From Promicromonospora sukumoe 327MFSha3.1 (GTDB lineage Bacteria; Actinomycetota; Actinomycetes; Actinomycetales; Cellulomonadaceae): a stretch of DNA of 64,000 nt. Location: assembly GCF_000385135.1 (NCBI RefSeq), contig NZ_ARQM01000010.1, positions 1,364,001 to 1,428,000 of the forward strand. The letters are read 5' to 3'. Numbering within the stretch: position 1 is the stretch's first letter; every line of letters starts with the position of its first letter. Positions 1 to 64,000 of this stretch are shown piece after piece. A model generated the notes under the pieces. That model worked only from the letters and a program-made list of their open reading frames with translations, was not told the DNA's origin and ran no database searches. The position numbers were made by a program, and so were the translations under genes.

Positions 1-501
1 GTCTGTGATCCCGTGTACATCCACGTCCGTCCATGACTGGAACCAATGGCGGCCCGTCCCATTGCATTCATAGCGAGCCGTCACTCGGTTTCCACGTCCC
101 CCGTCGCCCGGCGGGAGCACCGCTTGCCCAAGGCGGCCGACGTCGACGTAGATCCCTACGACATTCCTCTTCATCACGCCGGTCGTCACGGTCGCGAAAG
201 GGTAAGCGCAGTTCTTGTTGCCCCAGGAACCGTGCGACTGCACTGCGCGAGGCCCACCGGAGTGCGATATGTGCGCGGAGTCGACCCGTTGTGCGAACTC
301 GCAGATCTCCTCGTTGTCGGTCCTGCGATCGTGTCTGTGCGACGGTGCCTCTGTCGCCGTTCTTTCGGCAGTTGTAGAGGAGGCGGCCTCCTCGCTTTTC
401 AGTGGCAGCTCCGACGAGGCTGCTGTTGGAGCAGCCACCGACCCGAAAGTCAGCAAAGTTGCAGCGCAAAGTCCCGCAGCTCTTTGCGTGTGGGCATGCA
501 T
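1..501 (-). CDS. Secreted protein of unknown function, C-terminus outside the window
   Basis: Reading the minus strand from the ATG at 501 gives 167 codons that stay open to the left edge, so the 3' end is missing. The N-terminus looks like a signal peptide: a short basic stretch, a hydrophobic core around LCAATLLTFGSVAA, and an Ala-rich cleavage area near residue 29. A Ser/Thr/Glu-rich linker follows, then a region with at least three Cys and several Trp and Gly, suggesting a small disulfide-bonded extracellular domain. GGAGG lies only one base before the ATG, which is unusually tight. A/T-ending codons are commoner than in the neighbours. I do not recognise the family. Confidence 0.6.
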   Translation of the reverse strand, partial: MHAHTQRAAGLCAATLLTFGSVAAPTAASSELPLKSEEAASSTTAERTATEAPSHRHDRRTDNEEICEFAQRVDSAHISHSGGPRAVQSHGSWGNKNCAYPFATVTTGVMKRNVVGIYVDVGRLGQAVLPPGDGGRGNRVTARYECNGTGRHWFQSWTDVDVHGITD

Positions 502-605
502 TCCTCCGGCATGAGTAAATGTTTGACAAAGCAAAGATAATTGACGTCCAGTGGATCGCAACATGAAAGCGCGGTCATGATTCGGTCAGGCCAGCTGTCC
601 CGGCC

Positions 606-617
606 TAGGCTGGGCGC
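606..617 (+). promoter_or_regulatory. Candidate -10 element for a leaderless citE-like transcript
   Basis: TAGGCT at 606-611 is followed by exactly six bases and then the GTG at 618. No Shine-Dalgarno sequence precedes that GTG. This places the expected transcription start on the start codon. No convincing -35 is visible. The same -10 hexamer and spacing recur before the TetR gene starting at 38611. Confidence 0.5.
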
Positions 618-1583
618 GTGACCGAGACCCCTGCCGACCGAACCACCGAACCCGCAGACCAGCCCACCGCGCAGTCCGCGGGCTACTCGTCGGGCCTGCC
701 GACGGCGTCCGCCGTCGTCCCCGAGAGCGACCTGGCGCCCCGCCGGGCCGCCCGCGAGAAGTCGCGGGTCGCCCCCGACTACGCGCGGGCCTGGCTCCTG
801 CTGTCCGCCATGCGCACCGAGCTCTTCGACAAGGCGCAGCTCTCCCGGGCGGACCAGGTCATCCTCGACTGCGAGGACGCGATCGACGACTCGCTCAAGG
901 ACGAGGCGCGCGAGAACGTCATCCGGTGGATCAAGAACGGCGGCAGCGCCTGGGTCCGGATCAACGACCGCACCGCGCCCTCCTGGGCCGACGACGTCGC
1001 CTACCTGCGCGGCCTCGAGGGCCTCAACGGCGTGATGCTCGCCAAGACCGAGAGCGCGGACGACGTCATCGACACCGCGCAGCGGCTCGGCGGCGACGTG
1101 CCCGTGATCCCGCTGGTGGAGTCGGCCCTCGGCATCGAGGAGGCCGTGCACATCGCGAAGGCGCGCGGCGCGTTCCGCCTCGCGTTCGGCTCGGGCGACT
1201 ACCGCCGCGACACCGGCGCCGCCAACGAGCCCATGGCCATGGCGTACCCGCGCACGCGCCTCGTGGTCGCCAGCCGCATCGGCGGCCTGCCCGGCCCCGT
1301 GGACGGCCCCACGGTCGGCTCCTCGCACGCGCTGCTGCGCGAGCAGTCGGCCGACGCCGTCGGCCTCGGCATGACCGGCAAGCTCTGCCTCGACTTCGAG
1401 CAGTCGGCCGTCATCAACGAGTCGTTCGCGCCGACGTCGTCCGACGTGGCCTGGGCCGTCGACTTCTTCGCCGAGTTCGAGGCCGCCGGCTCCGTGATCC
1501 GCGACGGCAGCGACAAGCCGCGCCTCGCCCGCGCCCAGGTGATCCGCTCGCGGGCCGAGCTGTTCGGCATCAACCCCTCCTGA
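618..1583 (+). CDS. HpcH/HpaI aldolase / citrate lyase beta-subunit (CitE-like) family protein
   Basis: The 321-residue product matches the CitE-like branch of the phosphoenolpyruvate-binding TIM-barrel superfamily, which cleaves or condenses acyl-CoA thioesters such as citramalyl- or malyl-CoA using Mg2+. Family marks are the acidic metal-site segment [11 protein letters not shown] near residue 80, the KTES segment near residue 140, PLVESALGI, and [11 protein letters not shown] near residue 195. About 55 N-terminal residues (Pro/Thr-rich, then basic) precede the barrel. The GTG at 618 is chosen because a -10 element sits six bases upstream and no internal start has a better ribosome site. 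No citF, citD or CoA ligase is adjacent, so a stand-alone CitE-like lyase is more likely than a citrate lyase subunit. The substrate cannot be told. Confidence 0.85.
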
Positions 1584-1595
1584 CGCCGGTACCGG

Positions 1596-1641
1596 TGGTC
1601 GAGCTTGTCGGGACCTGCCCAGGTCTCGACAAGCTCGACCA
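1596..1641. repeat. Palindromic intergenic element (possible terminator)
   Basis: Two 21-base arms, 1596-1616 and 1621-1641, are reverse complements with one mismatch, around a 4-base loop. The core is TGGTCGAGCTTGTCG. The element starts 12 bases after the citE-like stop, so it may end that transcript. There is no T-tract. The sequence type resembles REP-like intergenic palindromes common in high-G+C actinobacteria, which is recalled rather than tested. Confidence 0.7.
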
Positions 1642-1714
1642 GCGGTGGGTGCGCTCGACCAGCGGCGCGTGTCGTCTCCGGCGCGCCCCGCCCGCTTCAC
1701 CCGCCCACCCTCGG

Positions 1715-1726
1715 CATGATGGGCCG
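1715..1726 (+). promoter_or_regulatory. Candidate -10 element for leaderless xerD
   Basis: CATGAT at 1715-1720 is followed by six bases (GGGCCG) and the GTG at 1727. The geometry equals that seen upstream of citE-like, der, lgt, the type III PKS and the TetR gene. No Shine-Dalgarno is present. Confidence 0.4.
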
Positions 1727-2713
1727 GTGTCCTCAGCACTGGCCCATCCGTCGTTCCGCGAGAACCACCCCGGCCCGCCGCCCGCCCCGGTGGAGACCGG
1801 CCGGCTCGACCGTGCGCTGCGGGACTACCTCGCGCACCTGAGCGTGGAGCGCGGCCTCTCGGCCAACACCGTCGCGGCCTACCGCCGCGACCTCGTGCGG
1901 TACGTCGCCTACCTCGACACGGCGGGCCGCGACGGCCTGTCCGGCGTGACGGAGTCCGACGTCACCGCCTTCGTCGAGGCGGTGCGCCAGGGGACCGACG
2001 GCGGCCGGCCGCTGTCGCCGTCCTCCACCGCCCGGGCGCTGGCCGCCGTGCGCGGCTGGCACCGGTTCGCGCAGGCCGAGGGCCTGGCCGTGGACGACCC
2101 GTCCGCCGAGGTGCGTGCCCCCACCCAGATGCGGCGGCTGCCGCACGCCCTGTCCGTCGACGACGTCGCGGGGCTGCTCGACGCCGCGGGCACCGGCGAC
2201 GGGCCCCTGCCGCTGCGGGACCGGGCGCTGCTGGAGCTGCTGTACGCCACGGGCGCGCGGATCTCCGAGATCGTGGGCCTGGACGTCGACGGCGTGGGGG
2301 ACTCCACCGCCGTCCGGCTGCTCGGCAAGGGGTCCAAGGAGCGCGTGGTGCCCGTGGGCTCGTTCGCCCGCGACGCCCTGGAGGCCTACCTGGTGCGGGC
2401 CCGCCCGGCGCTGGCCGCGGCCGGCCGGGGCACACCCGCGCTGTTCCTCAACACGCGCGGCGCGCGCATGTCGCGGCAGACCGCCTGGGCCGCGCTGCAG
2501 GCCTCCGCCGCGCGGGCCGGGCTCACGGAGCACGTCTCGCCGCACACCCTGCGGCACTCGTTCGCGACCCACCTGCTGTCCGGCGGGGCCGACGTCCGCG
2601 TGGTGCAGGAGCTGCTGGGACACGCCTCGGTCACCACCACGCAGATCTACACGATGGTCACCCCCGACGCCCTGCGCGAGGTCTACGCCGCCGCCCACCC
2701 CCGGGCGCGCTGA
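1727..2713 (+). CDS. xerD: Site-specific tyrosine recombinase XerD
   Basis: The 328-residue protein has the two-domain architecture of Xer recombinases. The N-terminal SAM-like core-binding domain contains [19 protein letters not shown]. The C-terminal catalytic domain carries the full set of active-site residues: Arg178 in GARISE, Lys201 in GKGSKER, His-x-x-Arg in [12 protein letters not shown], His in [13 protein letters not shown] and the nucleophilic Tyr in that last motif. With XerC it resolves chromosome dimers at dif. A longer open frame extends upstream through the citE-like gene but is out of frame with it, so the start is the GTG at 1727. The next genes are parA-like, scpA and scpB, the usual actinobacterial setting for xerD. 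No att sites or phage genes suggest an element-borne integrase. Confidence 0.93.
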
Positions 2714-2814
2714 CCGAACGACGCCACGCCGGGGCTTCGAGCCGGGGAGTGCCCACACTCTGGTATAGCGTGGCGGGCGTGAGCGAGGCACCCAGCCCGG
2801 AGGGAGCGAGCACG

Positions 2815-3711
2815 ATGACCGACATTCTTCTCGGCAAGACGGTCGTCGGCGCTCCCGACGACTCGGAGATCGTGCGCGACGTCGTGGGGCGGGTCATGCC
2901 GGACCTGCCCGAGCCGGCGCCCCTGGCGAGCCACGGCCCGGCGCGCATCATCGCGATGTGCAACCAGAAGGGCGGCGTGGGCAAGACCACGACGACGATC
3001 AACCTGGGCGCGTGCCTCGCGGAGTACGGGCGCAAGGTGCTGCTGGTCGACTTCGACCCGCAGGGCGCCGCGTCGGTCGGCATCGGCGTCAACCCGCACG
3101 AGCTCGACCTGACGGTCTACAACCTGCTCATGGAGCGAGGCGTGGAGATCGGCGACGTCGTGCTGCCGTCCGGCATCGAGAACCTCGACGTGCTGCCCGC
3201 GAACATCGACCTGTCGGCCGCGGAGGTGCAGCTCGTGGGCGAGGTCGCCCGGGAGTCGGTGCTGGCCCGCGCCCTGCGCCCGGTGATCGACGACTACGAC
3301 GTCATCCTCATCGACTGCCAGCCGAGCCTCGGCCTGCTCACCGTGAACGCCCTGACGGCCGCGCACGGCGTGCTGATCCCGCTGGAGTGCGAGTTCTTCG
3401 CGCTGCGCGGCGTCGCGCTGCTGGTGGAGACCATCGAGAAGGTGCGGGACCGGCTCAACCCGGCCCTCGAGATCGACGGTATCCTCCCGACCATGTACGA
3501 CTCGCGCACTCTCCACTCCCGGGAGGTCGTGGCCCGGGTGCACGAGGCCTTCGGCGACACGCTGCTGCACTCGATCATCGGGCGCACGGTCAAGTTCCCC
3601 GACGCCACCGTCGCCGCCGAGCCCATCACCGCGTACGCCCCGGGGCACCCCGGCGCGGCCGCGTACCGTCAGCTCGCCCGGGAGCTCGTGGCCCGTGGCG
3701 ACGCTGCCTGA
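2815..3711 (+). CDS. ParA-family ATPase upstream of scpAB
   Basis: The 298-residue product has a deviant Walker A motif KGGVGKTT at residues 52-59, a FDPQG switch region and IDCQPSLGLL as Walker B. These define ParA/Soj/MinD-type ATPases, which dimerise on DNA. About 43 residues precede the ATPase core. In actinobacteria this paralog sits with scpA and scpB and is thought to act in chromosome organisation rather than being the parAB partner at the origin; no parB follows it. The ATG at 2815 has GGAGGG about ten bases upstream. A GTG at 2780 lies a few bases after a TATAG-type sequence and could be a leaderless alternative start adding 12 residues. The stop overlaps the start of scpA by 17 bases. 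Confidence 0.9.
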   Translation: MTDILLGKTVVGAPDDSEIVRDVVGRVMPDLPEPAPLASHGPARIIAMCNQKGGVGKTTTTINLGACLAEYGRKVLLVDFDPQGAASVGIGVNPHELDLTVYNLLMERGVEIGDVVLPSGIENLDVLPANIDLSAAEVQLVGEVARESVLARALRPVIDDYDVILIDCQPSLGLLTVNALTAAHGVLIPLECEFFALRGVALLVETIEKVRDRLNPALEIDGILPTMYDSRTLHSREVVARVHEAFGDTLLHSIIGRTVKFPDATVAAEPITAYAPGHPGAAAYRQLARELVARGDAA

Positions 3712-4807
3712 GGTGGCGCCGCCGGCCGACGTCGCCGAGGTGACGGCGGAGCCTGAGGCAGAGGCCCCCGAGGCGCCGTCGTCGGAGCGGGCACCCGCGA
3801 CGCCGGGGGAGCAGCCCGCCGAGCGGTCGTCGTCGCGCATGTTCCAGGTGCGGCTGCACAACTTCGAGGGCCCGTTCGACCTGCTGCTGTCGCTCATCGC
3901 CAAGCACCAGATGGACGTCACCGAGGTGGCGCTCGCGGTCGTGACCGACGAGTTCGTGGCGCACATCCGCGAGGCGGAGCGGGCCTCCCGCGAGGCCGCC
4001 GAGCGCGGCGAGGTGCACGAGTCGTGGGACCTCGGCGTGGCCAGCGAGTTCCTGGTGATCGCCGCGACCCTGCTGGACCTCAAGGCCGCGCGCCTGCTGC
4101 CCGGCGTCGTCGACGAGGACGCCGAGGACCTGGAGCTGCTGGAGGCCCGCGACCTGCTGTTCGCCCGGCTGCTGCAGTACCGGGCGTACAAGGAGGTCTC
4201 CAAGGTCCTCGCGGACCAGATGGCGTCGTCCGGACGGCGCGTGCCGCGCCTGGCGCCGCTGGAGCCGCACCTGGCCGCGATCCTGCCGGAGCTGGTCTGG
4301 GACACGACGCCGGAGCGGCTGGCCGAGCTCGCCGCGAAGGTGCTCGCGCCCAAGCCGCCGCCCGTGGTCGGGCTGGCGCACCTGCACGGCTCCGCGGTCA
4401 GCGTGCGCGAGGAGGCCGGCGTCATCGTCAAGCGGCTGCGCACCGAGCGCTCGGTGACCTTCCGGTCGCTCACGGCCGGCACGGAGCGCCTGGTGACCGT
4501 GGCCCGGTTCCTGGCGCTGCTGGAGCTGTTCCGCGACGCCCTGGTCGGGTTCGAGCAGGTCAGCCCGCTGGGCGAGCTGACGGTGCGCTGGACCGCCGGG
4601 CCCGACGACGGCGGCAAGTACCTCGACCCGGCGGCCGGCCCGAGCGAGTTCGACGAGGACGACGTCCCGGCGGCCGAGGAGTCGGGGACCGACACGACAG
4701 TGACCGACACCACGGCGACCGACACCGTGGCGGCCGAGGACACCACAGCAGACGCGACAGCGGCGCACGCGGACCTCGCGGGGCCCGGAACGGAGGCGAC
4801 GGCATGA
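3695..4807 (+). CDS. scpA: Segregation and condensation protein A (ScpA)
   Basis: ScpA is the kleisin that bridges the heads of the SMC dimer in bacterial condensin. Of 370 residues, the first 48 are an acidic, Pro/Ala/Glu-rich extension. The conserved kleisin N-domain then begins with MFQVRLHNFEGPFDLLLSLI, which binds the SMC neck. The C-terminal winged-helix domain (near FRSLTAGTERLVTVARFLALLELF) binds the SMC cap. An acidic Thr/Asp-rich tail of about 60 residues closes the protein. The GTG at 3695 overlaps parA; an ATG at 3839 would begin exactly at the conserved domain and cannot be excluded. The stop overlaps the scpB ATG in an ATGA, implying coupling. Confidence 0.93.
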   Translation: MATLPEVAPPADVAEVTAEPEAEAPEAPSSERAPATPGEQPAERSSSRMFQVRLHNFEGPFDLLLSLIAKHQMDVTEVALAVVTDEFVAHIREAERASREAAERGEVHESWDLGVASEFLVIAATLLDLKAARLLPGVVDEDAEDLELLEARDLLFARLLQYRAYKEVSKVLADQMASSGRRVPRLAPLEPHLAAILPELVWDTTPERLAELAAKVLAPKPPPVVGLAHLHGSAVSVREEAGVIVKRLRTERSVTFRSLTAGTERLVTVARFLALLELFRDALVGFEQVSPLGELTVRWTAGPDDGGKYLDPAAGPSEFDEDDVPAAEESGTDTTVTDTTATDTVAAEDTTADATAAHADLAGPGTEATA

Positions 4808-5469
4808 CCGTCGAGGAACAGGCCCCGCAGGCCGAGCTGGACGCCGGGACCGACGCCGTCGCGACCCCCGCTCCCGAGGAGCCGGTGCTCGTCGACGTGC
4901 ACACGCTCCCGGGCGGGGCGCACGCCGCGGTCGAGGCCGTGCTCATGGTGGCGGACGCGCCGATCGGCGCCGACCGGATCGCGGCCGCGCTGAACCTGAC
5001 GCAGGACGAGACGGACGACATCCTGCACGAGCTGGCCGACGAGTACGCCGGGCACCTCGGCTCGCGCCCGCGTGGCTTCGAGCTCCGCCGCACGGTCGAC
5101 GGCTGGCGCATCTACTCCTCGACCGCGCACGCGGACCCCGTGGGGCGCTTCGTCCTGGACGGCCAGTCGGCCAAGCTGAGCCAGGCCGCGCTGGAGACGC
5201 TCGCCGTGATCGCGTACCGTCAGCCGGTGTCGCGTGGCCAGATGAGCGCGGTGCGAGGCGTGAGCGTCGACGGCGTGGTGCGCACCCTGCTGACCCGCGG
5301 GCTGATCGCCGAGATCGGTCAGGACCCCAGCTCGGGTGCGGTTCTGTTCGGAACCACGGGATACTTCTTGGAGCGGATGGACTTCTCGTCGCTCGACGAG
5401 CTGCCCCCGCTGGCGCCGCACCTGCCGGACCTGGACACGATCGACGGCCTCGACGGGCTGGACTCCTAG
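4804..5469 (+). CDS. scpB: Segregation and condensation protein B (ScpB)
   Basis: ScpB (221 residues) is the KITE subunit that dimerises through winged helices and clamps ScpA in the SMC-ScpAB complex. The two winged-helix modules are visible: AAVEAVLMVADAPI...LHELADEY and LSQAALETLAVIAYRQPVSR...GVVRTLLTRGLIAEIG, the second being the family signature. The final GTTGYFLERMDFSSLDELP is also typical. An Ala/Glu/Pro-rich N-terminal tail of about 40 residues precedes the first domain. The ATG sits inside the scpA stop (ATGA). Confidence 0.94.
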   Translation: MTVEEQAPQAELDAGTDAVATPAPEEPVLVDVHTLPGGAHAAVEAVLMVADAPIGADRIAAALNLTQDETDDILHELADEYAGHLGSRPRGFELRRTVDGWRIYSSTAHADPVGRFVLDGQSAKLSQAALETLAVIAYRQPVSRGQMSAVRGVSVDGVVRTLLTRGLIAEIGQDPSSGAVLFGTTGYFLERMDFSSLDELPPLAPHLPDLDTIDGLDGLDS

Positions 5470-5545
5470 TCCTGCCCGAGGCCCGCACACCGGCCACGCG
5501 TGCGCCCTTTTCCTGTAGATCTTCCGACGTACCGAGAGACGAATC

Positions 5546-6475
5546 ATGAGTAACGAACGCCGCGGCGGGAGCCGCCGCGAGTCCGGTGACGGCCAGCAGC
5601 CGCGCCGTCCTGCCCGTTCCGGCAAGCCCGGCGGCAAGCAGGGCGGTCAGAACTTCCGTGGGGGCAGCTCCGCGAAGAGCCGCGCCCAGGCCAACGCGCC
5701 GCGCCGTCGGCCCGCCAAGCCCACCGAACCGGCCCGTGACGTCCACGTCGAGGACGGCGTGCGCCTGCAGAAGGTGCTCGCGCAGGCGGGGCTGGGCTCG
5801 CGCCGCGCGTCGGAGGAGCTGATCGCGAACGGGCACGTCGAGGTGGACGGGCAGATCGTCACCGAGCTGGGCGTGCGGGTGGACCCCGCCACCGCCGTCA
5901 TCCACGTGGACGGGCTGCGCATCCAGCTCGACCAGGACAAGGTGACGATCGCGCTGAACAAGCCGCTCGGCGTGGTCTCCACGATGGACGACCCCAAGGG
6001 CCGCCCGACGGTCGCCGACCTGATCAGGAACCGCGAGGAGCGCCTGTTCCACGTGGGCCGGCTCGACGCCGACAGCGAGGGCCTGCTCCTGCTGACGAAC
6101 GACGGCGAGCTCGCCAACCGCCTGTCGCACCCGAAGTACCAGATCGCCAAGACCTACCTGGTGACGGTCGAGGGCGAGGTCTACCCGCGCGTCGGCCGCG
6201 AGCTGCTGAAGGGTGTGGAGCTGGAGGACGGCGTCGCCAAGATGGACGCCGTGCACGTGCTCCAGCAGATCGACGGCTTCGCGATGCTGGAGGTCGTGCT
6301 GCACGAGGGCCGCAACCGGATCGTGCGCCGCATGTTCGACGCCGTCGGCCACCCCGTCACGCGCCTGGTGCGCACGCGGATCGGCCCCATCCCGCTGGGC
6401 GACCTGAAGGCCGGCCGCACCCGTGTGCTGGGCCGCACGGAGCTCGGCACCCTGATGAACGCCGTCGACCTGTAG
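5546..6475 (+). CDS. RluB-type 23S rRNA pseudouridine synthase
   Basis: The 309-residue enzyme belongs to the RsuA/RluB/RluE/RluF group, which isomerises a specific uridine in rRNA. A basic, low-complexity N-terminus of about 65 residues is followed by an S4 RNA-binding domain (VRLQKVLAQAGLGSRRASEE). The catalytic domain contains GRLDADSEGLLLLTNDGEL, whose Asp after GRL is the catalytic residue, and the basic patch RNRIVRRMFDAVGHPV. In actinobacteria a single RluB-like enzyme commonly sits between scpB and cmk, as here. Substrate position (the helix 89 uridine modified by RluB) is inferred from family. The ATG at 5546 starts 76 bases after scpB. Confidence 0.9.
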   Translation: MSNERRGGSRRESGDGQQPRRPARSGKPGGKQGGQNFRGGSSAKSRAQANAPRRRPAKPTEPARDVHVEDGVRLQKVLAQAGLGSRRASEELIANGHVEVDGQIVTELGVRVDPATAVIHVDGLRIQLDQDKVTIALNKPLGVVSTMDDPKGRPTVADLIRNREERLFHVGRLDADSEGLLLLTNDGELANRLSHPKYQIAKTYLVTVEGEVYPRVGRELLKGVELEDGVAKMDAVHVLQQIDGFAMLEVVLHEGRNRIVRRMFDAVGHPVTRLVRTRIGPIPLGDLKAGRTRVLGRTELGTLMNAVDL

Positions 6476-6521
6476 CCTTCCGGGCCGAGCACCTCTCCAC
6501 CCCAACGAAAGCGAGTTATCT

Positions 6522-7238
6522 GTGACCAGCCCCGTAGTGATCGCCATCGACGGGCCGTCGGGCTCCGGCAAGTCGAGCGTGTCGAAGGCGGTCGCGGCGC
6601 GGCTCGGCCTGGCCTACCTCGACACGGGGGCCATGTACCGGGCGGCCACGGTGTGGAGCATGGAGACGGCGGACCTCGCCGACGCCGCGGCGGTCACCGC
6701 CGCGGTGGGCGTGATGCCGCTGGTCATGGGGCTGGACCCGGAGGCACCGGGCGTCGAGCTGGACGGTCGCGACGTGGCCGAGGTCATCCGCACCACCGAG
6801 GTCACGACGAACGTGTCGAAGGTCGCGTCCAACCTGGACGTGCGCGCCGAGCTCAAGCGGCTCCAGCGCGCGATCATCGACCAGGAGTCGGGTCCGGCGG
6901 CCGTGCACTCGGGCGGCCGGGGGATCGTGGCCGAGGGCCGCGACATCACCACGGTCGTGGCGCCCGACGCCGACGTCCGCGTGCTGCTCACCGCCTCGGA
7001 GGAGGCGCGGCTGCGGCGCCGTTCTCTGGAGGTGCACGGCGCCGCCGACGAGACCGCCGTGGAGGCCACGAAGGACCAGATCGTGCGCCGCGACCAGGAC
7101 GATGCGAAGGTGACGCAGTTCCTCGTCGCCGCGGACGGCGTGGTGACGGTGGACTCCAGCGACCTCGACTTCGAGCAGACCGTCGACGCGGTGCTCGCCG
7201 TCGTCGCGCAGGCTCAGGCGGCGGCCAGCACGGTCTGA
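6522..7238 (+). CDS. cmk: Cytidylate kinase
   Basis: Cmk phosphorylates CMP and dCMP with ATP in pyrimidine nucleotide recycling. The 238-residue protein starts with the P-loop GPSGSGKSS at residues 11-19, then [12 protein letters not shown], the NMP-binding region around VTTNVSKVA, and [15 protein letters not shown], a strongly conserved Cmk signature. The LID region is around [11 protein letters not shown] and RRDQDDAKV. Its length is normal. The GTG at 6522 has only a weak purine-rich ribosome site. It lies 46 bases after the pseudouridine synthase. Confidence 0.94.
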
Positions 7239-7318
7239 CGGCGGGGTCCGGCGGCGCCGTCCGACGGCGGTGGGGTAGGTCATACGCCCGCGAGTCGGCC
7301 GGAGCGGGTCGGGCCTGC

Positions 7319-7330
7319 GACAATGGGCGC
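7319..7330 (+). promoter_or_regulatory. Candidate -10 element for leaderless der
   Basis: GACAAT at 7319-7324 is followed by six bases (GGGCGC) and the ATG at 7331. No Shine-Dalgarno precedes this ATG, so transcription may begin at the start codon, giving der its own promoter in addition to read-through from cmk. Confidence 0.5.
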
Positions 7331-8875
7331 ATGACCCACGACTCCTCTGCATCCGAGGCTGCCCTGAACGCGGTGGCCGGAGACGATGCTCCCCTGGACG
7401 ACGCCGCCACCGTCGCACCCGACCTCGACCTCACCGAGACCGAGGACGATGTCGCGCGCGAGCGTGCCCTGCGTGTCGGCCTCGAGGAGTTCGAGCTCGA
7501 CGAGGAGGACCAGGCGCTCCTGTCCTCCGAGTGGTCCGACGAGGAGTCCGAGGCCGAGCAGATCCTGCCGGTGCTCGCGATCATCGGCCGCCCGAACGTC
7601 GGCAAGTCGACCCTGGTGAACCGAATCCTCGGCCGCCGCGAGGCGGTCGTGGAGGACAAGCCGGGTGTGACCCGCGACCGCGTGTCCTACCCGGCCGAGT
7701 GGGCCGGCCGCCGGTTCATGCTGGTGGACACGGGCGGCTGGGAGGTCGACGTCGCGGGCATCGAGTCCAAGGTGGCCGAGCAGGCCGAGGTCGCGATCTC
7801 CCTGGCGGACGCCGTGGTCTTCGTGGTCGACGCCGCCGTGGGCGCCACCGCGACCGACGAGCGTGTCGTGGAGCTGCTGCGCCGCTCCGGCAAGCCGGTC
7901 GTGCTGTGCGCCAACAAGGTCGACGGCGCCTCGGGCGAGGCCGACGCGGCGTACCTGTGGGCCCTGGGCCTGGGGGAGCCGTTCCCGGTCTCGGCCCTGC
8001 ACGGTCGTGGCACGGGCGACCTGCTCGACGCCGCCGTCAAGGCACTGCCCTCGAAGTCGGCGCACGGTACGCTGCGGCCCTCGGGCCCGCGCCGCGTGGC
8101 GCTCGTCGGCCGCCCGAACGTCGGCAAGTCGTCGCTGCTGAACAAGATCGCCGGCTCGGAGCGCGTCGTCGTCGACGAGGTCGCGGGCACCACGCGGGAC
8201 CCGGTCGACGAGCTCATCGAGCTGCGCGGCATCCCGTACTGGTTCGTCGACACCGCGGGTATCCGCCGTCGTGTGCACCAGACCAAGGGCGCCGACTTCT
8301 ACGCCTCCCTGCGCACCGCCGCCGCCATCGACAAGGCGGAGGTGGGCGTGGTGCTGGTCGACGCGTCCGCCCCGCTGACCGAGCAGGACATCCGCGTGAT
8401 CCAGCAGGTCGTGGACTCCGGCCGGGCCCTGGTCATCGCGTACAACAAGTGGGACCTCATGGACGAGGACCGCCGCCCCTACCTCGAGCGCGAGATCGAG
8501 AAGGAGCTGGTGCAGATCCAGTGGGCGCCGCGGGTGAACCTGTCGGCGCGCACCGGCTGGCACAGCGAGCGCCTGGTCCCGGCGATCGAGCGGTCGCTGG
8601 CGTCGTGGGACCGCCGCATCCCCACGGGCAAGCTGAACTCGTTCCTGGGCGAGCTCGTGGCCGCGCACCCGCACCCGCTGCGGGGCGGCAAGCAGTCGCG
8701 CATCCTGTTCGCGACGCAGGCCTCGACGCGTCCGCCGCGGTTCGTCATCTTCGCCACGGGGTTCATCGAGGCCGGCTACCGCCGGTTCATCGAGCGTCGC
8801 CTGCGCGAGACGTTCGGCTTCGAGGGCACGCCGATCGAGATCTCGGTGCGGGTGCGGGAGAAGCGCCGCCGCTGA
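7331..8875 (+). CDS. der: Ribosome-assembly GTPase Der (EngA)
   Basis: Der is an essential GTPase that acts in maturation of the 50S subunit. The 514-residue protein carries two tandem GTPase domains, each with its own G1 motif: GRPNVGKST near residue 88 and GRPNVGKSS near residue 260. Each has switch and G3 motifs (DTGGW and DTAGI) and a G4 motif (NKVD and NKWD). A KH-like domain closes the protein with a basic end. An acidic N-terminal extension of about 80 residues precedes the first GTPase domain, as in other actinobacterial Der proteins. An open frame extends upstream over cmk, but the ATG at 7331 with its -10 element is the credible start. Confidence 0.94.
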
Positions 8876-8932
8876 CGGCGCTCCGGCGGCGCGGCACGCC
8901 GGGCCGATGCCTACATCGGGGCCGGATCGCGG

Positions 8933-8944
8933 TACCTTCGGGTC
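8933..8944 (+). promoter_or_regulatory. Candidate -10 element for leaderless lgt
   Basis: TACCTT at 8933-8938, six bases, then the GTG at 8945, with no Shine-Dalgarno. Same geometry as the der and xerD sites. Confidence 0.45.
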
Positions 8945-9979
8945 GTGCTTCCGGCCAGTATCCCCAGCCCTGACCCGGTGTGGTCCCAGTTCAGCCTGGG
9001 CCCCCTCACCATCCACACCTACGCCCTGTGTCTGCTGGCGGGCATCGTCGCCGCCGCGTGGATCACGGACCGGCGGCTCCGCGCGCGCGGAGCCGCCCCC
9101 GGGATCGCGATCGACATCGCGATGTGGGCGGTGCCGATCGGCATCGTCGGCGCCCGGATCTACCACGTGCTCACGCACCTCGGTGACTTCACCGGCCCCG
9201 GTGTGGACCCCTGGGCCTGGGTGCGGATCTGGGAGGGCGGCAACGCCCTGTTCGGCTCGCTGCTCGGCGGCGCGCTCGGCGTCTGGATCGGGTGCCGCAT
9301 CTCCGGCCTGCGCTTCTGGTCGTTCGCCGACGCGCTCGCGCCCGGCCTGCTGGTGGCCCAGGCGATCGGCCGCCTCGGCAACTACGTGAACCAGGAGCTG
9401 TTCGGCCTGCCGACCACGCTGCCGTGGGGCCTGGAGATCCGCTCCGACGCACCGATGTTCCCCGCCGGCACGCCCGAGGGCACCCTGTTCCACCCGCTGT
9501 TCCTGTACGAGATGATCTGGAACCTCATCGGCGTGGCGGTGCTGCTGCTCATCGAGCGTCGCGTGGTACGCCGCAACGACGCCCTCCTGGCCGACGGCGG
9601 CACCCCCGGGCCCGGCCTGCGCTGGGGCCGCATGTTCGGCCTCTACCTCATCTGGTACGGCCTGGGCCGCAGCTGGCTCGAGTCCATCCGGATCGACCCG
9701 ACGAGCGACGCGCCGCTGGGCATCCCCGCGAACATCTGGACGTCGGGCATCGCGATCCTGCTGGGCATCGGCATCCTCGTGGTGCAGGGACGGCGGCACC
9801 CGGAGCCGGAGCCGTCGGTCTACATGCCGGGCCGCGAGCCGGAGGACGAGGACGCCGAGGCCGGTGGTGCGGGCGACTCGGGCGCCGAGGCCAAGAAGCG
9901 GGCGGGCTCGGACCAGGACGCGGACGTGGACGCCGCGGACGCCGACGCGAGCCCCGTGGACCCGGCGGGGAGCAAGTAA
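8945..9979 (+). CDS. lgt: Prolipoprotein diacylglyceryl transferase
   Basis: Lgt transfers diacylglycerol from phosphatidylglycerol to the lipobox cysteine of prelipoproteins at the outer face of the membrane. This window encodes several such lipoproteins. The 344-residue protein has about seven membrane segments. Family motifs include GARIYHVLTH, GGNALFGSLLGG, and the signature GRLGNYVNQELFGLPT followed by PWGLEI. A highly acidic cytoplasmic tail of about 60 residues (Asp/Glu/Ala-rich) follows the last helix; similar tails occur in other actinobacterial Lgt proteins and their role is unclear. The GTG at 8945 follows a -10 element at leaderless spacing. Confidence 0.93.
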   Translation: MLPASIPSPDPVWSQFSLGPLTIHTYALCLLAGIVAAAWITDRRLRARGAAPGIAIDIAMWAVPIGIVGARIYHVLTHLGDFTGPGVDPWAWVRIWEGGNALFGSLLGGALGVWIGCRISGLRFWSFADALAPGLLVAQAIGRLGNYVNQELFGLPTTLPWGLEIRSDAPMFPAGTPEGTLFHPLFLYEMIWNLIGVAVLLLIERRVVRRNDALLADGGTPGPGLRWGRMFGLYLIWYGLGRSWLESIRIDPTSDAPLGIPANIWTSGIAILLGIGILVVQGRRHPEPEPSVYMPGREPEDEDAEAGGAGDSGAEAKKRAGSDQDADVDAADADASPVDPAGSK

Positions 9980-10070
9980 CCCTGGTCGTGCTGGACCCTG
10001 TGTCGCGAGCGGTCCGGGCGGTCAGCCCTTGCCCGCCGCGAGGCGCGGTCTGCGGCGCGGGGCAAAGCCC

Positions 10071-10133
10071 ACTCAGCGGGGAGGGTAACGGAGAAGTAGC
10101 ACTGCTAACTCTTCGTCACCCTCCCCGCTGAGT
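10071..10133. repeat. 63-base near-perfect palindrome between lgt and the MFS gene
   Basis: Arms 10071-10101 and 10103-10133 are reverse complements over 31 bases with four mismatches, around a single loop base. The outer 16 bases (ACTCAGCGGGGAGGGT) pair perfectly. The flanking 294-base gap between lgt and the MFS gene has no other recognisable content. It could terminate lgt or be a REP/MITE-like repeat. There is no T-run after it. Confidence 0.7.
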
Positions 10134-10273
10134 TGTGCTTGCCGGGGCGGACTGCGCTCAACACGCGGGGCTCGGCTGCGCACCGCAGGGGCCAGCTCCC
10201 GCAGGCGCCCCTGTGCGCACCCTCACAGCCGCGCAGGTTGTTCGCCCGGGCATCTGATGCGGAGGATGAGGTC

Positions 10274-11530
10274 ATGCCACCAACGCTCCCCGGGGACACT
10301 CCTGCCGCCGACCGGCTCCCCGTGGGACCGCGCACCTGGTGGCCCGTCGCGGCCGTCCTGCTGGCCGTCGCGTGGGGCGGCAACGAGTTCACACCGCTGC
10401 TGGTGATGTACCGCGAGCAGGGGCACATCGGCGACGTCATGGTCGACGCGCTCCTGGCGGCCTACGTGTTCGGCATCGTCCCGGCGCTCCTGCTGGGCGG
10501 GCCGCTGTCCGACCGGCACGGCCGCCGTCCGCTGCTGCTGCCCGCCGCGCCGATCGGTGCCCTGGGCTCCCTGGTGCTGGCCCTGGACCCGACGAGCCCG
10601 CTCGTGCTCGCGATCGGCCGGGTGCTGTGCGGCGTCGCGCTCGGGCTGGCGATGGCGGTGGGCAGCACCTGGATCACCGAGCTCAGCGCCCGCACCGGGA
10701 ACCGCGCGGCGGGGCCCCGGCGCGGCTCCCTGTCGCTGACCACGGGGTTCCTGGCCGGCGCGGGTGCCGCCGCGATGCTCGCCCAGTTCGGCCCCTGGCC
10801 CACGCACCTGGCCTACGTGGTGCACGCGGCGGGCGCCCTGGTCGCGGGCGCCTGGCTGCTGCGCGTGCCCGAGACCAACCCCGGCCGGCAGAAGGCCGAG
10901 CGCGGGCCGCTGCGCCACGACCTGCGGTTCGCCGCCGTCGGGCACCGGAGGTTCCTGCGCGTCGTCGTGCCGCTCGCACCCTGGGTGTTCGGCTGCGGCG
11001 GCTGCGCCTACGCGGTGCTGCCCGCGCTCCTGTCCGAGCACGCCGGCGACATCCCCATCGCGTTCGCCGGGATGCTCACCGTGCTCTCCCTCGGCTGCGG
11101 CATCGCCATGCAGGCCGTGGCCCGGCGGATCGACACTCCGGCGTCGGCCCGCGCGTCGATCGTGGCGCTGAGCATCGTCGCGGCGGGGATGGCGCTCGCG
11201 GCCTGGGCGGCGGCGTCGCCCACGCTGCCGCTCGGCGTGCTCGCCGCCGTGGTGCTGGGCACGGGGTACGGGCTCGGCCTCGTGTCCGGGCTGACCGAGG
11301 TGGCGCGCATCGCCGGGCCGGGCCAGCTCGCGGGCCTGACCGCCGTCTTCTACTCGCTGACGTACCTCGGGTTCTTCGTGCCGATGGCGCTCTCCTGGTT
11401 GCGCGCCACGTGGTCGTACCCGCAGATGTTCGGCTTCGGGGCGGTCGCGGCGCTGCTGTGCCTGGCGGTCGTCGTGTTCTCGTCCCGCACGGCGCTCCCG
11501 CTGGCGGGCGGCGGCCGCGGGGGCCGCTAG
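10274..11530 (+). CDS. MFS transporter (multidrug-efflux-like)
   Basis: The 418-residue protein has about twelve hydrophobic segments, the length and shape of a major facilitator superfamily antiporter. The loop between helices 2 and 3 carries motif A as GGPLSDRHGRRPLLL, and helix 5 has a motif-C-like Gly-rich stretch (TTGFLAGAGAAAML). These point to drug/H+ antiport, but the substrate cannot be read from sequence. The open frame extends 47 codons upstream into the palindrome. The ATG at 10274 is preferred because GGAGG at 10261-10265 lies eight bases upstream and because the helix pattern starts shortly after. No regulator is adjacent. Confidence 0.82.
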   Translation: MPPTLPGDTPAADRLPVGPRTWWPVAAVLLAVAWGGNEFTPLLVMYREQGHIGDVMVDALLAAYVFGIVPALLLGGPLSDRHGRRPLLLPAAPIGALGSLVLALDPTSPLVLAIGRVLCGVALGLAMAVGSTWITELSARTGNRAAGPRRGSLSLTTGFLAGAGAAAMLAQFGPWPTHLAYVVHAAGALVAGAWLLRVPETNPGRQKAERGPLRHDLRFAAVGHRRFLRVVVPLAPWVFGCGGCAYAVLPALLSEHAGDIPIAFAGMLTVLSLGCGIAMQAVARRIDTPASARASIVALSIVAAGMALAAWAAASPTLPLGVLAAVVLGTGYGLGLVSGLTEVARIAGPGQLAGLTAVFYSLTYLGFFVPMALSWLRATWSYPQMFGFGAVAALLCLAVVVFSSRTALPLAGGGRGGR

Positions 11531-11584
11531 CCCGGGCTGAGGGTGCCCAGGTAGCGCAGCGTGCCCCTGGTCCCGCTGCAGAAA

Positions 11585-11652
11585 TGACATCGGTCGGTTG
11601 CCTTGAGACCGGTCGGTTGTCTGACCGGTCTCAAGGCAACCGACCGAAGTCA
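11585..11652. repeat. Long palindrome, copy 1 (downstream of the membrane-protein gene)
   Basis: Arms 11585-11614 and 11623-11652 (30 bases each) are reverse complements with one mismatch, around an 8-base loop. The core CGGTCGGTTGCCTTGAGACC is shared with the element at 12453-12520. It lies between the convergent MFS gene and the gene ending at 11712, where it could work as a bidirectional terminator. Confidence 0.8.
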
Positions 11653-11711
11653 GATTTCCTGCGCCAGCCAGCCAGCCAGCCCACCAGCCAGGCCAGGTCG
11701 GGCCGAGCGGG

Positions 11712-12413
11712 TCAGGGGAGCACGAGCTCGTAGGTGCCCCCGTTGTCGCAGTACGACCGGTCGACGGTGAAGCTCAGCACGTCCCGCCCCTGCGTGTCGC
11801 TCGTCAGGGTGTAGTCGCCGTCGGCGAACGGGGTCGTCCCCGGGGAGCCGGTCAGTCGTTCGCAGTCCGGTCCGAGGTCGAACGAGTCCGTGATCTCCGC
11901 GTAGCGGACCGGGCCGCCCTGATAGACGTGCCAGTAGACGTCGCCGAAGCCGGTGGCCTCCTCGACGAGGATCTGCTCGCCGCCGGGGCGGTCGAGCTCG
12001 TCGAGCACGAAGTAGTCCGTGCTCGACGAGATGAGGGCGAACAGGCCGTTCAGCAGCACGCCGCCGCACGCTGCCAGGACTGCCGCGCCCAGGACGATCG
12101 CCGCGAGTGTGGCAGTGAGCCACTCGTACCCGACGACGAAGAACCAGAACCCGGCCACGCCCAGCACCGCGCCGCAGAGACAGGCGAACGCCCAGAGGAG
12201 GTGGCCGACCACGCCGCCGTCGAGCCCGGCGAGGAGCACGAGGTCGCTCTCCTCGGCCGCGCGCTGGACGCCGAACGCGCCGAGCGAGGCGACGCCGCCG
12301 AGCAGCGCGGCCGTCCCGGCGACCCACGCGGCCCGTCGCCGTCCGCGGGGCGCACGCGCCCGCTCGCCCTGCTCCGGCTCGCGCTGCTCCTGCTGCTCGT
12401 CCTGCGTGGTCAC
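11712..12413 (-). CDS. Membrane protein of unknown function with an extracytoplasmic domain
   Basis: I do not recognise the family. The 233-residue product has a charged N-terminal stretch (Glu/Gln/Arg-rich, about 25 residues), then roughly four hydrophobic segments (AAWVAGTAALLGGVASLGAF; HLLWAFACLCGAVLGVAGFW; ATLAAIVLGAAVLAACGGVL and a continuing one), then about 100 soluble residues with a Cys pair (near PDCER and SYCDN) that probably face outside. The GTG at 12413 is used because the frame upstream runs into the palindrome at 12453-12520. A TACT-containing -10-like sequence lies a few bases before it, so it may be leaderless. The gene is bracketed on both sides by copies of the same palindrome. 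Confidence 0.65.
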   Translation of the reverse strand: MTTQDEQQEQREPEQGERARAPRGRRRAAWVAGTAALLGGVASLGAFGVQRAAEESDLVLLAGLDGGVVGHLLWAFACLCGAVLGVAGFWFFVVGYEWLTATLAAIVLGAAVLAACGGVLLNGLFALISSSTDYFVLDELDRPGGEQILVEEATGFGDVYWHVYQGGPVRYAEITDSFDLGPDCERLTGSPGTTPFADGDYTLTSDTQGRDVLSFTVDRSYCDNGGTYELVLP

Positions 12414-12452
12414 GCGCGGTAGTACAGCACAGCCTGCGTGCGGGGCCGGTGA

Positions 12453-12520
12453 TGACTTCGGTCGGTTGCCTTGAGACCGGTCAGTCAACTGACCGGTCTC
12501 AAGACAACCGACCGAAGTCA
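12453..12520. repeat. Long palindrome, copy 2 (upstream of the membrane-protein gene)
   Basis: Arms 12453-12485 and 12488-12520 (33 bases each) are reverse complements with one mismatch, around a 2-base loop. Over about 30 bases the arms match copy 1 at 11585-11652 almost exactly. It sits between the stop of the lipoprotein gene and the start of the membrane-protein gene, both on the minus strand. Confidence 0.8.
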
Positions 12521-12567
12521 GTTCGCCTGCGCGAGACAGTTAGCCAGCTGCCCGAGCCAGCGAACCA

Positions 12568-13248
12568 CTAGCTCGCCGGCTGGAGGGCCTGGACCTGGAG
12601 CAGCGAGTCGTCGATGTCGGCGCACGCCGTCAGCTCGAGCTGGTCGTTCTGCACGAACAGCGAGCGCTTCTCGCCGGGCGGGTAGACCCGCAGGCCGTCC
12701 GCGGGCGTCTCGCCGCACTCGTCGCCGTAGTTCGCGGCCTGGGCGACGCGCACGAGGGCCTGCGCGGACGCGCCGGGCTCCAGCGTCACCGTCTCGTGCG
12801 GGCTCGACCGGTCGAACTCCGCCGCGGCCCCGATCTGCTCGCCGTCACCGTCCCCGACGAACGACACTCCCGGCCAGCCCTGCAGCGTGCAGGTCTCGGG
12901 CGCCTCGTTCTTCAGCACGATCCACACCCCGTAGTGCCCGGCGCCCGCGCCGCCTTCGTCCGGCACCAGGCTGCCCGCGAGCTCGGGTGACTCGCACCGT
13001 CCGGAGGCCGATCCCGCCTCGCCCGAGTCGTGGGTAGCCGTCTCGGACGGCTCCGAGGACTCCTCCGTGGGCGACCCCGTCGCGCTTGAGTCCGGGCTGG
13101 CGGACGTCGTCGTGGTCGCCGACGGCGTGGCGGACGCGCTCTCGTCGCCCCCGGAGCCGGCGGCGTCCGCCGAGCATCCCGCCGTCAGCAGCAGCGCCGC
13201 GACCCCCGCGGCACCGCACATGGTCATGATCGCTTCTCGCTTGAACAC
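12568..13248 (-). CDS. DUF4232-like secreted lipoprotein
   Basis: The 226-residue product begins with a lipoprotein signal peptide ending in the lipobox LTAGC (Cys25), so it should be anchored by Lgt to the outer membrane leaflet. A Ser/Thr/Glu-rich linker of about 70 residues follows. The C-terminal domain (GRCESPELAG... WIVLKNEAPETCTLQGWPGV) has the Cys spacing and the CxLxGWPGV pattern of DUF4232, a domain of unknown function common in actinobacterial cell-surface proteins. The GTG at 13248 has GGGGAGG five bases upstream. The frame could extend to 13332, but the extension would spoil the signal peptide. Confidence 0.8.
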   Translation of the reverse strand: MFKREAIMTMCGAAGVAALLLTAGCSADAAGSGGDESASATPSATTTTSASPDSSATGSPTEESSEPSETATHDSGEAGSASGRCESPELAGSLVPDEGGAGAGHYGVWIVLKNEAPETCTLQGWPGVSFVGDGDGEQIGAAAEFDRSSPHETVTLEPGASAQALVRVAQAANYGDECGETPADGLRVYPPGEKRSLFVQNDQLELTACADIDDSLLQVQALQPAS

Positions 13249-13450
13249 CTGAGCCTCCCCCTTCGGCTGGGACAACCGGCGGGCCGCGACCACCACTGCG
13301 GCCCTCGCCGATCGTGTCATCACCCCGAGCATCTCGCCGAGTTGCCCCGGTCAACAAATCGACGGCGTGTCGGGACCCGGACGGACCGACGTCGGCCGCC
13401 GATCTCTCCTAACCTGGTGCGCTGTGTCGAGCGAGAGGACAGGACAGACG

Positions 13451-14365
13451 ATGGCGACGAACCCTGTGTACGGCTCCAACTTCCCCGATCCCGCGGTGCT
13501 GGAGGTGGACGGGACCTACTGGGCGTACGCGACCAAGAACCGGGTCGAGGCGATGCCGGTGCTGCGCTCGCCCGACCTCGTGCGCTGGGAGGAGGTGGGC
13601 GACGGCATGCCGCAGCTCGCGGCGTGGGTCGAGCCGGGCCTGAACTGGGCGCCCGAGGTCGCGTTCGTGGACGGGCGGTACGTCGCGTACTACACGGCGC
13701 ACGACCGGGCCACGGACGTGCAGGCCGTCGGAGTGGCCGTCTCGGACACGCCGCACGGCCCGTTCCGGGACGACGCCGAGCGCCCCCTGCTGTGCCAGGA
13801 CCACGAGGGCGGCTCCATCGACGCCTCCCCGTTCACCGACCACGACGGCTCGCGCTGGCTGCTGTGGAAGAACGACGGCAACCACGTGGGCGTGGACACC
13901 TTCATCTACGTGCAGCGGCTGTCCGACGACGGGCTGCGGCTGGAGGGGGAGCCGGAGCGGATCCTCAAGCAGGACCAGGAGTGGGAGGGCACGCTCGTCG
14001 AGGGGCCCTACGTCTGGCCGCACGACGGCAGCTACTACCTGTTCTACTCGGGCAACGCGTTCGACTCCGACCGCTACGGCGTGGGCTACGCCGTCGCCGA
14101 GAAGGCGACCGGCCCCTACGTGAAGCCGCGCGACACCCCGATCATGGTGTCCAACGACGTCGCGGCCGGGCCGGGGCACGGCATGGTCGTCGAGCGCGAC
14201 GGGCGCACCTGGTACGTGCACCACGCCTGGCCGCCCGGCGCCGTCAACGTGCCCGGGCCGGGCCGCCAGATGTGGCTCACCGAGCTGGTCTTCGAACCGT
14301 CGCAGGTCGGCGGCCCGGACGTGCCGAGGTTCCTCGGCCCGCGCACGGAGCTCGACCTGGCCTGA
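13451..14365 (+). CDS. Glycoside hydrolase family 43 protein
   Basis: GH43 enzymes are inverting five-bladed propellers, mostly beta-xylosidases and alpha-L-arabinofuranosidases acting on hemicellulose fragments. In this 304-residue protein the general base Asp13 is in NFPDPAV, the pKa-setting Asp is in SIDASPF and the general acid Glu is in GTLVEGPYVW; WVEPGLNWAPEV and HGMVVERDGRTWYVHHAW are also typical. There is no signal peptide or binding module, so it probably acts on imported oligosaccharides. The ATG at 13451 is conservative. A GTG at 13424 lies eight bases after a TAACCT -10-like hexamer (13410-13415) and would add nine residues as a leaderless start. No sugar transporter is adjacent. 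The gene converges on jetC. Confidence 0.88.
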   Translation: MATNPVYGSNFPDPAVLEVDGTYWAYATKNRVEAMPVLRSPDLVRWEEVGDGMPQLAAWVEPGLNWAPEVAFVDGRYVAYYTAHDRATDVQAVGVAVSDTPHGPFRDDAERPLLCQDHEGGSIDASPFTDHDGSRWLLWKNDGNHVGVDTFIYVQRLSDDGLRLEGEPERILKQDQEWEGTLVEGPYVWPHDGSYYLFYSGNAFDSDRYGVGYAVAEKATGPYVKPRDTPIMVSNDVAAGPGHGMVVERDGRTWYVHHAWPPGAVNVPGPGRQMWLTELVFEPSQVGGPDVPRFLGPRTELDLA

Positions 14366-14410
14366 CCCGGGAGGCCGGCTCAGGCCGGGCCGACCGAGCG
14401 GGGCGCCGGG

Positions 14411-17400
14411 TCACACCGGCGCCCCCTCGGGCGCCCCCACCTCGTCCGGCAGCCCCACCGTGAGCTGCGTGAACGACTTGCCGCTCGTGTCCTTGAGCAC
14501 GATGTACCCCGCGTCGACGTGCGGCTCGATGCCGCTGTGCTTGTCGTTGGGCGCGCCGATGATGAGCTGGAACCCGAGCCCGCGCCAGGCGTTGATCGCG
14601 CGCCCGGTGAAGTGCGCGTCGGCCTTGATCAGGGCCTCGTCGAGGAAGACCGGCGCGTACCGGGGGCGCGCCGACCCGGCGTCGCCGAGCTGGTAGCGCA
14701 GGGCCGCACCGACGATGAACGCGACGAGCTCCTGGGACTCGCCGCCGGACTTCTCACCGATGTGGTCGTACACGGCGACGTGCGCGCCGTCCTTGGTCAG
14801 CTTCTCGGCGCTGATCCGCACGTGGTTGCGCACGTCGATCAGGTCGTGGAACTCCGGTGCGGTGCGGCGCACCCGGTCGACCACCTTGGCCATGCGGGTG
14901 TACGCCCGCTGCCGGTCGGTGTCGCTGACGGCGTTCGCGATCGCCTCGCGCACCGCGCGCAGGTCGCTGCGGAACCGGGCCCGCACCGGCGACGACGTGT
15001 CGCGCAGCTCGATGTGCAGCCTGTGGTGCTCGTCGGAGAAGTCCAGGCCGTCGAGGATCGTGTTCACCGGGTCGATGCGGTCGCGGATCTCGCGCACTGC
15101 CGTCGAGATGTCGCTGTCGAGCTTGGTCAGGTCCGCGCCCGAGAGCCGCAGCAGGCTGTCGCGCCACTCCGACTCCAGCTCGTGCAGCCCGTTCTTCTCC
15201 AGGTCCGTCAGGAACCGCTCGTAGTCGTCGTAGGACGTGTCCGGGTCGACGCCGAGGTTCGGGTTGGGCCACCGCTCCTTGAACGTCTCGAACACCTCGT
15301 GCAGCGCGGAGCGTCCCCGCCCGACGGCGGCCTGCGCCTCACCCTGGTCCTCCCGCACCCGCGCGGTGGCGCGGTCCAGGGCGGCGTCGAAGCGCTCGAC
15401 GGCCTGCGCGGGGGAGTCGTCGGCGCTCTGGTCGTCCGCGAACAGCCCGGCCAGGTACGTGCGGTGCCCGACGGCGACCTGCGTGCCGTCGGCCTCGGCG
15501 TCGTCGAGCGTGCGCTGTGCGGTGTCGACGGCGTCGGCCGTGCGCTCCCAGGACGACTCCAGATCCGCGGCGCGGCTCTTGGCGACGCCGCTCTCCTCGG
15601 TGAGCCGCGTGACGCGGTCCTCCAGCTCACCGAGCTCCTTGCGCAGCCGCCCGATCTCCGGGTTGTCCGAGGTGACCTCGGTGACGATCGCCGTCCAGCG
15701 GCCCAGCTCGGACCGCAGGGACCCGATGTCCACCTGCTCCCACGTGAGGTCGGCGATCTTCTCGTACGCACCACGCGTCTTCTCGAACGAGTCGAGGCCC
15801 GCCGTCGCCTGCTCCAGCACGGCGCTCGCGGCGGCGTGCGCCTGCTCGGCCTCGGCCACCTCCCGCTCCAGCTCCTGCAGGCGCCGCGCGGCGGAGAACC
15901 CGAGGACGTTCCGCACGCCCTGGCCACCGTGGGCGCCGCGGCCGCCGTCGGACGTCTGACCGCTGATCGTGACGGCCTTGCGGTGCAGGGCGAACTGCGC
16001 GGGGGAGTCGATGCAGACATAGCCGAAGCGGTCGGCGAGCTCCTGCTTGAGCCAGCCCGTGAACGGCGTCGGCCGGTGGTCCAGGCGCGCGGGCAGGGTG
16101 CGGTCCACCACGGCGGCCTCGTCACGGCGGCCGGTGGGCACGCCCCGGAACCGGATGCGGCGCGCGGTCGGCACCGAGTTGATGGCCGTGCGGAACGCCT
16201 TGAGGTGCGCCACGTCGATCAGCATCTCGGTGGCGAACCCGCCCAGCGCCAGGTTGAACGCGCCGCGCCACGGCTCGAACTCGGTGCGCACCTCGATCAG
16301 CTCGCCCACGAACGGCAGCTCGTCGGTGGACAGGCCCGCGGCCTCGGCCAGGGCCGCGCGGGCGTGGTGCAGGTCGGTCGGGATGTTGTCCTTGCGGGCG
16401 CCGACGGTGCGCAGCTCGGCCCGCAGCTCCTCCAGCGCGTCCGAGGCGGCCTGCTCGCCCTGGGCCGCCTCCGTGAAGCGCCGCCGGGCGGCGGCCCGTG
16501 CGTCGGCGTCGTTGAGCGCGCGGTGCGCCTGCTCGACGACGGCGTCGAACCCCGCGGCGTCGGACACCTCGCCCCCGACGTCGCTCAGCAGGGCGTCGAA
16601 CCGGGTGCGGGCCGCCGCGACGGGCTCGATGCGGGCCTCCAGGCGGTCCACCTCGTCCTGCGCCTTCTTCAGGCGGTCGCCGCCGGCGGCGCCCAGCAGG
16701 TCCCGTGCCGCGTCGCGTTCCAGCTTGGCCGCCGCGACCCGGACGGTGAGCTCGGTCGCCTCGTCCCGCGCGCGGGCGCGCCGGCGCTGCAGGTCGGTCT
16801 CCGAGGCGCGCAGCAGGTCGAGGCGCCGCCCCGCGAGCCAGAGCGCGGCCGGGGCGGTCTGGTCGGTGAACTGCCCGACGGCCTCGATCATCCGCAGCCG
16901 CTCGACGGCGTCGTCGATCGCGGTGCGGTGGTCGCGGATGGGCCGCAGCGCCCGGACCTGCTGCTGCGCGGTGACCATGCGGTCGCGGGTCGCGGACAGC
17001 TCGTCGAACTGCTGCACGGCGCCGTCGGCCGTCGCGAACGTGGACGGCTCCTCCAGGACCATCGTCTTGTACAGGGCGTCGACCGTGGTGATCTGCTGCC
17101 CGGCCTGGATGCGGCCCAGCAGGCCCACGGCCTTGTGCCCGTCGCCGCCCGCGCCGATGCCGAGCGCGGTGTGCAGCCGGGCCGTGTAGTCGCGGTCGGT
17201 GTCGAAGCAGGTCAGGCCGGTGCGGGTCACGGCGCGCCGGTCGAACCGGTGCCGTGCCGCCTCCTCCAGGCCGGTCAGGTCGAACGGCCCGTCGCACGTG
17301 CCGCGTACCGCGACGACGTTCTCCAGCGTGCGGGCCGACGACGGCACGTACCAGGCGCGCACGGCGGTGAACGTGGCCCCGCCCTGGTCGGCCCAGGTCA

Positions 17401-17785
17401 TGGCGATGGCGGACCAGGTGTCCTCCTTCTCGCCGCGCAGCACGCGCACGCGCGTCTCGCCGTCGACCCGCTTCTCGTCGAGCTTGCCGCGCGCGTAGGA
17501 CAGGATGTTGCGCTGCTCCTTGCCGCGCGGCTTGCCGGTCACGCCGCCGTTGGACGCCCCGTTGAACGGCGTGGTGTGCGGCATGATCAGCGCGATGTAG
17601 GAGTCCATCAGCGTGGACTTGCCCGAGCCCGAGCCGCCGCTGAACAGCGTGGCGCCGGGGGACAGGCGCACCTGGTGGTGCCCGTGGTAGCCGCCCCAGT
17701 TGACCAGCTGCAGGGTCTGCGCCACCCACTGCTGCCCGGTCGACGTGGCCGGGACCAGCCCCCACAGCGTCTCGATCATGCTCAC
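14411..17785 (-). CDS. jetC: JetC: SMC-like ATPase of a Wadjet/MksBEF-type condensin
   Basis: JetC is the SMC (MukB/MksB-like) motor of Wadjet, which extrudes DNA loops and recognises small circular plasmids. The 1124-residue protein has a Walker [10 protein letters not shown] at about residues 50-58, a long central region of predicted coiled coil interrupted by a hinge-like globular segment (around [19 protein letters not shown]), and a C-terminal head with [20 protein letters not shown] (signature) and VFLDEALIK (Walker B). Both ATPase halves are present, so the gene looks intact. The GTG at 17785 overlaps the jetB stop as GTGA; an ATG at 17779 is an alternative. The expected fourth gene, jetD (TOPRIM-like nuclease, DUF3322/DUF2220), is not downstream: the GH43 gene converges 45 bases away. 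Confidence 0.88.
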
Positions 17786-18474
17786 GAACGGGTCTCCTTG
17801 TTCTCGGCGAGCCAGCGCGTGAGCTCGGCGAGCCGGTTGTTGTCGAGCACGACCTCCACCAGGGGCGTGATGCGGTAGCGGCCCGTCGACTCCTCGTCGA
17901 TCAGGCCCTCGGCGGCGAGGCGGCCGACGGCGTCCCGGATCTCGCGCTGCGGGCGGACGAGGTTGTTGTCGTCCAGGTCGAAGAACGTCAGCACACCCTG
18001 CTCGATGTCCTCCAGGTCGATCCGCGCCGACGTCTCGCCCGAGCTCGCCTCGTGCTGGTAGACGGTGCGCAGGTGCACCAGCACCAGCGTCTCGACCCGG
18101 TTGTACGGGTCGTCGCGCAGCAGGATCGGCACGTCCACCTCGCCCGAGCGCACCTGCTGCTTGTAGGCGATCTGCCGGTCGTGGTCCACCACGAGGCGCA
18201 CGAACAGGTCGTGCAGGCGCGACTCGATGACCGACTGGTGCTCCAGCAGGGTGCGCCACTGCGCGCGGTGCTTCTCCGCCGACAGGAACCGCCGCTGCAG
18301 CAGCCGGACCAGGACCCGCCGGACCTCCGGGTCCAGCAGGCCGCGGTCGCCCGCGAACAGCTCGGTCTGGTCGTTCTCCATCGGGGCCGGCTCGATGAAC
18401 CCCGCCTCGTCGGTCCCGACCTCGTCCGTCACCACCTCGTCCGTGCCCACCCCGTCCGTCACCGTCTCACTCAT
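17782..18474 (-). CDS. jetB: JetB: DUF4194 KITE subunit of the Wadjet-type condensin
   Basis: The 230-residue protein matches DUF4194, the MukE/MksE-like KITE subunit that binds the kleisin JetA. It starts with an acidic tail of about 35 residues rich in Asp/Glu/Val, then [19 protein letters not shown] and a winged-helix fold. Typical segments are [31 protein letters not shown] and [20 protein letters not shown]. The ATG at 18474 lies within the end of jetA (8-base overlap), and the stop overlaps the jetC start, so the three are translationally linked. Confidence 0.87.
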
Positions 18475-19966
18475 CCGTCGTCCCGCCCTTGCCCTCGTGC
18501 TCGTCCGTCATCGCCACCCCGCCGAACGCGAAGCGCCGGCGGGTCCCGTCGGGCCGCACCGCCTCGACGGTCACCACCTGGCCCGTCTCGACCATCCCGT
18601 GCCGGTGCGCGAGCTCCAGCAGCCCGAGCAGGTCGACGGGCCGCCGCAGCCGCTCGGGCGCGGACCGGAACGCCGCGCCGACGTCGACGGTCCCGTCGTC
18701 CTCGCGCGGCCGGGAGGTCAGGTGCTGCTCCAGGTCCGCGTAGTGCGGGCCGCCCCAGGCCCGCGAGTCGTCGTCCGGCACCACCCCCATCTCCCACGCC
18801 TCCAGCGGCGTCGGGGGAGCGGGCGGCCGCAGGCCGTCGACCTTCTGCCGCAGGTGGGCGACGTCGGCCGCGGGCAGCCGCCGCATCGGCGCGACCGGCT
18901 GCTTGTGCCGCGAGGCCGGCATCCACTGCTGGAACCCCGACATCACGTCGCGCAGCAGCCCGTCCACCTCCCGGTCGCGCAGCGGGTCGTGGTTGCGGAT
19001 CTGCGTGGTGATGACGTGCGAGGCCTGCTGCTGCGCGTGCAGCACCTCCCGCACGCCCTGCTCGATACGGCGTGCGATCTCGTGCAGCTCGCGGCGCTGC
19101 GCCGCGGGCAGCTGCCCCGCGAACGGGTGCCCCAGGATCATGCGCAGGTTGGCGGCGAGCTGGTCGATGTGCTCGGCGCGGCCGATCAGCGCGAGCGCCC
19201 CGGCGAAGGCGCGCCCCTCGCGCGTGGACTCCATGATGTCCTTGCCGCGCGCCAGGTACTCCCGCAGCACCTCGCCCGTGGGGCGCACGTCCTGCCGCAG
19301 GTCGGTGACGACGTCGCGCTGCACCTGCTTGATCGACTCGACCACGCGGGCGAAGTCGGCCGGGAGCTCGCGCGCCAGGTGCAGCACGTTCTCCGCCTCC
19401 TCCAGGAGCTGGTCGTCGCTCACCGGTTCGACGGCGCCCGTGCTCTCCAGGCGCCTGATCTCGGCCGTGCGCTCCTTGACCTCGGCGTCCAGGCGCGCGA
19501 TGCGGGACAGCACGTCGGGGTCGGCGTCCTGCGCGAGCTCCTCCACGGCGTCGAGCAGCGTCCGCACGCGCGACTCGGAGACCCGGGTGCGGACGCCGCC
19601 GACCCGGCCCGCGACCTCCAGCGCGCCGACGCCGTGGGCGGAGACCTGGTAGACCTCGACGTCCTCGTGGACGTGGCGCTTGAGCCAGCCGGACCGGACC
19701 CAGCCCCGGCAGAGGTCACGCGCGCTGCCGACCGGCAGGGGCGCGTTGCCCTCCTCGCCGTACCCGGCCGACCGCAGGCGGCCGAGCGCCGCGTCGATCT
19801 CGGCGTGCGCGTCGGCGACGGGGACCTGGGGGCGCTGCGCGGTGAAGACCAGCGCCAGCATGGTCACGACGAACGGTGCGTAGGTGCCATGGAGCAGGTC
19901 CAGCATCGGGTTCTTGAACGCTCGGAGCGCACCTTCGTACGCTCCCTCCACGGTGGCTGTGCTCAT
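18467..19966 (-). CDS. jetA: JetA: DUF3375 kleisin subunit of the Wadjet-type condensin
   Basis: The 499-residue protein matches DUF3375, the MukF/MksF-like kleisin of Wadjet. The N-terminal region ([52 protein letters not shown]) forms the winged-helix and helical part. A middle region rich in Glu/Arg is probably coiled coil ([20 protein letters not shown]). The C-terminal part ([20 protein letters not shown]) should contact the SMC head. The frame is open 33 codons further upstream, but the ATG at 19966 is the first with family-like sequence, and TACCCT lies eight bases before it, giving a possible leaderless promoter in the 121-base gap shared with the divergent iron-uptake operon. Confidence 0.86.
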
Positions 19967-20067
19967 CGCCGACCAGGGTACGTGGACAGTCCGACATCGA
20001 CCCGCACGGCGGCGGGCGACGGGCACAGCGGGTGAGGAATGAGACAGGCGTCCAAGTGGAGCCAACC

Positions 20068-20086
20068 TAAGGTTAGGCTTACCTCC
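20068..20086 (+). promoter_or_regulatory. IdeR/DtxR iron box overlapping the promoter of the siderophore-uptake operon
   Basis: The 19-base sequence TAAGGTTAGGCTTACCTCC matches the DtxR/IdeR consensus (TTAGGTTAGGCTAACCTAA as I recall it) at 15 of 19 positions and keeps the AGGTTAGGCT core. A -10-like TAGGCT (20074-20079) lies inside it, and the GTG start of the ABC ATPase gene is two bases after it. An iron-loaded repressor here would block a leaderless promoter directly. Confidence 0.85.
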
Positions 20087-20087
20087 C

Positions 20088-20909
20088 GTGACCGCCCCAA
20101 CCGCCCTCCGTGGCGACGACCTCGTGCTGGGCTACCAGCGCACCACCGTGGTGCACGGCGTCGCCGTCCACCTGCCGCCCGGTGTCGTCACCGCGCTCGT
20201 CGGCCCGAACGGGTCCGGCAAGTCGACCGTGCTGCGCTCGCTGGCACGGCTGCACCCGGTGCAGCAGGGCACCGTCAGCCTCGGCGCCACGGCCGACGAC
20301 GCCGTCGACGTCGCCCCGCTGTCCGCGAAGGACTTCGCCCGCCGCGTCACGCTGCTGGCCCAGTCCCGCCCGCACCCGGCCGGCCTGGAGGTGCGCGACG
20401 TCGTCGCGTTCGGCCGGCACCCGCACCGCCGCCGCTTCGCCCCGCTGACCGACGCCGACCACGCCGCGATCGACCGCGCGATGGACATCACCGGAGTCGC
20501 CGCCATGGCCCGCCGCGGCGTCGACCAGCTCTCCGGCGGCGAGGTGCAGCGCGTCTGGCTGGCCACCTGCCTGGCGCAGGAGACCGGCGTGGTGCTGCTG
20601 GACGAGCCCACCAACCACCTCGACCTGCGCTACCAGGTCGAGACGCTCGACCTGGTGCGCGACCTCGCCGAGGAGCACGGCACCGCCGTCGGCATCGTGC
20701 TGCACGACCTGGACCACGCCGCCTCGGTGGCCGACGCCGTCGTCCTGCTGCACCAGGGGCGCGTGCTCGCGGCCGGGCCGCCCGCGCAGGTGCTCACCGG
20801 CGAGCACCTCTCGCTCGCCTACGGCCTGCCGATCGACGTGAGCACCGACCCCGGCACCGGCCGGGTGCGCGTGCACCCGCGCGGCCGCCACCACGGCCGG
20901 ACCCGCTGA
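20088..20909 (+). CDS. Iron-siderophore ABC transporter ATP-binding protein
   Basis: This 273-residue ATPase belongs to the FepC/FhuC group that powers import of ferric siderophores. It has Walker A GPNGSGKST near residue 42, a Q-loop (LLAQSRPHPAGLEV), the signature LSGGEVQRVWLA, Walker B VVLLDEPTNHLDLRYQ and the H-loop His in VLHDLDHA. The GTG start directly follows the iron box. The genes for the binding protein and the permease follow on the same strand. Confidence 0.92.
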   Translation: MTAPTALRGDDLVLGYQRTTVVHGVAVHLPPGVVTALVGPNGSGKSTVLRSLARLHPVQQGTVSLGATADDAVDVAPLSAKDFARRVTLLAQSRPHPAGLEVRDVVAFGRHPHRRRFAPLTDADHAAIDRAMDITGVAAMARRGVDQLSGGEVQRVWLATCLAQETGVVLLDEPTNHLDLRYQVETLDLVRDLAEEHGTAVGIVLHDLDHAASVADAVVLLHQGRVLAAGPPAQVLTGEHLSLAYGLPIDVSTDPGTGRVRVHPRGRHHGRTR

Positions 20910-21030
20910 GCCGCGCCCGGCCCGGCGCGCACCACCCACAGACCCCAGACCCGCAGGACGCCGACGGCGCCCGCACCACCCGCCGCACCCGGCACTGCCC
21001 GACACGACGTGTCACGAATCGAGGAGTCCC

Positions 21031-22071
21031 ATGTCCCTGCGCACCCTGACCCTGCGCGAGAAGGCGCCCCTGGCCGCCGCCGCCCTGGTCCTGCCGCTGC
21101 TGCTCAGCGCCTGCGGCACCACCGACCCCGGCGCCGCCGCGACCCAGGGGCCGACCGAGGCCGCCTCGGGCGACTGCGCCGACGTCACGACGTCGACCGA
21201 GCCCGTCACGGTGACCGACTCGTTCGACCGCACGGTCGAGCTCGACAAGCCCGCCGAGCGGGTCGCCGTCCTGGAGTGGCAGCAGGTCGAGGACGTGCTC
21301 AGCCTGTGCGTGGACCCGGTGGCCGTCGCCGACGTCAAGGGCTACGCCACCTGGAACGACGCCGAGGAGCTGCCCGAGGGCGTGGCCGACGTCGGCACGC
21401 GCGGCGAGCCCAACCTCGACGCCCTGTACGCGACCGACCCCGACCTCGTGATCATCGAGGCGTACACGCCCGACGACGAGATCATCGCCAAGCTCGAGGC
21501 GTACGACGTGCCGGTGCTGGCCACCAAGGGCGCCGACGCCGCCGACCCGATCGGCACCATGCTCAACACGTTCGACATCATCGCGCAGGCCACCGGCCGC
21601 ACCGAGCGCGCCGAGGTCGTCACCGACGAGTTCGAGGCGCACCTGGCCGACGCCAAGGCGCAGGTCGCCGAGGCGGCCCCGGAGAGCACCGACTTCGTGT
21701 ACTTCGACGGCTGGGTCGACGGCGGCAACGTGTCCATCCGCCCGTTCGGCCAGGGCTCGCTCGTCGGCGAGCTCGGCGAGGAGCTCGGCCTGACCAACGC
21801 CTGGACCGGCGAGGTCGACCCCGCCTACGGCCTGGGCCAGTCCGACATCGAGGGCATGACCGACGTCGGCGACGCCACCCTGCTGTGGACGGGCACCAAG
21901 GAGGGCGAGGACGACTGGACCGCCGAGCTGACCAAGAACGACGTCTGGGCGGGCCTGCCCGCCGTCACCGAGGACCGCGCGCACGCGTTCCCCGAGCACA
22001 CCTGGACGTTCGGCGGCCCCCGCTCCTCCGAGAAGATCGTCGACGCCTACGTCGACGTCTTCACGAACTGA
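21031..22071 (+). CDS. Iron-siderophore ABC transporter substrate-binding lipoprotein
   Basis: The 346-residue protein starts with a lipoprotein signal peptide and lipobox LLSACG (Cys28). It has the FepB/FecB-type fold: VTVTDSFDRTVELDKPAERVAVLEW, DVGTRGEPNLDALYATDPDLVI, and a long linking helix (NTFDIIAQATGRTERAEVV). It should capture a ferric siderophore outside the membrane and deliver it to the fused permease. The ATG has a GAGGA-type ribosome site. It is separated from the ATPase gene by 121 bases containing no obvious gene and from the permease gene by four bases. Confidence 0.9.
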   Translation: MSLRTLTLREKAPLAAAALVLPLLLSACGTTDPGAAATQGPTEAASGDCADVTTSTEPVTVTDSFDRTVELDKPAERVAVLEWQQVEDVLSLCVDPVAVADVKGYATWNDAEELPEGVADVGTRGEPNLDALYATDPDLVIIEAYTPDDEIIAKLEAYDVPVLATKGADAADPIGTMLNTFDIIAQATGRTERAEVVTDEFEAHLADAKAQVAEAAPESTDFVYFDGWVDGGNVSIRPFGQGSLVGELGEELGLTNAWTGEVDPAYGLGQSDIEGMTDVGDATLLWTGTKEGEDDWTAELTKNDVWAGLPAVTEDRAHAFPEHTWTFGGPRSSEKIVDAYVDVFTN

Positions 22072-22075
22072 CGCC

Positions 22076-24202
22076 ATGACCGCCACGCAGTCGCCGTCCA
22101 CGACGGACACCCTGCCCCAGGCCCCCGCGTCGCGTCCCGTCACCTGGGTGACGGGCGGCGCCGCGCTGGTCGGGCTCGCGCTGGCCGTGCTCGTCGTCGG
22201 TGCCTGGCACCTGACGCAGGGCACGTCCGGCGTCGGGGTGGGCGACCTGCTGCGCCTGCTCACCGGGCAGGACGCCGGCGACTCGTCGGCGGTCCGCGAC
22301 ATCCTCGTCGGCTCACGCCTGCCGCGCCTCGCGGCGGGCGTGGCCGTCGGGTTCGCGCTCGGCGTCGCCGGCGCGCTCTTCCAGTCCATCGCCCGCAACG
22401 CCCTGGCCTCGCCCGACACGCTCGCCGTGACCGCGGGCTCCTACCTGGCGGTCGTCGCCGTGGCCGCGTTCGGCCTCGCCGTGCCCCTGTGGGCCTCGGG
22501 CGCCGTCGCGTTCGCCGGCGGCCTCGCCGCCGCCGGGCTCGTGCTCGGCCTCGCGGGCGGCGCCGGGTCGTCGTCCACCCGCCTGGTCCTGGCCGGGTCA
22601 GCCGTCGCGCTCGCGCTGCAGGCCGCGGCCTCCGCGCTGCTCATCCTGTTCCAGACCGAGACCACCGGCCTGTTCGCCTGGGGCAGCGGCTCGCTGAGCC
22701 AGCTCAACCTCACGGCCTTCTGGCGTGCCCTGCCCGTCGTCGTGCTCGCCACCCTCGGCGGCCTGCTCGTCTCCCGGCGACTGGACGTGCTCGGCCTCGG
22801 CGACGACACCGCCGGGGCGCTCGGCGTGCCCGTCCGCTCCACGCGCGCCATCGGCGTGCTGCTCGCGGTGCTGCTCACCGCCGCCGCCGTCACCCTGGCC
22901 GGACCCCTCGGGTTCGTCGGCCTCGCCGCCCCCGTCGTCGCCCGGCTCCTGGCCCGCGTGGTCCCCGCCCTGCACCGGCACGCCATCCTGCTGCCCGCCG
23001 CCGGCCTGCTCGGCGCGTTCGTCGTCGTGCTCGCCGACGCCGTCGTCCGCGCCCTGCTCGGCGCCGAGGAGGCGCTCGCCGTCCCCACCGGCGTGGCGAC
23101 CACACTTGCCGGCGCGCTGATCATGGTGATCCTCGCGCGCCGCCTGCGCGACGCCGGACCCTCCCGCCGCCCGCCCGCCGCCGCGGCCGGGCCGCGCAGC
23201 ACCCGCCGCTTCGTCGTCGTGCTGACCGTATGCGTCGCCCTCGCCCTCGGCGTGGTGCTGCTCGGCATGCTCGCCGGGTCCACCTGGCTCCGCACCGGCG
23301 ACATCGCCCTCTGGCTGGGCGACCAGGGCCCCGCCGTCGTCCGGTTCGCGCTCGACGAGCGCGCGCCCCGCGTGCTGGCCGCCGTCGTCGCCGGGGCCGC
23401 GCTGGCCCTCGCCGGCACCATGGTCCAGGCCACCGCCCGCAACCCGCTGGCCGAACCCGCCATCCTCGGCATCACCGGGGGAGCGGGCCTCGGCGCCGTC
23501 GTCGTGGTCACCGCCGTGGCCGGCACCGCCTGGGGCAACGGCGTCGCCGCCAGCAACGGCGCCATGCTCGTCGCCGCCGTCATCGGCGGCCTGCTCGCCT
23601 TCGCCGCCGTCTACCTCCTGGCCTGGCGCGGCGGCCTGCACGCCGACCGGCTCGTGCTCATCGGCATCGGCCTCGGCTACCTCACCACCGCGCTGACCAC
23701 CTTTCTGCTGCTGCGCTCCGACCCCTGGAACACGCCGCGCATCTACACCTGGCTCTCGGGCACCACCTACGGGCGCAGCCTCGAACAGGTGCTGCCCGTG
23801 GTCGTGGTGCTGGCGCTCGCGGTGCCGCTCGCCGTGATCGTGCGGCGCGAGCTCGACCTGCTCGCGCTCGACGACGACACGCCCCGCCTCGTGGGCGTCC
23901 GGCTGGAGCGCAGCCGCCTGGTGGTGCTCGCCGTGGCGGCCGTGCTCGCGGCCACGAGCGTGACCGCCGTCGGCGTCGTGGGGTTCGTGGGGCTGGTCGC
24001 GCCGCACGCCGCCCGCGCCCTGGTGGGCGGGCGGCACGCGCGGGTGCTGCCGGTGGCGATGCTGCTCGGCGCGGTGCTGCTCGGCCTGGCGGACACGCTG
24101 GGCCGGACCGTCATCGCGCCCGCGCAGCTGCCCGCCGGGCTCGCGGTCGCACTCCTCGGGGCGCCGTACTTCGTCTGGCTGCTCTCCCGCTCGCGGGCGT
24201 GA
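22076..24202 (+). CDS. Fused FecCD-family siderophore permease (FhuB-like)
   Basis: At 708 residues this is twice the length of a normal FecCD permease and contains two homologous halves, as in FhuB. Each half has the VRDILVGSRLPRLAAGV / VRFALDERAPRVLAAV opening, the FQSIARNALASPDTLAV / VQATARNPLAEPAILGI motif and the GPLGFVGLAAPVVARLL / GVVGFVGLVAPHAARAL coupling segment. About twenty membrane segments are expected. A single chain therefore forms the whole channel, consistent with the operon having only one permease gene. It ends 12 bases before the convergent methyltransferase gene. Confidence 0.92.
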   Translation: MTATQSPSTTDTLPQAPASRPVTWVTGGAALVGLALAVLVVGAWHLTQGTSGVGVGDLLRLLTGQDAGDSSAVRDILVGSRLPRLAAGVAVGFALGVAGALFQSIARNALASPDTLAVTAGSYLAVVAVAAFGLAVPLWASGAVAFAGGLAAAGLVLGLAGGAGSSSTRLVLAGSAVALALQAAASALLILFQTETTGLFAWGSGSLSQLNLTAFWRALPVVVLATLGGLLVSRRLDVLGLGDDTAGALGVPVRSTRAIGVLLAVLLTAAAVTLAGPLGFVGLAAPVVARLLARVVPALHRHAILLPAAGLLGAFVVVLADAVVRALLGAEEALAVPTGVATTLAGALIMVILARRLRDAGPSRRPPAAAAGPRSTRRFVVVLTVCVALALGVVLLGMLAGSTWLRTGDIALWLGDQGPAVVRFALDERAPRVLAAVVAGAALALAGTMVQATARNPLAEPAILGITGGAGLGAVVVVTAVAGTAWGNGVAASNGAMLVAAVIGGLLAFAAVYLLAWRGGLHADRLVLIGIGLGYLTTALTTFLLLRSDPWNTPRIYTWLSGTTYGRSLEQVLPVVVVLALAVPLAVIVRRELDLLALDDDTPRLVGVRLERSRLVVLAVAAVLAATSVTAVGVVGFVGLVAPHAARALVGGRHARVLPVAMLLGAVLLGLADTLGRTVIAPAQLPAGLAVALLGAPYFVWLLSRSRA

Positions 24203-24214
24203 CCCCGCCCCGGC

Positions 24215-25072
24215 TCAGCGCCGGTGCGCGGTGAACAGCAGGTACTCCCAGCCCATCGCGCCGTCGGCGTTCTGGAACCGGTTGGTCAGGTCCAGCAGCG
24301 CGTCGTCGAGCTGGGCGGTGCGCGCCGCGTCGTCGGCGATGTTCCGGTAGACCGCGATGGTGGGGCCGTAGACCGCCTTGAAGAAGTCGCGGAACTCCGT
24401 GGCCGTCGCGAACCGGGTGACGGGCAGCGAGCGCACCTCGGCGCGCACGTCCGTGATGCGGTCGCCGAGCAGGTCGCGGACGTGTCCCTCGTCGCCCCAC
24501 AGCGGGGCGGGCTGGGCGCCCGGCGGCGGGGCGGGGGCGTACGGCCGCATGGCGGCGAACATCTGGCCGATGAACCCGTCCGGCGTCCAGGCGACCAGCC
24601 CGATGGTCCCGGCGTGCCGGACCACCCGGACCAGCTCGTCGGCGGCGGTCCGGTGGAACGGCGCGAACATGACGCCGAGGCAGGACAGCACGGTGTCGAA
24701 CGAGCCGTCGTCGTAGGGCAGGGCATGGGCGTCGCCCTCGGCCCACGTGAGCTCGACGCCGCGGGCCGCGGCGATCTCGCGCCCGGCCTCGAACAGCTCG
24801 GGCGTCAGGTCGGACGCGATGACGCTGCCGCCCGCGAGCGCGGCGGGGATGGCGGCGTTGCCGGAGCCGGCCCCGATGTCGAGCACCCGGTCGCCGGGGT
24901 GCACCCCGGCGGCCTCGACCAGGATCGGGCCGAGCGCGGGGACCACCTCGGCGGCGACGGCCGGGTAGTCGCCGAGGGCCCAGAGGGCGCGGTGCTTGGT
25001 ACGGACGGCGGCCAGGACCTCGGGCGGGACCTCGGGCGGGATCCCGGGCCGGACGTCGGCGGTGTCGCTCAT
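24215..25072 (-). CDS. Class I SAM-dependent methyltransferase
   Basis: The 285-residue protein has a Rossmann-type methyltransferase core: motif I GDRVLDIGAGSGNAAI near residue 61, an acidic end of beta-2 (VIASDLTPELF), EGDAHALPYDDGSFDTVLS as motifs II and III, and VRHAGTIGLVAW after that. This is the UbiE/Methyltransf_11 type, acting on a small molecule. The substrate is not determinable. The ATG at 25072 has GAGGAG seven bases upstream; a much longer open frame extends upstream but lacks recognisable sequence. It is divergent from the F420-type oxidoreductase gene. Confidence 0.85.
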   Translation of the reverse strand: MSDTADVRPGIPPEVPPEVLAAVRTKHRALWALGDYPAVAAEVVPALGPILVEAAGVHPGDRVLDIGAGSGNAAIPAALAGGSVIASDLTPELFEAGREIAAARGVELTWAEGDAHALPYDDGSFDTVLSCLGVMFAPFHRTAADELVRVVRHAGTIGLVAWTPDGFIGQMFAAMRPYAPAPPPGAQPAPLWGDEGHVRDLLGDRITDVRAEVRSLPVTRFATATEFRDFFKAVYGPTIAVYRNIADDAARTAQLDDALLDLTNRFQNADGAMGWEYLLFTAHRR

Positions 25073-25206
25073 GGGGCTGCTCCTCGGCTCGGTGCCCCCG
25101 TGCTCCCAGTCAACGCCCGGTCCGGTGCCCGTACCACCACAGGGGCGAACCTCACCCGGCATCGTGGCAGATCGCGACAACCGAGTCAGAGGCTGACAAG
25201 TGGTGC

Positions 25207-25219
25207 TAGTGTCGTTCGC
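25207..25219 (+). promoter_or_regulatory. Candidate -10 element for leaderless LLM-family gene
   Basis: TAGTGT at 25207-25212, seven bases, then the ATG at 25220. No Shine-Dalgarno is present before the ATG. The -35 region is not clear. Confidence 0.5.
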
Positions 25220-26101
25220 ATGGATCTTGGGCTGCACTACTACACGTTCACCCACCCGGAGTGGGAGACCACCCTGGCCGATCGCCTCACCGAGACCGCG
25301 CAGATCGCCGACGAGGGCGGCGTCAACCTCCTGACGGTCATGGACCACTGGTTCCAGATGCTCAATGCCGGCGGGCCGTACGAGCCGATGCTCGAGGGCT
25401 ACACCTCGCTCGGCTACCTCGCCGGCGTGACGAGGAACGTCCGCCTCAGCCTGCTGGTCACGGGCGTCACCTACCGGCACCCGGGCCTGCTGGCCAAGAC
25501 GGTGTCCACGCTGGACGTGCTCTCGCGCGGGCGCGCGCTGCTGGGCATCGGGGCCGCCTGGTACGACCGCGAGCACGCCGGGCTGGGCGTGCCGTTCCCG
25601 TCCACGGCGGAGCGGTTCGAGCGCCTGGAGGAGACGCTGCAGATCTGCCGGCAGATGTGGTCCCAGGACGACGGCGCCTTCGACGGCAAGCACTACCGGC
25701 TCGCCGAGACGATCAACCTGCCGCAGCCGCCGCGCGGCACCGTGCCGGTCATGATCGGCGGGGGCGGCGAGCGCAAGACGCTGCGGCTCGTGGCCGAGTA
25801 CGGGCAGGCGTGCAACCTGTTCGGCGCGGCCGGTGACGAGGCGCTGGGCGTGGTGCGGCACAAGCTCGACGTGCTGCGCGAGCACTGCGACAGGCTCGGC
25901 ACCGACTACGACGCCATCGAGAAGACGATGCTCTACCAGGGCGACCCCACGGGCGACGTCGACGCGTTCCTCGCCGACATGGAGCGCTACCGGGCGCTCG
26001 GGATCAGCCTGGTGAGCCTCATGCCGACGGCGTACGAGAACCCCGTCCCGTGGGCGACCGCCCTGGTCGAGAAGGTCGTGCCCCGGCTGAGCGAGGTCTG
26101 A
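25220..26101 (+). CDS. LLM-class (luciferase-like) F420-dependent oxidoreductase
   Basis: The 293-residue protein is a luciferase-like TIM barrel. Visible marks are the N-terminal GLHYYTFTHPEWE, VMDHWFQM (the DH pair typical for F420-binding members), GYLAGVTRNVRLSLLV, GIGAAWYDREHAGLGVPFP, and PVMIGGGGERKTLRLVAEY in the cofactor-binding region. It probably uses F420 (less likely FMN) to oxidise or reduce a small organic substrate. The ATG at 25220 is the first codon of the conserved region, and the -10 element fits leaderless translation. It is divergent from the methyltransferase gene; a shared function is possible but unproven. Confidence 0.86.
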   Translation: MDLGLHYYTFTHPEWETTLADRLTETAQIADEGGVNLLTVMDHWFQMLNAGGPYEPMLEGYTSLGYLAGVTRNVRLSLLVTGVTYRHPGLLAKTVSTLDVLSRGRALLGIGAAWYDREHAGLGVPFPSTAERFERLEETLQICRQMWSQDDGAFDGKHYRLAETINLPQPPRGTVPVMIGGGGERKTLRLVAEYGQACNLFGAAGDEALGVVRHKLDVLREHCDRLGTDYDAIEKTMLYQGDPTGDVDAFLADMERYRALGISLVSLMPTAYENPVPWATALVEKVVPRLSEV

Positions 26102-26135
26102 CCGGTCGGGGGCGCGCGGCGCCCGGGCGTCCCGC

Positions 26136-26807
26136 TCAGGCGCCGGGCTGCTCCTCGGGTGGGGGCGTGTCGGTGACGACCAGGGCGCGCAGGATGGTCT
26201 CGGCCACGTCGCGCAGCGTGACGTTGCGGTTCCTGGCGGCGGACTCGATGATCCGTCTCGCCTCGCTCTCGCTGGTGTCGTTGGAGTGCATGACGGCCCC
26301 GACCGCGCGTTCGACGGCGGCGGTGTCGGAGAGCTGGCGGTAGAGGCCCGCGGTGGCGTCCTCGAGCTCGGCCAGCTCCAGGTTCAGGGCGACCACGGAC
26401 GCGGCGAGCTGCGCGTAGCCGTCGGCCGCGGTGAGGAGCTCGTTGTTCCAGGGGTCCGGCGCGCGGGAGTACAGGTTCAGCGCGACGGCGACGTCCTTGT
26501 TGACGAAGGCGGGGACCGCGAGCGCGGACACGAAGCCCTCGTGCAGGGTCTGGGCCCGCCAGGCGTCCCAGCCCGCCGAGTCGGCGACGACCGGCACGAC
26601 CTGGACCGTTCCCAGGTGGATGGAGTCGATGCAGGGTCCGGTCTCGGCCCGGGCCTCGGCCTGGTCGCACCGGGCGGCGGCGGCGGTGCTGCTGCCCGCC
26701 GCGACCGACACCCCGTGCTCCTGGAAGATGATGCTGGCCTCGAGCCCGGAGCCGAGCACCGCGGCGGCCCGGCGGGCGAGCTCGAAGGGCGTCGTCGAAA
26801 TTCTCAT
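26136..26807 (-). CDS. GAF and ANTAR domain protein (putative RNA-binding antiterminator)
   Basis: The 223-residue protein has an N-terminal GAF sensor domain (about residues 10-150: ARAETGPCIDSIHLGTVQVV, ALAVPAFVNKDVAVALNLYS) and a C-terminal ANTAR domain (about residues 160-215: LYRQLSDTAAVERAVGAVMH, SESEARRIIESAARNRNVTL). ANTAR proteins bind paired hexaloop hairpins in nascent RNA and prevent termination; GAF-ANTAR pairs are frequent in actinobacteria. I did not identify target hairpins. The neighbours (LLM oxidoreductase, UbiA) give no clear hint to its regulon. Confidence 0.88.
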   Translation of the reverse strand: MRISTTPFELARRAAAVLGSGLEASIIFQEHGVSVAAGSSTAAAARCDQAEARAETGPCIDSIHLGTVQVVPVVADSAGWDAWRAQTLHEGFVSALAVPAFVNKDVAVALNLYSRAPDPWNNELLTAADGYAQLAASVVALNLELAELEDATAGLYRQLSDTAAVERAVGAVMHSNDTSESEARRIIESAARNRNVTLRDVAETILRALVVTDTPPPEEQPGA

Positions 26808-26954
26808 CGTCTCGGTCCCGTCTCTGGTGGACCGTGCCGCCGCCCGACGGTCGCGGGTGCCGGCCTGGCCGACCGTGGCCGGGGCGTTCGCGCGACCACG
26901 AGACCACCGTACGCGGCCCGGGGTCGCGGCGCGCGAAGGCGGTCCCCGGGCCGG

Positions 26955-27821
26955 TCAGGGCACGACGGCGATGTCGCCGGCGGACAGCGCGAGCAGCACC
27001 ACGCACACCACGGCGACGCCCATGCTCAGGCCGAACGGCGCGCGGCTGTGCGGCCGGACGACCGACACGACGCCGGCGGCGACGGCCAGGACGACCGCGA
27101 CGGCGCCGCCGGCCCAGGCCGCGGGGGCGGGGGGACCGGCGGGTCCCGCGACGACGACGCCGACCGCGACCGTCAGGAGCGCGGGCGCCAGCACACCGGA
27201 CGCGCGGCGGCCGAGCCGGTGGGGCAGGCCGCGCACGCCGGTCGCGGCGTCGTCCTCCAGGTCGGGCAGGGTGTTGGCGACGTGCGCGCCCGTGCCCAGC
27301 AGCGCGGCCGCCACGACCGCCCACGCGGCCGGGACGCGCGGGCCGGGCGCGGCGAGCACGACGAAGACCGCGAGCAGCCCGAACGACAGCGCGTAGGGCA
27401 GCCAGGACCAGGCGGTCGACTTGAGCCGGGCGTTGTACGCCCACGCCCCGGCCACCGCCACCAGGTGGGCGGCCCCGGCCACGACGCCGACCGCGAGCGA
27501 GGCGACGACGCAGACGGCGAGGGCCGTGAACGCGGCGCCGCGCAGCAGGCGCGCGCTGACGAGCCCCGCCACCACGGGCTTGTCGGCGCGGTGCACGGCC
27601 AGGTCGCGGGGCGCGTCGATCCAGTCGTTGGACCAGCCGACGGAGAGCTGGCCGGTGCCGACGGCCACCGTGACCAGCGTGACGACGGCCGCGCCCGAGC
27701 CGAGGGCCGCGGAGAGCGCGCAGGCCAGGGCGGTCACGACGAGGGCCGGGGCGGCGTGGCTCGCGAGCACGAGGCCGCGGGTCAGGCGGCGTGCGTCGGA
27801 GCCGGTCGTCATGGGCGGCAC
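26955..27821 (-). CDS. UbiA-family prenyltransferase
   Basis: The 288-residue protein has about eight to nine membrane segments and both Asp-rich Mg2+/diphosphate motifs of intramembrane aromatic prenyltransferases: SNDWIDAPRDLAVHR near residue 65 and LPDLEDDAATG near residue 190. It should transfer a prenyl group to an aromatic or quinone acceptor. The ATG at 27821 is listed; ATG 27812 (MTTGSD) is equally possible. It is divergent, with a gap of under 70 bases, from a type III PKS, methyltransferase and monooxygenase, which suggests that it prenylates or otherwise tailors their phenolic product. Confidence 0.85.
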   Translation of the reverse strand: MPPMTTGSDARRLTRGLVLASHAAPALVVTALACALSAALGSGAAVVTLVTVAVGTGQLSVGWSNDWIDAPRDLAVHRADKPVVAGLVSARLLRGAAFTALAVCVVASLAVGVVAGAAHLVAVAGAWAYNARLKSTAWSWLPYALSFGLLAVFVVLAAPGPRVPAAWAVVAAALLGTGAHVANTLPDLEDDAATGVRGLPHRLGRRASGVLAPALLTVAVGVVVAGPAGPPAPAAWAGGAVAVVLAVAAGVVSVVRPHSRAPFGLSMGVAVVCVVLLALSAGDIAVVP

Positions 27822-27867
27822 GCTAGTCCTGCCGCGTCCTCCCCGCGCGGGTGGGCGCGTCGTGGGT

Positions 27868-27879
27868 CACGATGCTGAG
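27868..27879 (+). promoter_or_regulatory. Candidate -10 element for leaderless type III PKS gene
   Basis: CACGAT at 27868-27873, six bases (GCTGAG), then the ATG at 27880. No Shine-Dalgarno. Same geometry as der and lgt. Confidence 0.4.
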
Positions 27880-28968
27880 ATGTCGCGTGTCGTGTCGGTC
27901 GAGGCTGTCCTGCCTCGAAACGTGTACGCCCAGGAGACGATCACCGCGGCCGTGGCGCCCCTGGTGGCGCCGGACCCGGCACGGGCCGCGGTGCTGCGCC
28001 GGCTGCACCGCGGTGCCGGGGTCGACGAGCGGCACCTGGTGCTGCCGCTGGACGAGTACGCGGGCCTGGGGACGATGGGCGCGACCAACGCGGTCTTCGT
28101 CCGGGAGGGCACGCTGCTGGCCGAGGAGGCGTGCCGGCGGGCGCTGGACGCCGCCGGGGTCGAGCCGGGGCAGGTGGACCACGTGTTCGCGACGTCGGTG
28201 ACGGGGGTGGCGGCGCCGTCGCTCGACGTGCTGCTGTCCGAGCGGCTCGGCCTGCGCGGGGACGTGCGGCGCACGCCGTCGTTCGGCCTGGGCTGTGCGG
28301 GGGGCGCCGGCGGGCTCGCACGGGTGCACGACCACCTGCTCGGCCACCCGGGCGACGTGTCGCTGCTGGTCGCGGTCGAGCTGTGCTCGCTGACCCTGCA
28401 GCACGGCGACGACTCGGCGGCGAACATGGTCGCGTCCGGGCTGTTCGGGGACGGCGCGGCGGCCGCCGTCGTCGCCGGCTCCGACCACCCGCTGGCGCGG
28501 GCGGGCGCGGTGGGCCCGCGGCGCACCGCGCGGGTGGTGGACACGCGATCGGCGCTGTACCCGGGCACCACGGACGCCCTGGGCTGGGAGGTGCGGGACA
28601 CGGGCTTCGCCATCGTGCTCTCCGCAGACCTGCCGGACCTGCTGGGCGCGCACCTGCTCGCCGACGTGAAGGGCCTGCTCGCCGAGCACGGCCTGACGCC
28701 GGCGGACGTACCCACCTGGGTGGTGCACGCGGGCGGGCCGCGCGTGATCGACGCCGTGCGTGACGCCCTCGGGCTCGCCGAGGACGACGTCCGGGAGAGT
28801 CGGGCGAGCCTCGCGGCCGCGGGCAACCTGTCGTCCGTGTCCGTGCTCGACGTGCTGGCCCGGACCCTCGACGGCTCCACCAGCCCGGCGGGCGCGCCGG
28901 CGGTGCTCATGGCGTTCGGCCCGGGCGTCTCGTGCGAGCTGGTGCTGCTGCACCTGGAGGGAAGCTGA
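27880..28968 (+). CDS. Type III polyketide synthase (chalcone/stilbene synthase family)
   Basis: The 362-residue enzyme carries the catalytic triad of type III PKSs: Cys139 in GLGCAGGAGG, His283 in WVVHAGGPR and Asn316 in AAGNLSSVSVL, with GFGPG-type end motif present as AFGPGVSCE. Such enzymes extend an acyl starter with malonyl-CoA and cyclise the chain to resorcinols, pyrones or related phenols. The following genes for an ICMT-like methyltransferase and an FAD monooxygenase match the order of the Streptomyces griseus srsABC phenolic-lipid operon, so an alkylresorcinol- or alkylpyrone-type product is the best guess. The stop is one base before the GTG of the methyltransferase. Confidence 0.92.
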   Translation: MSRVVSVEAVLPRNVYAQETITAAVAPLVAPDPARAAVLRRLHRGAGVDERHLVLPLDEYAGLGTMGATNAVFVREGTLLAEEACRRALDAAGVEPGQVDHVFATSVTGVAAPSLDVLLSERLGLRGDVRRTPSFGLGCAGGAGGLARVHDHLLGHPGDVSLLVAVELCSLTLQHGDDSAANMVASGLFGDGAAAAVVAGSDHPLARAGAVGPRRTARVVDTRSALYPGTTDALGWEVRDTGFAIVLSADLPDLLGAHLLADVKGLLAEHGLTPADVPTWVVHAGGPRVIDAVRDALGLAEDDVRESRASLAAAGNLSSVSVLDVLARTLDGSTSPAGAPAVLMAFGPGVSCELVLLHLEGS

Positions 28969-28969
28969 C

Positions 28970-29497
28970 GTGCTCGGGTTCTACATCGCCCTCGTGGCCG
29001 CCACCGGGGTCGAGCGCCTCGCCGAGCTGGTGGTCTCCGCCCGGAACGCCCGGTGGTCGTTCGAACGGGGCGGCGTCGAGTCCGGCCGAGGGCACTTCCC
29101 GGCGATGGTGGCCCTGCACACCGGCCTGCTGGTGGCGTGCGTCGCCGAGGCGGTGCTCGCCGAGCGGCCGTTCCTGCCCTGGCTCGGCTGGCCCATGCTC
29201 GCGCTCGTGCTCGCGAGCCAGGCCCTGCGCTGGTGGTGCGTGGCGACGCTCGGGCACCGGTGGAACACCCGCATCATCGTCGTACCGGGGCTGCCCCTGG
29301 TCTCCGGCGGCCCCTACCGGTGGATGCGCCACCCCAACTACGTGGCGGTGGTCGTCGAGGGCGTCGCGCTGCCGCTGGTGCACTCCTGCTGGGTGACGGC
29401 GCTCGTGTTCACCGTGCTGAACGCGGTGCTGCTGGCCCGGTTCCGCATCCCGGCCGAGGAGCGCGCGCTCCACGAGGCCGTGCCCGGGACCCGGTGA
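28970..29497 (+). CDS. Isoprenylcysteine carboxyl methyltransferase-like membrane methyltransferase
   Basis: The 175-residue protein has about four membrane segments and the ICMT/PEMT-like C-terminal signature: RWNTRIIVVPGLPLVSGGPY, RWMRHPNYVAVVVEG and a final RIPAEERAL. These residues bind S-adenosylmethionine at the membrane interface. In srsABC-like operons the homologous enzyme O-methylates an alkylresorcinol, so lipid-phenol methylation is inferred here. The GTG at 28970 is one base after the PKS stop, and the stop overlaps the start of the monooxygenase gene (GTGA). Confidence 0.85.
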   Translation: MLGFYIALVAATGVERLAELVVSARNARWSFERGGVESGRGHFPAMVALHTGLLVACVAEAVLAERPFLPWLGWPMLALVLASQALRWWCVATLGHRWNTRIIVVPGLPLVSGGPYRWMRHPNYVAVVVEGVALPLVHSCWVTALVFTVLNAVLLARFRIPAEERALHEAVPGTR

Positions 29498-30588
29498 GCG
29501 AGATGGGCGGGCGCGCCACGGACGCCGACGTCCTGGTCGTGGGCGCCGGACCGGTCGGCCTGGCCGCGGCGACCCACGCGCGGGCGGCCGGGCTCGACGT
29601 GCTGGTCGTGGACCGGCGGGCCGGCACCCTCGACAAGGCCTGCGGCGAGGGCCTGCTCCCGGGAGCGCTGCGGGCCGTGCGGGAGCTCGGCGCCGACCCT
29701 CCGGGCCACCCGCTGACGGGCATCAGCTACCGGGCGCCCGGCCGGAACGCCGACCACAGGTTCGCGGCCGGGCCCGGCCGTGGCGTGCGGCGCACCACGC
29801 TGCACGCCGCGCTGCGGGCACGCGCCGCCGACGTCGGCGCCGGATTCGTCCACGCCCGGGTCACGGCCCTGCGGCAGGGCGCCGCGGGCGTCGAGGTCGA
29901 GCTGGCGGATGCCGGCGACCGGCACCCCGGCACGCTGCGGGCGCGCTGGGTGCTCGGGTGCGACGGCCTGCACTCCACGGTCCGCCGGCTGGCGGGGCTC
30001 GACGTGCGCCCCGGGTGGGGCGGCGACCGTCCGTCGCGGAGGCGGTACGGCCTGCGGCGGCACTTCCGGGTCGCGCCGTGGACCGACCTCGTCGAGGTGC
30101 ACTGGTCGCCGCACGCCGAGGCCTACGTGACGCCGGTCGCCCCCGACGTCGTCGGCGTGGCCCTGCTCGCCCCGCGGGCGGTGTCCGCGGCGGGCTTCGA
30201 CACGCTGCTGCGTTCGCAGTTCCCCGAGCTCGCCGCCCGGCTGGGGGCCGCGGAAGCCGGGCCGCTGCTCGGTGCCGGTCCGCTGCGGCGCCGGTCGGTG
30301 CGCCGCACGGCTGGCCAGGTGCGCCTCGTCGGCGACGCGTCGGGCTACGTCGACGCGCTCACGGGGGAGGGCGTGCGGGTGGGCCTCGCCCAGGCCGCCG
30401 CCGTCGTCCGGCACCTGGACGACGCCGCCGCGTACGAGCGTGCGTGGCGCACGGCGACGCGCGACTACCGCGCGCTCACCACGGGGCTCGTGGCCTGGGC
30501 GTCGAGCCCGGCGCGCGGCGCCATCGTGCCTGCTGCGGCGCGGCTGCCGCGGCTCTACGGCGCGGTCGTGGAGCGCCTGGCCCGCTGA
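29494..30588 (+). CDS. FAD-dependent monooxygenase/oxidoreductase of the type III PKS cluster
   Basis: The 364-residue flavoprotein has an N-terminal dinucleotide-binding motif VVGAGPVGLAAATHARAAG, the CGEGLLPGAL segment, a DG-type motif LGCDGLHSTVRR and a second FAD motif GDASGYVDALTGEGVRVGL. The motif set lies between aromatic hydroxylases and the geranylgeranyl-reductase-like group. In srsABC-like clusters the cognate enzyme hydroxylates the methylated resorcinol towards a quinone, which is the inferred role here. The GTG at 29494 overlaps the upstream stop; an ATG at 29503 is an alternative. Confidence 0.87.
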   Translation: MSEMGGRATDADVLVVGAGPVGLAAATHARAAGLDVLVVDRRAGTLDKACGEGLLPGALRAVRELGADPPGHPLTGISYRAPGRNADHRFAAGPGRGVRRTTLHAALRARAADVGAGFVHARVTALRQGAAGVEVELADAGDRHPGTLRARWVLGCDGLHSTVRRLAGLDVRPGWGGDRPSRRRYGLRRHFRVAPWTDLVEVHWSPHAEAYVTPVAPDVVGVALLAPRAVSAAGFDTLLRSQFPELAARLGAAEAGPLLGAGPLRRRSVRRTAGQVRLVGDASGYVDALTGEGVRVGLAQAAAVVRHLDDAAAYERAWRTATRDYRALTTGLVAWASSPARGAIVPAAARLPRLYGAVVERLAR

Positions 30589-30613
30589 CCCCCGACGGCT
30601 GGTGAGGCACCCC

Positions 30614-30675
30614 GGTGTCAGACTGGTGTCAACTCGTGGCGCCAAACCACTTGCGGTGACACCAGCATGGTGTCA
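30614..30675. promoter_or_regulatory. Candidate operator with repeated GGTGTCA half-sites
   Basis: GGTGTCA occurs at 30614-30620, 30625-30631 and 30669-30675, and its complement TGACACC at 30657-30663. The last two make a palindrome with a 5-base spacer. A second inverted pair, ACCAGCATG/CATGCTGGT, overlaps it and ends eight bases before the ATG at 30686. The arrangement is what an autoregulating ribbon-helix-helix repressor would need. Confidence 0.7.
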
Positions 30676-30685
30676 TGCTGGTGCC

Positions 30686-31216
30686 ATGGACCTGAACCGA
30701 TACGCAGACGAACTGCAGCGCCAGCTCGCCACGGCCGCTGCCGCCGGCGGTGACGACGCCCGCGAGCTCGCCGCGCGGCTGACCGCACCGCTCGACGCCG
30801 CCGCGCGCCTCGTCCTGCTCAACGCCCTCTCCGACGCCGCGGGGGAGATCTCCGCCGAGCTCGCCCCGGGCTCGGTGGACGTCCGCCTGCGCGGCGGCTC
30901 CCCGGAGTTCGTCGTCACCGTCCCCGCCGCCCCCGCGCCCGCCGCGGAACCGGCCGCCGCCGCGTCCGCCCAGGCCCCCGCGCCGGCGCCCGCCCCGGCG
31001 GACGGCGAGGCGGGCGCCACCACCCGGACCACCCTGCGCCTGCCCGACCACCTCAAGACGCAGGCCGAGGTCGCCGCCGCGCGCGACGGCGTCTCCGTCA
31101 ACACCTGGCTGGTGCGGGCGGTGGCCGCCGCGATCGAGCGGCCCGCCGGTCGGCCCGCCGCGCCGCCCGGCACCGAGCAGCGCGTCAACAGCCGCGTGAC
31201 CGGGTGGGTGCGCTGA
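30686..31216 (+). CDS. Ribbon-helix-helix (Arc/HicB-type) DNA-binding protein
   Basis: The 176-residue protein has an N-terminal helical part (MDLNRYADELQRQLATAA), a middle segment resembling a small alpha/beta fold (VRLRGGSPEFVVTVP), an Ala/Pro-rich linker and a C-terminal ribbon-helix-helix motif: TTRTTLRLPDHLKTQAEVAA followed by DGVSVNTWLVRAVAAAI. Such proteins bind tandem operators as dimers. No toxin gene is next to it, so I read it as a transcription regulator of the DUF4097/ABC cassette rather than an antitoxin. The open frame runs far upstream, but the ATG at 30686 is supported by the operator array immediately before it. Confidence 0.8.
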   Translation: MDLNRYADELQRQLATAAAAGGDDARELAARLTAPLDAAARLVLLNALSDAAGEISAELAPGSVDVRLRGGSPEFVVTVPAAPAPAAEPAAAASAQAPAPAPAPADGEAGATTRTTLRLPDHLKTQAEVAAARDGVSVNTWLVRAVAAAIERPAGRPAAPPGTEQRVNSRVTGWVR

Positions 31217-31312
31217 CCGCTCGCCGCGGCACCACCCGTCGGGACACGTGACACCACACCGACACCACAGTCATCATCCTTCGCGCCGTACCCACAGTCC
31301 TGGAGCCTTGCC

Positions 31313-32152
31313 ATGCCCACTTTCCCCGCCCCCCACCCCGTCCCCGTCGTCGTCGACGTGCCGTTCGGCAACCTGCACGTGGTCGCCGCCGAGCGCGACG
31401 ATGTCGTCGTCACCGTCCTGCCCACCGACAAGAAGTCCGGCAGCGTGCGCGCCGCCGAGGAGATCCGCGTCGAGCGCGACGGCGACGCGGTCGCCATCAC
31501 CTACCCGAACTCGTGGAAGCAGTACGTGCTGCCGTTCGCGGCCGGCACCGCCGACATCACCGTCGAGGTGCCCACCGGCTCCGAGCTGCGCGGCAAGAGC
31601 GGCTCGCTGTACGCCGAGGGCGCCCTCGCGTCCGTCGACATGACGCTGTCGTCCGGGAACGTCACGCTGGACGACGTCGACCGGGTCAACCTCAAGGTCT
31701 CCGCCGGCGCCGTCTCCGTGCGCCGCACCACGGGCCCCGGCGAGATCAAGGTGAGCGCCGGCTCCGTGCGTGTCGACGAGGTCAGGGGCGACATGACGAT
31801 CCGTGCGAGCAACGGCACCACCACCGTCGGCTCCGTCACCGGCACCCTCCAGGTGCAGGGCGCGCACGCGGACATCGCCGTTAGCCGGCTGCGCGGCACC
31901 CTCACCGTCAAGTCCGCGCACGCGGGCATCCGCGTCAACAACCTGGAGTCCGGCAGCGCCACGCTCACCAACTCCTACGGCTCGATCGAGGTGGGCGTGC
32001 CCGAGGGGGTGGCCGCCTACCTCGACGTCGCCTCCGAGCACGGCAGCGTCCGCAACCACCTGACCCCCACCGAGGGCCCGGTCGAGAACGAGTCGACCGC
32101 CGAGGTCCACGCCAGCACCGGCTACGGCGACATCATCGTCCGCCGCCCGTGA
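31313..32152 (+). CDS. DUF4097-family beta-strand repeat protein
   Basis: The 279-residue protein is made of short repeated beta strands such as VDMTLSSGNVTLDDVDRVNL, LKVSAGAVSVRRTTG and GEIKVSAGSVRVDEV, the solenoid pattern of DUF4097 (adhesin-like) proteins. There is no signal peptide or membrane segment, so it is probably cytoplasmic. The function is unknown, but in actinobacteria it is repeatedly found with a small DNA-binding protein and a DrrAB-like ABC exporter, as here. It precedes the ABC ATPase gene by 55 bases. Confidence 0.83.
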   Translation: MPTFPAPHPVPVVVDVPFGNLHVVAAERDDVVVTVLPTDKKSGSVRAAEEIRVERDGDAVAITYPNSWKQYVLPFAAGTADITVEVPTGSELRGKSGSLYAEGALASVDMTLSSGNVTLDDVDRVNLKVSAGAVSVRRTTGPGEIKVSAGSVRVDEVRGDMTIRASNGTTTVGSVTGTLQVQGAHADIAVSRLRGTLTVKSAHAGIRVNNLESGSATLTNSYGSIEVGVPEGVAAYLDVASEHGSVRNHLTPTEGPVENESTAEVHASTGYGDIIVRRP

Positions 32153-32207
32153 CCCAGATTCCAGAGCAGCAGACCCAGCACCAGACCCCAGAGAAGGAGA
32201 GCTGGAC

Positions 32208-33032
32208 ATGACCACCGAACAGGCCCCCGCCATCCGCGTGCAGGGCATCAGCAAGTCGTTCAAGGACCTGCACGTGCTGCGCGGCGTCGACTTCGACGTG
32301 ACGCCCGGCACCATCTTCGCCCTGCTCGGCTCCAACGGCGCCGGCAAGACCACGCTCGTGCGGATCCTCTCCACGCTGCTCAAGGCCGACGCGGGCACCG
32401 CGACGGTGCACGGCTTCGACGTCGCCGCCAAGGCGGGCGACGTCCGCGAGTCGATCAGCCTGACCGGGCAGTTCGCCGCCGTCGACGAGATCCTCACGGG
32501 CCGGGAGAACCTCGTGCTCGTGGCGAGGCTGCGGCACCTGCCCGACCCGGGCGCCGTCGCCGACGACCTGCTGGCGCGGTTCTCGCTGACCGACGCGGGC
32601 GGCCGCCGGGCCGGCACCTACTCGGGCGGCATGCGGCGCCGGCTGGACATCGCGATGAGCCTGATCGGCAACCCGCCGATCATCTTCCTCGACGAGCCCA
32701 CCACCGGCCTGGACCCGCAGGCCCGCATCGAGGTCTGGCAGACCGTCAAGCAGCTCGCGCAGGGCGGCACCACGGTGCTGCTCACCACGCAGTACCTCGA
32801 CGAGGCCGAGCAGCTCGCCGACCGGATCGCGATCCTGCACAAGGGCACCATCATCCAGAACGGCACCCTGGCCGAGCTCAAGGCGCTGCTGCCGCCCGCC
32901 AAGGTCGAGTACGTGGAGAAGCAGCCCTCCCTCGAGGACGTCTTCCTCACCCTGGTCGGCGAGCCCGACCCGGCCGAGCCCCAGACCACCGAGACCAGCG
33001 CCGCCGCCGCGGCAGGAAAGGAATCACGATGA
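32208..33032 (+). CDS. ABC transporter ATP-binding protein (DrrA-like)
   Basis: The 274-residue ATPase belongs to the daunorubicin-resistance (DrrA) type of ABC exporters: Walker A GSNGAGKTT near residue 42, Q-loop SLTGQFAAVDEILTG, signature YSGGMRRRLDIA, Walker B IIFLDEPTTGLDPQ, and the post-Walker segment LEDVFLTLVG typical of this family. It should energise the adjacent ABC-2 permease to export a lipid or drug-like compound. Its stop overlaps the permease ATG (ATGA). Confidence 0.9.
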   Translation: MTTEQAPAIRVQGISKSFKDLHVLRGVDFDVTPGTIFALLGSNGAGKTTLVRILSTLLKADAGTATVHGFDVAAKAGDVRESISLTGQFAAVDEILTGRENLVLVARLRHLPDPGAVADDLLARFSLTDAGGRRAGTYSGGMRRRLDIAMSLIGNPPIIFLDEPTTGLDPQARIEVWQTVKQLAQGGTTVLLTTQYLDEAEQLADRIAILHKGTIIQNGTLAELKALLPPAKVEYVEKQPSLEDVFLTLVGEPDPAEPQTTETSAAAAAGKESR

Positions 33033-33793
33033 CCTCCCACGTGCTGAGCGACACCGGTGTGCTCACCGGCCGCTCGCTGCGCCACATCCTGCGCAGCCCC
33101 GACACCATCATCACCACGGCCGTCACCCCGATCGCGCTGATGCTGCTGTTCGTCTACGTGCTCGGCGGCGCGATCAACACCGGCACCGGCGAGTCGTACG
33201 TCAACTACATGCTGCCGGGCATCCTGCTGATCACCATCGCGTCCGGCATCGCCTACACGGCCTACCGGCTGTTCCTGGACATGCAGGGCGGCATCTTCGA
33301 GCGCTTCCAGTCCATGCCGATCGCCCGGTCGAGCGTGCTGTGGGGGCACGTGCTCACGTCGCTCGTGGCCAACCTGATCTCGGTCGCGATCGTCATCGGC
33401 GTGGCGCTCCTGATGGGCTTCCGCACCGGGGCGTCGCTGCTGGACTGGCTCGCCGTGGCCGGCATCCTGGTCCTGTTCACGCTCGCCCTGACCTGGCTCG
33501 CCGTGATCGCCGGACTCTCCGCCAAGACGGTCGACGGCGCCAGCGCCTTCAGCTACCCGCTGATCTTCCTGCCGTTCATCAGCTCGGCGTTCGTGCCCAC
33601 CTCGACGATGCCCGGCCCGGTCGCCTGGTTCGCGGAGAACCAGCCCGTGACCTCGATCGTCAACACCATCCGGGCACTGTTCGCCCAGCAGCCCGTCGGC
33701 ACCGACATCTGGGTGGCGCTGGCCTGGCTGGTCGGCGTCCTCGTGATCGCCTACGTGTTCGCGATCGCGAGCTACCGCCGCAAGGTGAGCTGA
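33029..33793 (+). CDS. ABC-2 type permease (DrrB-like)
   Basis: The 254-residue membrane protein has six hydrophobic segments and the DrrB-type signature YVNYMLPGILLITIASGIAY, followed by GIFERFQSMPIARSSVLWG. This is the channel partner of the preceding ATPase. Termination is probably at the hairpin 33811-33847, which also faces the convergent exporter operon. Confidence 0.88.
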   Translation: MTSHVLSDTGVLTGRSLRHILRSPDTIITTAVTPIALMLLFVYVLGGAINTGTGESYVNYMLPGILLITIASGIAYTAYRLFLDMQGGIFERFQSMPIARSSVLWGHVLTSLVANLISVAIVIGVALLMGFRTGASLLDWLAVAGILVLFTLALTWLAVIAGLSAKTVDGASAFSYPLIFLPFISSAFVPTSTMPGPVAWFAENQPVTSIVNTIRALFAQQPVGTDIWVALAWLVGVLVIAYVFAIASYRRKVS

Positions 33794-33810
33794 CCCGCCG
33801 CAGCACGACG

Positions 33811-33847
33811 CCCCGCCGTCCGCCCCCCCAGGGGGTGGACGGCGGGG
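33811..33847. terminator. GC-rich hairpin between convergent ABC operons
   Basis: CCCCGCCGTCC at 33811-33821 and its exact complement at 33837-33847 form an 11-base-pair stem, extended inward by C/G runs. It lies 17 bases after the plus-strand permease stop and 14 bases before the minus-strand permease stop, so it can serve both directions. There is no clear T-tract. Confidence 0.7.
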
Positions 33848-33861
33848 CTCTGTGCGGTGCG

Positions 33862-34581
33862 TCAGTGCCGCGGCTCCCAGCGGAACATCCGCAGGGCGAG
33901 CGCGACGGCCACGACGACCCAGGCGAGCGTGGGGGCGAGCAGGACCAGCGAGTCGCCCAGGGGCACCCCGCCGTTCCAGGCGTTGACGATCAGCTCGGTG
34001 GCCGCTCCGCCGGGCAGCAGCCGCTTGAGCAGCGTGAGGTCCTGGGTGCCGGTGATCCCGACCCAGCTCGTCACCGCGACGACGCCCAGGGTCAGGGGCA
34101 GCGAGGTGACCTGGGCGTGCTCCGGGGAGTTGGTGATCCCGGCCGTGGCCAGTCCCAGGGCGAGCATCATCACGAACGTCGCGACGACGCCGAGCACCAG
34201 GAGCGGGATGTCGGCGGGCCCGTCGCTGAGCCCGGCGAACACGCCGAGGATCACGGCGACCTGGACCATGGAGATGGCGCTGATCGGCAGCACCAGGCCG
34301 GTCAGGATGGACGCGTCGCTCGCCGCGGTGGAGCGCAGCCGCTTGAGGAAGAGGTCCTGGCGCCGCGCGGCCAGCGTGGTCACCGTGGTCGCGTAGAGGC
34401 TGAACGCCGCGATGGTGAAGACGATCACCGCCCCGATGTAGCCCAGGCTGCCGATCTGCCCGAACGTCTCGCGGAACCGGATGAAGAAGGCGGCTACCGC
34501 CACGGGCATGATGAGGCTGGTGATCAGCACCGCCCGGTTGCGGAGGATCTGGGTCAGCTCGCTGCGTGCGATGGAGAGCAT
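33862..34581 (-). CDS. ABC-2 type permease of a second exporter
   Basis: The 239-residue protein has six membrane segments (for example VLITSLIMPVAVAAFFI, YIGAVIVFTIAAFSLYA, LLVLGVVATFVMMLALGL). It starts with LSIARSELTQILRNRAV, typical of the N-terminus of ABC-2 permeases of the YhfQ/NatB-like group. It pairs with the ATPase encoded just upstream on the same strand. The divergent histidine kinase gene suggests the exporter belongs to a signal-controlled module of the kind that responds to envelope stress or peptides. The exported substrate is unknown. Confidence 0.82.
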   Translation of the reverse strand: MLSIARSELTQILRNRAVLITSLIMPVAVAAFFIRFRETFGQIGSLGYIGAVIVFTIAAFSLYATTVTTLAARRQDLFLKRLRSTAASDASILTGLVLPISAISMVQVAVILGVFAGLSDGPADIPLLVLGVVATFVMMLALGLATAGITNSPEHAQVTSLPLTLGVVAVTSWVGITGTQDLTLLKRLLPGGAATELIVNAWNGGVPLGDSLVLLAPTLAWVVVAVALALRMFRWEPRH

Positions 34582-34615
34582 GGCGGGTGGTTTCCGTTTC
34601 TCGTCGTGTCGGGGC

Positions 34616-35512
34616 TCAGGCGGGGACGGGCTCGGCGTCGATCGCGCGGAACACGTCGTCGAGCCGGGTGGGCGCGGCCGACAGGCCGAGCAGCTCGACC
34701 TCGTGCGCGTGGGCCCAGTCGAGGAGCTGCTTGAGGTCGGACTGCAGCTCGAACGTCTCGATGAGGTACGACCCGTCGGGCCCCGGCCCCGCCTGTACCA
34801 GCGGCGCGGGCGCCCCCGGCCGCAGCGAGAACTGGATGGCCGCCGGCAGGGTGCGGGTCAGCTCGGCGACCGTGCCCTCGTGGCGGAACGTGCCGCGGTG
34901 CATCAGGCCGATGCGGTCGGCGCGCTGCTGCGCCTCCTCCAGGTAGTGGGTGGTCAGCACGACGGTCGAGCCGTCGTGGCGCAGCTGCTCGACGGCCTCC
35001 CACAGCGCGTCGCGGGACTGGATGTCCAGCCCGGTCGTGGGCTCGTCCAGGAAGATCAGCTCGGGCCGCCCGTACACGGCCGTCGCGAAGTCCAGCCGCC
35101 GCTTCTCGCCGCCCGAGAGCTGGGAGACGCGGGTGTCGGCCTTGGCGGTCAGGTCGACGACGCCCAGCACCCGCCGCTCCGAGTCGGTGCGACCGCTCAG
35201 CCTGCCGATCAGCCGGACCGACTCGGCGACGGTGAGGTCGGGGGAGAAGCCGCTCTCCTGGAGCATGATCCCCATGCGGGGCCGCACCGCGCGGCGGTCG
35301 CCCGGGCTCTTGCCGAGCACGCGCACCGTGCCCGACGACGCCTTGCGGTGCCCTTCGACGACCTCCAGGGTCGAGGTCTTGCCCGCGCCGTTGGTGCCCA
35401 GCAGCGCGTACAGCTCGCCCTGCTCCACCTGGAACGAGAGGTCCTTGACGGCGTGGAAGTCACCGTAGGTGACGTTCAGCCGGTCGATGTCGATGGCGGG
35501 GGTTGTCGTCAT
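34616..35512 (-). CDS. ABC transporter ATP-binding protein of the second exporter
   Basis: The 298-residue ATPase shows Walker A GTNGAGKTS near residue 40, Q-loop LQESGFSPDLTV, signature LSGGEKRRLDFA, Walker B LIFLDEPTTGLDIQ and the H-loop His in LTTHYLEEAQ. The C-terminal 80 residues form the extra domain usual in this export subfamily. ATG 35512 is preferred over the ATG four codons upstream because the alignable sequence begins there. The gene is divergent from the histidine kinase gene. Confidence 0.88.
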   Translation of the reverse strand: MTTTPAIDIDRLNVTYGDFHAVKDLSFQVEQGELYALLGTNGAGKTSTLEVVEGHRKASSGTVRVLGKSPGDRRAVRPRMGIMLQESGFSPDLTVAESVRLIGRLSGRTDSERRVLGVVDLTAKADTRVSQLSGGEKRRLDFATAVYGRPELIFLDEPTTGLDIQSRDALWEAVEQLRHDGSTVVLTTHYLEEAQQRADRIGLMHRGTFRHEGTVAELTRTLPAAIQFSLRPGAPAPLVQAGPGPDGSYLIETFELQSDLKQLLDWAHAHEVELLGLSAAPTRLDDVFRAIDAEPVPA

Positions 35513-35674
35513 GCCCCCAAGCACACCCGCTGCGGCCCGCCGCGAACAGTGTGCTGGCGTCAGGTCCCGGGCGTGACATCCGTGGGCCGAACGTGTGACA
35601 CAGCGTCACTGCTGCGCCGGCCCACGGCGACCATACTGGGAGGGACCCTGCCGATCGACGAGACGACCCACCAC

Positions 35675-36862
35675 ATGACCGCTGGATCTGCTCGCCCGGT
35701 GCTCCGCCGGTTCCCGGCCGCCCCGTGGTCGCCCGACTCGACGCAGGTCTCGCGCCGGCGGTTCCGCGCGCTCAACCTCTCGATGATGCTGCCCCTGCTC
35801 GTCGCGGTCGGCGTCTTCATGCTCGTGCGCCAGGCGCAGACCGCGCTCGACGTCGTCGTCCTGGGGCTGGGGATCGTGGCGGTCGTCGTGGCCTTCGAGC
35901 GCTGGACGGTCGGGCAGATCAACCGGGTCGCGCTGCCCTGCCTCGTCGTGGCCGGGGCCGTGTGGCCTTACGGCGTGCTGGTGATCGGCGGCGAACCGCA
36001 GGCGGCGTACTACGCGCTCGCGGTCATCGCCGGCCTGAGCGTGGCGCAGCTCCCGCGGCACCGGGCCGCGGCCGCGGTCGGGATCGCCGCGTACGTCGCC
36101 GTCGTCGGCGCGCTGGGCCTGGCGCGCATGCCCGACCCCGGGGTGTCCGAGCTGCTCGCGGCCGTCGTCATCCCGACGGGCATCACCGTGGTGCTGATCG
36201 GCCTGATGTTCCCCAACAAGGGGTTCTACGACGTGATGGCGGAGCTGGAGGAGGCTCGCGAGCGCGACGCGGAGCTCGCGGTCATGCGGGAGCGCATGCG
36301 GTTCGCGAGCGACCTGCACGACATCCAGGGCCACACGCTGCACGTGGTCAAGCTCAAGATCGCGTTGGCGCAGAAGCTCGTGCACACCGACACCGCGCGC
36401 GTGGAGCAGGAGCTGAGCGAGATGTACGCGCTGGTGGGGGACACGATCGCGCAGACCAAGGAGCTCGCCTACGGGCAGCGCCGGCTCAACCTGTCCGCGG
36501 AGCTGGAGAACGCGCGCAACCTGATGGAGGCGGCCGGCATGCGGGTGCGCGTGGACCGGCGGGCCGACGCCGGCGCCGGGGCCATCGACCTGCTGGCCCA
36601 GGTGCTGCGCGAGACGACCACGAACATCCTGCGGCACTCGCGCGCCACGCTGGTGCGCATCGAGCTCACCGGGCACGGCATCACCGTGGTGAACGACGGC
36701 GTCGCGGGCGACACACTCCCGGAGCTGCGCGGGCTCGCCACCCTCGCCCGCCGGGTGGCGGACGACGGCGGCGAGCTCACCGTGCGCGTCGAGGACGGGC
36801 GGTTCGTGACGGCGGCCGAGTTCGCCCCGCCGTCGGCTACCCGAACGGACCCGCCGGCGTGA
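35675..36862 (+). CDS. Sensor histidine kinase (HisKA_3 type) without adjacent response regulator
   Basis: The 395-residue kinase has about five to six N-terminal membrane helices (residues 35-180), then a dimerisation domain with phospho-acceptor His215 in SDLHDIQGHTLHVVKLKIAL, and a HATPase_c domain with N-box LRETTTNILRHS and a Gly-containing ATP-lid region. This is the DesK/NarX-like family, which normally works with a LuxR-type response regulator from the next gene. Here the next gene is a convergent SGNH hydrolase that overlaps the kinase end by 26 bases. The divergent ABC exporter is a likely target. The ATG at 35675 was chosen because upstream frame sequence is antisense to the ATPase gene; a CATACT -10-like site lies about 40 bases upstream. 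Confidence 0.85.
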   Translation: MTAGSARPVLRRFPAAPWSPDSTQVSRRRFRALNLSMMLPLLVAVGVFMLVRQAQTALDVVVLGLGIVAVVVAFERWTVGQINRVALPCLVVAGAVWPYGVLVIGGEPQAAYYALAVIAGLSVAQLPRHRAAAAVGIAAYVAVVGALGLARMPDPGVSELLAAVVIPTGITVVLIGLMFPNKGFYDVMAELEEARERDAELAVMRERMRFASDLHDIQGHTLHVVKLKIALAQKLVHTDTARVEQELSEMYALVGDTIAQTKELAYGQRRLNLSAELENARNLMEAAGMRVRVDRRADAGAGAIDLLAQVLRETTTNILRHSRATLVRIELTGHGITVVNDGVAGDTLPELRGLATLARRVADDGGELTVRVEDGRFVTAAEFAPPSATRTDPPA

Positions 36863-37982
36863 AGGCGTGCGCCGCGAACCGCTCGCCGATGATCCGGTGC
36901 GTGGCGGTGTCGGGGTGCAGGCCGTCGGGCAGGGGGTGGGCGACGGCGTCGTCCGCGCCGTACAGCGCGGTGCCGTCCAGGTAGTGCAGGTTCGGGTCGG
37001 CGCGGTGCTCGACGACGGAGGCGAGCGCGTCGCGGATGACCCGCAGCGTGAGCTTGCCCTGCGCCTGCTCCTCGCTGCGCCCGGTGGCGACGAAGCGCAC
37101 CTGGTCGGTGCCCAGCGACTCCGGGTCGACGGCGCCCGGGCCGGGCGTGTCCTCGTGGATGCCGCAGAAGATGGCCGAGACCAGCAGCAGCGGGGTGGTC
37201 GGGTGCCCGTCGCGGATCGTGTCGAGGAACCCGTGCACGGCGGGCACGAAGGTGCGCAGCCGCATCCCGTCGAGGTTGACGACGTTGATGCCGAGCTTGA
37301 CGCTGATCAGGTCGGCCGGGGCGTCCCGCATGGTGCGGGCGACGAACGGGTCGAGCAGCGCGTTGCCGCCGAGGCCGAGGTTGCGCAGGCTGACGTCGCC
37401 CAGGCGGGCGGCGACCGCGGGCCAGACCTGGGTGGGCGTGCTCGCGTTGGAGCCGTGGCTGATGGAGCTGCCGTGGTGCAGCCAGACGCGGCGGTCGTCC
37501 TGCGGGACCGGGGTCACGGGGGCGTCGGTGCGCAGCTCGATCAGCTCGACGGACTCGTTGTGCGGCAGCCAGAGCTCGACGCGCTTGTCGCCGTCGGGCA
37601 GGCCGTCGAAGGTCGTGGTGTGCGCGGGGCCCGGGCGGAACTCGGTGGCGCCGGTCCGCAGGTCGGACTCGATGACGTCGCCGTCGGCGAGCGGGCTGCC
37701 GGCCACGACGGCGCCGTCGACCACCAGGTCGACGCTGCCGCGCGGGCGGTCCGCGCCGCGGTAGGCGAGCCGCGACGGGTGGGTCACGAGCGCGACGGCG
37801 CGCGCCGTCGTCGTGAACACGACGCGGACGCCGGAGGGCTGGGCCTCCATCAGGAGCAGGTGCGGGTCGGGGAACTGGTCGCGAGCCCACTGCGGCAGGC
37901 GGTGCGGGCGCAGGCCCCGGTCCGTGGTCTCGACCTCGGCGGCCCCGTGCACGAGGGACGGGGTGAGCGGCGTGCTGAGCAT
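36837..37982 (-). CDS. SGNH/GDSL-family hydrolase
   Basis: The 381-residue protein is a two-part enzyme. An N-terminal beta-rich region (residues 1-160) resembles the accessory jelly-roll seen in some SGNH esterases. The catalytic part has the nucleophile block VWLHHGSSISHGS near residue 170, the Gly block RNLGLGGNALLDPF, LGINVVN in place of GxND, and DGLHPDTATH with the Asp-x-x-His pair near the end. It should hydrolyse an ester, perhaps an acetylated sugar or lipid. AAGGA precedes the ATG at 37982 by eight bases. It is encoded just after a TetR regulator on the same strand, and its 3' end overlaps the kinase gene on the other strand. Confidence 0.8.
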   Translation of the reverse strand: MLSTPLTPSLVHGAAEVETTDRGLRPHRLPQWARDQFPDPHLLLMEAQPSGVRVVFTTTARAVALVTHPSRLAYRGADRPRGSVDLVVDGAVVAGSPLADGDVIESDLRTGATEFRPGPAHTTTFDGLPDGDKRVELWLPHNESVELIELRTDAPVTPVPQDDRRVWLHHGSSISHGSNASTPTQVWPAVAARLGDVSLRNLGLGGNALLDPFVARTMRDAPADLISVKLGINVVNLDGMRLRTFVPAVHGFLDTIRDGHPTTPLLLVSAIFCGIHEDTPGPGAVDPESLGTDQVRFVATGRSEEQAQGKLTLRVIRDALASVVEHRADPNLHYLDGTALYGADDAVAHPLPDGLHPDTATHRIIGERFAAHAFTPAGPFG

Positions 37983-37996
37983 GGTGCTGTCCTTGG

Positions 37997-38611
37997 TCAG
38001 GGGTTTTCGGTTGCTGTGGGCTGGACTGGGGTGGGCTGGTCCGGGGCGGCGGGCCAGGCGCGCAGGAGGACGTCGAGGGCGACGATCGTGCGGTCCCAGG
38101 AGGTCTCCGGGCTGGGCTCGGAGTGGTCGAAGCTGCCGATGCGCTCCAGGGTGAGGTACCCGTTGATGGTGCTGCCGAGCAGGCGGGTGACGTGCACGCG
38201 CTCGCCCGGCGGGATGTCGTAGCCGCGCAGGACGGCGTCGGTGAGCGCGACGATCGACAGCGCGGCGTCGGAGGCGACGACGCCGGGCCCGGCCCGGCGC
38301 TGGAGCGCCTGCCACCGGCCCGGCGCCTCGCGGGCGAACGCGCGGTGCGCCCCGGCCAGCCCCGCGAGCGCGGGCAGGCCCGAGCGGCCGGCGACCGCCT
38401 CGGCGACGCGGGCGGTCAGGTCGGCCAGGGCGACGGCGCTGACGCCGTCCAGCAGTGCGCCGTGGTCCCGCACGTGGGAGTACAGGCTGGGCGTGCGGAC
38501 GCCGAGGCGACGGGCGACCGCCGAGAGCGTGACGGTCTCCAGCCCGCTCTCGTCGGCCAGCGCCGTCGCCTCGGCGATCACCGTGTCCGGGGTCAGGGGT
38601 GCGCGGGCCAT
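37997..38611 (-). CDS. TetR-family transcriptional regulator
   Basis: The 204-residue protein has an N-terminal TetR helix-turn-helix (TPDTVIAEATALADESGLET, TLSAVARRLGVRTPSLYSHV) and a C-terminal ligand domain of the WHG/TetR_C_33 type (LPALAGLAGAHRAFAREAPG). It probably controls the SGNH hydrolase gene 14 bases downstream and itself. TAGGCT at 38618-38623 on the minus strand lies exactly six bases before the ATG, suggesting a leaderless promoter. Confidence 0.87.
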   Translation of the reverse strand: MARAPLTPDTVIAEATALADESGLETVTLSAVARRLGVRTPSLYSHVRDHGALLDGVSAVALADLTARVAEAVAGRSGLPALAGLAGAHRAFAREAPGRWQALQRRAGPGVVASDAALSIVALTDAVLRGYDIPPGERVHVTRLLGSTINGYLTLERIGSFDHSEPSPETSWDRTIVALDVLLRAWPAAPDQPTPVQPTATENP

Positions 38612-38644
38612 GCGACCAGCCTACACCCTTTAGGTTTTTGCCTA
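38612..38644 (-). promoter_or_regulatory. TetR promoter with candidate operator
   Basis: On the minus strand TAGGCT (complement of 38618-38623) is followed by six bases and the TetR ATG. Just upstream an inverted repeat TAGG-N6-CCTA at 38631-38644 lies in the spacer region, where TetR binding would block RNA polymerase. The arms are only four bases, so the operator is tentative. Confidence 0.4.
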
Positions 38645-39694
38645 TGCTAGTTCGGCTGCTGCGACGCGGCGGCGCATCGCCGCGGGCCGCAGCCACGTGG
38701 CCGTGCGCCACAGCCACTCCACGGGCCCGTAGACGAAGTGCTTGAGCCACAGCCGGCTGAGCACCGACTGCACTGCGATCAGCACCACGGCCATGATCAC
38801 GACGGGCGCCGCGCTGGTCATGTGGCCGAAGTCGACGACGAGCGCGGCCAGCGCCACCACGATCGCGGCGCCGACGTAGTTGGTCAGGGCCATCCGGCCC
38901 AGCGGCTCGAAGATCGCGGCGATCACGCGGCGCGCGGGCGTGCGCCACAGCAGGGCAAGGCCCGTGGTGTACAGCACGGCCATGACCAGACCGGCCACAG
39001 ACCCCGCCGTCGAGAAGCGGGGGTCGCCGCCGGGCGTGCTGAGCTGCCAGATCAGGGCGGGCGCCGTCAGGACGGCGGCCGCGGCGAACACGATCCCGAC
39101 CGCGCGGCCGGAGGACTCCAGGACCTTGGGCAGGCCGTAGGCGGTGGCGCCCGCACCCAGCAGGATGAGGCCCGGCACGGACGCCAGCCCGCCGCCGAAC
39201 ATCGCGTAGGCCACGATCGTGAGCGCGGCGCCGCCGGTCAGGGTGACCCAGCGCGGTGCGAAGGCGACGACGGGCAGCATCAGCAGGCCCACGACGCCGT
39301 ACTCGATCAGCACGTTGCCGGGGTAGGCGAGCATCAGCAGCCCGCCGATGACGGACAGCGCGACGAGGCGGCGCACGAGCGCGAGGACCGGCCGTGAGGT
39401 GCGGGCGCGGGCGCCGTCGAGCACGATCCAGAGGCTCATGCCGAACAGGAAGACGAAGATGGGCACGAACCGGGTCTGCACGGTGAGGTAGAGCGCGTCG
39501 AGCACCGGGTCGTCGATGATCGCGCCGCCCTCCATCACACGGGTCATGCCGAGCCGGGTGATGTCCACCGCGTTGACCAGCAGGATCCCGAAGACGGCGA
39601 AGCCGCGCAGCGAGTCGATGAATCGCCAGCGGGGACGGGTGCCGGTCGGGGTAGGGGCCGCGAGGGCCGTGTCGGGTGCGCTCATGGCGGCCAT
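38642..39694 (-). CDS. DUF418-family membrane protein
   Basis: The 350-residue protein has about ten hydrophobic segments. It starts with RWRFIDSLRGFAVFGILLVN, the signature shared by DUF418 proteins and acyltransferase-3/HGSNAT-like membrane proteins, and ends with GRMALTNYVGAAIVV followed by the DUF418 C-terminal pattern GPVEWLWRTATW. Role and substrate are unknown; transfer of an acyl group across the membrane is a family-level guess. ATG 39694 and ATG 39685 are both possible. It lies 30 bases upstream of the TetR gene on the same strand. Confidence 0.83.
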   Translation of the reverse strand: MAAMSAPDTALAAPTPTGTRPRWRFIDSLRGFAVFGILLVNAVDITRLGMTRVMEGGAIIDDPVLDALYLTVQTRFVPIFVFLFGMSLWIVLDGARARTSRPVLALVRRLVALSVIGGLLMLAYPGNVLIEYGVVGLLMLPVVAFAPRWVTLTGGAALTIVAYAMFGGGLASVPGLILLGAGATAYGLPKVLESSGRAVGIVFAAAAVLTAPALIWQLSTPGGDPRFSTAGSVAGLVMAVLYTTGLALLWRTPARRVIAAIFEPLGRMALTNYVGAAIVVALAALVVDFGHMTSAAPVVIMAVVLIAVQSVLSRLWLKHFVYGPVEWLWRTATWLRPAAMRRRVAAAELA

Positions 39695-40015
39695 CCAAAC
39701 AAGTGGAGGGCGGCGGCGTCGTCCGACCGCGAGACGATCTTGTCGGTGGGGGAGTAGGGGTGAACCCTGGGTGCGGGGGGGGGGGCTGACCAGGGTGCTT
39801 GGTGTGATGGCGGTTCGGTCGCGGGGTGCTGGCGTGAGGCACGAAGGCCTCCGGTGGTGGAAGTGGTTGCTCGACAACTCCACTCCACTACCGGAGGTCT
39901 TCGACATCGACTGACCCGGTCGGGCGTCGTCAGGAAATCCGAACAACCTCCCGCGCATCACGGCTGGCTGGTGTGGCGTGCCTCGCCGGTGCAGAGAAGC
40001 GCATGGTGGATCGGT
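39695..40015. other. Gene-free stretch with G11 run and imperfect hairpin
   Basis: No gene is convincing in these 321 bases. They contain a run of eleven G at 39775-39785, rare in the rest of the window, and an imperfect inverted repeat at 39848-39897 (CCTCCGGT... / ...ACCGGAGG around a CTCGA loop). The stretch lies at the border between high-G+C DNA to the left and lower-G+C DNA to the right, so it may be an old integration junction. Confidence 0.5.
39848..39897. repeat. Imperfect inverted repeat
   Basis: CCTCCGGTGGTGGAAGTGG at 39848-39866 can pair with the sequence ending CACTACCGGAGG at 39897; the inner TTG/CAA pair closes a 5-base loop. The outer eight bases pair perfectly and the middle has mismatches. 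It could be a terminator for the I36-like gene (which ends at 40016 on the minus strand) or a remnant of a mobile element. Confidence 0.5.
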
Positions 40016-40516
40016 TTATGGATAACCGCCAACGGAATTGTGGGAGACGAATGTGTTGCCGATCAGTATTCCCGGTTCGACGACTCTCGAAATACCGGTG
40101 CAGTTCGAATTCGTCCATAGGCGTTGGGTGACTGACGTGCGATTCCAGACCGATTTCCTTGCCGAGGCGAGGGGCGCGCAAGACCCAGGCGAAACCGCAC
40201 CCAATTCGGCGCGAGAACCATTGGCGTTGGTCAGTGTCCACACGCAGATCTTTCCAGGTGTGCAGTCGTTCCAGTCGGCTACCCCGCGCGATGTCGCTGC
40301 AGCTGCGTTGACAGTGCCTGCCGTCTGGGTCGTACTGGCGGACGCCCGTACTGCGGGGGTCATCTCGCCTGTGCTCGCGTCGGTGACGTGGTTGCCGTGT
40401 GGTGCGGTGAGGTCTCGGTCGTCGTGCGCCTGCGCCGCCTGGGCTCCGCCAACGACGCAAAGAAGCGAAGACAGCGCGGCCAGCAGCCTGACAAACCAGC
40501 GCTTCTGGAGTGTCAT
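40016..40516 (-). CDS. Secreted peptidase-inhibitor I36-like protein
   Basis: The 166-residue protein has a clear signal peptide (KRWFVRLLAALSSLLCVVGG then AQAAQA). The mature part contains DWNDCTPGKICVWTLTNANG, the pattern of actinobacterial I36/SMPI-like and beta-gamma-crystallin-like secreted proteins, with four Cys in the mature domain that probably pair. Known SMPI inhibits metalloproteases, but most members have no tested activity. The ATG at 40516 has GGAAGG eight bases upstream. The gene ends in TAA and uses many A/T-ending codons (AAT, ATT, GTT), unlike its left neighbours, which suggests acquisition. Confidence 0.75.
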   Translation of the reverse strand: MTLQKRWFVRLLAALSSLLCVVGGAQAAQAHDDRDLTAPHGNHVTDASTGEMTPAVRASASTTQTAGTVNAAAATSRGVADWNDCTPGKICVWTLTNANGSRAELGAVSPGSCAPLASARKSVWNRTSVTQRLWTNSNCTGISRVVEPGILIGNTFVSHNSVGGYP

Positions 40517-40982
40517 CTGAATTCCTTCCTGCTCCACGTCGGGTTCACCGGGCACAGTGCCCAGCGCTGCGCGGAACGAGCCGAATCTAAAAGCCCGGCG
40601 CCCTGGCTGGCAACGCACTTCGGAAGCGACCGAAACACGCACGCAGACGTATCACACGCCGATCCAGGCGCTCGTCACCTCGACCAATCACACAAACTCA
40701 TGCACTTATCGAAGATGGGCGGTGGAAGAGGCGGTTGATCCGTCGTCAGGCACCGGTGCTGGCCCAGGCGCCGCATGCTCCACGGTGTTGTCCGGGAACT
40801 GCTGCCGTCGAGCGAGGCAGGCTCAGCGGTGCTGATGGGTTCGTTCCAGCGTGCAAAGCGCGCGGGTGTCGGTGTGCGAACACACAAGTTTCGTCGTCGT
40901 TCATGGACGAGAATCGACGCCCGGTACGGTCAGTGCGACGACGCGACGTAGCGGGAACACGCTCGACGAAGAGGGGGACTGG
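40517..40982. other. Gene-free divergent intergenic region
   Basis: These 466 bases separate the I36-like gene (minus) from the CYTH gene (plus). Small open frames exist, but none has a ribosome site and family-like sequence. G+C is lower than in the core genes. Promoters for both flanking genes should be here; I could not place them with confidence. No inverted terminal repeats or transposase fragments were recognised. Confidence 0.5.
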
Positions 40983-41717
40983 TTGCGCGAGTGTGAGATG
41001 AAGTTCCGGATAGGCAGTGCGTCAGCCGCACTGGATCTCACAGCACGGCTGCTCGACCTCGACGAGTGTGTCTATCTCGGCACTCGTACCGAACTTGACT
41101 GTGTGATGGACACCGAGAATTACGCGATGCGAGCTGCAGGGGTGATCCTGCGCCACAGGACCGTGCGACACAAAGACAACGTGAGCAAGCTGATAACGCT
41201 GAAGATCGCAGGCCCTGCGGAGCCCGCTGGGAGTCAACGTTTTCAGGACCACGAGGAGGTCGAGTTCGAGGCCGACGGCTCCGAGAGAGCAGTTAGAGCG
41301 TCCTCCGACATCAGCGAGTTGGTGGACCGGCTGGCGGGAGTAAGCGTCGAGGTGCCGAGCTCCCCGCTCGACACGCGGGGATGGTTGACCCTGCTCCGTG
41401 CCCAGATCGGCACGCTCCGTGTTCGGGCCCTGCTCGAAAAGCGTCGCACGGTGTACAAGGCAGAGGACTGGGAGGTGTGTCTCGACCGGTTTCCCTCACC
41501 CATGGGATCGTTCGCCGAGATTGAGGCAACCGATCCGAACACCCTTCTTCGAACTGCTGGGCTGCTTGGCCTTGATGCTGATGAGAGCGACGCGCGAACG
41601 TACGGAAAGATCCTCGGCGACCTCAACGCTCACCTGCCTGATCCGCTGACGAGAATCGCCCTTTTCGACGACAGCTGGAGCGGCCTGACGGACGTCTTGG
41701 AGCTCACCGCATCGTGA
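40983..41717 (+). CDS. CYTH-domain protein (class IV adenylate cyclase / triphosphatase-like)
   Basis: The protein has the features of CYTH triphosphate-tunnel enzymes: a CVMDTENYAMRAAGVILRHR strand-turn region, LITLKIAG, EEVEFEAD, LEKRRTVYKAEDWEVCLDR and GSFAEIEATDP near the C-terminus, and ARTYGKIL. Family members hydrolyse triphosphates or make cAMP. The usual ATG (40998) would cut off the first strand. Starting at the TTG at 40983, four bases after GAGGGGGA, gives MRECEMKFRI, which contains the diagnostic ExExK metal-binding motif (Glu3, Glu5, Lys7). I therefore choose TTG, giving 244 residues. Longer starts upstream cannot be excluded. Which of cyclase, tripolyphosphatase or thiamine-triphosphatase it is cannot be told. 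Confidence 0.75.
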   Translation: MRECEMKFRIGSASAALDLTARLLDLDECVYLGTRTELDCVMDTENYAMRAAGVILRHRTVRHKDNVSKLITLKIAGPAEPAGSQRFQDHEEVEFEADGSERAVRASSDISELVDRLAGVSVEVPSSPLDTRGWLTLLRAQIGTLRVRALLEKRRTVYKAEDWEVCLDRFPSPMGSFAEIEATDPNTLLRTAGLLGLDADESDARTYGKILGDLNAHLPDPLTRIALFDDSWSGLTDVLELTAS

Positions 41718-41807
41718 AGGCGCCTTGATCTGTGATGCCCGGGGTCGGGCTACGTCCAGGGCTCGCGCGTGCATAGAGTTACCCGATTCACGAGCGACGG
41801 AGGCGAC

Positions 41808-42302
41808 ATGACGGAGTGGCGCAGTGACCGGGTCCGAGCCGCGATCGACGGGCGGAACCCCACGGTCCTGGCTGAGCTCAATTCATCGTTCGCCGTCATC
41901 GGTGATGTTCAGTTCTTGCCGGGTTATGCGCTTGCGCTCACCAAGCTCCCTGGCGTCGACCGGCTCTCCGATCTGCCACGCCCCGAGCGCGTGCGGTACC
42001 TCGCTGATGTCGACCTGGTCGCGAGCGCGGTCGAGAACGTGTGTTCCGCCCACAACAGCGGATATCGCCGCGTCAACGTCGAGATCCTTGGCAATGCCGA
42101 TGCCTTCCTCCATGCCCACGTCTGGCCGCGTTACGAATGGGAGCCCGCTGACGTCGTCGGCAAGCCGGTCTGGTTGTACCCGGCCGAGCGTTGGAGCGAT
42201 CCGCGGACGGCACTGGGCGCGGACCATGACGAACTTCGGGCGAGCCTCACCGCCGAGACACTTCGCCTTCGGGACTCGGAGGAATTCGGCGTCCATAGGT
42301 GA
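41808..42302 (+). CDS. HIT-superfamily (Ap4A hydrolase-like) protein
   Basis: The 164-residue protein resembles HIT-fold diadenosine polyphosphate hydrolases: FAVIGDVQFLPGYALALTK at the start, a DVDLVASAVENV helix, VNVEILGNADAFLHAHVWPR with the histidine-triad region, and WEPADVVGKPVWLYP after it. The triad HxHxH reads Phe-Leu-His-Ala-His, so the first His is replaced by Phe, while the central (nucleophile) and last His remain. GGAGG lies four bases before the ATG at 41808. It follows the CYTH gene by 90 bases on the same strand, and the two may be co-transcribed. Confidence 0.72.
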   Translation: MTEWRSDRVRAAIDGRNPTVLAELNSSFAVIGDVQFLPGYALALTKLPGVDRLSDLPRPERVRYLADVDLVASAVENVCSAHNSGYRRVNVEILGNADAFLHAHVWPRYEWEPADVVGKPVWLYPAERWSDPRTALGADHDELRASLTAETLRLRDSEEFGVHR

Positions 42303-42339
42303 CCGTGCTCAGTCGTCAGTACTGCGTCGACGAACGCAG

Positions 42340-42666
42340 TCAGGGGTTGACGACGCTGTCGAGGGCGTCGGTGTACTCGACCGGCTTTCCGGTCTGATCC
42401 GCGTAGCTGATCTCGCGCTGTGTGGACTCCCCGATATATCCGCCTGGGTTGACCACCATGACGCGGTCGGCAAGGTCGATCTTCGCGAAGTGCAGTGTGC
42501 TGAGCGTGGCCTTCTGCTCGTTGGTGATCTGGTCGCCGGCGTGCTCGAACTCAGCGGGTGCGACGACGATCGCGCCGGCGAGAGTCAGGTCACGATTCGC
42601 CGCGCGAAACTCCTCGACGAACCGAGTCGAGCCGCACAGGCACACGATCTGCGGGCGGGCGTCCAT
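42340..42666 (-). CDS. Small nucleoside 2-deoxyribosyltransferase-like protein
   Basis: The 108-residue protein begins PQIVCLCGSTRFVEEFRAAN and continues with ADRVMVVNPGGYIGESTQRE. The CGSTRF start and the later GGYIGEST segment are shared with a family of small Rossmann-like proteins related to nucleoside 2-deoxyribosyltransferases (the DUF4406-type group). Enzymatic activity is not shown by sequence alone. Its ATG overlaps the stop of the upstream gene by one base, so translation is coupled. Confidence 0.7.
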   Translation of the reverse strand: MDARPQIVCLCGSTRFVEEFRAANRDLTLAGAIVVAPAEFEHAGDQITNEQKATLSTLHFAKIDLADRVMVVNPGGYIGESTQREISYADQTGKPVEYTDALDSVVNP

Positions 42667-43052
42667 CAGGGCCGCAGGATTGATCCGTCGTCGCTGACCA
42701 TAGCTACGGCCACGCCGTGCTTGGCGGCCAGCGCTGTGAAGGTGGCGCGCGCCGTTCGCGCCCGACTCCAGGCGAACGCCCCGTAGATCAGCGAGGTGCC
42801 GATGCTGTAGTCCGACATCTGGCTCATGAGCTCGGCGTCGTCAGACCAGGTCTCGTACGCAGCCGCGCCCGGACCGTTCAGCGGAGGGAAGGTCTGAATC
42901 AGTTCGCTGTAGAAGGATCGAAGATTCGCCGTCGTCACACCGGGGTCGTCGTAGGAATGGTCCTCGGACCACTGGGACTGTTCTTCCCACCACGCTGGGA
43001 AGTCGGCGTCGGCGACCGCTGCTGGGTCGAACGCGAGAATGTCGTAACTCAT
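42666..43052 (-). CDS. Conserved small acidic protein of unknown function
   Basis: The 128-residue protein (MSYDILAFDPAAV... FPAWWEEQSQWSEDHSYDDP) is soluble, acidic and rich in Trp and Ser. I recall similar MSYDILAFDP-type proteins in other actinobacteria, where they are annotated only as hypothetical; size and charge are also like immunity proteins, which is a guess. It is coupled to the deoxyribosyltransferase-like gene by a TGATG overlap. The ATG at 43052 has no obvious ribosome site. It is divergent from terC. Confidence 0.65.
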   Translation of the reverse strand: MSYDILAFDPAAVADADFPAWWEEQSQWSEDHSYDDPGVTTANLRSFYSELIQTFPPLNGPGAAAYETWSDDAELMSQMSDYSIGTSLIYGAFAWSRARTARATFTALAAKHGVAVAMVSDDGSILRP

Positions 43053-43268
43053 GGGCGCACCGTAGCCGTTCGGCCTGGCCGAGGGGCCGGCAGGGTATCT
43101 CGCGCGGTCCATGGCGACGGCCTCGGCCAGATCCATGCGTTTCGACGAGAACCGGCCGCGCCCGGCGAGTACCCTCGGAGGCCTCGCCTCGTCCGGACAC
43201 TGCCCACCTCGTCGCCCGAACCTGTCGCGGGCATCGAGCGGCCAGTACCTCGACCGAAAGCAGGCCGC

Positions 43269-44477
43269 ATGGAAGTCACGCCGCTCGTCTGGACGCTCAC
43301 GATCGCCGCCATCGTGCTGCTGCTCCTCTTCGACTACTTCTTCCATGTCCGCAAGGCGCACGTCCCGGAGCTGAAAGAGGCCGCGATCTGGTCCTCGATC
43401 TACGTCGGCATCGCGCTGCTTTTCGGGGTCGGCGTGCTCGTGCTGGGCGGCGTCGCCGCGGGGTCGGAGTACTTCTCCGGCTACATCACGGAGAAGGCGC
43501 TGTCGGTCGACAACCTCTTCGTGTTCCTCATCATCATGACGAGCTTCCGCGTGCCGCGGGAGGACCAGCAGAAGGTGCTGCTGTTCGGCATCACGTTCTC
43601 CCTGGCCGCGCGCACCGGCTTCATCTTCCTCGGCGCCGCCCTCATCAACTCGTTCGCCTGGGTGTTCTACATCTTCGGCCTCATCCTGCTGGTCACGGCC
43701 GGCAACATGCTCAAGCCGGAGAGCTCGGAGTCCCGGCACGACGAGAACATCGCGGTGCGGATCGCCCGTCGGCTGTTCCACACGAGCCCGGACTACGACG
43801 GCGACAAGCTGTTCACCATCCACGACGGCAAGCGGGCGCTGACCCCGATGCTGCTGGTCATGGTCGCGATCGGCGGCACGGACCTGCTGTTCGCGCTCGA
43901 CTCGATCCCCGCGATCTTCGGTCTGACGCAGGACGTGTACATCGTGTTCACCGCCACGGCGTTCTCGCTCCTGGGCCTGCGCCAGCTCTACTTCCTGCTG
44001 GACGGCCTGCTCGACCGCCTGATCTATCTCTCGTACGGGCTGGCCATCATCCTGGCCTTCATCGGCGTCAAGCTGGTGCTCCACGCGCTGCACGAGAACA
44101 ACGTGCCGTTCATCAACGGCGGCGAGCCGGTCCCGGTCTTCGAGATCAGCACCGGCCTGTCCCTGACCGTCATCATCGGGGTGATCGTCGTGACCGTGAT
44201 CGCGTCGCTGTGGAGCAAGGCGGGGCGGGCGCAGACGGCGATCTCCAACGCCCGCCGCCACGCGACCGAGTACCTGGACCTCGGGTACACGGCGGACCAC
44301 ACCGAGCGCATCCGCGTCTACGCGGCGCTGTGCGAGGAGGAGACGACGATCAAGAACCTCGGCGAGAAGTACCGCCAGAAGGCCCGCGACGAGGAGGAGC
44401 TGATGGACCTCCTGCACCGGGCGCACGCCGAGCACGACGAGTCGGTGAAGCGGGCCGCCCAGGACGGGACGGCCTAG
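43269..44477 (+). CDS. TerC/Alx-family membrane protein (probable Mn2+ exporter)
   Basis: The 402-residue protein has about nine membrane segments with the TerC signatures EKALSVDNLFVFLIIMTSF and IGGTDLLFALDSIPAIFGL; the conserved Asp residues in both are thought to coordinate metal. Family members export Mn2+ or support metalation of secreted enzymes, and TerC is named for tellurite resistance, but no other ter genes are present. A cytoplasmic tail of about 70 charged residues follows the last helix. The ATG at 43269 begins the first helix. I looked for a yybP-ykoY Mn2+ riboswitch upstream and saw none. Its stop overlaps the convergent FAD gene stop. Confidence 0.9.
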   Translation: MEVTPLVWTLTIAAIVLLLLFDYFFHVRKAHVPELKEAAIWSSIYVGIALLFGVGVLVLGGVAAGSEYFSGYITEKALSVDNLFVFLIIMTSFRVPREDQQKVLLFGITFSLAARTGFIFLGAALINSFAWVFYIFGLILLVTAGNMLKPESSESRHDENIAVRIARRLFHTSPDYDGDKLFTIHDGKRALTPMLLVMVAIGGTDLLFALDSIPAIFGLTQDVYIVFTATAFSLLGLRQLYFLLDGLLDRLIYLSYGLAIILAFIGVKLVLHALHENNVPFINGGEPVPVFEISTGLSLTVIIGVIVVTVIASLWSKAGRAQTAISNARRHATEYLDLGYTADHTERIRVYAALCEEETTIKNLGEKYRQKARDEEELMDLLHRAHAEHDESVKRAAQDGTA

Positions 44478-46531
44478 CCCCGGGACCGCTCCCGCCGCTC
44501 GACGAGGGCGCCGAGGATCCGCGCCGCCGCGACGTCCGCCCCCGCGAGCAGCGGGGACGGCACGCCGGGGCTCGCCCCGATCGCGGAGCCGCGCTGCACG
44601 GCCTCGGCGGGGATGCCGAGCACGACGACGCGGTCGTCGGCGGTGCCCGCGTCGTCGACCAGGGCGAAGCCGTCGGGCGTCACGTCCAGGCTCTCCGACG
44701 GGATCGTGCCGCCAGCTGCCGTGGGTAGCGGGTGCCGGCGCGCCCGCCCGGAGTCGAGGAGCGCGCGCAGGAGCGGGTCGTCCGTGGGGCTCACCGCGCC
44801 CCGCGACATCCGGGTCTCGATCAGGGCACGCGTGCGTACGGCGTCGTGCACCCGGCTGCGGGCGACGAACGCGTCGTCGGCGACCTCGATGGTGGTGCCC
44901 TCGCCGAGCAGCTCGACCACGCCGGCCCGTACGAGCGCGAGGAGCTGGGCGGTGCGTCGCGGCGGCGGGCCCGAGGCGAGCGCCAGGCCGAGCGGGATCA
45001 GCAGGCCCTCGCCCGTCGACTCGAGCGATGCCCCGTCGACGACGCCGGCTCGGGTCAGCCGCGCGACCTCGCCCCGCAGCGTCTCCATGGCCTGGTTGAC
45101 GCGGGCGCGCGGCGACGTGAGCGGGGACGACACCGACTCCTGCTCCGCGCGGACCCAGCCCTCGACCCACGCGGGCCACGCCGTCGGATCGACCAGGGGC
45201 GGCCGGTCGGCACGCGCGGGGTCGACGGCGTCGGCCGGGTCGCGCACGAGGCTCGCCGCCTCGCTGGCCGGGTCGGTCGCCGCCGCCAGACGTCGGACGA
45301 GCTCGTCCGGCGTCACGTCCGCGCGCAGGGCGGACGGGCGGTGCTCGGCCAACGCCGTCAGGTGCGCGAGCAGCAGCTCGGCGGACAGCAGCGGCCAGAC
45401 GTCGCGCGCCAGGTCCAGCACGGGACGCCCGGCCGCGCGCTCGGCCAGGGCCGCGAAACGCTCGCGGGTCGCGATCCGCGCCACGTACGGCGCGGGCAAC
45501 CCGTCGGCGAGCGCGCCCTTGCCCCGGTACGGCAGTCCGCGCCGCGAACCCGCGAGCAGGTGCGGCTCGGCGCCGCTCGGCACGTAGCGCAGCGTGTCGC
45601 CCGCGTGCGGGCCGTCGGCTCCGCCGTCGTCGCAGGATCGGCCGGACCCGTCGGTCGGCAGGCCGGTGCGCGCGTCGACGAACCGGCCGCCGCGGCCGAC
45701 CGTGAGCAGCGCGAGCACGTCGAAGAAGTTGGCGCCGAGCCCCGCGACCAGCACGTCCTCGCCCGCGGGCACGGCGGCCCAGTCCCGCTCGGCGGGCATG
45801 CCCGGCTCGACGTAGACCAGGCCGTGCGCGCGGGCGGCGTCCGCGAACCGCTCGGTCTGCGGGGAGCGGCGGGCCTGGATCATGCCCTGCGCGAGGACGA
45901 CGACGGGTGCCGTCAGGGCTGTCTGGCTCGTCCGGGCGCTCGCGGCCGGGGCGAGCGCGACCTCCCGCAGCCCGGCCCGGGGCGTGAGCACGTCGACGAC
46001 CGTGCCGTGCACCGGCACCACTTCGACGCTCCCGCGGCGCGCGGCCTCGTCGAGCTGCTCCAGGTAGTAGGCGCCCTGGAGCCGCCGCGTGGGGTACGAG
46101 CCGGGACCGAGCCCGCGCGCCTCGTCCCGCGCCCAGGTGGTTTCCGGCTCGGCGCGCGCCCAGCCGACGAGGTCCGGCCCGGTCACGACGGGACCGGTCA
46201 TGGGCGTCGAGGCGTCCGCGTGCACGGTGGTGCGCGCCGCCCACGTGTTGTTCAGGAGCAGCGGCGACTGGTCGGTGCGCCAGGTCGCCCCGGCACCGAC
46301 CTCGAGCCGGTCGACGACGGCGACGCGCAGCGGGGGCAGGGCGTCGTCCGGCGCGGAGCCCCAGGGCGCACCCGGCCGACGTCGGGCGGCCAGCCGGGCG
46401 ATCACGGCGACGGCCCGCGGGCCGCCGCCGACGATCACGGCGTCGAACGGCGCGGCGTCGAACGGCGCGGCGTCGAACGGCGCGGCGTCGGACGAAACAG
46501 CGTCGGTCGACGCCGGCTCCCGGTCGATCAC
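44474..46531 (-). CDS. FAD/NAD(P)-binding protein, last gene of the amidase/hydantoinase operon
   Basis: The 685-residue protein begins (after about 30 residues) with the Rossmann motif DAVIVGGGPRAVAVIARL, followed by LLLNNTWAARTTVHAD and GLGANFFDVLALLTVGRGG. This matches the FAD_NAD_binding_9 group (HI0933/lysine-N6-hydroxylase-like relatives). The substrate is unknown. The N-terminus holds three perfect 15-base repeats. The GTG at 46531 overlaps the HyuB stop as GTGA, so it is translated as part of the operon even though flavoproteins of this kind are not known to be needed for hydantoin or oxoproline cleavage. An oxidative step on the imported compound is possible. Confidence 0.8.
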   Translation of the reverse strand: MIDREPASTDAVSSDAAPFDAAPFDAAPFDAVIVGGGPRAVAVIARLAARRRPGAPWGSAPDDALPPLRVAVVDRLEVGAGATWRTDQSPLLLNNTWAARTTVHADASTPMTGPVVTGPDLVGWARAEPETTWARDEARGLGPGSYPTRRLQGAYYLEQLDEAARRGSVEVVPVHGTVVDVLTPRAGLREVALAPAASARTSQTALTAPVVVLAQGMIQARRSPQTERFADAARAHGLVYVEPGMPAERDWAAVPAGEDVLVAGLGANFFDVLALLTVGRGGRFVDARTGLPTDGSGRSCDDGGADGPHAGDTLRYVPSGAEPHLLAGSRRGLPYRGKGALADGLPAPYVARIATRERFAALAERAAGRPVLDLARDVWPLLSAELLLAHLTALAEHRPSALRADVTPDELVRRLAAATDPASEAASLVRDPADAVDPARADRPPLVDPTAWPAWVEGWVRAEQESVSSPLTSPRARVNQAMETLRGEVARLTRAGVVDGASLESTGEGLLIPLGLALASGPPPRRTAQLLALVRAGVVELLGEGTTIEVADDAFVARSRVHDAVRTRALIETRMSRGAVSPTDDPLLRALLDSGRARRHPLPTAAGGTIPSESLDVTPDGFALVDDAGTADDRVVVLGIPAEAVQRGSAIGASPGVPSPLLAGADVAAARILGALVERRERSRG
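46441..46485. repeat. Three perfect 15-base tandem repeats inside the FAD-protein gene
   Basis: CGTCGAACGGCGCGG occurs three times in direct succession. It encodes repeated Ala-Ala-Pro-Phe-Asp in the N-terminal linker before the Rossmann domain. The exact identity suggests recent slippage; copy number changes keep the frame. Confidence 0.9.
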
Positions 46532-48624
46532 GCCGTCGCGGACGCCGGGGTGGCTCCCGCACCGGGGACGGCGGCAACCGCCTCGGCGAACGTCCGCTCG
46601 GCCGCGACGAGCTCCTCCTCGGACGCGGCGACGCCCGGGAACCGCTCGGGCAGTCCTGCGAGGACCCCGCCGAGCACCTCCCGGCGGCGTGCTGCGCGCG
46701 TCGTCGTGGGCAGGGTGCGCAGGTACACGTCGAGGCGGTCGGCCAGCGCGGACGGGAAGACCCGCTCCCAGCGCTCGCGCTCGGGACCGAGCGAGTGCGT
46801 CCGTTCCGCCGAAACGGAACGACCCGTCCACTCGGCCGAAACGGAACCACCCGTCCGCTCTCCCGAAACGGAACGCGTGATCCGTTCCCCCGAAGAAACG
46901 GAACGCCCGGTCCGTTCCGTCGCGGTCGCCGCGACATCCACCGCACCGTCCCGCACGACCACCCCGTACGCCTCCAGCGCGGCCTCCACCGTGACGAGCC
47001 CGGCCGCGACATCAGCCAGCACGGCCGACTCCGACCGCTCCAGCGGGTCGCCGTACCCGCCCGCGCCGGACGTGCGCAGCACCACCCGGTCGCCCGCGCG
47101 CAGGGGGTGCACGTCGACGACGGACAGCCGGCGCTCGTCGGGCCGCCCCTCGTTGACCACGAGCTCGGTGAGCGCGCCGGGCCGTCCGCCCGCGAAGCCC
47201 CAGGGCCGGAACCGCAGGCGCTCCAGGCCGCGGGCCAGCAGCCCGCCGTCGGTCAGCGCCTCGAACTCGAGCTCCAGGCCGGAGCCGCCGCGCCACCGCC
47301 CTGCGCCGCCGGAGTCGGTCCGCAGCGCGTAGCGCAGCACGCGCACGCTCACGTTCGCCTCGACGGTCTCGACCGGGTTGTTGGACAGGTTGGAGATGCC
47401 GGAGTCGCGCCCGTCGGCGCCGTCGGCCCCGAACCGGGCGCCCGTGCCGCCGACCATGGGCTCGACGACGTCGACCCGCGAACCGTCGGCCGCCGCGAAC
47501 ACCACCGGCACCACGAGCCCGCTCGACGCCGCGGGCAGCACCTCGGGCGCGGCCTGGACCAGCGCCCCGGACACGACGTCGTTGACGCGCGACGTCGTGG
47601 CGTGCCGCACGCCCGTCGCGGCGGTGCCGGTCGCGTTGAGCAGCGTGCCCTCGGGCGCGGTGAAGCCGATGACGTCCATCAGCCCGCCGTTGAGCGGCAC
47701 CGCCGGGTCGAGCGTGCCGATCAGCGCGAAGAGCCGCGTCACCACCCAGGAGTGCGCGCGCCCGAACGTCACCATGTTCAGCGCCGCCTCGACCTGCGGG
47801 TCGGTGCCCGTGAGGTCCAAGTGCACGGCGCCGTCGTCGACCGTTGCGGTGACGACCACGCGCAGCGGCACGGAGCTGACGCCGTCGTTGTCGAGGTAGT
47901 CCTCGAAGCGGTAGGTGCCGTCGGCCAGGGTGCGCAGGGCGCTGCGGGCACGGGCGGCACTCTGCTCGCGCGCGAACGTGCCGACGTCGGCGAAACCGGC
48001 CGGGCCCAGGTCGGCGGTGAGCTCGCCGACCCGCCGCCGCCCGGTGTCCAGCGCGGCGAGCATGGCGTGCAGGTCGCCCCGGTTGGCCTCGGGCGTGCGG
48101 GAGTTGGCCGCGAGGATCGCCTCGACCTCGGGCACCACGGTCCCGGCCCGCACGTACCGCAGGGGCGGGATGCGCAGCCCCTCGGCGAACACGGAGTCGT
48201 TGAGCACGCTCACGGACGAGGGCACGCGCCCGCCGACGTCGGACACGTGGACGAACGCCCAGCCGTAGCCGACCAGCTCGTCGCCGTCGAAGAACGGCGC
48301 GATGGCGTGCACGTCCGGCAGGTGCGTCGACAGCCCGCCCGAGAGGTACGGGTCGTTCGTCAGCAGGACGTCGCCCGGGGCCAGCGGGCCGATGGCGGTC
48401 GCCGCCTCGATCGCGGGCGTCAGGTCCAGGCCCACGAAGCCGGACACGCCGACGTCCTGCGGGTACGCCACGAACCGGCCCGACAGGTCGGCCACGGCGC
48501 ATGCGAAGTCGGCGGCGTCGCGCACGTACAGGCTGCGGCTCGCCCGCCGCAGGGTCAGGCACATCTCCTCGACCGCGGCCTGCAGCCGCGTGTGGGCGAC
48601 GTCCTTCTCGACCGTCGTCAGCAC
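46528..48624 (-). CDS. hyuB: Hydantoinase B / oxoprolinase beta-like subunit with repeat-bearing C-terminal extension
   Basis: HyuB works with HyuA to hydrolyse 5-membered cyclic amides (hydantoins, 5-oxoproline or related) using ATP. The conserved domain (residues 1 to about 565) shows ASRSLYVRDAADFACAVAD, PGDVLLTNDPYLSGG, HLPDVHAIAPFF, HVSDVGGRVPSS and the C-terminal GAGGYGDPLERS. Beyond it lies an unusual extension of about 130 residues: a run of near-repeats of the form ERTGxSVSA (about residues 573-605), then a helical RWERVFPSALADRLDVYL region. The GTG at 48624 is three bases after the HyuA stop. Total length 698 residues exceeds the usual HyuB size. Confidence 0.88.
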   Translation of the reverse strand: MLTTVEKDVAHTRLQAAVEEMCLTLRRASRSLYVRDAADFACAVADLSGRFVAYPQDVGVSGFVGLDLTPAIEAATAIGPLAPGDVLLTNDPYLSGGLSTHLPDVHAIAPFFDGDELVGYGWAFVHVSDVGGRVPSSVSVLNDSVFAEGLRIPPLRYVRAGTVVPEVEAILAANSRTPEANRGDLHAMLAALDTGRRRVGELTADLGPAGFADVGTFAREQSAARARSALRTLADGTYRFEDYLDNDGVSSVPLRVVVTATVDDGAVHLDLTGTDPQVEAALNMVTFGRAHSWVVTRLFALIGTLDPAVPLNGGLMDVIGFTAPEGTLLNATGTAATGVRHATTSRVNDVVSGALVQAAPEVLPAASSGLVVPVVFAAADGSRVDVVEPMVGGTGARFGADGADGRDSGISNLSNNPVETVEANVSVRVLRYALRTDSGGAGRWRGGSGLELEFEALTDGGLLARGLERLRFRPWGFAGGRPGALTELVVNEGRPDERRLSVVDVHPLRAGDRVVLRTSGAGGYGDPLERSESAVLADVAAGLVTVEAALEAYGVVVRDGAVDVAATATERTGRSVSSGERITRSVSGERTGGSVSAEWTGRSVSAERTHSLGPERERWERVFPSALADRLDVYLRTLPTTTRAARRREVLGGVLAGLPERFPGVAASEEELVAAERTFAEAVAAVPGAGATPASATA
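46811..46904. repeat. 27-base-periodic repeats in the hyuB 3' extension
   Basis: GAAACGGAAC begins at 46811, 46838, 46865 and 46895, spacing 27, 27 and 30 bases, so the frame is kept. Nearby CGTTCC forms small inverted repeats with CGGAACG. The encoded peptide is a nine-residue near-repeat rich in Glu, Arg, Thr and Ser. Confidence 0.85.
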
Positions 48625-48627
48625 GGC

Positions 48628-50766
48628 TCAGCCCTCCTCGTTCTCGGAACCGGCAGAGTCCCGCACCAGGTGCAGGTTCCCGCCGTCGTCGGTGGTCGCG
48701 GTCCACCCGGCCGGCACGAGCACGGTCGTGTCTGCCTTCTCGATGACGGCGGGGCCGGTCACGGACGCCTCGCCGTCGTCCGCGAGCGCGTGCACGCTCG
48801 CCGGCCGCGGCGTCCCGTCGTAGCGGACGTCGCGCGCGCCGGTCTTCACGAACGTCGCGCCGCCGTGCCCGGACCGCACCTCGCCGAGCCGCACGCTGAC
48901 GCTCGCGCGCAGCGTCTCGGCCCGGACGGCCGCGGTCGCGTCGGTGAACCCGTGCACCTTCTCGTGCTGGTCGGCGAACCGCCGCAGCACCGGCTCGACG
49001 GCCAGACGCAGCGGCTCGGCCGGGTCCGCCTCGGTCGAGCGCTCGGCCAGCACGACCTCCAGCGTCGTCGGCTGGCCCGCGTACCGCAGGTCGGCGCTCA
49101 GCGTCACGGTGCCGGTCGCGGCGACGTCCTGCGTGCGCAGCCAGTCGAGCACCTCGCGCTCCAGCTCCGCGGCCGACGTCGTCAGCGCGTCCAGGTTCCG
49201 CTCCGCCACCACCGTGCGCACCGTGCGTGCCACGTCGCGGCGGATCGGGGCGATCGCCGCGCCGAGCGCGCAGAACGTCCCGGCGGCCGCCGGGACGAGC
49301 ACGCGGCGGACGCCGACCTCGTCGGCCAGCAGCGCGGCATGCGTGCCGCCGGCGCCGCCGAACGCGACGAACGTATACCGCTCGGGCACCTCGCCGTGCG
49401 CGGCCAGCACCGTCCGCAGGCGCGCGGCCATGCCGACCGACGCGACCCGCAGCGCGGCGTCGACCACGCCGTCGGGTTCCGCCGCGTCGTCAGCCGAACC
49501 CTCGCCCAGGTCCTCCGCCACCCCGGCCAGCGCCGACGTCGCGAGGTCCGCGCGCAGCGGGAACGTGCCGCCCAGGAACGTCGCCGGGTCGATCACCCCG
49601 GCGTGCACGTACGCGTCGGTCAGCGCGGGCTGCGTGCCGCCCGCCCCGTACGCGGCCGGCCCGGGCACGGCGCCGACGCTGGCCGGGCCCACCCGGAGCA
49701 CGGGCCGCGCGCCCGACCGGTCGGCGCTGATCACGGAGCCGCCGCCCGCGCCGATCGCCGACACCTCGACGACGGGCGTCATCAGCGGGTGCGGCCCCAC
49801 GGTCGCCGTCGTGGTCAGCACGGGACGCCCCCCGCGCAGCACGCCTATGTCGCTGCTCGTACCGCCCATGTCCACGGTGACCATGTCCGTGCCCGGCCAG
49901 GCCGTGGCCGCGGCGGACACCCCGCCCGCCGGGCCCGACAGCACCGTCTGCACGGGTCGCCGCATCGCCGACTCGATCGAGACCGAGCCGCCGTTCGACG
50001 TCGTGATGTACACCCGGGCGTCGACCCGCAGGCGGTGCAGGCGCTCGCGGAGCGCCGTGAAGTAGCCGGTCATCAGCGGGGTGATCTGGGCGTCCAGCAG
50101 GGCGAGCGTGGTGCGCTCGTACTCGCCGGCCTCGGGCCACACCGCGGCCGCCGACGTCACCGGGACGCCCAGGGCGGCGGCCAGCCGGTCGGCCAGGTGC
50201 TGCTCGGCCTCGCGTGCGGCGTACCCGCCCACCAGGCTCACGGCCACGACCTCGGGCGCGAGCTCCGTGAGGCGCGCCACGAGCCGGGCCAGCTCGGCGT
50301 CGTCCACGCCGTCCGCGCCCAGCCCGCCGACGGCGGTGCCGTCCGCGGCGAACCGGTGCGCCACCTCCAGCACGTGCTCGCGCGGCACGATGGGCCGCCC
50401 GGGCGAGGCGTGCAGGTCGAACGACCGCGGCATGCGGGCGCGCGCGATCTGCAGCACGTCCCGGTGCCCCGCGCTGGTCACGAGCGCGGCCCGGGCCACG
50501 CGGCCCTGGAGGATCGCGTTCAGGCCGATGGTGGTGCCGTGCGCGACAGCGGCGACGTCCTCGACCGCGATCCCGCGCTCCAGGAGCTGGGCCAGTCCCG
50601 TCTCGACGCCCTCCGAGGGGTCGTGCGGGGTGCTGGGCACCTTGTGCGTGACGGCGTCGGCCAGCGACCAGGAGGTGCCGTCACCGGGGACTGCGACCAG
50701 GTCGGTGAACGTGCCGCCGACGTCGATGCCGATGCGCCAGCGGCGGCCGGCCGGGGGGAGTGTCAC
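48628..50766 (-). CDS. hyuA: Hydantoinase A / oxoprolinase alpha-like subunit
   Basis: The 712-residue protein has the ASKHA-type ATP-binding fold of HyuA: RIGIDVGGTFTDLVAV at the N-terminus, AVAHGTTIGLNAIL, VYITTSNGGSVS, VLSGPAGGVSAA, VTVDMGGTSSDIGVL and FVAFGGAGGTHAALLADEVG. It phosphorylates or activates the cyclic amide for ring opening together with HyuB. The GTG at 50766 overlaps the upstream permease stop (GTGA). A longer frame upstream is antisense-like and is not used. The preceding importer and amidase suggest that the pathway takes up and degrades an amide- or ureide-type nitrogen compound. Confidence 0.9.
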   Translation of the reverse strand: MTLPPAGRRWRIGIDVGGTFTDLVAVPGDGTSWSLADAVTHKVPSTPHDPSEGVETGLAQLLERGIAVEDVAAVAHGTTIGLNAILQGRVARAALVTSAGHRDVLQIARARMPRSFDLHASPGRPIVPREHVLEVAHRFAADGTAVGGLGADGVDDAELARLVARLTELAPEVVAVSLVGGYAAREAEQHLADRLAAALGVPVTSAAAVWPEAGEYERTTLALLDAQITPLMTGYFTALRERLHRLRVDARVYITTSNGGSVSIESAMRRPVQTVLSGPAGGVSAAATAWPGTDMVTVDMGGTSSDIGVLRGGRPVLTTTATVGPHPLMTPVVEVSAIGAGGGSVISADRSGARPVLRVGPASVGAVPGPAAYGAGGTQPALTDAYVHAGVIDPATFLGGTFPLRADLATSALAGVAEDLGEGSADDAAEPDGVVDAALRVASVGMAARLRTVLAAHGEVPERYTFVAFGGAGGTHAALLADEVGVRRVLVPAAAGTFCALGAAIAPIRRDVARTVRTVVAERNLDALTTSAAELEREVLDWLRTQDVAATGTVTLSADLRYAGQPTTLEVVLAERSTEADPAEPLRLAVEPVLRRFADQHEKVHGFTDATAAVRAETLRASVSVRLGEVRSGHGGATFVKTGARDVRYDGTPRPASVHALADDGEASVTGPAVIEKADTTVLVPAGWTATTDDGGNLHLVRDSAGSENEEG

Positions 50767-51596
50767 AGGAACCTCGAGACGTGGATGGTGCGGTCGAGCA
50801 CGGCGATGGTCACGACGCTGACCAGCAGCAGGAGCGTCGAGACGGCCGCGACGGTGGGTTCGAGCTGGACCTGCACCGCGGAGTAGATGCGCACGGGCAC
50901 GGTGGCCTCGCCGGCGCCCGCCACGAGGACGGACACCGCGACCTCGCCCAGCGAGATGACGGCGCCGAGGAACGCCCCGGCCACGATCCCCGGCCGCATG
51001 AGCGGCACGGTGACGGTGAGGAACGTGCGCAGCGGCGACGCCCCGAGCGACCGCGCGGCGCGGGGCAGCGCCGGGTCGAGCGCCGCGGCGCTGACCGCGA
51101 CGACCCGCACGCAGAACGGGAAGGTCACCACGAGGTGCGCGAGCCACAGGCCCTGTGCCGAGCCGACCAGCCCGGTGCGCTGGAGCTGGTAGAGCAGCGC
51201 CAGGCCGACCATCACGCCGGGCACGGCCATGGGGGACAGGAACAGCAGGCCGAGCGCGCGCCGGCCGGGGAAGTTGCCCGCGCCGACGGCGTACCCGCCG
51301 AGCGTCCCGAGCACGACGACGACGGGCACGACCAGCACGGCGAGCCGCAGCGAGTAGCCCAGGGCGTCGAGCCACTGCGCGGAGCCGAACACCTCGGCGT
51401 ACCAGCGCAGGCTCAGGCCCGACGGCGGGAACCGGAAGTTGTTCGCGGCGTTGAAGGAGCTCAGCGCCACCACGAGGAGCGGGAGCAGCAGGAACGCGCA
51501 GACGAGCACCACGGGCACCAGCGTCAGCGCGCGGCGGGCGCGGGCACGCCCGGCGCTGCTCAGCGGCGGACGGGCAGACACGGGACGGTCAGGCAC
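50763..51596 (-). CDS. ABC transporter permease (PotC-like)
   Basis: The 277-residue membrane protein has six hydrophobic segments and the EAA loop RAARSLGASPLRTFLTVTVPLMRPGI, which docks on the ATPase. It is of the spermidine/putrescine/iron(III)-type permease 2 (PotC). It overlaps the upstream permease gene by 8 bases and the hyuA start by 4 bases. It forms the channel with the next entry. Confidence 0.9.
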   Translation of the reverse strand: MPDRPVSARPPLSSAGRARARRALTLVPVVLVCAFLLLPLLVVALSSFNAANNFRFPPSGLSLRWYAEVFGSAQWLDALGYSLRLAVLVVPVVVVLGTLGGYAVGAGNFPGRRALGLLFLSPMAVPGVMVGLALLYQLQRTGLVGSAQGLWLAHLVVTFPFCVRVVAVSAAALDPALPRAARSLGASPLRTFLTVTVPLMRPGIVAGAFLGAVISLGEVAVSVLVAGAGEATVPVRIYSAVQVQLEPTVAAVSTLLLLVSVVTIAVLDRTIHVSRFL

Positions 51597-52476
51597 GACG
51601 ACCCCTCTCGGCGAGGCGGCCGGCCAGCCCGACGAGGCCGCAGACCGCGAGCGTGACGGCCAGCAGCACGAAGCTCAGCGCGGCGGCCCGCGGCTGGTCG
51701 AACGCGACCATGGCCTCGGTCTGGATGCGCAGCCCGGCCAGGGACTGGTTGGCGCCGCCCACGAGCAGCGGCGTCACGTACACGCCCATGCTCAGCGAGA
51801 AGACGATGACGGCGGCGGCCACGATGCCCGGCGTGGCCAGCGGCAGCACCACGGACCGGAAGGTGCGCAGCGCCCCCGCGCCCAGGTCGGCCGACGCCTG
51901 CAGCAGGCGGTTGTCGATGGCGCCCAGCGAGGCGGACAGGGCCAGCACCGCGAACGGCAGCAGCACGTGCACGACGGCGAGGAACACCGTCCACGGCGAG
52001 CGCAGCAGCGGCAGCGACTCGTCGACCAGCCCGAGCGCCTGGAGGGTCACGTTGACGGGCCCCTCGCCGGACATGACGACGCGCCAGCCGAACGACCGCA
52101 CGACCTCGCTGGTCAGCAGCGGCGACAGCGTGATGACGAAGACCAGGGACTTGCCCACGGACGAGGTCGAGCGCGCGAGGTACCAGGCGAGCGGGAACGC
52201 CAGCACGAGGCACGTCAGGCTCACCCGGACGGCGAGCCAGAGGCTCTCGACCACGGAGCCCCACAGGTAGGACGTGCCGAACACCTCGGCGTACTGCGCG
52301 CCGGTGAACCCGGGCAGCACGTTGTTCATGGTGTCGGTGGGGCGCAGGCTGAGCAGGAGCAGCCCGATCAGCGGCAGCAGGAACGCGACGACGACGAACG
52401 CCGTGGGCACGATCGCGGCGACGTGCCCGCGCAGGTCGCGCGAACGGGAGCGGGAGCCGGTGCGGGTGGCCGCCAC
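51589..52476 (-). CDS. ABC transporter permease (PotB-like)
   Basis: The 295-residue membrane protein has six hydrophobic segments and the EAA-type loop QASADLGAGALRTFRSVVLPLATPGI. It is the PotB-type partner of the preceding permease. One base separates its start from the stop of the ATPase gene at 52478, consistent with tight co-translation. Confidence 0.9.
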   Translation of the reverse strand: MAATRTGSRSRSRDLRGHVAAIVPTAFVVVAFLLPLIGLLLLSLRPTDTMNNVLPGFTGAQYAEVFGTSYLWGSVVESLWLAVRVSLTCLVLAFPLAWYLARSTSSVGKSLVFVITLSPLLTSEVVRSFGWRVVMSGEGPVNVTLQALGLVDESLPLLRSPWTVFLAVVHVLLPFAVLALSASLGAIDNRLLQASADLGAGALRTFRSVVLPLATPGIVAAAVIVFSLSMGVYVTPLLVGGANQSLAGLRIQTEAMVAFDQPRAAALSFVLLAVTLAVCGLVGLAGRLAERGRRA

Positions 52477-52477
52477 G

Positions 52478-53521
52478 TCAGGCCGCCCCGAGGGGCAGCA
52501 GGGCGTCGTCGGCCCAGGTCAGGCCCACGGGCTCGTCCTCGGCGAACCGCCGTCCGCCGTCGGCGGGGCTGGCGAGCAGCTCGGTGCCGTCCTCCGTGCG
52601 CAGCCGGTACTCGTAGCGCTCGCCCGCGAACCCGACGGACAGCACGGTCGCGGGCGCGGCGTCGCCATCCGCCTCGACGACCCGCACGTGCTCGGGCCGC
52701 AGCGCGACGGTGGCCCCGGCGAACCCGGACCCGGCGAGCCGCACCGGCCGCCCCAGCACCGTCGGCCCGCCGTCGCCGTCGTGCACCGGAAGGAGGTTGG
52801 CGGCGCCGACGAAGTCGGCGGCGAACCGGGTGCGCGGCGTGCGGTACAGCTCCTCGGGGGTGCCGAGCTGCTCCAGGTCGCCGTGCGCGAGCAGCGCGAC
52901 CCGGTCGGACAGCGCGAGCGCCTCGGCCTGGTCGTGCGTGACGAACACGGTGGTGGTGCCGACCTCGCGCTGCAGCTCGCGCAGCTCGTGCCGCATCTGG
53001 CGGCGCAGCTTGGCGTCGAGGTTGGACAGCGGCTCGTCGAGCAGCAGCACGCGCGGCCGGGTGACCAGCGCGCGGGCGATGGCGACGCGCTGCTGCTGGC
53101 CGCCGGAGAGCTGCTGCGGGTAGCGGTCGGCGAAGTCCGCGAGGTCGACCAGCCTCAGGGCGTCGCGCACGCGCTCGTCCCGCTCGGCCTTCGCCACGCG
53201 GCGCGTGCGCAGCCCGTACTCCAGGTTGCGCCGCACCGTCATGTGCGGGAACAGCGCGTAGCTCTGGAAGACGAGCCCCGTCTCGCGGCGGTTGGGCGCC
53301 ACGTCGGTGACGTCCTCCCCGTCGATCAGGACCGTCCCCGTGGTCGGTGTGACGAACCCGGCGAGCACGGACAGCAGCGTGGACTTGCCGCAGCCCGACG
53401 GGCCGAGCACGGACAGGAACTCGCCCGCCTCGATGGTCAGCTCGTCGAGCTCCAGCACGGGTTCGCCGCCGTACCCGACGCTGAGCCCGCGGATCTCCAC
53501 GCGGCCCTGTGTGGCGGTCAT
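52478..53521 (-). CDS. ABC transporter ATP-binding protein (PotA-like)
   Basis: The 347-residue ATPase has Walker A GPSGCGKST near residue 40, Q-loop VFQSYALFPHMTV, signature LSGGQQQRVAIARAL, Walker B VLLLDEPLSNLDAKLRRQM, the H-loop His in VTHDQAEAL, and a C-terminal TOBE-type regulatory domain (ALRPEHVRVV). This is the PotA/FbpC/ThiQ-like group energising uptake of polyamines, iron or related compounds. ATG 53521 overlaps the stop of the binding-protein gene by one base (TGATG). Confidence 0.91.
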   Translation of the reverse strand: MTATQGRVEIRGLSVGYGGEPVLELDELTIEAGEFLSVLGPSGCGKSTLLSVLAGFVTPTTGTVLIDGEDVTDVAPNRRETGLVFQSYALFPHMTVRRNLEYGLRTRRVAKAERDERVRDALRLVDLADFADRYPQQLSGGQQQRVAIARALVTRPRVLLLDEPLSNLDAKLRRQMRHELRELQREVGTTTVFVTHDQAEALALSDRVALLAHGDLEQLGTPEELYRTPRTRFAADFVGAANLLPVHDGDGGPTVLGRPVRLAGSGFAGATVALRPEHVRVVEADGDAAPATVLSVGFAGERYEYRLRTEDGTELLASPADGGRRFAEDEPVGLTWADDALLPLGAA

Positions 53522-54636
53522 CAGCCGAAGATCTCCTGCCAGCGCGCCTGCAGGTCGGGCAGCTGCGGGGTGATGGTCTCGTAGTCGACCCAGACGAAGT
53601 CGTCGTACGCGCCCTGGCCGCTGGTGATCTGCCCGTCGAACTGCGCGGGGTACTCGTTCTGGTCGTTGGAGGCGGCGTACCAGGTGCCCTCGGAGAACAC
53701 GGGCTGGTACTCGCTGGAGGCCACGTAGTCGAGGAACGTGTACGCCAGCTCCTCCTGCTCGGTGCCCTCGGTGACGAACAGGGAGGTCAGGGCGCCCACG
53801 GAGCCCGACGCCGGGTAGGCGAACCCGATGGGCTCGCCCGCGTTCTGCTGCACGAACGCGCGGCCGTCCCAGTGCGCCGCGACCCACGCGTCGCCGTTGG
53901 AGAGCGCGGTCTCGACGCTGGTGCCGTCGGCGGGGAACGTCGAGGCGCAGTCCTTGAGGGTCTCGAGCTGCTCGAACGCGGCGTCGACGTCGTCCGGGTC
54001 GGTGATGGAGCCGCCGGCCTCGTTGATCAGGCCCGCGAGGAACTCGACGCCCGTGTTGAAGGTCAGGGGCGATACGGCGACGTGGCCGCAGTAGGCCGGG
54101 TCGAGCAGGTCGGACCAGTCGGTCGGCGGCTCGTCCACCTTGTCGGTGCGGTACGCGATGCCCGTGGAGCCCACGGTCAGGGGCAGGCCGTACTGGGTGC
54201 CGCCCACGTTGCTCTGCTCGGCGAGCACCTCGTTGAGCTGGTCGAACTGCTCGATCTGCGCGGTGTCGAGCTCGGCGACGACGCCGGCGGAGACGGCGCT
54301 CGGGATGACGTTGGGCGTGAACGCGACGACGTCGTACGCGGGCGTGCCGCCCTTGGTGGAGCGCAGGGCGGTGAGCCAGTCGGCGGGGCCGCCGGGCACC
54401 AGCTCGACGGTGGCGCCCGTCTCCTCCTCGAACGGCTCGACGAAGGCCTTGGCGAACGACTCGCCCCAGGACCCGGCGTACACCGCGACCTTGAGGGTCT
54501 CGCCGGACCCGTCGCCGGACGCGTCGTCGCCCCCGGCCGAGCAGGCGGCGAGCGCGCCGGTCAGCGTGAGGGCCGTGGTCACGGCGAGCGTGCGGGTCAG
54601 GGGCCGGGTGGTCCGGCGCGTGGAGCGGGAGGTCAT
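53521..54636 (-). CDS. ABC transporter substrate-binding lipoprotein (PotD-like)
   Basis: The 371-residue protein has a signal peptide with Arg-rich n-region and lipobox LAACSAG (Cys32). The mature part, LKVAVYAGSWGESFAKAFVEPFEEETGA and later NVGGTQYGLPLTVGSTGIAYRTD, matches PotD/extracellular solute-binding family 1-6 proteins for spermidine/putrescine or related amino compounds. In this operon the ligand is more likely an amide or cyclic ureide that feeds the amidase and hydantoinase. The ATG at 54636 overlaps the amidase stop (ATGA). Confidence 0.88.
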   Translation of the reverse strand: MTSRSTRRTTRPLTRTLAVTTALTLTGALAACSAGGDDASGDGSGETLKVAVYAGSWGESFAKAFVEPFEEETGATVELVPGGPADWLTALRSTKGGTPAYDVVAFTPNVIPSAVSAGVVAELDTAQIEQFDQLNEVLAEQSNVGGTQYGLPLTVGSTGIAYRTDKVDEPPTDWSDLLDPAYCGHVAVSPLTFNTGVEFLAGLINEAGGSITDPDDVDAAFEQLETLKDCASTFPADGTSVETALSNGDAWVAAHWDGRAFVQQNAGEPIGFAYPASGSVGALTSLFVTEGTEQEELAYTFLDYVASSEYQPVFSEGTWYAASNDQNEYPAQFDGQITSGQGAYDDFVWVDYETITPQLPDLQARWQEIFG

Positions 54637-56075
54637 CGTTGTCTCGTTCCTTCGGGGTGGTGGGGCGGCAGGCGGTGGTCCCAGGCGTAGTGCCGTTCCA
54701 GGACCTGGCCGAGCCGCAGGAGGAGCCCCTCGCCGCCCTGGGGCGCGACGAGCTGGGTGCCGAGCGGCAGGCCGTCGTCGTCCAGGTGGGTGGGCAGGGT
54801 CAGGGCGGGCGTGCCGAGCACGCTCGGGACGGTGGTGAACGCGAGCGTGCGCTCGTAGACGACCGACTCGCGCGACGGCGCCTGCCGGGTGAGCTCGTCC
54901 AGGACGACGCCGTTCGCGGGCACGCGCGTCGCCGTCGTCGGGGTCAGGACGACGTCGGCGGCGCCGAACAGCGACTCGGTGACGGTGCGGGCCAGGGCGC
55001 GCATCCGGACGGCGCCGCGCACGTAGCCCGCCGCGCCGAGCGCGTCCGCCTGGTCCATGACCCGCCGGATGTACGGCTGCAGGCGCTCGGGGTGGTCCAG
55101 CGGCGTCTGCTGCAGCCATGCCGGGATGACGACGCCCGGGTACAGGTCCATGAGCTCGGCACCGCCCTCGTGGGCGTCGAGCGCGACGACCGTGTGCCCG
55201 TGGCCGCGGAGCACGTCGGCGACGTCCTCCACCGCGGCGACGCACGCGGCGTCGACGTGGATGCGCGGGTCCCAGGAGTGCGTGAGCAGGCCGACCCGCA
55301 GCAGGCGGGGCGCGTCGTCGAGCGTCGCGAGGAAGTCGGGTGCGGCCGGGCCGCGCGACCACGCGAGCGGGTCGGGTGCGGCCAGGTGCGTCACGACGGC
55401 GGCGGTGTCGCGCACGGTGCGGGTCACCACGCCCTCGGTGGCGCCGCCCTCCCAGCCCTGCACGCGCTGGGGGAGCAGGCCGCGGCCGGGCTTGAGACCC
55501 ACCAGGCCGCAGAACGCCGCCGGGACGCGCAGCGAGCCGCCGCCGTCGCTCGCCAGGGCGACCGGGACGATCCCGGCGGCCACGGCCGCGGCGGACCCGC
55601 CGCTCGACCCGCCGGGGGAGCGGTCCAGGTCCCACGGGTTGTGCGTGACGCCGGAGCGCGGGCTCTCGCACGACGTCGTCATGGCGAGCTCCGGCGTGGC
55701 CGCGCGCCCGAGCTGCACGAACCCGGCGGCGAGCGCAGCCGCGGGCAGCAGGTCGGTGGTGGTCGCGGGGGTGTCGTCGATCGCGAGGGAGCCGCGGGTC
55801 CAGGGCTGGCCGGCGACGGCGAAGGTGTCCTTGATCGTGATCGGCACGCCGGCGAACGGCGGCAGGTCGGCGCCGGCGGCCAGCGCCCGGTCCACGGCGT
55901 CCGCGGCGGCGAGCGTGGCGGCGTCGTCCCGCCAGACGAGCGACCGCACGGCCGGGTCGACGGCGTCCGCCCGGGCGAGGGCGCGCTCGGCGACGGAGCG
56001 CGCGCTCTCGCGGCCGGTGCGGACCCGGTCGGCCGTGTCCACCACACCCATATGTGATGGAAGATTCATGATCAC
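54633..56075 (-). CDS. Amidase-signature-family hydrolase, first gene of the operon
   Basis: The 480-residue enzyme has the amidase-signature catalytic Lys82 in GVPITIKDTFAVAG, and the Ser-cisSer pair in DRSPGGSSGGSAAAVAAG with the downstream DGGGSLRVPAAFCGLVGLKP. It hydrolyses a carboxamide to the acid and ammonia. As first gene before the importer and HyuAB it should belong to the same catabolic route. The start is taken as GTG 56075 (ATG 56069 is an alternative). No clear ribosome site is present. The 161-base gap to the divergent MocR-type regulator gene holds inverted sequences such as CATC-TG-GATG near 56166-56175 that could be operators. Confidence 0.88.
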   Translation of the reverse strand: MIMNLPSHMGVVDTADRVRTGRESARSVAERALARADAVDPAVRSLVWRDDAATLAAADAVDRALAAGADLPPFAGVPITIKDTFAVAGQPWTRGSLAIDDTPATTTDLLPAAALAAGFVQLGRAATPELAMTTSCESPRSGVTHNPWDLDRSPGGSSGGSAAAVAAGIVPVALASDGGGSLRVPAAFCGLVGLKPGRGLLPQRVQGWEGGATEGVVTRTVRDTAAVVTHLAAPDPLAWSRGPAAPDFLATLDDAPRLLRVGLLTHSWDPRIHVDAACVAAVEDVADVLRGHGHTVVALDAHEGGAELMDLYPGVVIPAWLQQTPLDHPERLQPYIRRVMDQADALGAAGYVRGAVRMRALARTVTESLFGAADVVLTPTTATRVPANGVVLDELTRQAPSRESVVYERTLAFTTVPSVLGTPALTLPTHLDDDGLPLGTQLVAPQGGEGLLLRLGQVLERHYAWDHRLPPHHPEGTRQR

Positions 56076-56236
56076 GGGTAGACGTTAACCACGGCGAGCC
56101 GATCGCTCCAAGCCGATGTCCCCGCCGTCCGCCTGATGAGACTAAGGTGCGAGTGGCGGATATACATCTGGATGATAAGAGCCCGGGATCTTCCGGGCAG
56201 GCCGCGAACCAGCCACCGAACGAGCAACGAGGGGCG

Positions 56237-57631
56237 ATGACGACCACAGGACCCGCCGCCGCCGGGACCACCCCGGCCACGCCGACCGACCTGATCGCCT
56301 CGGTGCGCGGGGTGTCCGGCCCGGCGCTCGCCGAGCAGCTCACCGAGTGGATCGAGCAGGGCGTGCTGGCACCCGGCACCCGGCTGCCCACCATCGAGGA
56401 GGTCGCCCACGCCTCCGGGCTGGGCCGCTCCACCGTGGCCGGCACCTGGTCGCTGCTGGTCGACCGCGGCCTGGTGACCACGCGCCGCCGCGGCGGCACC
56501 ATCGTGTCCGGCCCGACGGGCGCGCCCACCTGGCCGCGCGCGGGCGAGGCGCCGGTGTTCGCCGGCTGGTCCTCCGTGGACCTCTCCTCGGCGCACCCCA
56601 CGACCGACCGGCTGCCCGACCTGCTGGAGGCCTTTGCGCACAGCCTGCGCGAGCCCCAGACCAACTCCCTGCGCCGCGAGGCGATCACCCCGGCCCTGCT
56701 CGACGCCGTGCGCCAGGACTGGCCGTTCGACGCCGCCGAGTGGGTCACCGTCAGCGGCGCCGGCGAGGCCACGCTGCTCACCGCCGAGGCCGCCACCGCG
56801 CCCGGCGGCCTGATCGCCGTCCAGGAGCCCGCCGTCTCCGGGACCATCGGCAACCTGCGCTCCGTCGGCTTCGAGGTGGTCGGCGTCGCCTCCGACGCGG
56901 CCGGCCCGCTGCCCGACGCGTTGGAGCGCGCGCTCGCCGCGGGCGCCCGGACGTTCGTCTACCAGCCCGGCGGGGAGTTCTCCCTGGAGGGCGGCGTCAC
57001 CACGGCGCGCCTGGCCGAGCTTGCCGCAGTCCTGACCGAGCACACCCCCGACGCGTGGGTGCTGGAGGAGGACGTGCTCGGGCCGCTGGCCCCCGTGCGC
57101 CCGCCGAGCCTCGGCGAGCTCCTGCCCGGGCGCGTCGTGCGGATCACCTCGTTCTGCCGCGCGTTCGGCCTGGACCTGCGCACCACCGTCGTCGGCGGCG
57201 CCCGCGACGTGGTGCTCGGCGTCCGGCGCCTGCGCAGCCACGGCATCCTCGCGCAGAGCCGCATCCTGCAGAACGCGCTCGCCTACCTGCTGGCCACGCC
57301 CAGTGTCGGCACCCTCGTGGCCGACTCCGGCCGCTGGTACGCCGACCGCGGCCGCGACCTCGCGCGGGCGCTCGCGGCCCGCGACGTGCGCACGGCGACG
57401 CCGCCGGGCGGCCTGGTCGTGTGGCTGCGCGCCGAGAACGAGGACGAGGCCCTCGTGGAGCTCGGCGCGCGCGGCATCGTGCTGACGCCGTCGTCACGCA
57501 CGTTCGTCACGCCGCCGCGCCCCGCGTGGCTACGCGTGGCCACGCCCCAGATCCCGGCCGACCCGGAGCGGGTCGAGGAGCTGGCCGAGGCCCTGGCGGG
57601 CGCCGCACGGGGTGCGCTGCTCGCCGGGTGA
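56237..57631 (+). CDS. MocR/GabR-type regulator (GntR HTH + aminotransferase-like domain) lacking the PLP lysine
   Basis: The 464-residue protein has a GntR winged helix at its N-terminus (GPALAEQLTEWIEQGVLAPG, RLPTIEEVAHASGLGRSTV) and a fold-type-I aminotransferase-like domain (residues 100-460). In MocR proteins a Ser-x-Ser/Thr-Lys motif holds the PLP cofactor; here the aligned segment is RITSFCRAFGLDLRTTVVGG with Arg308 where the Lys should be. The usual HQFPTG and DDYD motifs also read PGGEFS and EEDV. It therefore probably cannot bind PLP in the normal way. The divergent position relative to the amidase/hydantoinase operon makes it the likely local regulator. The ATG at 56237 has GAGGGG a few bases upstream. 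Confidence 0.85.
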   Translation: MTTTGPAAAGTTPATPTDLIASVRGVSGPALAEQLTEWIEQGVLAPGTRLPTIEEVAHASGLGRSTVAGTWSLLVDRGLVTTRRRGGTIVSGPTGAPTWPRAGEAPVFAGWSSVDLSSAHPTTDRLPDLLEAFAHSLREPQTNSLRREAITPALLDAVRQDWPFDAAEWVTVSGAGEATLLTAEAATAPGGLIAVQEPAVSGTIGNLRSVGFEVVGVASDAAGPLPDALERALAAGARTFVYQPGGEFSLEGGVTTARLAELAAVLTEHTPDAWVLEEDVLGPLAPVRPPSLGELLPGRVVRITSFCRAFGLDLRTTVVGGARDVVLGVRRLRSHGILAQSRILQNALAYLLATPSVGTLVADSGRWYADRGRDLARALAARDVRTATPPGGLVVWLRAENEDEALVELGARGIVLTPSSRTFVTPPRPAWLRVATPQIPADPERVEELAEALAGAARGALLAG

Positions 57632-57673
57632 AGTGCCTTCCGAAATCCGGTCGTTCCCGGCAGACTCTGGGCC

Positions 57674-58522
57674 GTGGGCCCGACGACGGGAGACAGGGCG
57701 ACGGTGCACGCCGCGACACCCGAGGCGACACCGGATTCCGACGCGCCCTCGGTGGCGGCCGACCCGCAGAGCCCGCGGTCCAAGGAGCTGCTGGCGCTGG
57801 TGCGCCGGCGCGGCCGCATCGAGGTCAGCGAGTCCGCGCGCATGCTCGCCGTCTCGCAGGAGACCGTGCGTCGTGAGCTGCGCAAGCTGGAGGCGCAGGG
57901 CCTGATCCGGCGCAGCTACGGGCTGGCGTTCCCGGTGGAGACCAGCTCGTTCGAGACGGCGCTGTCGCAGCGCTGGCAGAGCTTCCCGGAGGAGAAGGCG
58001 CGGATCGCCGCCGAGGTCGCCCGGCGCCTGGGGGAGGCGCGCACCATCTTCGTGGACGAGGGCTTCCAGCCGCTGCTCGCGGCGCGGGCCCTGCCGCAGG
58101 ACCGCGAGCTGACCGTGGTCACGTCCTCTCTGCCGGTAGCCACCGAGCTGTCGGCGCGGCCGAACGTGCAGGTGATCATCATCGGCGGCCGGGTGCGCGG
58201 CAAGACCCTGGGCGTGGTGGACGGCGCCGCCGTGGACATGCTGCGCACGTTCCGCCTCGACCTCGGACTGATCGGCGCGAACGGCGTGACCGTCGAGGAC
58301 GGCCTGACGACGCCCGACCCCGTCGTCGCGAGCGTCAAGGCCGCCGCGATCGAGGTGAGCCGGCGCCGGATCTTCATCGGGGCGCACCACAAGTTCGGCG
58401 TCACGAGCTTCGTGCGGTTCGCCGGCCTGGACGACTTCGAGGCGATGATCACCGGCACGCAGCTCGGCGCGGCCCGGGCCCGCGCGTTCCACGCGGCCGG
58501 CGCGGAGATCGTCCAGGTCTGA
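57674..58522 (+). CDS. DeoR-family transcriptional regulator
   Basis: The 282-residue protein has a DeoR helix-turn-helix after a 30-residue tail (SKELLALVRRRGRIEVSESA, LAVSQETVRRELRKLEAQGL) and a DeoRC sugar-phosphate sensing domain (DEGFQPLLAARAL, VTSSLPVATEL, GLIGANGV, KAAAIEVSRRRIF). DeoR proteins usually repress sugar or polyol genes until a phosphorylated sugar binds. The importer and mannitol dehydrogenase genes that follow are the obvious targets. The GTG at 57674 is listed; GTG 57704 is an alternative. Confidence 0.88.
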   Translation: MGPTTGDRATVHAATPEATPDSDAPSVAADPQSPRSKELLALVRRRGRIEVSESARMLAVSQETVRRELRKLEAQGLIRRSYGLAFPVETSSFETALSQRWQSFPEEKARIAAEVARRLGEARTIFVDEGFQPLLAARALPQDRELTVVTSSLPVATELSARPNVQVIIIGGRVRGKTLGVVDGAAVDMLRTFRLDLGLIGANGVTVEDGLTTPDPVVASVKAAAIEVSRRRIFIGAHHKFGVTSFVRFAGLDDFEAMITGTQLGAARARAFHAAGAEIVQV

Positions 58523-58721
58523 TTCCTCGGGCTGCTGCCCGTCCCGGAGCGACCGCGGCCTGACCGATCGGTCCCCTGCGCTCAGCAGTTGGTGCCCGGT
58601 GCGGGATGCGGTTTCCGGCCGCCGCGCAGGGCGGAAACCCGCCAGAACCCGGCCCTGCGCGTGGCCTGGCGGGCCCGGACGCGCCCCGGGGTACCCCGTC
58701 GTCGGGCACCCGGAAGCGGCA

Positions 58722-58743
58722 GGTCTGTGCGATTCCACAGACC
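58722..58743. promoter_or_regulatory. Perfect palindrome, candidate DeoR operator
   Basis: GGTCTGTG-N6-CACAGACC, 8-base arms with a 6-base spacer, ends 25 bases upstream of the -35 element of the polyol operon promoter. Its position and symmetry fit a dimeric regulator such as the DeoR protein encoded immediately upstream. Confidence 0.65.
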
Positions 58744-58768
58744 CCGTGAACGTTTCCGGACGGGCTCG

Positions 58769-58797
58769 TTGACCCCCCTGACGGCCCGGCCCACGAT
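58769..58797 (+). promoter_or_regulatory. SigA-like promoter of the polyol operon
   Basis: TTGACC (58769-58774), a 17-base spacer and CACGAT (58792-58797) precede a leader of about 40 bases that contains AGAAGGG before the ATG at 58846. Confidence 0.5.
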
Positions 58798-58845
58798 GTG
58801 CACCTCACGACGACGTGACCAGACGTGACCAGAAGGGTCGAAGCA

Positions 58846-60222
58846 ATGAAGCTCACGAGAACTGCGCGCCGTCAGGCCGCGCCCGCCGGCATCGCGGCCG
58901 TGGCGCTCGCACTGACGCTGACCGCCTGCGCCGGGGCGGGGGGCGGCGGGAACAGCGGCGCCGCCGGGTCCGACGGCGGCCCGGTCGAGCTCACGCTCGC
59001 CACCGTCAACAACCCCCAGATGAAGGACATGGAGGAGCTCAAGTCCGCCTTCGAGGAGGACCACCCGGACATCACGGTGAACTTCATCCAGATGGAGGAG
59101 AACGACCTCCGGGATGCCGTCACCAAGGACGTCGCCACCGACGGCGGGCAGTACGACATCGTCACGGTCGGCTCCTACGAGGTGCCGATCTGGGCGCAGA
59201 ACGGCTGGCTCACGGACCTGAGCGGCGACCTGGAGTCCGACGCGGACTACGACGTCGACGACCTGTTCGAGCCCGTCAAGAACGCCCTGACGGTCGACGA
59301 CTCCCTGTACGCCGTCCCGTTCTACGGTGAGTCCTCGATGCTCATGTACAACAAGGAGCTGCTCGACGAGGCGGGCGTGACCATGCCCGAGCACCCGACC
59401 TGGCAGGAGGTCGCCGACATCGCCCGCGAGGTGAACTCGGACGACGTCGACGGAATCTGCCTGCGCGGCAAGCCCGGCTGGGGCGAGGTCTTCGCGCCCC
59501 TGACCACGGTGGTGAACACGTTCGGCGGTGCCTGGTACGACGCCGAGTGGAACGCGCAGGTGGACCAGCCCGAGTTCGAGGAGGCCGTCCAGTTCTACGT
59601 GGACCTGGTCGCGGACGCCGGCGAGGCCGACCCGGTCTCGACCGGGTTCACCGAGTGCCTGAACAACGTCAGCCAGGGCCGCTCCGCGATGTGGGTGGAC
59701 GCCACCGTCGCCGCCGGCCTGCTGGAGGACCCCGAGTCGTCGCAGGTCGCGGGCAAGATGGGCTACGCGCACGCGCCCGTCGTCGAGACCGAGGAGTCCG
59801 GCTGGCTCTGGTCGTGGAACCTCGCGATCCCCGAGACCACGCAGAACCGCGACGCCGCGGTCGAGTTCGTGAAGTGGGCCACCAGCAAGGAGTACCACCA
59901 GCTCGTCGGCACGGAGCTCGGCTGGAGCCGGGTGCCCCCGGGCGCCCGCAACTCCACGTACGAGATCCCCGAGTACGAGGAGGCCGCGGCCGCGTTCGCG
60001 CCCATCACGCGGGACATCATGCTCGCCGTGGACCCGGAGCAGCCGGGTGTGGCGCCGCAGTCGTGGACCGGCATCCAGTACGTGACCATCCCGGAGTTCC
60101 AGGACCTCGGCAACCAGGTCTCGCAGGACCTCGCCGACGTCTTCGCCGGCCGCAGCGAGCTGGGCCCCGTGCTCGACCGCGCCCAGGACCTCGCCCAGGA
60201 CGCGGGCGACGCCCAGAAGTAG
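58846..60222 (+). CDS. Sugar/polyol ABC transporter substrate-binding lipoprotein
   Basis: The 458-residue protein has a signal peptide with lipobox LTLTACAG (Cys28). The mature part (ELTLATVNNPQMKDMEELK, FEEDHPDITVNFIQMEENDL, YAVPFYGESSMLMYNKELL, HPTWQEVADIAREV) matches extracellular solute-binding family 1 proteins of the sorbitol/mannitol (SmoE/MtlE) type. Ligand identity is inferred mainly from the mannitol-dehydrogenase-family gene in the operon. The ATG at 58846 has AGAAGGG upstream. A hairpin follows the stop and may protect this transcript to give more binding protein than permease. Confidence 0.88.
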   Translation: MKLTRTARRQAAPAGIAAVALALTLTACAGAGGGGNSGAAGSDGGPVELTLATVNNPQMKDMEELKSAFEEDHPDITVNFIQMEENDLRDAVTKDVATDGGQYDIVTVGSYEVPIWAQNGWLTDLSGDLESDADYDVDDLFEPVKNALTVDDSLYAVPFYGESSMLMYNKELLDEAGVTMPEHPTWQEVADIAREVNSDDVDGICLRGKPGWGEVFAPLTTVVNTFGGAWYDAEWNAQVDQPEFEEAVQFYVDLVADAGEADPVSTGFTECLNNVSQGRSAMWVDATVAAGLLEDPESSQVAGKMGYAHAPVVETEESGWLWSWNLAIPETTQNRDAAVEFVKWATSKEYHQLVGTELGWSRVPPGARNSTYEIPEYEEAAAAFAPITRDIMLAVDPEQPGVAPQSWTGIQYVTIPEFQDLGNQVSQDLADVFAGRSELGPVLDRAQDLAQDAGDAQK

Positions 60223-60230
60223 CCGGAACC

Positions 60231-60260
60231 GGGTGCGGGGAGCGAGAGCTCCCCGCACCC
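60231..60260. terminator. Perfect hairpin between binding-protein and permease genes
   Basis: GGGTGCGGGGAG at 60231-60242 and its exact complement at 60249-60260 form a 12-base-pair stem around CGAGAG. It begins nine bases after the stop. There is no T-tract and the permease genes continue, so partial termination or mRNA stabilisation is likelier than full termination. Confidence 0.75.
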
Positions 60261-60303
60261 AGCCCCGCCGTCGTGCGGGGCCTGGTGCCCAGGAGGGCCA
60301 GAA

Positions 60304-61248
60304 ATGACCGCACTCATGACCAGCCCGACCCGGCGGCGGCCCTCGGGCGCCGCGCCGGCCGGGGACTCGGGGCGCCGAGGCCGCCTGGCCGTCTCACGCG
60401 CCCTGCTGTGGCCCGCGCTGGCCACCTCGATCGTGCTCACCCAGATCCCGTTCCTGCTGACCATCTACTACTCGCTGCAGAGCTGGAACATGCTGCGCCC
60501 CGGCGACCGCGGGTTCGCGGGCCTGGACAACTACGTGAGCGTCCTGCGCGACGGCTCGTTCCTGTCCTCGCTGGGCGCGACCGTCGCCGTGACCGGCAGC
60601 GCCGTGGTGGCCTCCACGCTGCTCGGCATGCTGTTCGCCGTGCTGCTCGACCGGAAGTTCGTGGGCCGCGGCGTGGCCCGCACCCTGATGATCACGCCGT
60701 TCCTGGTCATGCCCGCCGCCGCGGCCTTGATCTGGAAGTGGTCGATCCTCGACGCCGCCACCGGCATGGCCAACTGGGGCCTCGGGCTGGTGGGCCTGCC
60801 GCCCGTCGCGTGGAACACCGAGCTGCCGATGCTCACCATCATCCTGGTGCTGACCTGGCAGTACACGCCGTTCGTCATGCTCATCCTGCTGGCCGGGCTG
60901 CAGGCCCAGGACAAGGACGTGCTGGAGGCCGCCGCCGTCGACGGCGCCGGCGCGCTGCGCACGTTCGGCGAGATTACGCTGCCGCACCTGCGGCAGTACG
61001 TCGAGATCGCCGTGCTGCTCGCCTCGATCATGCTGCTGCAGGTCTTCGACCCGATCGCCATCATGACCCGCGGCACCGGCGGCACCAAGACGCTGTCCTA
61101 CCTGCTCTACGAGCGGGCGTTCGTGGGCCTGGAGGTCGGCGAGGCCGCCGCGTACGGCGTGATGACCGTGCTCGTCACCATCGTCGTCGCCTCCGTCGCC
61201 CTGCGGACCCTGTTCAAGGTCTTCTCCAAGGAAGGGATCGACCGATGA
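60304..61248 (+). CDS. Sugar/polyol ABC transporter permease 1 (MalF/SmoF-like)
   Basis: The 314-residue membrane protein has six hydrophobic segments after a basic N-terminus and an EAA loop LEAAAVDGAGALRTFGEITLP. It pairs with permease 2. No ATPase gene is present in this operon, so a shared MsiK-type ATPase encoded elsewhere is expected, as is common in actinobacteria. The ATG at 60304 has GGAGG nearby; ATG 60316 is possible. The stop overlaps the next start (ATGA). Confidence 0.9.
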   Translation: MTALMTSPTRRRPSGAAPAGDSGRRGRLAVSRALLWPALATSIVLTQIPFLLTIYYSLQSWNMLRPGDRGFAGLDNYVSVLRDGSFLSSLGATVAVTGSAVVASTLLGMLFAVLLDRKFVGRGVARTLMITPFLVMPAAAALIWKWSILDAATGMANWGLGLVGLPPVAWNTELPMLTIILVLTWQYTPFVMLILLAGLQAQDKDVLEAAAVDGAGALRTFGEITLPHLRQYVEIAVLLASIMLLQVFDPIAIMTRGTGGTKTLSYLLYERAFVGLEVGEAAAYGVMTVLVTIVVASVALRTLFKVFSKEGIDR

Positions 61249-62063
61249 CCTCCTCGCGCCTGAGAGGGGCCCTGATCACCGCGGTCACGTGGGTGCTCGT
61301 GCTCATGTTCTTCTTCCCCGTGGCCTGGATGGTGTTCACCGCGTTCAAGCCCGAGCACCAGGCCGCGACGTCGCCGCCCACGTTCGCGCCCGACCTCACG
61401 CTCGACCGGTTCGGCGCCGTCTTCGACCGCGACATGCTGCCGTACCTGATCAACTCGTTCAGCGCGAGCCTCGGGTCCACGCTCCTCGTGCTCGCCCTGG
61501 CGATCCCCGCCGCCTACGCCCTGAGCATCCGGCCCGTGACCAACGTGCGCGACGCCCTGTTCTTCTTCATCTCGACCCGCTTCATGCCGGTGGCGGCCTC
61601 GATCATCCCCGTCTACCTGCTGTTGCAGTCCGTCGGCGGGCTCGACAACATCACCTGGCTGACCATCCTCTACGTGGGTGTCAACCTGCCCATCGCCGTC
61701 TGGATGATGCGCTCGTTCCTCGCCGAGGTGCCGCGCGAGGTCATCGAGGCCGCCCAGCTCGACGGCGCCCGCCTCGGCACCGAGATCTTCCGCGTGGTGC
61801 TGCCCATCGTGCTGCCCGGCGTCGCCGCAGCCGGCCTGATCTGCTTCATCTTCGCGTGGAACGAGTTCTTCCTCGCCAACCTGCTCACCGCCCAGGTGGC
61901 CCGGCCCACCCCGCCGTTCCTGACCAGCTTCGTGGACGGCCGCGGCCAGTTCCTCGCCGTCCTGTCCGCCGCCGCCACCGTCGCCATCGTGCCCGTGGTG
62001 CTCGCCGGCTGGATCGCGCAGAAGCAGCTCGTCCGCGGCCTCGCGATGGGAGCGATCAAGTGA
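61245..62063 (+). CDS. Sugar/polyol ABC transporter permease 2 (MalG/SmoG-like)
   Basis: The 272-residue membrane protein has six hydrophobic segments and the EAA loop IEAAQLDGARLGTEIFRVVLP, typical of MalG-type permeases. AWNEFFLANLLTA near the end is also family-typical. The start and stop both overlap neighbours (ATGA and GTGA), so it is coupled to permease 1 and the dehydrogenase. Confidence 0.9.
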   Translation: MTSSRLRGALITAVTWVLVLMFFFPVAWMVFTAFKPEHQAATSPPTFAPDLTLDRFGAVFDRDMLPYLINSFSASLGSTLLVLALAIPAAYALSIRPVTNVRDALFFFISTRFMPVAASIIPVYLLLQSVGGLDNITWLTILYVGVNLPIAVWMMRSFLAEVPREVIEAAQLDGARLGTEIFRVVLPIVLPGVAAAGLICFIFAWNEFFLANLLTAQVARPTPPFLTSFVDGRGQFLAVLSAAATVAIVPVVLAGWIAQKQLVRGLAMGAIK

Positions 62064-63496
62064 CGATGCTCGACCTCGCCGCCCCGCCGTACGACCGCAC
62101 CGGCATCCGCGTCGGCATCGTGCACCTCGGCGTCGGCGGGTTCCACCGCGCGCACCAGGCGCTCGCGGTCGACGAGCTGCTGCGCCGCGGCGAGGCCCGC
62201 GACTGGGGCATCTGCGGTGTGGGCCTGCTGCCCGGCGACGCGGCGATGCGCGACGCCCTGCTGCCGCAGGACGGCCTGTACACGCTGGTGACCAAGCACG
62301 CCGACGGCGACCTCGACGCCCGGGTGGTCGGCAGCATCGTGGAGTACCTGTTCGCGCCCGACGACCCGGAGGCCGTGCTGGAGCGCATGGCCCACCCGGA
62401 CACCCGCATCGTGTCGCTCACCATCACCGAGGGCGGCTACAACTTCAACCAGGTCACCGGCGCGTTCGACGCGAGCGCGCCCGACGTCGTCGCCGACGCC
62501 CGGCCCGGGGCCGTCCCGGCCACCGTGTTCGGTTACGTGGTCGAGGCCCTGGCCCGGCGCAGGGCGCGCGGCCTGCCGCCGTTCACCGTGATGTCCTGCG
62601 ACAACGTGCAGGGCAACGGCGAGATGGCGCGCGCCGTCTTCGCGGCCTTCGCCGGGCTGCGCGACCCGGAGCTGGGCCGGTGGGTGCACGACGCCGTCGC
62701 GTTCCCCAGCTCGATGGTCGACCGCATCACGCCCGTCACCACCGAGGCGGACCGGGCCCTGGTGGCCGAGCGGTTCGGCGTCCAGGACCGCTGGCCCGTG
62801 GTGGCCGAGCCGTTCTTCCAGTGGGTGCTGGAGGACCGGTTCCCGCTCGGCCGGCCGCCGCTGGAGGACGCGGGCGTGCAGCTCGTCGCCGACGTCGAGC
62901 CGTACGAGCTGATGAAGCTGCGGCTCCTGAACGCCAGCCACCAGGCCATGGCGTACTTCGGCCGCCTGGCCGGGTACGAGTACGCCCACGAGGCGATGGC
63001 CGACCCGGACCTGGCGCGGTTCGTGCGCGGGTTCATGGACCGTGAGGCGACGCCGACCCTGGCGCCGGTGCCCGGCGTCGACCTGGAGGAGTACAAGGCG
63101 ACGCTGATCGAGCGGTTCGGCAACCCCGCCGTCCGCGACACGCTTGCCCGGCTCGGCGCCGAGACGTCGGACCGCATCCCCAAGTTCCTCGTGCCGCTGG
63201 TGCGCGAGCAGCTCCGCACAGGCGGCGAGGTCACGCTGTCGGCGGCGGTCGTGGCGAGCTGGGCGCGGTACGCCGAGGGGGTCGACGAGCGGGGCGAGCC
63301 GATCGAGGTGGTCGACCGGCTCGCGGACCGGCTGGTCCCGCTGGCCCGGTCCCAGCGCGCCGACCCGCTGGCGTTCCTGCGCGCCCCCGCATTGTTCGGC
63401 TCGCTCGTCCAGGAGCCGCGCTTCGTCGAGCCGTACCTCGACGCGCTCGACTCCCTGCACCGGGCGGGGGCGCGCGCGACGCTGGCCGGGCTATGA
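62060..63496 (+). CDS. Mannitol dehydrogenase family protein
   Basis: The 478-residue protein belongs to the long-chain polyol dehydrogenases (mannitol 2-dehydrogenase, fructuronate reductase, altronate oxidoreductase). It has VGIVHLGVGGFHRAHQALAV at the N-terminus for NAD binding, TITEGGYNFN, SCDNVQGNGEMAR, PSSMVDRITPVTT and the catalytic-region MKLRLLNASHQAMAYFGRL with the active-site Lys-x6-His type pattern. It should oxidise mannitol, arabitol or sorbitol to a ketose after uptake by the preceding importer. The GTG at 62060 overlaps the permease stop; ATG 62066 is an alternative. Confidence 0.91.
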   Translation: MTMLDLAAPPYDRTGIRVGIVHLGVGGFHRAHQALAVDELLRRGEARDWGICGVGLLPGDAAMRDALLPQDGLYTLVTKHADGDLDARVVGSIVEYLFAPDDPEAVLERMAHPDTRIVSLTITEGGYNFNQVTGAFDASAPDVVADARPGAVPATVFGYVVEALARRRARGLPPFTVMSCDNVQGNGEMARAVFAAFAGLRDPELGRWVHDAVAFPSSMVDRITPVTTEADRALVAERFGVQDRWPVVAEPFFQWVLEDRFPLGRPPLEDAGVQLVADVEPYELMKLRLLNASHQAMAYFGRLAGYEYAHEAMADPDLARFVRGFMDREATPTLAPVPGVDLEEYKATLIERFGNPAVRDTLARLGAETSDRIPKFLVPLVREQLRTGGEVTLSAAVVASWARYAEGVDERGEPIEVVDRLADRLVPLARSQRADPLAFLRAPALFGSLVQEPRFVEPYLDALDSLHRAGARATLAGL

Positions 63497-63565
63497 CTTT
63501 CGTCAGGGGTGCTCCGGCAACCTGACCGATGTGCCGGGGCCGCGGTGCTCCATAGCGTGCGGCAC

Positions 63566-64000
63566 ATGGAGAAGACACCCCTGACCAGGCATCTCGCCGC
63601 CGCGCTGCTCACGCTCGGCCTCGCGGCGGCGGGCGCCGGCCCCGCCGCCGCGGCATCCGTGGCATCCGCAGCCGGACCCACCCCCGAGGCGATCGACGCC
63701 TACCTCGTCGACCTCCACGAGGCCTCGGGGGTGCCCGGCCTGTCCGCCGTGGTGACGCACGGCGACCGGGTGGTCCACGCCGCCGGGTACGGCCACGACT
63801 CCACCGGCGCCCCGGTCACCGCGCAGACCCCGATGCGGATCGCGTCCGTCAGCAAGTCGTTCACCGCCATGGCCGTGCTGGTCCTGGCGGAGGACGGCGC
63901 GATCGACCTCGACGCCCCGGTCACCCGCCAGCTCCCCGAGCTGGAGCTGGCCGACCCCCGCGTCGACGAGATCACCGTCCGGCAGCTCCTCGACCAGACC
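63566..64000 (+). CDS. Secreted serine hydrolase (beta-lactamase class C-like), 3' end outside the window
   Basis: The frame from ATG 63566 is open for 145 codons to the window end. A signal peptide (TRHLAAALLTLGLAAAGAG, then AAA) is followed by IDAYLVDLHEASGVPGLSAV and IASVSKSFTAMAVLVLAEDG. SVSK contains the SxxK motif with nucleophile Ser94 and Lys97. This defines the beta-lactamase/D-alanyl-D-alanine-carboxypeptidase-like serine hydrolase family; true antibiotic resistance is not implied. The YxN and HxG motifs would be beyond the edge. It starts 69 bases after the dehydrogenase. Confidence 0.8.
   Translation, partial: MEKTPLTRHLAAALLTLGLAAAGAGPAAAASVASAAGPTPEAIDAYLVDLHEASGVPGLSAVVTHGDRVVHAAGYGHDSTGAPVTAQTPMRIASVSKSFTAMAVLVLAEDGAIDLDAPVTRQLPELELADPRVDEITVRQLLDQT

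Follow-up and report, generated by a model that had tools for sequence, protein, structure and literature searches.

A JetABC operon of the type I Wadjet lineage without JetD in Promicromonospora sukumoe

Wadjet is a bacterial machine that normally finds plasmids and cuts them. Type I systems (JetABCD / MksBEFG) are recognized by jetA, jetB, and jetC in a single operon, and by the TOPRIM nuclease gene jetD/mksG. In B. subtilis, all four subunits are reported to be required for the suppression of plasmid transformation, as stated in the available part of a review (PMC10586767); a defence-system past for MukBEF and MksBEF is put forward as speculation in the same review. Wadjet is described as unusually common in actinobacteria in the available text of PMC10482375. 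According to the available text of PMC7617805, several members of the Wadjet group have no MksG/JetD, and their neighbours were checked by structure prediction. JetD-less members are already known from that source; the in-place losses and the selection tests come from the present analysis. The point of interest is the recurrent clean loss of JetD, not the existence of JetD-less members as such.

The jetABC operon and the search for JetD

The window analysed here is a stretch of 64,000 nucleotides from P. sukumoe 327MFSha3.1, which lies deep inside a 2.2-Mb contig. It contains jetA (18467..19966, (-)), encoding a MukF-like kleisin of 499 aa (DUF3375; PF11855, E=1.5e-112); jetB (17782..18474, (-)), encoding a MukE-like KITE protein of 230 aa (DUF4194; PF13835, E=2.7e-42); and jetC (14411..17785, (-)), encoding a MukB-like, SMC-like ATPase of 1124 aa (Pfam AAA_29 and SbcC_Walker_B). 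The genes overlap by 8 bp (jetA/jetB) and 4 bp (jetB/jetC). By Pfam and PADLOC (JetA1, 674 bits; JetB1, 342 bits; JetC1, 1569 bits), they form a single operon of type I subunits. The ATPase motifs of JetC are whole, including Walker A GGSGSGKST (residue 50), the signature SGGES (1013), and Walker B PVFLDEA (1045); the N-terminus of JetB bears a GFIxPxxMExD motif. The sequence-only reading had described three intact subunits, which is borne out by the Pfam matches, PADLOC scores, and JetC motifs. A promoter and terminator scan gave no signal above chance.

A gap of 45 bp (14366..14410) separates the jetC stop from a convergent glycoside hydrolase family 43 (GH43) gene (13367..14365, (+); PF04616, E=9.1e-57). 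This is the place where jetD would start, and it has no room for a jetD remnant. GH43 also adjoins jetC in the relatives G007, G006, and G010; it is a flank common to close relatives, outside the system. On the other side, a DtxR/IdeR-like iron box (20068..20086, (+)) lies between jetA and divergent siderophore-uptake genes. It is the sole site in the 64 kb with three or fewer mismatches from what we take to be the consensus, and this candidate probably belongs to the siderophore-uptake genes rather than to jetA.

The absence of jetD had been claimed for the window; three profiles found no JetD in the whole 6.25-Mb genome either. JetD_C (PF09983) gave no match at E<=0.001, with only C. glutamicum matching among 14 control genomes; DUF3322 (PF11795) gave none at E<=10, with 4 of 14 control genomes matching, 1 of them above the cut-off. 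A profile specific to this lineage (A2), built from ten of its JetD proteins, gave none at E<=1, and scored 610-649 bits in three relatives sharing this operon type (G003, G009, and G031). The earlier suggestion that the nuclease is encoded elsewhere in the genome is not supported by any of these profiles. A JetD acting in trans might still be too divergent for the profiles, or might lie in the unassembled part of the draft, which has 18 contigs and is 99% complete, so that a small part could be absent. However, the lineage profile readily detects JetD in the three relatives, and both G006 (4 contigs) and G007 likewise have no JetD; this explanation is highly improbable.

Misassembly or an assembly break at the 3' end of jetC would be another explanation, and the jetC of G010 is indeed split across two contigs. 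However, the window is surrounded on both sides by its 2.2-Mb contig. The junction was compared in relatives, as the sequence-only reading had proposed: G007 and G006 (JetC 92% and 90% identical, respectively) have the same flanks, with jetC next to GH43 on one contig and no jetD. The absence of jetD is therefore not an assembly break, and this explanation is already refuted by these two relatives.

A second jetABC operon of the genome, likewise without JetD, lies on contig C12 (about 414.9-421.2 kb), and the window itself encodes ScpA (3695-4807, (+)), a subunit of the ordinary Smc-ScpAB; neither was mentioned in the sequence-only reading. The idea that the second JetC carries a fused nuclease was considered and rejected: its extra C-terminal stretch is Pro/Gly/Ala-rich and has no Pfam domain.

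Distribution of JetD-less operons and loss of jetD

JetD-less jetABC had been implied to be rare. In the same family, 130 genomes were searched with no limit on loci, and 68 of them had JetC at E<=1e-150, a threshold that still favours long matches. Of these 68, 54 gave no JetD match, with JetD-JetC adjacency judged by eye from coordinates. Contrary to the implied rarity, JetD-less is the majority state in the family, and other examples are in print (available text of PMC7617805). The position of the operon varies within the genus, with several loci occupied; G001 and G005, two of the 13 genomes of the genus, do not have this JetC type, which is therefore not essential there. JetD+ forms of the same operon occur in Promicromonospora, Cellulomonas, Actinomadura, Nocardia, and Actinoplanes. 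Among the best 80 of 348 loci by JetC similarity, a choice that favours intact JetC, 39 are JetD+. The JetC and JetD distances of these 39 operons agree closely (Mantel r 0.91; 0/2000 permutations as high), and JetD is therefore an old partner. The nearest neighbour by JetC is also the nearest by JetD in just 15 of the 39 despite this correlation, so the local order is weak.

A quick LG+G4 tree of JetC only (96 rows), which gave long-branch warnings, has 19 changes of JetD state, at least 18 of them forced by starred branches; these counts do not separate gain from loss. Many JetD losses sit at the tree tips. Eleven JetD+/JetD- comparisons place the end of homology near the jetC stop, from 21 bp ahead of it to 69 bp beyond it. 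jetC was left whole in all 11, and several regain homology once past jetD. One matched pair is Promicromonospora panici, with jetD, and P. iranensis, without it. Fragments of jetD remain at three loci (L126, L127, and L142). The general route would be removal of the operon's last gene, with jetC left whole. The JetD+ operon closest to the window clade, that of Promicromonospora sp. AC04 (JetC 76%), does not share its flanks. No syntenic JetD+ relative of this clade was found, and the deletion is therefore not directly seen there. The empty-site comparison in other Promicromonospora found the GH43-ABC neighbourhood in 0/9 genomes read beyond lgt, the stretch of G004 stopping at a contig end.

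A separate JetD-less group is linked to leuS: in ten other genera, jetABC lies 3-302 bp from this gene. JetC covaries with LeuS in the group (r 0.72; 0/5000 permutations as high). The tree was rooted at midpoint, and does not distinguish JetD loss from original absence for this group.

Selection on JetABC and alternative explanations

The omega values of ten JetD-less pairs (JetA 0.08-0.23, JetC 0.09-0.22) resemble those of five JetD+ pairs (JetA 0.10-0.15, JetC 0.14-0.23). Within the window clade, omega is 0.08-0.22 (three pairs, three genes), as would be expected of a selectively maintained MukBEF-like complex. JetABC stays under purifying selection without JetD, and the earlier judgement that simple decay is unlikely agrees with these values. 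Of the 70 JetC matches from the family search, 67 fall in open frames of at least 1115 aa; the remaining three are pieces in two drafts (G010 and G100). One stop is reported for nine matches, of which the five examined read as whole genes.

JetB was compared around its N-terminal motif. GFIxPxxMExD is found in 35 of 36 JetD+ rows and 34 of 43 JetD-less rows, and is kept in 1 of 10 rows of the leuS group. In an attempt to match it with the IFDR motif, which is reported to touch JetD, the alignment with solved JetB chains began only past GFIxPxxMExD and so does not place the two motifs against each other; a single-sequence JetB query found no solved chain. Outside the leuS group, of the 768 columns that are conserved in JetD+ rows, just 6 drop to <=75% in JetD-less rows, and a decayed JetD interface in the form of JetD+-specific conserved columns was rejected.

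Eighteen gene clusters occur at six or more loci; two of them, antisense to jetA or jetD, were set aside. Besides JetA/B/C/D and one general ABC-transporter cluster, the annotated representatives are LeuS, VKOR, an AI-2E transporter, a transhydrogenase, DNA polymerase III alpha, a ComEC-like protein, two histidine kinases, an FHA/BcrAD-like protein, VanY, and a protein kinase. No effector nuclease shared by JetD-less loci was found among these representatives, so the suggestion that another nuclease has replaced JetD gains nothing from the recurrent neighbours. The ComEC-like protein, which has a metallo-beta-lactamase domain, was rejected as a replacement, being found in the leuS group only and absent at the window.

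These data bear on two further explanations. JetABC may still act against plasmids without cutting them itself, by reeling them in for silencing or mis-segregation, or by handing them over to a nuclease or topoisomerase of general function in the host. The few relaxed columns outside the leuS group and the JetB motif kept in most JetD-less rows would suit continued docking of a partner, and the several loci within the genus resemble the placement of defence genes; however, the reported need for all four subunits in B. subtilis (available part of PMC10586767), the lack of a shared nuclease among the annotated neighbours, and the near-absence of the motif in the leuS group make it unlikely. The operon may instead be a dead-end remnant, jetD having been lost as costly or as blocking useful plasmids, and jetABC not having decayed yet. 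The tip losses and the remaining jetD fragments would fit a remnant, whereas JetD-less clades resemble JetD+ clades in omega at dS 0.1-0.4, nearly all family JetC frames are long, and the leuS-linked group covers ten genera. A remnant is decidedly doubtful on these grounds.

Comparison with Wadjet and MukBEF

Of the three alternatives in the sequence-only reading, the nuclease-free organiser fits best. We consider it fairly probable that the locus is a complete, selectively kept JetABC of the type I Wadjet lineage without JetD, working as a MukBEF-like accessory loop extruder. Relatives are repeatedly without the cutter but with the motor, which suggests a second job for the motor. By analogy with MukBEF, this JetD-independent role would most likely be chromosomal. 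Without JetD, JetABC could not cut plasmids; like MukBEF, it would serve as an accessory condensin, extruding loops on the chromosome or large replicons, and would work beside Smc-ScpAB and the second JetD-less JetABC. Since both of these are present, an organiser role would be partly redundant.

A broader reading is possible, and is offered tentatively: type I Wadjet might be a two-state module, in which clean excision of jetD repeatedly turns a plasmid killer into a nuclease-free condensin. The leuS-linked group, with its ten genera and a JetB without the motif that JetD+ operons keep, might then be fully domesticated. If true, the step by which MukBEF is proposed to have arisen from a defence system would still be taking place, over and over, and nature would offer before/after pairs inside single genera. 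Where the nuclease was lost in place and the motor maintained, matched pairs allow a direct test of the switch from defence to a different function. In actinobacteria, a tally that took jetABC by itself for Wadjet defence would be too high.

Compared with type I Wadjet, the locus shares the three condensin subunits, the order of their genes, and the overlaps between them; however, no JetD was found at the locus or in the genome, and the defining cutting step is missing. Kleisin, KITE, and SMC subunits with intact ATPase motifs and no MksG/JetD make up a MukBEF-like set. E. coli MukBEF is likewise an SMC complex of the Wadjet group without MksG/JetD, and folds the chromosome (available text of PMC7617805). 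Its sequence is distant, the MukB_N match being weak (1.4e-05). Moreover, MukBEF replaces Smc-ScpAB, whereas this JetABC sits beside it.

The jetABC operon of the window has an intact motor and no detectable JetD

The jetA (18467-19966), jetB (17782-18474), and jetC (14411-17785) genes lie on the minus strand as an intact, overlapping operon, and PADLOC assigned all three to Wadjet type I. The solved chains closest to the window JetC and JetA are themselves named JetC and JetA; JetB matched a solved JetB by profile only. JetC keeps its Walker A, signature, and Walker B motifs, and is 92% identical in Promicromonospora sp. MEB111. These results bear out the sequence-only reading, which had described three intact, overlapping subunits and 45 bases between jetC and a convergent glycosidase gene. 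The gap is 45 bp, and the gene belongs to glycoside hydrolase family 43 (GH43).

That reading had seen nothing JetD-like in the window and had allowed that the nuclease gene might lie elsewhere. The whole genome (6.25 Mb, 18 contigs, 99% complete) gave no match to the JetD_C profile PF09983 (E<=0.001), the DUF3322 profile PF11795 (E<=10), or profile A2, built from ten same-lineage JetD proteins (E<=1). C. glutamicum was positive in both Pfam control sets, and A2 scored 610-649 bits in three genomes (G003, G009, and G031). The window and its close relatives G007 and G006 share both flanks, FecCD and a substrate-binding protein on one side and GH43, MFS, lgt, and der on the other, and neither relative has jetD. 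The junction is therefore not an assembly break, the other doubt that had been raised. In a third relative, G010, the locus is split over two contigs.

Among the window, G007, and G006, pairwise omega (Nei-Gojobori) was 0.08-0.17 for JetA, 0.11-0.19 for JetB, and 0.17-0.22 for JetC, which agrees with the earlier view that simple decay is unlikely. The JetABC motor is thus intact and under selection, with no cutter found.

Between jetA and the siderophore-uptake genes that diverge from it lies a DtxR/IdeR-like iron box (20068-20086), with two mismatches to the consensus; shuffles gave 0 expected. Among 102 jetA upstream regions, some of them duplicates, it occurs only in the window, G006, and G007 (twice); the next-best region had six mismatches to the same consensus.

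Distribution and loss of jetD

The JetD-less state is common in the family. JetC matches (E<=1e-150) were found in 68 of 130 genomes, of which 54 had no JetD match and 14 had one somewhere. By coordinates, nine of these 14 have JetD adjoining such a JetC (G003, G009, G031, G108, G123, G148, G166, G117, and G152), although the adjoining JetC is more distant in G117 and G152 (33-36% identity). It lies away from such a JetC in four (G008, G026, G036, and G169), and the draft G183 gave no placement. In the best 80 of 348 loci from named genomes, a full JetD follows jetC in 39, none follows in 37, and four had less than 1.5 kb left to judge. A whole-genome JetD search covered 32 of the 37 JetD-less loci (L084, L099, and L160 were not among them). 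JetD was above the cut-off in two (L086 and L158), the single sub-threshold match was the L142 remnant, and all seven JetD+ control genomes were positive.

Among the 39 JetD+ operons of these best 80 loci, pairwise distances of JetC correlate with those of JetD (Mantel r 0.91, 0/2000 permutations), which is compatible with an old partnership, although nearest neighbours by the two proteins coincide in only 15. The JetD state switches 19 times on a tree of 96 JetC proteins, with a minimum of 18 switches forced by starred branches, versus a mean of 29.8 with shuffled labels. In eleven JetD+/JetD-less comparisons, some of which share a loss (L154 and L155 belong to the same species), colinear DNA breaks off from 21 bp before to 69 bp after the jetC stop. 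Homology resumes past jetD in L147 versus L154, L155, and L149, and in L104 versus L088; in the jetD frame, over its final 50 and 119 bp, in L096 versus L110 and L126; within the jetD remnant in L139 versus L142; and only 5.6 kb past jetD in L161 versus L152. The far side is rearranged in L122 versus L134, and no downstream homology was found for L119 and L111. Three loci keep a remnant of jetD: about 65 C-terminal residues in L126, about 46 N-terminal residues in two frames in L127, and about 90 C-terminal residues, likewise in two frames, in L142. The JetD-less state probably arose mostly by loss, through clean deletion.

Within a set of six JetD+ loci (L122, L137, L139, L147, L148, and L161), identity between nearest neighbours is 75-78% for JetC against just 52-59% for JetD; there, JetD seems to evolve much faster than JetC.

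Omega for JetA, JetB, and JetC was 0.08-0.23, 0.09-0.50, and 0.09-0.22 in ten JetD-less pairs (0.50 being the single pair L145/L146), 0.10-0.15, 0.08-0.36, and 0.14-0.23 in five JetD+ pairs, and 0.08-0.21, 0.13-0.25, and 0.13-0.21 in five mixed pairs. In the JetD-less rows outside the leuS group (below), conservation drops to at most 75% in six of the 768 columns that are at least 95% conserved in JetD+ rows. The JetB N-terminal GFIxPxxMExD occurs in 35 of 36 JetD+ rows and 34 of these 43 JetD-less rows (looser form, 36/36 and 42/43), and in one of the ten rows of the leuS group, whose sequences show greater divergence overall. A review states that the JetB N-terminal IFDR motif contacts JetD (PMC10586767). 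If the two motifs correspond, the trend fits slow relaxation after JetD loss.

Other jetABC operons of the family

In ten genera, the same JetC type lies 3-302 bp after leuS, preceded in at least eight by a VKOR gene cluster (LeuS and VKOR were Pfam-confirmed on one representative), and jetD adjoins none of the ten. Near JetD-less loci leuS occurs in 10 of 53 cases, versus 0 of 39 for JetD+ loci. JetC distances in this old group track LeuS distances (r 0.72, 0/5000), and the operon looks like an inherited part of the core gene set. Its rows form a basal series, not one clade, in the midpoint-rooted JetC tree; JetD may have been lost, or may never have been there. Two of the ten genomes (G026 and G036) have JetD with another jetC. 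A ComEC-like competence gene family occurs in six of the ten stretches (L068-L077; three members Pfam-checked), which places the operon near DNA-uptake genes.

All 13 Promicromonospora genomes carry a distant second jetABC (about 28-33% JetC identity), with both JetC halves matched in 11 and fragments in G008 and G010. None of their JetD matches is on its contig; a third operon, this one with JetD, occurs in G008 on contig C101. In the own genome the second operon is L004 (G000:C12:408000-427500), whose JetC (frame 8983-13200) has a repeat insert of TGAVPAVTTG-like units and a long Pro/Gly/Ala-rich C-terminal tail.

Possible role of JetABC without JetD

In the literature, Wadjet complexes are regarded as loop-extruding SMC motors (PMC12647877; PMC7617805), and JetABCD cleaves circular DNA (PMC10586767). 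JetABC alone would probably load on DNA and extrude loops without cutting. The main rival explanation is that its role is still anti-plasmid but non-cutting; suppression of plasmid transformation is reported to need all four JetABCD subunits (PMC10586767). Several members of the Wadjet group without MksG/JetD have already been described (PMC7617805). The literature searched, which left out most subscription papers, yielded no account of jetD being lost repeatedly in place while JetABC is maintained, and the pattern is evolutionarily interesting. The ordinary condensin Smc-ScpAB is likely also present, judging from scpA (3695-4807), about 10 kb from jetABC, so that the role of JetABC would be accessory. 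With extrusion but no cutting, the most likely useful target of JetABC would be the chromosome, as in the nuclease-free MukBEF of E. coli.
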